From positions 1 to 13,394 of the forward strand of contig USEE01000012.1 of NCBI GenBank assembly GCA_900553645.1: 13,394 bases of DNA. The letters run 5' to 3'. Every line of letters begins with the position of its first letter. Positions within the stretch are counted from its first letter, which is position 1. The position numbers and the translations under genes are program-made. This stretch comes from an uncultured Eubacteriales bacterium (GTDB lineage: Bacteria; Bacillota_A; Clostridia; Christensenellales; Aristaeellaceae). The notes beneath the pieces are model-generated. The model was given only the letters and a program-made list of their open reading frames with translations, was not told the DNA's origin and did not search any database. Shown here in pieces: positions 1-13,394 of this stretch.

Positions 1-82
1 GGGTTACGGGGGGAGCGGGGTTACGAGGGTAGCGGTGTTACGAGGGTAGCGGGGTTACGGGGGCAGCGGGGTAACGGGGAGC
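1..82. repeat. G-rich 17-bp tandem repeat, about five copies
   Basis: Five successive units start near 1, 17, 34, 51 and 68 and share the pattern GGGGTTACGRGGGYAGC. The first and last are slightly short. The unit is 17 bp, not a multiple of three, so it is unlikely to be coding. The array probably continues beyond the left edge. It contains about ten runs of three or more G with short loops, so the plus strand could form G-quadruplexes. It ends immediately before the ribosome site of the adaptor gene. A single similar unit, GGGTTACGGGGG, recurs at 675-686 ahead of the next phage gene. Confidence 0.85.
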
Positions 83-93
83 AGGTGGGGCGA

Positions 94-543
94 ATGACGG
101 TATACGACGTGCTGGTGCGCGCGAGTGCGCAGCAGTATGGCGGCGAGGCGCAGACCGACGAGATCGAGGACGAGGCCAGGCAGGCGCTATACATGGAGTA
201 TGTGAACGAGGGTATGCGGCGCATATGGCGAGCGATAGACCCGATAGACGTAAGCGCACTGCCCGAGATCAGCCGGGCAAAGTGCCCGGAGCTTACGATA
301 AGGCAGAACTTGGGGACATACGACGCGCGGGTATTCGACGCGCTGGCGGACTATGTGACGTGGCGAATGCTGGGCACGGGCAACCAGAGTAAGCAGGCGC
401 GCGGCGACTGGTACTATGCCAGGTTTACGGAGACGCTGAGCAGACTGCCTAAAGATAAGAGCTGGGACGAATATTACCGGCTTACGGGCGGGGGAAATTC
501 GCTGAGCGGGCGGCAGGGATTTACCGGCGTTTGGAATTGGTGA
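94..543 (+). CDS. phage head-tail adaptor / connector-like protein (149 aa)
   Basis: Small, mostly helical, acidic protein. The N-terminus (TVYDVLVRASAQQYGG) leads into a helix rich in E/R/Y. The C-terminal half has a helix of the form ALADYVTWRMLGTGN followed by ARGDWYYARFTETLSRL, a pattern known from phage head-tail adaptors (gp6/gp4-like, SU10-type adaptor proteins) that form the ring below the portal. Size fits that family (about 130-170 aa). I chose ATG at 94 because AGGTGGGG (83-90) lies just before it; an in-frame GTG at 85 would add three residues. It is followed by a propeller-type tail gene, which supports the connector assignment. The assignment rests on pattern and context, not on a catalytic motif. 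Confidence 0.65.
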   Translation: MTVYDVLVRASAQQYGGEAQTDEIEDEARQALYMEYVNEGMRRIWRAIDPIDVSALPEISRAKCPELTIRQNLGTYDARVFDALADYVTWRMLGTGNQSKQARGDWYYARFTETLSRLPKDKSWDEYYRLTGGGNSLSGRQGFTGVWNW

Positions 544-552
544 CTTTGCGGG

Positions 553-629
553 CGGCGCGCCCGAGGGAGGCCGAAGGCCGACTAGCGCGAGCGATTCCGT
601 AGGATTCGCCGCGCGTACCCAGCGCGCCG
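553..629. other. structured intergenic element, three-way-junction fold
   Basis: An outer stem CGGCGCGC (553-560) pairs perfectly with GCGCGCCG (622-629). Inside are two hairpins: GGCC-GAA-GGCC (569-579), and a longer one in which GCGCG (585-589) pairs with CGCGC (610-614), GCGA (591-594) with TCGC (606-609), and TCC (596-598) with GGA (602-604) around a GTA loop. Together they form a closed three-helix junction in the 182-bp gap between two phage genes. It could be a structured RNA, a processing site or a dispersed palindromic repeat. No known RNA family is recognised. The rest of the gap (630-725) holds only one copy of the G-rich repeat unit (675-686) and a weak ribosome site. Confidence 0.45.
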
Positions 630-725
630 TAGGCGTGATGGGCGAAGACTGCTCAGCCGGCACACCGAATTAATGGGTTACGGGGGTTCCGGGCGACAGA
701 ATATGGAAAGCGGGCGGGGTGTTAT

Positions 726-2165
726 ATGGCGCGGGATTATGAGACGGCGCTGGTATTGCGCGGGTTTGGCGGGCTGGATCAGAGCAAGGACCGAACGCTT
801 ATAAGCTATTCAGACAGCCCGGACTGCGTGAACATGTCCACGGAGGGCGGGTCACTGAGGACGGCGTGCGGATATAGGCGCATAGACGCGCCGAACGTGC
901 CCGGCGGGGTAAAGAGCATGGGCGCATTTTACCGCCGATCGGACGGGCGCGAATGGATACTGTGCGCCAACGCAGGCGGGATATATGCCTGGTCCGGCGA
1001 CACGGGCGGGCAAAGCCAAAGCGCGTGGGAGCAGATATATGTGCCCGAGAGCGGGAAAATGGGCGAGAGGGTGGACTTTCTGAACTATCAGGACAAAGAA
1101 AACGACGTTGTGCTGATGGCGGACGGAGTGAACCCGGTGCTCACATGGTCGGGCAGCGGCGAAAGCCATGCGCGTAAGGGCATAACCCAGCGATTTGCGC
1201 ACATCGAGATGAACTATGAACGGGTATGGGGCGCGGGCGCGCCGGGCGAGCCGGACACGGTATACTGGTCGCGGCAGTTCGACGTGGGCGACTGGACGGG
1301 CGACGTGAGCGACCCGGACAACGGAGGCGGATTTTTACAGGCGCCGACGTGGAACGGCGGTAAGATACGGCTGATAAGCGCGCTATTCGGCGACATAGTG
1401 ATATTCAAGGATCAGGACGTATTAAAGGTATCGGGCACGTATCCGGGCGAATACCAGGTAAGCCGCGTGACGGGCACGGAAGGGCCGGTAGCGGCGCGCA
1501 CGGTGTGCCAATGGGGCGACAAGGTATACTTTCTGGGGCGCACGGGGCTATGCTTTTACGACGGAATGCGCGCGCAGGACGCGGGCGACCGGCGGGCGCG
1601 CAAATGGTACGAGCGCATAAGCGAAAGCTACATCGAGAATGCGTGCGCGATAGTGCATGGGCACACGATGTACATCGCGCTGCCGGTGGACGGGAGCGAA
1701 GAGAACAACTGCGTACTGGAATACGACATGAACCGCGACACGATAATGCCGCGCACCGGGATAAACGCGGCGCACTGGCTGGAGTGGAACGGGAAGCTGC
1801 TGTTTGCGGGCAGTTCAGGCGTGATATACGAATACGGGCAGGGCACGACGTATGACGGCAGACCCATAAACGCGTACTGGGAGACGCCCACGTACAATAT
1901 GGGGTCGAGCAAGCTGACGGGCGACAGAACCACGAAGCAGCTGGGGGAGCTGACCGTATACGGCAAGGGGCGGATGCACATATTGGCGCGGGCGGACGAG
2001 AAGCAAAAGCAGAGCGAAATAATCATGCACACGTATGACAAGCGCACGCGCAAGCGGCTGAACCTGCGCGGGCGCAGGTTTAGCCTGCGCCTTTCTTCGG
2101 TGGACGGGGTGAGCTTTGAACTATACGGAAGCGTGACGATCGGGATGGATGTGGAGAGCGATTGA
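726..2165 (+). CDS. phage beta-propeller tail/nozzle-like structural protein (479 aa)
   Basis: The start (LRGFGGLDQSKDRTLISY, then DCVNMSTEGGSLRTACGYR) is typical of phage proteins that begin with a 'GG...' strand and a 'g-lRtr-Gy' turn before a beta-propeller. Repeated blade-like segments follow, for example ILCANAGGIYAWSGD, VVLMADGVNPVLTW, DKVYFLGRTGLCFYDG, HTMYIALPVDGSEENNCVLEYD and GKLLFAGSSGVIYEYG. The middle has YWSRQFDVGDWTG, a motif often seen in such tail proteins. By fold and position after the adaptor it is probably the tail tube/nozzle of a short-tailed phage (role like T7 gp12 or P22 gp10). ATG 726 has only a weak G-rich ribosome site (about 716-719). Isoleucine codons are ATA in 18 of 23 cases, in a GC-rich gene. 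Confidence 0.65.
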   Translation: MARDYETALVLRGFGGLDQSKDRTLISYSDSPDCVNMSTEGGSLRTACGYRRIDAPNVPGGVKSMGAFYRRSDGREWILCANAGGIYAWSGDTGGQSQSAWEQIYVPESGKMGERVDFLNYQDKENDVVLMADGVNPVLTWSGSGESHARKGITQRFAHIEMNYERVWGAGAPGEPDTVYWSRQFDVGDWTGDVSDPDNGGGFLQAPTWNGGKIRLISALFGDIVIFKDQDVLKVSGTYPGEYQVSRVTGTEGPVAARTVCQWGDKVYFLGRTGLCFYDGMRAQDAGDRRARKWYERISESYIENACAIVHGHTMYIALPVDGSEENNCVLEYDMNRDTIMPRTGINAAHWLEWNGKLLFAGSSGVIYEYGQGTTYDGRPINAYWETPTYNMGSSKLTGDRTTKQLGELTVYGKGRMHILARADEKQKQSEIIMHTYDKRTRKRLNLRGRRFSLRLSSVDGVSFELYGSVTIGMDVESD

Positions 2166-2173
2166 GCACAAAA

Positions 2174-2240
2174 CAACCCCGCAGAGGCGGGAGAAGGCGT
2201 TTTTAATCGCTTGTTTTTTGTTTCAGGCGATAGAGAGGTG
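2174..2240 (+). promoter_or_regulatory. hairpins and ribosome site in the gap before the Gly/Ser-rich gene
   Basis: Two hairpins lie in this 81-bp gap. CCCGC-AGAG-GCGGG (2178-2191) is followed at distance by TTTTT and could be a weak terminator or pause. A second hairpin pairs 2206-2213 with 2224-2231 (8 bp with one T-G wobble) around a T-rich loop and ends one base before the purine-rich ribosome site GAGAGGTG (2233-2240). The latter placement could tune translation. AGCGATT at the end of the upstream gene (2157-2163) also complements AATCGCT at 2205-2211, so alternative pairings exist. Confidence 0.35.
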
Positions 2241-2246
2241 AACGGG

Positions 2247-3569
2247 ATGGCAGGCTTTTTGAACAGCACGAGCAAGAAAAGCGGGCTGAAAACCAGCCGA
2301 AAAAAGACGGGAACGGGAAAGGGCACGGGCGGCGGCGGTGGCGGCGGCACGACAGGCGCGGGCAGCAAGTCGGGGTCGATATGGGGCGCGGCCAAGACCG
2401 TAACCGACATGGTGAGCGACAATCTTAAAAACATGTTGGGCGGGAATAAAAGCACCGTAAGCTCGGCGGGCAAGACGGCCGCACCCGCATCGTCGGCGAC
2501 GCTGACGGGCGCGGCGAACGCGCTGACGAACAGGAGCGGCACGGGAAGCGGCGGCACGGGCTCGGCCGGCGGCACGGGAAGCGGCGGCACGGGCTCGGCC
2601 AACTCGTCAGGCAGCAGTGCGGGCGGCTCGGCCAGTGCTTCAGGCGCGACAGGCTCGAATGGATCGGCCGGTTCAGGCCGAAGCGAGTATTGGGGCACGC
2701 GCGGCGATCTGGCTAAAGAATATCAGCAGTGGCTAAACAGCCAGGGCGCGGGGCTCAGCGTGGACGGCATATGGGGCAAGAACACCGAAAACGCGTATCA
2801 GCAGAACAAAAGCGCGTTTGAAGAATGGCTAAAAAGCAAGGACGCGGGCGCGTCGGGCGGCGATGCGGGCACGGGCGGCACGGGCACAACCACCACGGCG
2901 GGCATAAACTCGGGCGATCTGGAGGCGCTTTTGAAGCAATACCAGACCGGCGCGTACACGCCCCGAAGCAACGAGGAACTGCGCGCGGCGGCCGAGGCGC
3001 AGTACGAAGCGGAGTATAACGCCAACGTCCTGGCGGCAAAGCAGAAAAACGAAGAGTACCAGCAGAGCATAAATCAGCAGATAGCAAGCCTGCAAAAGGT
3101 GCTTAGCGAAAATCAGGCCGCGACGCAGAAGCAGTATGAATTAAGCGGCAACGCGCTTCAAAGGATGCTGACGGCGCGTGGGCTGGGGCGGTCGAGCTAT
3201 GCCGGGGATGTGGCGCAGAACAATGTAAATAACGCCTCGGAGGCGCTAAGCAAGCTGCTAAGCGACTATACGACCAGCGCGGGCCAGCTCAGCGCGCAGG
3301 GAGCGATGTACAACCGGCAGACCGCGGACACGCTGAGCCAGCTAATGCGCGACAGAGCCAGCAATGTAAGCAGCGCGTACAATCAGCTGAAGTCCGAGGA
3401 ATACGAGCGGGGCAAGGCGGCGCAGGACAGCTACAATCAGATTGTGAATAACCTGCAGTCGATGCTATCAGACCGGAGCCTGACGCAGCAGCAATTGGCC
3501 GAGTCGATCCGCCAGTTTAACGAGCAATTGAAGGAAAATAAGAGACAGTATGACTTGAGCGCGAAATGA
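2247..3569 (+). CDS. Gly/Ser-rich phage virion protein with PG-binding-like motif (440 aa)
   Basis: Residues about 1-145 are low complexity: a Lys-rich start, a run of seven glycines, then Gly/Ser/Thr/Ala repeats. Residues about 147-198 contain GDLAKEYQQWLNSQG and LSVDGIWGKNTENAY (170-184), which matches the helix-turn of the peptidoglycan-binding 1 family (VDGxxGxxT). Residues about 225-440 are Gln/Ala/Ser-rich amphipathic helix, ending FNEQLKENKRQYDLSAK, as in internal or ejected proteins and tail needles. No catalytic lysozyme motif is visible. It may be an injected or cell-wall-contacting virion component. ATG 2247 is chosen because GAGAGGTG lies 6 bases upstream; the in-frame TTG at 2211 lies in a hairpin and lacks a ribosome site. 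A terminator hairpin follows 2 bases after the stop. Confidence 0.6.
   Translation: MAGFLNSTSKKSGLKTSRKKTGTGKGTGGGGGGGTTGAGSKSGSIWGAAKTVTDMVSDNLKNMLGGNKSTVSSAGKTAAPASSATLTGAANALTNRSGTGSGGTGSAGGTGSGGTGSANSSGSSAGGSASASGATGSNGSAGSGRSEYWGTRGDLAKEYQQWLNSQGAGLSVDGIWGKNTENAYQQNKSAFEEWLKSKDAGASGGDAGTGGTGTTTTAGINSGDLEALLKQYQTGAYTPRSNEELRAAAEAQYEAEYNANVLAAKQKNEEYQQSINQQIASLQKVLSENQAATQKQYELSGNALQRMLTARGLGRSSYAGDVAQNNVNNASEALSKLLSDYTTSAGQLSAQGAMYNRQTADTLSQLMRDRASNVSSAYNQLKSEEYERGKAAQDSYNQIVNNLQSMLSDRSLTQQQLAESIRQFNEQLKENKRQYDLSAK
2538..2603 (+). repeat. 33-bp in-frame tandem duplication
   Basis: Positions 2538-2570 and 2571-2603 are the same 33-bp unit, identical over the first 30 bases. Each encodes GTGSGGTGSAG or GTGSGGTGSAN. 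The duplication lengthens the flexible Gly/Ser linker of the virion protein without shifting frame, and is a likely site of length variation by slippage or recombination. Confidence 0.8.
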
Positions 3570-3571
3570 GA

Positions 3572-3600
3572 AATACCCGTCCTTAAAAAGGGCGGGTATT
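3572..3600. terminator. bidirectional terminator hairpin
   Basis: AATACCCGTCCTT (3572-3584) pairs with AAGGGCGGGTATT (3588-3600) to give a 13-bp stem with one T-G wobble and a three-base loop. On the plus strand it lies 2 bases after the stop of the Gly/Ser-rich virion gene. On the minus strand it lies just after the CRISPR-like repeats and is followed by TCTCATTT. Neither side has a long T tract, but the stem ends in TATT on both strands. It probably ends both the phage late transcript and the minus-strand cargo transcript. Confidence 0.7.
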
Positions 3601-3604
3601 GGTG

Positions 3605-3693
3605 GATTTACCCCCGCGCGTGCGGGGAAAAGGCATTGAGGGCTGTGTCCATGCGGATGCTGATAGGATCACCCCCGCATATGCGGGGAAAAG
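3605..3693 (-). CRISPR. mini CRISPR array, type I-E-like: two repeats, one spacer
   Basis: Two 28-bp repeats lie at 3666-3693 and 3605-3632, exactly 61 bp apart, leaving a 33-bp spacer (3633-3665). A 28-29 nt repeat plus a 32-33 nt spacer is the type I-E period. Each repeat has the I-E hairpin CCCCGC-NNNN-GCGGGG. The loop differs (ATAT versus GCGT) while the stem is kept, and the bases GC after AAAAG are also shared. Read on the minus strand the intact copy is CTTTTCCCCGC...GCGGGGGTGATCC, which resembles from memory the Streptococcus thermophilus CRISPR4 (I-E) repeat. So the crRNA sense is the minus strand. The last copy in that direction (3605-3632) is altered at its 3' end (TAAATC instead of TGATCC), as is usual for the terminal repeat of an array. 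No cas gene is in the window. I find no match to the spacer within the window. Confidence 0.8.
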
Positions 3694-3703
3694 GCTAAGG
3701 CGA

Positions 3704-3859
3704 CTACTCGCTTTTGAGATCTGCAAAAAGCTCGTCAAGGTTGGTATAACCTTTTACAACTGGGTCTTTCGCAATCCTTTCTGCCTCCAACAGGGCAGTG
3801 ATGGTCTCTGCATTGGGGACTTCAGCAGTATGTGCGTCATCAGGTTGGGGGTTAGTCAT
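3704..3859 (-). CDS. truncated RelB/DinJ-family antitoxin-like protein (51 aa)
   Basis: The frame runs from ATG (3859-3857) to TAG (3706-3704). It is preceded by a perfect AAGGAGG (3874-3868) at 8 bases and an in-frame stop further upstream, so the start is well set. The sequence contains VPNAETITALLEAERIAKDP and YTNLDELFADLKSE, the hallmark C-terminal region of RelB/DinJ antitoxins ('aerIa.Dpn.k.Ytdldelfa.Lk') that wraps the cognate RelE/YafQ-type mRNase. Family members are about 85-100 aa with an N-terminal ribbon-helix-helix domain. Here that half is replaced by a short polar leader (MTNPQPDDAHTAE), so it should not bind DNA or autorepress. No toxin gene is adjacent: downstream are the CRISPR repeats (stop 10 bases away) and a terminator. 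It is convergent with the upstream virion gene, divergent from the giant gene, and lower in GC than both. Possible role: a phage decoy neutralising a host toxin. Alternative: a relic of a host toxin-antitoxin locus. Confidence 0.75.
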   Translation of the reverse strand: MTNPQPDDAHTAEVPNAETITALLEAERIAKDPVVKGYTNLDELFADLKSE

Positions 3860-3867
3860 ACACAAGA

Positions 3868-3890
3868 CCTCCTTTTTGAATATTATAGCA
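3868..3890 (-). promoter_or_regulatory. extended -10 promoter and Shine-Dalgarno for the antitoxin-like gene
   Basis: On the minus strand TGCTATAAT (3890-3882) is a perfect extended -10 element. AAGGAGG (3874-3868) follows, 8 bases from the ATG. No good TTGACA is present 16-18 bases upstream, which fits an extended -10 promoter. The promoter faces away from the giant gene and overlaps no other coding sequence, so the cargo unit can be expressed independently of phage late transcription, for instance in a lysogen. Confidence 0.65.
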
Positions 3891-3916
3891 CAAAATCACT
3901 CAGTACGGAGGACAAA

Positions 3917-6900
3917 ATGTCGTATTTAAGCAGGATAAAGCAGGTTGAGGAAGAGAAGCGCAGGCAGGGCGGGACGGGCGCAAAGCCGAAGGCGAACGCG
4001 GCGGCGCGGAATGCAAACGGCACGATAAAGGCCACGGTAAAGACGAGCGCCGCGAAGTCCAAAGCGGCGCAGACGGTTTTAGTGCCGGGCGCGAGCGCGG
4101 CGGGCAAGGCGACGGGCGGGCAGACGCGCACGGGGGTAACGTGGAGCACGCTGAGCGACATGAAGCAGCGCGGGGCGATACCTTCGGCGGCCAAGACGCG
4201 CGCGGCAGACGTGAGGACGGTAAAGCCCGCGGGGAGCGACGCGGCGGGGACAAAAAGCACGCAGACCGGCGCGGCGGGCATGAAGATAAAGCCGCTGGAT
4301 TTGAATAATCCCGGCGCAAATGCAGACGTCAACGCGCTGATCGGCGCGCAGGTTAGTTCAAAAACGGTTCAAAACGGTTCAAATGCAATTCAGAGCGGCG
4401 CTCCGCGCAGGTCGTTCATCGCGAATGCGCAGACGGCGGGCGGGGCGGTTACGGGAACCCCTCAGTCACTTCGTGACGGCTTCACCCTCAGCGGAGCCAA
4501 TGAAAACGGGATTGTGGGGTCGGCCGCCAAAGCGCGGCGCGAAAACGAGCAGGTCGGGCGCACGCTTATGAGCGCGCTCGACCTGAACGACACGGGCACC
4601 CTGGCCGCGCTGGAGGGCATGGCGCCGGTGGTTTCATCGCCCGAGGTTAAGCCCGCGCAGGAGGGCGTACACTGGGACCCGCTGGGCGGCCTAAGCGCGC
4701 AGGAAAAGACCGAGGCGCTCATGCCCATAATCGAGAGCAGCGACTATTACAAGCAAAGCAAGGCGCAGATAGACGCACAGGCGGGCGCGCTGGACGCGGA
4801 GATACTCACGCTGGACGGGCGCATAGCGGCGCTGGGCGAGGAAAGCTTTTCCGAGGCGCAGGCGCTTAGGGCGGAGCGCAACCGGCTGAAGATGCAGCGC
4901 TACTACGCGCAGGACAAACTTAACAATCTGGCGGACGAGACGCGCGTGAGGCTTACCGACGCGGGCGTGCTTAAAGGGAGTCTTACGCCCGAGGAGAAGA
5001 TAAGGTACGACATAGACCAGGTGGCAAAGGCAAGCGGCGCGGCGGGCTTTTTTGAGACGCTGGGGCTTGCGACGGCCACGACGGGACATCAGGTGGTGGA
5101 TTCCACGCCGCGCGATCTGGCCACGACGTATGTAACCGCGATGGCGGCGATGGCGGGCGTGCAAAGCCCGGTGGACTGGCTGGAGGCGCACCCGGAGCAG
5201 AAGGCGATATTCGACCGGGCATATTCGCCCACGCAGGATTTAAGCGACTATTCCGGCTCGTTCGGCTCTGAAGGCTGGGACACGTTTCAAAAACTGGAGC
5301 AGAGCGCGGCGGAGAGCCTTAAAACGATGGCGATAAGCTACGGACTGGGCGCGGTGGGCGCGGGCAGTGCCGGGGCGGGCGCACAGCACGTGACGCGCAT
5401 ATTGCAATGGGTGAATTCCGGGCTATCGGCGGCGGCAGGCGCGGCGCGCGACGCGGCGACAGCGGGCGCGGATTCGCACGACGCGGGCGCGGCGTTTTTG
5501 TTCACGGGCATAGCCAACGCATATTTGGAGCAGGGCGGCGCGGACAGGGTATTTGAAAACGCGGCGCGGCTGGGGCAGAAGATAGCGGGCACGGGCGCGG
5601 GCGGGAAGATAGTATCCAAACTATGCCCGGCGGGCGTGAAAAAGGTAGCGGACGCGATAAAGTCGTCCAAATACGGATGGATATACGAGGCGGGGCTGGA
5701 CGTATTCAAATCGTTTTTCAGCGAAGGATTTGAGGAAGTGGCCGAGGACGCGGTGGGAAACGCCATAGCCAAAGCGGTATACGACAAAGACATGCCGTGG
5801 ACGGGCGAGGGCGGCGTTATAGACGGCGCGCAGTACATGGAGGACGGGCTGATCGGCGGCGGCATGGGCGCGGCGTTTACGGTGATAGGCGGGCTTTTGA
5901 TGCCGGGGCAGTACCGGGCGCACTTGCTGTCCCAAATCGCGCTGGATGAGGTTAAGCGCGGTATGCCCATAAGCAAAAAGCAGATAGCGGACATAAACGC
6001 GGCGATAGACACCGAGATACGCGCGGGCGAAAAGTCGATAAGCGACGTGGACGCGCACGCGGGCATATGGCGCGCAAACGGGCAGGAAGCGCCCGAGAGC
6101 CTTAAAAACTGGCGCGCGGCGGCGGAAAACGCGGGGAAGGCGCAAAGCGTATACGAGGCGGCGCGCCGGGGCGTGGAGCAGCTGATAAGCGACATGGAGT
6201 CGGGCGCGGTAGACGTAAGCACCGAGCAGGGCGTAAAGAGCTACAACGCTGTAATGGCCGAGTACAGCGCCGCGAGCGAGAAGTTAAGCCAGGCGGCGCG
6301 GGAGAACGTGAGCGCGCGCGATACATATTACACGGACGAGGACGCGTTAAGCGCGCAGTTGGACGGCAAAAGCAGCGCGACCATAGAGCGCATGGACGAG
6401 ATCGCGCAGGCACTTCGCGAGCCAGGCGGCGCGGGCGACGTGGACGCGAGAAAGCTTAATTCGCCCGAAGCGCAGGAAGTGATACGCGCGGCGGACGAAG
6501 CGATAATGAGCCGCGACGCGCTGGCGGGCGAGATAGAGCAGACGGTCGAGGATGAGAAGAATGCACCGTCGCCCGGGGAAGCGCTGGAGGCGATTGAGCG
6601 GCGCAGGCAATTGAGCGCGGAGTATGTAGTAGCGCGCCAGCAGGCCGAGGAGGTGCTAACTCAACTGCGCGAGGCGGTCAGAAACGACAGCCCGGAGCGG
6701 CTGAATGAGCGGATGGAGGAAGGCCGCGCGCGCAACCGGGAAAATGGACAGTACGACGAAAAATACGACAGCATAAGCACGCAGGAATTAAGCGCCGAGC
6801 GGGAGCGGCTGAACCTGAGGCTGGAGCAGGTGGAAAACGAGCTGGAGGGCGCGCACGGGTCGCGGTACAGGCGGCTGGAGAGAGAGGCGGAGCGGCTATA

Positions 6901-9900
6901 TAACGAACGCAGTGCGGTAGAGGCTGAAATACTGCTGCGCGGCGAGGTATATGGTGCAAGGCCGGACGGCATAGGCGAAAGTGCACAGGCGGGCGGTATG
7001 CCCATGGCCGTGGTCGCGGACGACTTCGGGAATGAAAATGCGCCCGCAATGGGCGGCGGCGATGTGCAGAGTGTGGATAATGCGCCGCAGATGCGCACGG
7101 AGGTGCAGAACCAGAACACGCCCGCCGAACTGCGCACGAGCGCAAACGGGTATATTGAGGTATTCAGCGCCGACGGGCAGGTGGATATTGAGCGCGCGCA
7201 GGAGATGCTGGACAGCGCCAACACGGGCGTAACGTATAAGCCCGCGGGTGAGTACAGCGCCGACGAGATACGCAATATACAGGGGTATTTGCAGTCGGTT
7301 GACAAGAATATGGTAGAGCTTTGCGAAGAATACCGTGCCAACAAGAACGGGAAATTCAAGAGGTATACCATTTCGCCGGTTACGGACGTGGAAGCCAGCG
7401 ATATATCAGCGCTGACCGGAACGGATTTAAGCGGGTATGTACATGCCATAGACAAGAACGGATTTAACCACATAGAGAAGCGGCATGGAATAAATGGCGA
7501 GAATGACAGCAACATGTCGAATGCCAGCGATGTGGCGCGCATAGGGTACGTGCTTGCCAATTATGACAGTGTAGAGCTTGCACTGAAAGAAGATGGAACG
7601 CCGGATGCAGCGGTTGGCTATATGGATTCAAATGACAATCCATCAAAAAAGCTGATTTACAGCAAAAAAATAAACGGCACGATGTACGTAATCGAAGCCG
7701 CAGGTGACAATGCATATAAAAAGCTGTGGGTAATAACGGCATACATGGATTCTGGCAATAAAAAAAGAGGCTTACGGCAAGCGCCCAATGCCAGTGAACA
7801 GCAAGTCATTGACCCTCGGCTTACGTCCGAAACGGACTTCCCATCTCGCCCCTCTGACATAAATATATCACAGGGCGGCTCAAATGTCAACGCGGACACG
7901 GGCAAAGTGCTGGGCGGCATATACGCAAACGGCAAGCCGCTATTTAGCGCCATGACGGACGCGGAATTGGACGGCGAAATCGCGCGGGAAGCGGACGGCG
8001 GGCGGCTGGCGGAGCTGAGAAGCGAGCGCGAGAATCGGGCGGGGCAGGAAAACGCGGACAGGCGCAGACGCGATGTGCGGCTGGGCGAGATAGAGCAGAT
8101 GCTGTCGGACGTGCCCAGGGCGGACGATACCGAGCTTAACATGCAGGAGCGGTACCTGAGGCGGCGGGCGGCGCAGCTGGACAGCGAGATCGAGGTGGCC
8201 AGGGACAGCGGCGACGACGTGAAGGGGCTTACGGACGAATTAAAGCGCACGCAGGACAATATGAATGCAATCCACGCGGAGCAGCAGCGCCGCGCAAGTG
8301 TACGTCAGGAAGCCACGGAGAGCCTTATAAACGAGATACGCGACGAAAACCCGGGCAGGCGCAGGGACGCCGAGGCGGAGCGCGAGCGGATAAGGCAGAG
8401 CCAGCAGGCGGGGCGCGAGGCATTGGACGCGCTGAAGGCCGGGCGGGACGGGCGTCGGGCGTGGCGCACGACCGACGCCATATCGATAGAGGAAGCGGCG
8501 CGGGTATTTACAGACGGCGCGGGCGCGGAGGACGGCGCGGACATTGAAGGCACGCTGAAGGCCAATCAGGAGGCGATAAGCCAGTGGGAGCAGCGGCGCG
8601 CGCAGCTGAGCGGCGCGGAAGCGGACTTGCAGGAGGAACTAAGTTCACTGCTTAAACAGCAGACGCGCATGGCGCAGGAGGACGCGAATAGATTGTCGGC
8701 GGACGATGTGCGCGAGCGGCTGAATATAAACGAGCGGATAATCCGGATCCAGAACGACATGGATCAGGTGAAGGGGCTGAGGCAGCAGATAGACAGCAGC
8801 CTGAGGTACTTAAACGCGCACGCGGGCGAGGGGGTTATTGAGACGCTGCGCTCAGGCCGGATACCCGAGCAGATGATGGAGCGCATAATGGGGTATGTGG
8901 ACGAGATACGCGTTCCCAAAAGCGGCGCGACCGGCATGAACATGAACACGCCCGCGCGGGTATTCGACGATCTGTTCGGGGACGCGTCGCCGGTAATGCG
9001 CGCGATATACACGGACCCGATAGCCGAGCACGAGGCGGACAGGCAAAGGTATATAGCGGGTGCGCGGGAAAAGATAGCGGCGCTAAAGCTGAACAGTGCG
9101 GAAAGCGAGCTGGTCCAGCGCGTGGGCGAGGGCGTAATGACGCCGGACGAGCTGGACAAGGCGATAAGCGAAGGGCTGGCGCGGCGCGGAAGCAAACTGA
9201 AGCGCGGCGACGGCACATGGCAGGAGGGCGCGGAGGTAAGCGCGCCGCGCGTCAGTACGGCAGAGCAGGCGCTGGAGGCGCTCAAAAGAGCGGTAGATAA
9301 TAACCCGCTTCAGGCCGGACATGAATACAAGGCGGGCGATTATGACGAGCTGATAAAAAAGGTTCAGGCTGACGGCGGGACGCATACCGCGGATGAGTGG
9401 GATCGCATTTTAGGCTTTGCAGGAAATAATCCGCGCGCCAGCAACCTTGAGAGGTTCGTGCATAACACGCAGGAACGCGCGCTGGCGGCGAACGACGGCA
9501 AGACCACGAAAGCCGAGGCCAGGAATGCGACGGTCAGTTCGACGGAGCTGCTTGAGTTTATGCGCAATGAGATGGCCGAAGATGCGGAAAGAATGCCGCA
9601 AAGGCGTAAGTTTACGGATCAGCTGCTTTCAAAAACGGAAATACCAGTAGTCGAATTGAAAACGCCGGTTATTGACATAAGCAAGCCGTTCAGTGAAGCG
9701 AAGAAGGTTGCAGGGTTCAAAACGACGGTCAATGCAGATACAGGCGTTGAAATTGCGATCAATGGTGACGGATATAAGAAAACACGCAGAAGCATAGAAA
9801 ACTTGCCTGATGAACTTAAAGTGCCTGCAAAAGCAGCCCTTGAGAATTTCAACACTCTTATTCAGAATAGCGTCTATGTGGGCAGTTATACGGATTATGG

Positions 9901-10213
9901 CAATTCGCAGAACATGACCGCTATGCACTGCTTCGTAGCGCCGTTTGAATATGATGGCACAGAATACCGCGCCATATATTCGGCGAAAGAGACTCGTAAT
10001 AACGACGGCGGTTATAGTACAAAGCTGTACCTGCAGCGCGTGGAAGCCCTGAAAGCACAAAAAAATGTGGCAAACGTTGAAGACCTCACAATCTCATCGA
10101 ATGAGACGGAAAGGACAAAAAATTACATCAACGATGCCACTAATGGAAGTGTATCACCGCAAGGCAGCGCTGTCAACACAATCGACGCGAAAACCACGGG
10201 AATCAATTTTTAA
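3917..10213 (+). CDS. giant phage polyvalent virion protein with PBECR-type nuclease-like and LPD3-like domains (2098 aa)
   Basis: I start at ATG 3917 (MSYLSRIKQVEEEKRRQGG) because GGAGG (3907-3911) lies 5 bases before it. The frame is open back to TTG 3599, but that stretch covers the CRISPR repeats and the antisense antitoxin gene. Layout: 1-150 basic Ala/Lys-rich; about 462-668 Gly/Ala-rich, partly hydrophobic, including FSEGFEEVAEDAVGNAIAKA, a module common in large ejected phage proteins; about 680-1090 charged coiled coil; about 1165-1280 a PBECR-type (Barnase-EndoU-ColicinE5/D-RelE-like nuclease, closest to PBECR3) domain with HIEKRHG at 1185-1191, then LIYSKKINGTMYVIEA and LWVITAYM; about 1330-1640 coiled coil; about 1660-1770 a conserved phage segment with MNTPARVFDDLFGD and DPIAEHEADRQRYIAGAR; about 1933-2045 a domain resembling LPD3 of polyvalent proteins (NLPDELKVPAKAAL, then YVGSYTDYGN and EYRAIYSAKE). 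No signal peptide. Likely injected with the DNA, carrying effector domains into the cell. The nuclease activity is inferred. Confidence 0.7.
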   Translation: MSYLSRIKQVEEEKRRQGGTGAKPKANAAARNANGTIKATVKTSAAKSKAAQTVLVPGASAAGKATGGQTRTGVTWSTLSDMKQRGAIPSAAKTRAADVRTVKPAGSDAAGTKSTQTGAAGMKIKPLDLNNPGANADVNALIGAQVSSKTVQNGSNAIQSGAPRRSFIANAQTAGGAVTGTPQSLRDGFTLSGANENGIVGSAAKARRENEQVGRTLMSALDLNDTGTLAALEGMAPVVSSPEVKPAQEGVHWDPLGGLSAQEKTEALMPIIESSDYYKQSKAQIDAQAGALDAEILTLDGRIAALGEESFSEAQALRAERNRLKMQRYYAQDKLNNLADETRVRLTDAGVLKGSLTPEEKIRYDIDQVAKASGAAGFFETLGLATATTGHQVVDSTPRDLATTYVTAMAAMAGVQSPVDWLEAHPEQKAIFDRAYSPTQDLSDYSGSFGSEGWDTFQKLEQSAAESLKTMAISYGLGAVGAGSAGAGAQHVTRILQWVNSGLSAAAGAARDAATAGADSHDAGAAFLFTGIANAYLEQGGADRVFENAARLGQKIAGTGAGGKIVSKLCPAGVKKVADAIKSSKYGWIYEAGLDVFKSFFSEGFEEVAEDAVGNAIAKAVYDKDMPWTGEGGVIDGAQYMEDGLIGGGMGAAFTVIGGLLMPGQYRAHLLSQIALDEVKRGMPISKKQIADINAAIDTEIRAGEKSISDVDAHAGIWRANGQEAPESLKNWRAAAENAGKAQSVYEAARRGVEQLISDMESGAVDVSTEQGVKSYNAVMAEYSAASEKLSQAARENVSARDTYYTDEDALSAQLDGKSSATIERMDEIAQALREPGGAGDVDARKLNSPEAQEVIRAADEAIMSRDALAGEIEQTVEDEKNAPSPGEALEAIERRRQLSAEYVVARQQAEEVLTQLREAVRNDSPERLNERMEEGRARNRENGQYDEKYDSISTQELSAERERLNLRLEQVENELEGAHGSRYRRLEREAERLYNERSAVEAEILLRGEVYGARPDGIGESAQAGGMPMAVVADDFGNENAPAMGGGDVQSVDNAPQMRTEVQNQNTPAELRTSANGYIEVFSADGQVDIERAQEMLDSANTGVTYKPAGEYSADEIRNIQGYLQSVDKNMVELCEEYRANKNGKFKRYTISPVTDVEASDISALTGTDLSGYVHAIDKNGFNHIEKRHGINGENDSNMSNASDVARIGYVLANYDSVELALKEDGTPDAAVGYMDSNDNPSKKLIYSKKINGTMYVIEAAGDNAYKKLWVITAYMDSGNKKRGLRQAPNASEQQVIDPRLTSETDFPSRPSDINISQGGSNVNADTGKVLGGIYANGKPLFSAMTDAELDGEIAREADGGRLAELRSERENRAGQENADRRRRDVRLGEIEQMLSDVPRADDTELNMQERYLRRRAAQLDSEIEVARDSGDDVKGLTDELKRTQDNMNAIHAEQQRRASVRQEATESLINEIRDENPGRRRDAEAERERIRQSQQAGREALDALKAGRDGRRAWRTTDAISIEEAARVFTDGAGAEDGADIEGTLKANQEAISQWEQRRAQLSGAEADLQEELSSLLKQQTRMAQEDANRLSADDVRERLNINERIIRIQNDMDQVKGLRQQIDSSLRYLNAHAGEGVIETLRSGRIPEQMMERIMGYVDEIRVPKSGATGMNMNTPARVFDDLFGDASPVMRAIYTDPIAEHEADRQRYIAGAREKIAALKLNSAESELVQRVGEGVMTPDELDKAISEGLARRGSKLKRGDGTWQEGAEVSAPRVSTAEQALEALKRAVDNNPLQAGHEYKAGDYDELIKKVQADGGTHTADEWDRILGFAGNNPRASNLERFVHNTQERALAANDGKTTKAEARNATVSSTELLEFMRNEMAEDAERMPQRRKFTDQLLSKTEIPVVELKTPVIDISKPFSEAKKVAGFKTTVNADTGVEIAINGDGYKKTRRSIENLPDELKVPAKAALENFNTLIQNSVYVGSYTDYGNSQNMTAMHCFVAPFEYDGTEYRAIYSAKETRNNDGGYSTKLYLQRVEALKAQKNVANVEDLTISSNETERTKNYINDATNGSVSPQGSAVNTIDAKTTGINF
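4355..4385 (+). repeat. short tandem repeat inside the giant gene
   Basis: Three near-identical units, TTCAAAAACGG, TTCAAAACGG and TTCAAATGC, lie in a row and encode SSKTVQNGSNA. The unit is 10-11 bp and AT-richer than the surrounding sequence, so slippage here would shift the frame of the giant gene unless compensated. Confidence 0.55.
4457..4500 (+). repeat. palindromic dispersed repeat inserted in frame in the giant gene
   Basis: The segment starts CCCCTCAGTCACTTCGTGAC and ends GGAGCCAA, with GTCAC-TTC-GTGAC as its core hairpin. This is the form of a palindromic element (CCTCAGTC..GAC.GCT..GGAGCCAA) that I recall as abundant between genes of gut Clostridia. Here it is translated as part of the giant protein (TGTPQSLRDGFTLSGAN) with no stop. 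Family assignment is from memory of the pattern. Confidence 0.5.
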
Positions 10214-10235
10214 CCAACCAAAAGAATGCTATAAT
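10207..10235 (+). promoter_or_regulatory. extended -10 promoter at the end of the phage region
   Basis: TGCTATAAT (10227-10235) is a perfect extended -10, with a weak -35 TTTTTA (10207-10212) at 17 bases. The -35 overlaps the stop of the giant gene. The only open frame immediately downstream (10236-10403) has no ribosome site, so the transcript may be non-coding or a remnant. The same TGCTATAAT drives the antitoxin-like gene at 3882-3890. Confidence 0.4.
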
Positions 10236-10300
10236 ATGTACATGGATAGGACAACGTTAGTAGGCTTTTTTGAGGATGTCGAGACCACAGAGAAATACGA

Positions 10301-10321
10301 TGTGATATTGACAATATCACA
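10301..10321. promoter_or_regulatory. 21-bp perfect palindrome, operator-like
   Basis: TGTGATATTG (10301-10310) and CAATATCACA (10312-10321) are exact reverse complements around a single A at 10311. The symmetry, odd centre and AT content are typical of a dimeric repressor operator. A half-site GATATTG recurs at 10435-10441, just upstream of the promoter of the HTH-GH51 gene. It may belong to that XRE protein or to a phage repressor. Confidence 0.5.
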
Positions 10322-10372
10322 ACGCACATATCCTTGCTCACTCTTTTTTTCATTTTCTTGTTACGGTCTTTC

Positions 10373-10417
10373 GGGGCAACAGCCCCCCTCAAATCGCTTG
10401 TAAAGCGATTGTGTTTT
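10373..10417 (+). terminator. intrinsic terminator after the phage region
   Basis: AATCGCTT (10392-10399) pairs with AAGCGATT (10403-10410) around a GTA loop, followed by GTGTTTTC. A second hairpin, GGGGC-AACA-GCCCC (10373-10386), stands just before it. Together they would stop transcription coming from the phage side before the HTH-GH51 promoter. Confidence 0.65.
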
Positions 10418-10455
10418 CGAAAAAAGCCTGATACGATATTGCCATAAGCAGTGAT

Positions 10456-10494
10456 GTTGCAACACATAGCTACAATCTACAATAGTGAAAGGAG
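10456..10494 (+). promoter_or_regulatory. promoter and ribosome site of the HTH-GH51 gene
   Basis: TTGCAA (10456-10461) and TACAAT (10478-10483) are separated by 16 bases and match sigma-70 consensus at 4/6 and 5/6. AAAGGAG (10488-10494) follows, 12 bases before ATG 10507, a rather long spacing. The GATATTG half-site at 10435-10441 lies 14 bases upstream of the -35. Confidence 0.5.
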
Positions 10495-10506
10495 ACGATC
10501 TCACCA

Positions 10507-12690
10507 ATGCGATGCTCCCTTGTTTCCAACAAAATAATCCAAGCCCGTGAACGTTTGGGACTCACACAGCAGCAGTTAGCGGAAAAGCTTTGTGTAACCA
10601 ACAAAGCCGTTTCCAAGTGGGAATGTGGCGTCACACTTCCTGACATCTCGCTTTTGGTGCCGCTATGCCGTGTTCTGGGTCTGACGGTGCAGGAACTGCT
10701 GGATGAATACGACGGCAAATTCGGTAATACCCCCGGCTGCCAGACCACGGAAGATCCTGCGCAGGACACGCTGTTTGCGGCGCAGCAGCACAGCCATTAC
10801 CTGTATATCGATCTCAAAACCACCTCTACGGTGTCGCCCCATTTGTTTGGCCACAACCTGGAGCATACCAGAGCCAGCATCATGGATGGTCTCAGCGCCC
10901 AGATGATCCGCAACCGGAAGTTTGCCGGCGCTGCGGCGCGCAACGGCGTAGCGCTGGACTGGGAAGGCATCGGCGAATGCGTGTACTTCGCCAATGAACA
11001 CCGCCTTCCCGGTAGCAACGCAAACGAAGCTTATGTATGTCATTACGCGCACAACGGCATGTGGCGGCGTAACGAATGCCAGTCCCAGATGATTCAGAAC
11101 CCAATTCCGAATCAGGTGAGCGGTATCCGTCAAAAGGAGCTCTTCCTTCAAAAGGACAGGAGCTATCCGTTTGCCGTCGTTGTCAAAGTACAGCAGCCGC
11201 TGGATGTGCGCGTCGCGCTCACCAACGCCGATGGTACGCAGATTTATGCGGAAACCGTTTTTCCTGTTCAGCCCGTTCTAGCGAAGGAGGATGCACAGGA
11301 AGAGCTGGATGAATGGCAGCGCTTTGAGACGATTCTGACCCCCGGCGTCGACGATGCGCATGCCGTGATAAGCATTACCTACACGGAGCAGGCACAACTG
11401 CTCATCGGCGCAGTTTCCATGATGCCGGACAATCATTTCCATACCATGCGCAGGGACACCGTGGAAAAGCTCAAGGAAATCGGCGTGCGTCTGCTGCGCT
11501 GGCCGGGTGGCAACTTTGCCGGCGAATATCGCTGGCAGGATATGTTCCTGCATCCCGACAGGCGCGCTCCCATGGAGGGCTACATGGAAAATGAAACGCA
11601 GCCCTTTACACACGGCTATGACATGCATGAAATAGACACCGACGATTTTATTGCACTGTGCCGTGAGATCGGCGCGGAGCCCTTCCTCACCATCAATGCC
11701 GCCTGGGATTCCCCCGAAGTATGCGCCGCCTGGGTGGAATACTGCAACGGCCCTGCCGAGAGCAAATACGGCAGGCTGCGTGCCCAGCGCGGTCATCAGG
11801 AGCCCTACAATGTCAAATGGTGGTCGCTGGGCAACGAAATGGGTTATGGCCACATGGAGGGCGCAAATACGCCGGATGGATACGCATCGCTGGTGGAAAC
11901 GCATGCGCGTGCCATGCTGAAGGTTACGCCGGATCTGAAATTTGTTTCTTCCGGCCCCTATCCGAATCAGGAGTGGGTAGATGTTTCCATCAAGAAGCTG
12001 GCTCCCATTGCGCCATACGTTTCTCTGCATACGTACAATTCAGTCCATTGGGACTTCACCTCTCCGGAGGGCATGGAGCGCTGCTATAACGAAATGATCC
12101 GCATGCCCATTCACAATCTAGGAATCCTGCGCAGGCTGCATGACATGCTCCCGGAAAAGACATTCATCTCCTACGATGAATGGAATCTGTGGAAAACATG
12201 GTGCCGCAATCCTTCCTCCATGGAGGGCATCTTCACTGCGCAGATGCTGCACATGTTCATGCATGAAAGCGAAAAACAGCGCATGCCCATGGCCTGCTAC
12301 TTTGAGCCGGTTAACGAAGGCGCCATGCAGGTGCATCCGGATCATACTGAGCTGACGGCAACCGGTCAGGCCTTTGCGCTGCTCTCCCGGCATGCCGGCG
12401 GAAAGCTGTGTACGGTAGATGGTGTAGAAGACTTTGAAGTCGTTGCCACCATCGATGATCATCATGTGCTGACCCTGACGATGCTCAACCTGAACTGGCA
12501 GGAGGAAACTACTTACTCTCTGAATAAATGCGGAACAATTCTGGAAAGCAAGGTACTTCAGGCCGAAAATCTGTTGCCTGGTACCCCGTTTACGGAAAAT
12601 CCCCTGATGATTCATGTCAAGGATGATATTATCAAGGCGAAGCTTCCACCCCGCAGCGTTGCCTGTATCAGTATTTCACTCGTCGAATAA
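10507..12690 (+). CDS. XRE helix-turn-helix fused to GH51 alpha-L-arabinofuranosidase (727 aa)
   Basis: Residues about 8-65 are an XRE/HTH_3 DNA-binding domain (ARERLGLTQQQLAEKL, NKAVSKWECG, then LPDISLLVPLCRVLGLTVQELL). After a linker (about 66-96), residues 97-727 are a full GH51 enzyme. It opens with VSPHLFGHNLEHTRASI; about 200-310 is a beta-rich insert. RWPGGNF (331-337) supplies the substrate-binding Arg/Asn; SLGNE places the acid/base Glu at 444; SLHTY (506-510) has conserved His508 and Tyr510; YDEWN places the nucleophile Glu at 558; a C-terminal beta-sandwich ends LPPRSVACISI. GH51 enzymes release terminal arabinofuranose from arabinan, arabinoxylan or arabino-oligosaccharides. There is no signal peptide, so it acts in the cytoplasm. 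The fusion suggests a one-protein sensor-regulator or an autoregulated enzyme. Codon use (Ile ATC/ATT) differs from the phage genes, so it belongs to the chromosome. Confidence 0.9.
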   Translation: MRCSLVSNKIIQARERLGLTQQQLAEKLCVTNKAVSKWECGVTLPDISLLVPLCRVLGLTVQELLDEYDGKFGNTPGCQTTEDPAQDTLFAAQQHSHYLYIDLKTTSTVSPHLFGHNLEHTRASIMDGLSAQMIRNRKFAGAAARNGVALDWEGIGECVYFANEHRLPGSNANEAYVCHYAHNGMWRRNECQSQMIQNPIPNQVSGIRQKELFLQKDRSYPFAVVVKVQQPLDVRVALTNADGTQIYAETVFPVQPVLAKEDAQEELDEWQRFETILTPGVDDAHAVISITYTEQAQLLIGAVSMMPDNHFHTMRRDTVEKLKEIGVRLLRWPGGNFAGEYRWQDMFLHPDRRAPMEGYMENETQPFTHGYDMHEIDTDDFIALCREIGAEPFLTINAAWDSPEVCAAWVEYCNGPAESKYGRLRAQRGHQEPYNVKWWSLGNEMGYGHMEGANTPDGYASLVETHARAMLKVTPDLKFVSSGPYPNQEWVDVSIKKLAPIAPYVSLHTYNSVHWDFTSPEGMERCYNEMIRMPIHNLGILRRLHDMLPEKTFISYDEWNLWKTWCRNPSSMEGIFTAQMLHMFMHESEKQRMPMACYFEPVNEGAMQVHPDHTELTATGQAFALLSRHAGGKLCTVDGVEDFEVVATIDDHHVLTLTMLNLNWQEETTYSLNKCGTILESKVLQAENLLPGTPFTENPLMIHVKDDIIKAKLPPRSVACISISLVE

Positions 12691-12722
12691 CATACACGGA
12701 ATGCAAAAAGAATAAAAGGATA

Positions 12723-12748
12723 GAGCCTGTTCATTTTTCATCAGGCTC
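12723..12748. terminator. convergent terminator hairpin
   Basis: GAGCCTG (12723-12729) pairs with CAGGCTC (12742-12748) around a 12-base loop. It lies 33 bases after the HTH-GH51 stop and contains the stop codon of the minus-strand transposase remnant in its loop. On the minus strand the stem is followed by a T-rich stretch (TATCCTTTTATTCTTTTTG), so it works best in that direction but may serve both genes. Confidence 0.55.
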
Positions 12749-13394
12749 CACTTTGTAGAGTTTGAGCAGTGACAATGCAAACTTTCGTAACAAATTCAGA
12801 TTCTGCTGTGCAGTTTTGTTCGCAATTCGGCAGTAATCTTCCGAATAATGAACATACAGCAGCCAGTGCATCGATTCCACTGCCCACTCCATGCGTGCGT
12901 GGTGAAGCAGTTCTGACGCTGAAAGTTTACGGCTGGAGATATAATAATGCCACTCTTCTATCCGCGTCCCATCAATATCTGTTTCTTTCCTGATTGCGCC
13001 AATGCAGCTCAGATTCTTCCATTTCTCCTTCCCGTACAGCTACGCAATATCGCTTGTAGTATACGCTGTCCGGATTTCGATTCGCTCCCGGTTCTTTTCT
13101 ACCTTTCGCAGCTTGTCCATGTTGTCATGGAGTTTCTCGTCCTTGACATATTCAGCAATTTCTGTTTCCAGATTTCGCTGGTTTGCTTTGACATCCAACA
13201 AATAATCCGCCTTTCCCGACACGCTGACTTCAGCTGTCTTCTGCTGGCAATTCAGTGCATCCGCAACGATCAGGCATCCCTCAATGTCCATTTTCTTTAG
13301 CAATTCCTGCACTGCCGGGATTTCATTGCTTTTGCCATCAACCGCTTCAGATGCAAGTGTGACACCTAATTCACAGATTTGCGCACTAATAATA
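12731..13394 (-). pseudogene. ISAs1-family transposase remnant with internal stop, 5' end beyond the window
   Basis: Read from the right edge, the frame contains VDGKSNEIPAVQELLKKMDI, EGCLIVADALNCQQKTAE and GKADYLLDVKANQ, the signature of ISAs1 (H-repeat-like) DDE transposases. It stops at TAG (13042-13040) after TTSDIA, then continues in the same frame with LYGKEKWKNLSCIGAIRKET, EWHYYISSRKLSASELLHHA and MEWAVESMHWLLYVHYSEDY, to TGA at 12733-12731. Family members have Trp where the TAG stands (TGG to TAG), and usually Asp where this copy has Tyr in HWLLYVHY. The copy is therefore very likely dead. The first part of the gene and the right inverted repeat lie outside the window. No left inverted repeat was recognised. 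Confidence 0.85.

Follow-up and report, generated by a model that had tools for sequence, protein, structure and literature searches.

What would a phage gain from carrying, between two of its virion genes, a short antitoxin-like gene followed by a CRISPR array of a single spacer? Such a unit lies at positions 3572 to 3890 of the stretch analyzed here (the window: 13,394 nt of contig USEE01000012.1 from an uncultured Eubacteriales bacterium), where promoter, ribosome-binding site, 51-aa ORF, repeat, spacer and repeat are all found on the minus strand. An extended -10 promoter element (TGC-TATAAT, 3882-3890) stands ahead of the ribosome-binding site AAAAAGGAGG (3868-3877), which lies 8 nt before the ATG of the 51-aa ORF (3859-3704); repeat R1 (29 nt, 3693-3665), the spacer (32 nt, 3664-3633) and repeat R2 (29 nt, 3632-3604) come next, and a stem-loop (3600-3572) separates the cassette from the virion gene upstream of it. 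A preliminary description of this DNA had named a small RelB/DinJ gene and a type I-E repeat-spacer-repeat with a 61-bp period on the minus strand, and sequence and repeat comparison bear out both. Its other elements stood in part: the promoter keeps the extended -10 element, but its -35 is poor and a strict sigma-70 scan listed no minus-strand promoter for the cassette; the proposed terminator does form a stem-loop (folding z-scores of -4.4 on the minus strand, with one mismatch, and -5.5 on the plus strand), but it lacks a T-run and a terminator scan reported none for the cassette; and the spacer, given as 3633-3665, was placed about right, except that base 3665 is the last of R1. The single transcript proposed for gene and pre-crRNA is likely, judging from the layout. 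A promoter and ribosome site similar to those of the cassette occur in another genome (G242), there ahead of an unrelated gene, and Rfam gave no match within 3500-3950.

The surroundings support a phage setting between structural genes, in a bacterial prophage. To the left lie a 452-aa putative virion protein with a DUF7934 match (2211-3569, plus strand) and, further left, another virion protein (726-2165, plus strand); to the right follows a 2098-aa polyvalent protein with PBECR3 nuclease-like and LPD3 domains (3917-10213, plus strand). As had been described, the unit sits between virion genes and departs from them in both strand and GC content (0.495, against 0.61 and 0.60 for the genes on either side). 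Domain searches recognized no cas gene within the window. The PBECR3 domain of the polyvalent protein is of a RelE/barnase-like nuclease kind, and the protein is encoded beside the RelB-fragment gene; a functional link between the two is possible. Further to the right, the plus strand encodes a 727-aa protein (10507-12690) in which an XRE-type HTH (HTH_3) is fused to an alpha-L-arabinofuranosidase-like part; the alignment with the best relative found (38%) starts only at residue 101, which makes the HTH fusion look unusual. A DDE transposase piece (13040-13393, minus strand) is cut by the contig edge.

The identity of the 51-aa protein is the first point to settle. At E<=0.01 it finds 46 other relatives (best 2.2e-11), RelB/DinJ wherever named or domain-annotated, and it aligns with roughly the C-terminal 38 residues of RelB/DinJ at 64-88% identity over the matched part, which bears out the C-terminal RelB/DinJ-like identity assigned to it earlier. 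The N-terminal ribbon-helix-helix DNA-binding domain is absent. Searches of Pfam, PHROGs and NCBIfam with the ORF alone gave no family, and the PDB gave no chain; a profile built from 27 members of the family, most of them full-length, hits the solved structures of the DinJ antitoxins, 4q2u and 4ml0. In DinJ, the C-terminal segment wraps YafQ, and from the alignment the cassette protein appears to possess this toxin-binding segment. It thus shares with the RelB/DinJ antitoxins (Pfam PF04221, TIGR02384; PDB 4q2u, 4ml0) the conserved C-terminal region common to both, and differs from them in the missing ribbon-helix-helix half and in having no toxin gene adjoining.

Short RelB fragments of this kind, without the ribbon-helix-helix part, also occur elsewhere in metagenomes, and some of them are plainly truncated and look like decaying genes. 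The ORF of the cassette is under clear coding constraint: against 81 distinct relB C-termini, the mean pS is 0.80 and the mean pN 0.107 (ratio 0.134), as compared with 0.67 and 0.051 (ratio 0.076) for the relB C-termini among themselves. Some extra change is nonetheless seen, its mean pN being the highest of the set (0.107 vs at most 0.104 in the 81 relB), which allows for some relaxation. The protein cluster of the ORF comprises 3 sequences from 8 contigs, and this recurrence argues against an isolated assembly error; a search of viral_contigs for relatives of the 51-aa protein confirmed none.

The second part of the cassette can be assigned by its repeats. A repeat-to-repeat period of 61 and a spacer of 32 nt are as in type I-E arrays, and repeats of the same kind, about 26 of them at a 61-nt period, form an array in a Faecalibacterium-like gut record (MT835722.1, L002) that adjoins cas1e, cas7/cse4, cse1 and cas3 by NCBIfam names, the other cas genes of this operon being read from gene order. 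Flavonifractor sp. An10 (L081, genome G005) carries the same repeat family as well, with 47 repeats by pattern and cas1e. By this comparison, the repeats of the cassette are assigned to type I-E, and the proposal of an I-E mini-array able to use a host Cascade is supported by the occurrence of the same repeat beside cas1e, cse1, cas7/cse4 and cas3. The record MT835722.1, with its I-E cas operon and long array, is labelled Bacteriophage sp.; a part of its spacers have matches in Faecalibacterium phages, which gives the impression of a cellular array under a phage label.

R1 is intact, whereas in R2 the stem is preserved but the loop is altered and the last 8 nt (GTAAATCC) are degenerate. With the Cas6e cut position presumably as in the E. 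coli layout, the last 8 nt of R1 (GUGAUCCU) would be the crRNA 5' handle, and the divergent last 8 nt of R2 lie 3' of the expected cut, so that a normal 61-nt crRNA is to be expected. The parts of the repeats needed in a crRNA, i.e., the 8-nt handle from R1 and the stem from R2, thus appear intact. The PAM of this repeat family was checked on six protospacer matches of the L002 array: the four close ones (30-32 of 32) lie behind AAT, AAC, AAC and GAC, and two divergent microvirus sites behind GTG and CTG, so that AAY is found in 3/6 overall. In type I-E systems, the last repeat base comes from the PAM; this base is C or T in 25/26 repeats of L002 and in 44/47 of Flavonifractor.

At which sequence would such a guide be directed? 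Read on the minus strand, the spacer translates to ISIRMDTALN, the start of RelB/DinJ antitoxins. The best sites among 680,648 bases searched match it at 27/32 positions, and the best 59 sites listed besides the window itself all translate to ISIRMD and all lie behind AAC or AAT, the triplet being the Asn codon that precedes ISIRMD in relB; 30 shuffled spacers reach 20-23 of 32 in the same bases. Within 81 fetched relB loci (80 found by RelB similarity, plus MT836380.1), 77 have their best spacer site, of at least 20/32, behind AAY (47 AAT, 30 AAC), and the four without such a site comprise two whose contigs begin inside relB (L008, L033), one with an altered start (L012) and one with another N-terminus (L048). 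Since these loci were picked by RelB similarity, the test bears on position and PAM and not on genome-wide specificity. MT836380.1, labelled Bacteriophage sp., carries a relB-yafQ operon among other genes.

The seed (positions 1-5 and 7-11) is fully matched in 57/77 sites and at 9/10 positions in 15 more, and outside every sixth base 20-25 of 27 positions match. PAM-proximal mismatches fall on wobble bases, mainly at positions 6 and 12, and Cascade flips out every sixth base, e.g., positions 6 and 12 of the spacer. Most other mismatches are PAM-distal; of the 77 sites, 99% differ from the spacer at position 23 and 100% at position 30. Nearly all sites (76/77) lie within an ORF bearing the RelB C-terminal motif, and by a loose motif search a RelE/YafQ-like ORF lies downstream of 63/77. 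A second set of 11 relB sites, obtained via C-terminal DNA similarity and including 7 identical in sequence, gave AAY in 11/11 and a full seed in 9/11. As a further control, 70 real I-E spacers from the L002 and Flavonifractor arrays reach 20-24 of 32 in the 81 loci, none of them (0/70) attaining 25/32. Taken by its seed match and suitable PAM, the spacer is predicted to be a guide against relB/dinJ.

A perfect protospacer was not found among the sites searched, each of which has at least 5 mismatches, and the nearly constant mismatches at positions 23 and 30 indicate that the true source gene is not among the sampled relB. In Flavonifractor sp. An10, this I-E repeat, cas1e and a relB-yafQ operon are present in one genome, and the first 20 protospacer bases, PAM-proximal and behind AAC, match contiguously in this operon. 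The preliminary description had assumed a crRNA against a competitor phage. This was not borne out: no convincing match of that kind appeared, the best hit in 50,697 phage and 72,556 plasmid records having E 3, and the 5' end of relB/dinJ with a suitable PAM was matched instead. Plasmids gave only weak matches, e.g., Rhizobium at 85% (E 3). A 23-nt spacer match in a gut phage scaffold (H6/L154) was set aside, there being no RelB reading frame at that place.

The cassette would be spared by its own guide, as the spacer matches exactly that half of relB which is absent from the 51-aa ORF. Across the whole window, no other site exceeds 20/32 and none has 9/10 seed bases; 16 other sites listed have 8/10 seed bases and at most 16/32 overall, and one of them, at 1950, lies behind AAT (11/32). 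Self-regulation was considered as well and dropped, as no window site besides the spacer itself, the cassette promoter included, has 9/10 seed bases.

Building on the observed anatomy, the type I-E repeats, the relB match with its PAM and seed and the coding constraint, we lean, with slightly better than even confidence, toward a phage-borne cassette that acts against the RelB/DinJ-RelE/YafQ toxin-antitoxin family with two arms working jointly. What leads there is that both halves, a RelB fragment and a relB-matching spacer, point at one and the same family. In the first arm, host Cas6e would cut the transcript to give a normal 61-nt crRNA, and Cascade would bind the 5' coding end of relB beside the AAY PAM and thereby block the relB-yafQ operon; alternatively, Cas3 could destroy a plasmid, prophage or island carrying relB-yafQ. 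In the second arm, the 51-aa fragment, having the toxin-binding region without the DNA-binding part, would mop up the long-lived toxin that is released once the supply of RelB stops. A single transcript would accordingly provide a toxin-neutralizing protein and a guide that turns the host Cascade on the genes of the same family, so that many relB-yafQ operons could be silenced or removed while cassette and cell stay safe; to this fuller version we attach somewhat less than even confidence. What weighs most against a joint function is that the cassette was seen in one copy and that no perfect target was found; the PAM that varies among the six L002 protospacers, the weak -35 and terminator, the comparatively high pN of the ORF and the decaying look of other RelB fragments also count against it.

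The same parts could also make up an anti-addiction weapon, in which Cascade-Cas3 destroys plasmids, prophages or islands bearing relB-yafQ and the fragment serves solely to keep the shared host from being killed after segregation. This reading, which we regard as unlikely, differs in the target (a mobile rival, with cleavage) and not in the parts. In An10, about 0.9 kb separates the relB-yafQ operon from a resolvase gene, a proximity that would suit a mobile target, and an antitoxin fragment fits protection from stranded toxin. All relB matches, however, contain mismatches, mostly PAM-distal ones, and in type I-E systems PAM-distal mismatches favor binding over cleavage; the pattern thus argues for binding. 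Viral mini-arrays targeting rivals are an established kind (PMC11656645, PMC8616872), but known mini-array spacers mostly match related viruses (PMC11656645), whereas that of the cassette has no good phage or plasmid match.

A captured host module of the CreTA/CrePA type, in which a degenerate mini-CRISPR RNA lets Cascade repress a toxin locus and the loss of Cascade frees the toxin, seems improbable to us. The gene followed by an ectopic two-repeat unit, the degenerate repeat, the partial seed complementarity and the link to toxin control are indeed creA-like (PMC8501985, PMC9458426, PMC12737573). In the cassette, however, the linked gene is a piece of an antitoxin and not a toxin, the guide has no 9/10-seed site at the adjacent promoter or elsewhere in the window, no cas locus was recognized beside it, and the unit is located on a phage. 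Moreover, the first repeat is the more diverged one in CreTA (PMC9458426) but the intact one in the cassette.

We give equally little credence to a mere relic, i.e., the remains of a decayed relB next to an ordinary spacer that was taken up from a relB gene, with no joint function. Such a reading could draw on the truncated RelB ORFs in metagenomes, the degenerate R2 and the single occurrence of the cassette. Against it stand the clean promoter, ribosome site and start codon, the low pN/pS in spite of a pS of 0.80, the protein cluster in 8 contigs, and the order of the parts: the gene, corresponding to the C-terminal half, comes before the spacer, corresponding to the N-terminal half, and simple insertion into relB does not give this order. 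Very improbable, finally, is an RNA anti-CRISPR with repeats serving as Racr decoys that trap Cas6e/Cas7, for while phage-encoded repeat mimics, often just downstream of a promoter as here, do inhibit CRISPR systems, with two candidates against a type I-E one (PMC10651486), the RelB match would then be incidental, and a complete repeat-spacer-repeat that should load Cascade normally, with a 32-nt spacer, a suitable PAM and a seed against relB, would be an unexplained coincidence; in the same loci, 0/70 real control spacers attain 25/32.

How far the two-arm cassette departs from known systems can be seen from its closest counterparts. Phage antitoxin mimics, such as Dmd of T4, are likewise phage proteins that would neutralize a host toxin; in the cassette, such a protein would come together with an RNA guide directed at the genes of the toxin-antitoxin system. 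A mimic acting against DarTG is a further example (PMC11481870). Viral mini- or orphan arrays contain one spacer and two host-type repeats, one of them possibly truncated, and rely on host Cas proteins in place of cas genes of their own, all as in the cassette (PMC11656645, PMC8616872). The cassette differs from them in that its spacer matches an antitoxin gene family and follows a gene whose protein would act on that same toxin family, and from the inter-virus mini-arrays in that no related virus is matched. In larger orphan viral arrays, some spacers match host genes or intergenic regions and regulation has been suggested (PMC8616872), so that host-directed viral spacers as such are not new. 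Among the open-access literature searched by titles and the starts of abstracts, no viral mini-array was found that targets an antitoxin gene or is accompanied by an antitoxin protein. Mini-arrays and antitoxin mimics are each known, and their coupling around one toxin-antitoxin family was not found in that literature. If the joint reading is true, phages would use host CRISPR effectors as programmable toxin-antitoxin regulators with a matched protein antidote, as a counter-defense against a whole toxin-antitoxin family at the DNA and protein level together, and viral mini-arrays whose spacers match no virus would gain a concrete role.

The preliminary description had suggested looking for conservation of gene and repeats with varied spacers, and this was not found. 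The whole cassette was seen in one copy and the relB link of its array once; none of 394 genomes from the order of Flavonifractor showed the gene-array junction pattern, and a DNA search of the same genomes, with two candidates scored per genome and some match in 43/394, gave none spanning gene and array among the matches listed, which were relB-like, repeat-like or, once, promoter-like by query range. A plasmid search found no cassette and a phage search only separate relB and array matches; four pattern scans of viral_contigs, which had no positive control, revealed no cassette, nor did a search of 16 genomes of another family, whose empty answer shows nothing. The I-E repeat pattern was absent near relB in 80 relB loci, and a generic two-repeat scan of up to three motif places per locus (motif present in 80/80) found none either.

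For an insertion of the cassette between the virion genes there are only hints. At the protein level, the nearest relatives of the virion protein are 54-98% identical, and in three distant phages (L139, L142, L160; virion protein at 32-36%) the next genes follow at 0-14 nt or overlap, closely packed and without a cassette; L139 and L160, whose ORFs are of equal size, could represent a single element. Viral scans with each flanking protein by itself (the large one by its first 800 residues) and a tblastn search of the 2098-aa protein against phages gave nothing.

Two-repeat units in two phage-like contigs indicate that mini-arrays of this repeat family recur. One is a one-spacer I-E mini-array (L128 1378-1467, G297:C193) between integrase-like and lipoprotein-like ORFs of a prophage-like contig, which by reading also carries a cI-like repressor gene; its 32-nt spacer has no convincing phage match. 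In the other (L129 2414-2490, G227:C107), which has endolysin-like and repressor-like ORFs nearby, a pair of I-E-like repeats at a distance of 50 bp, the second of them degenerate (GGGGGTAATTT), encloses a spacer of about 23 nt; this unit could be a CreA-like or Racr-like element.
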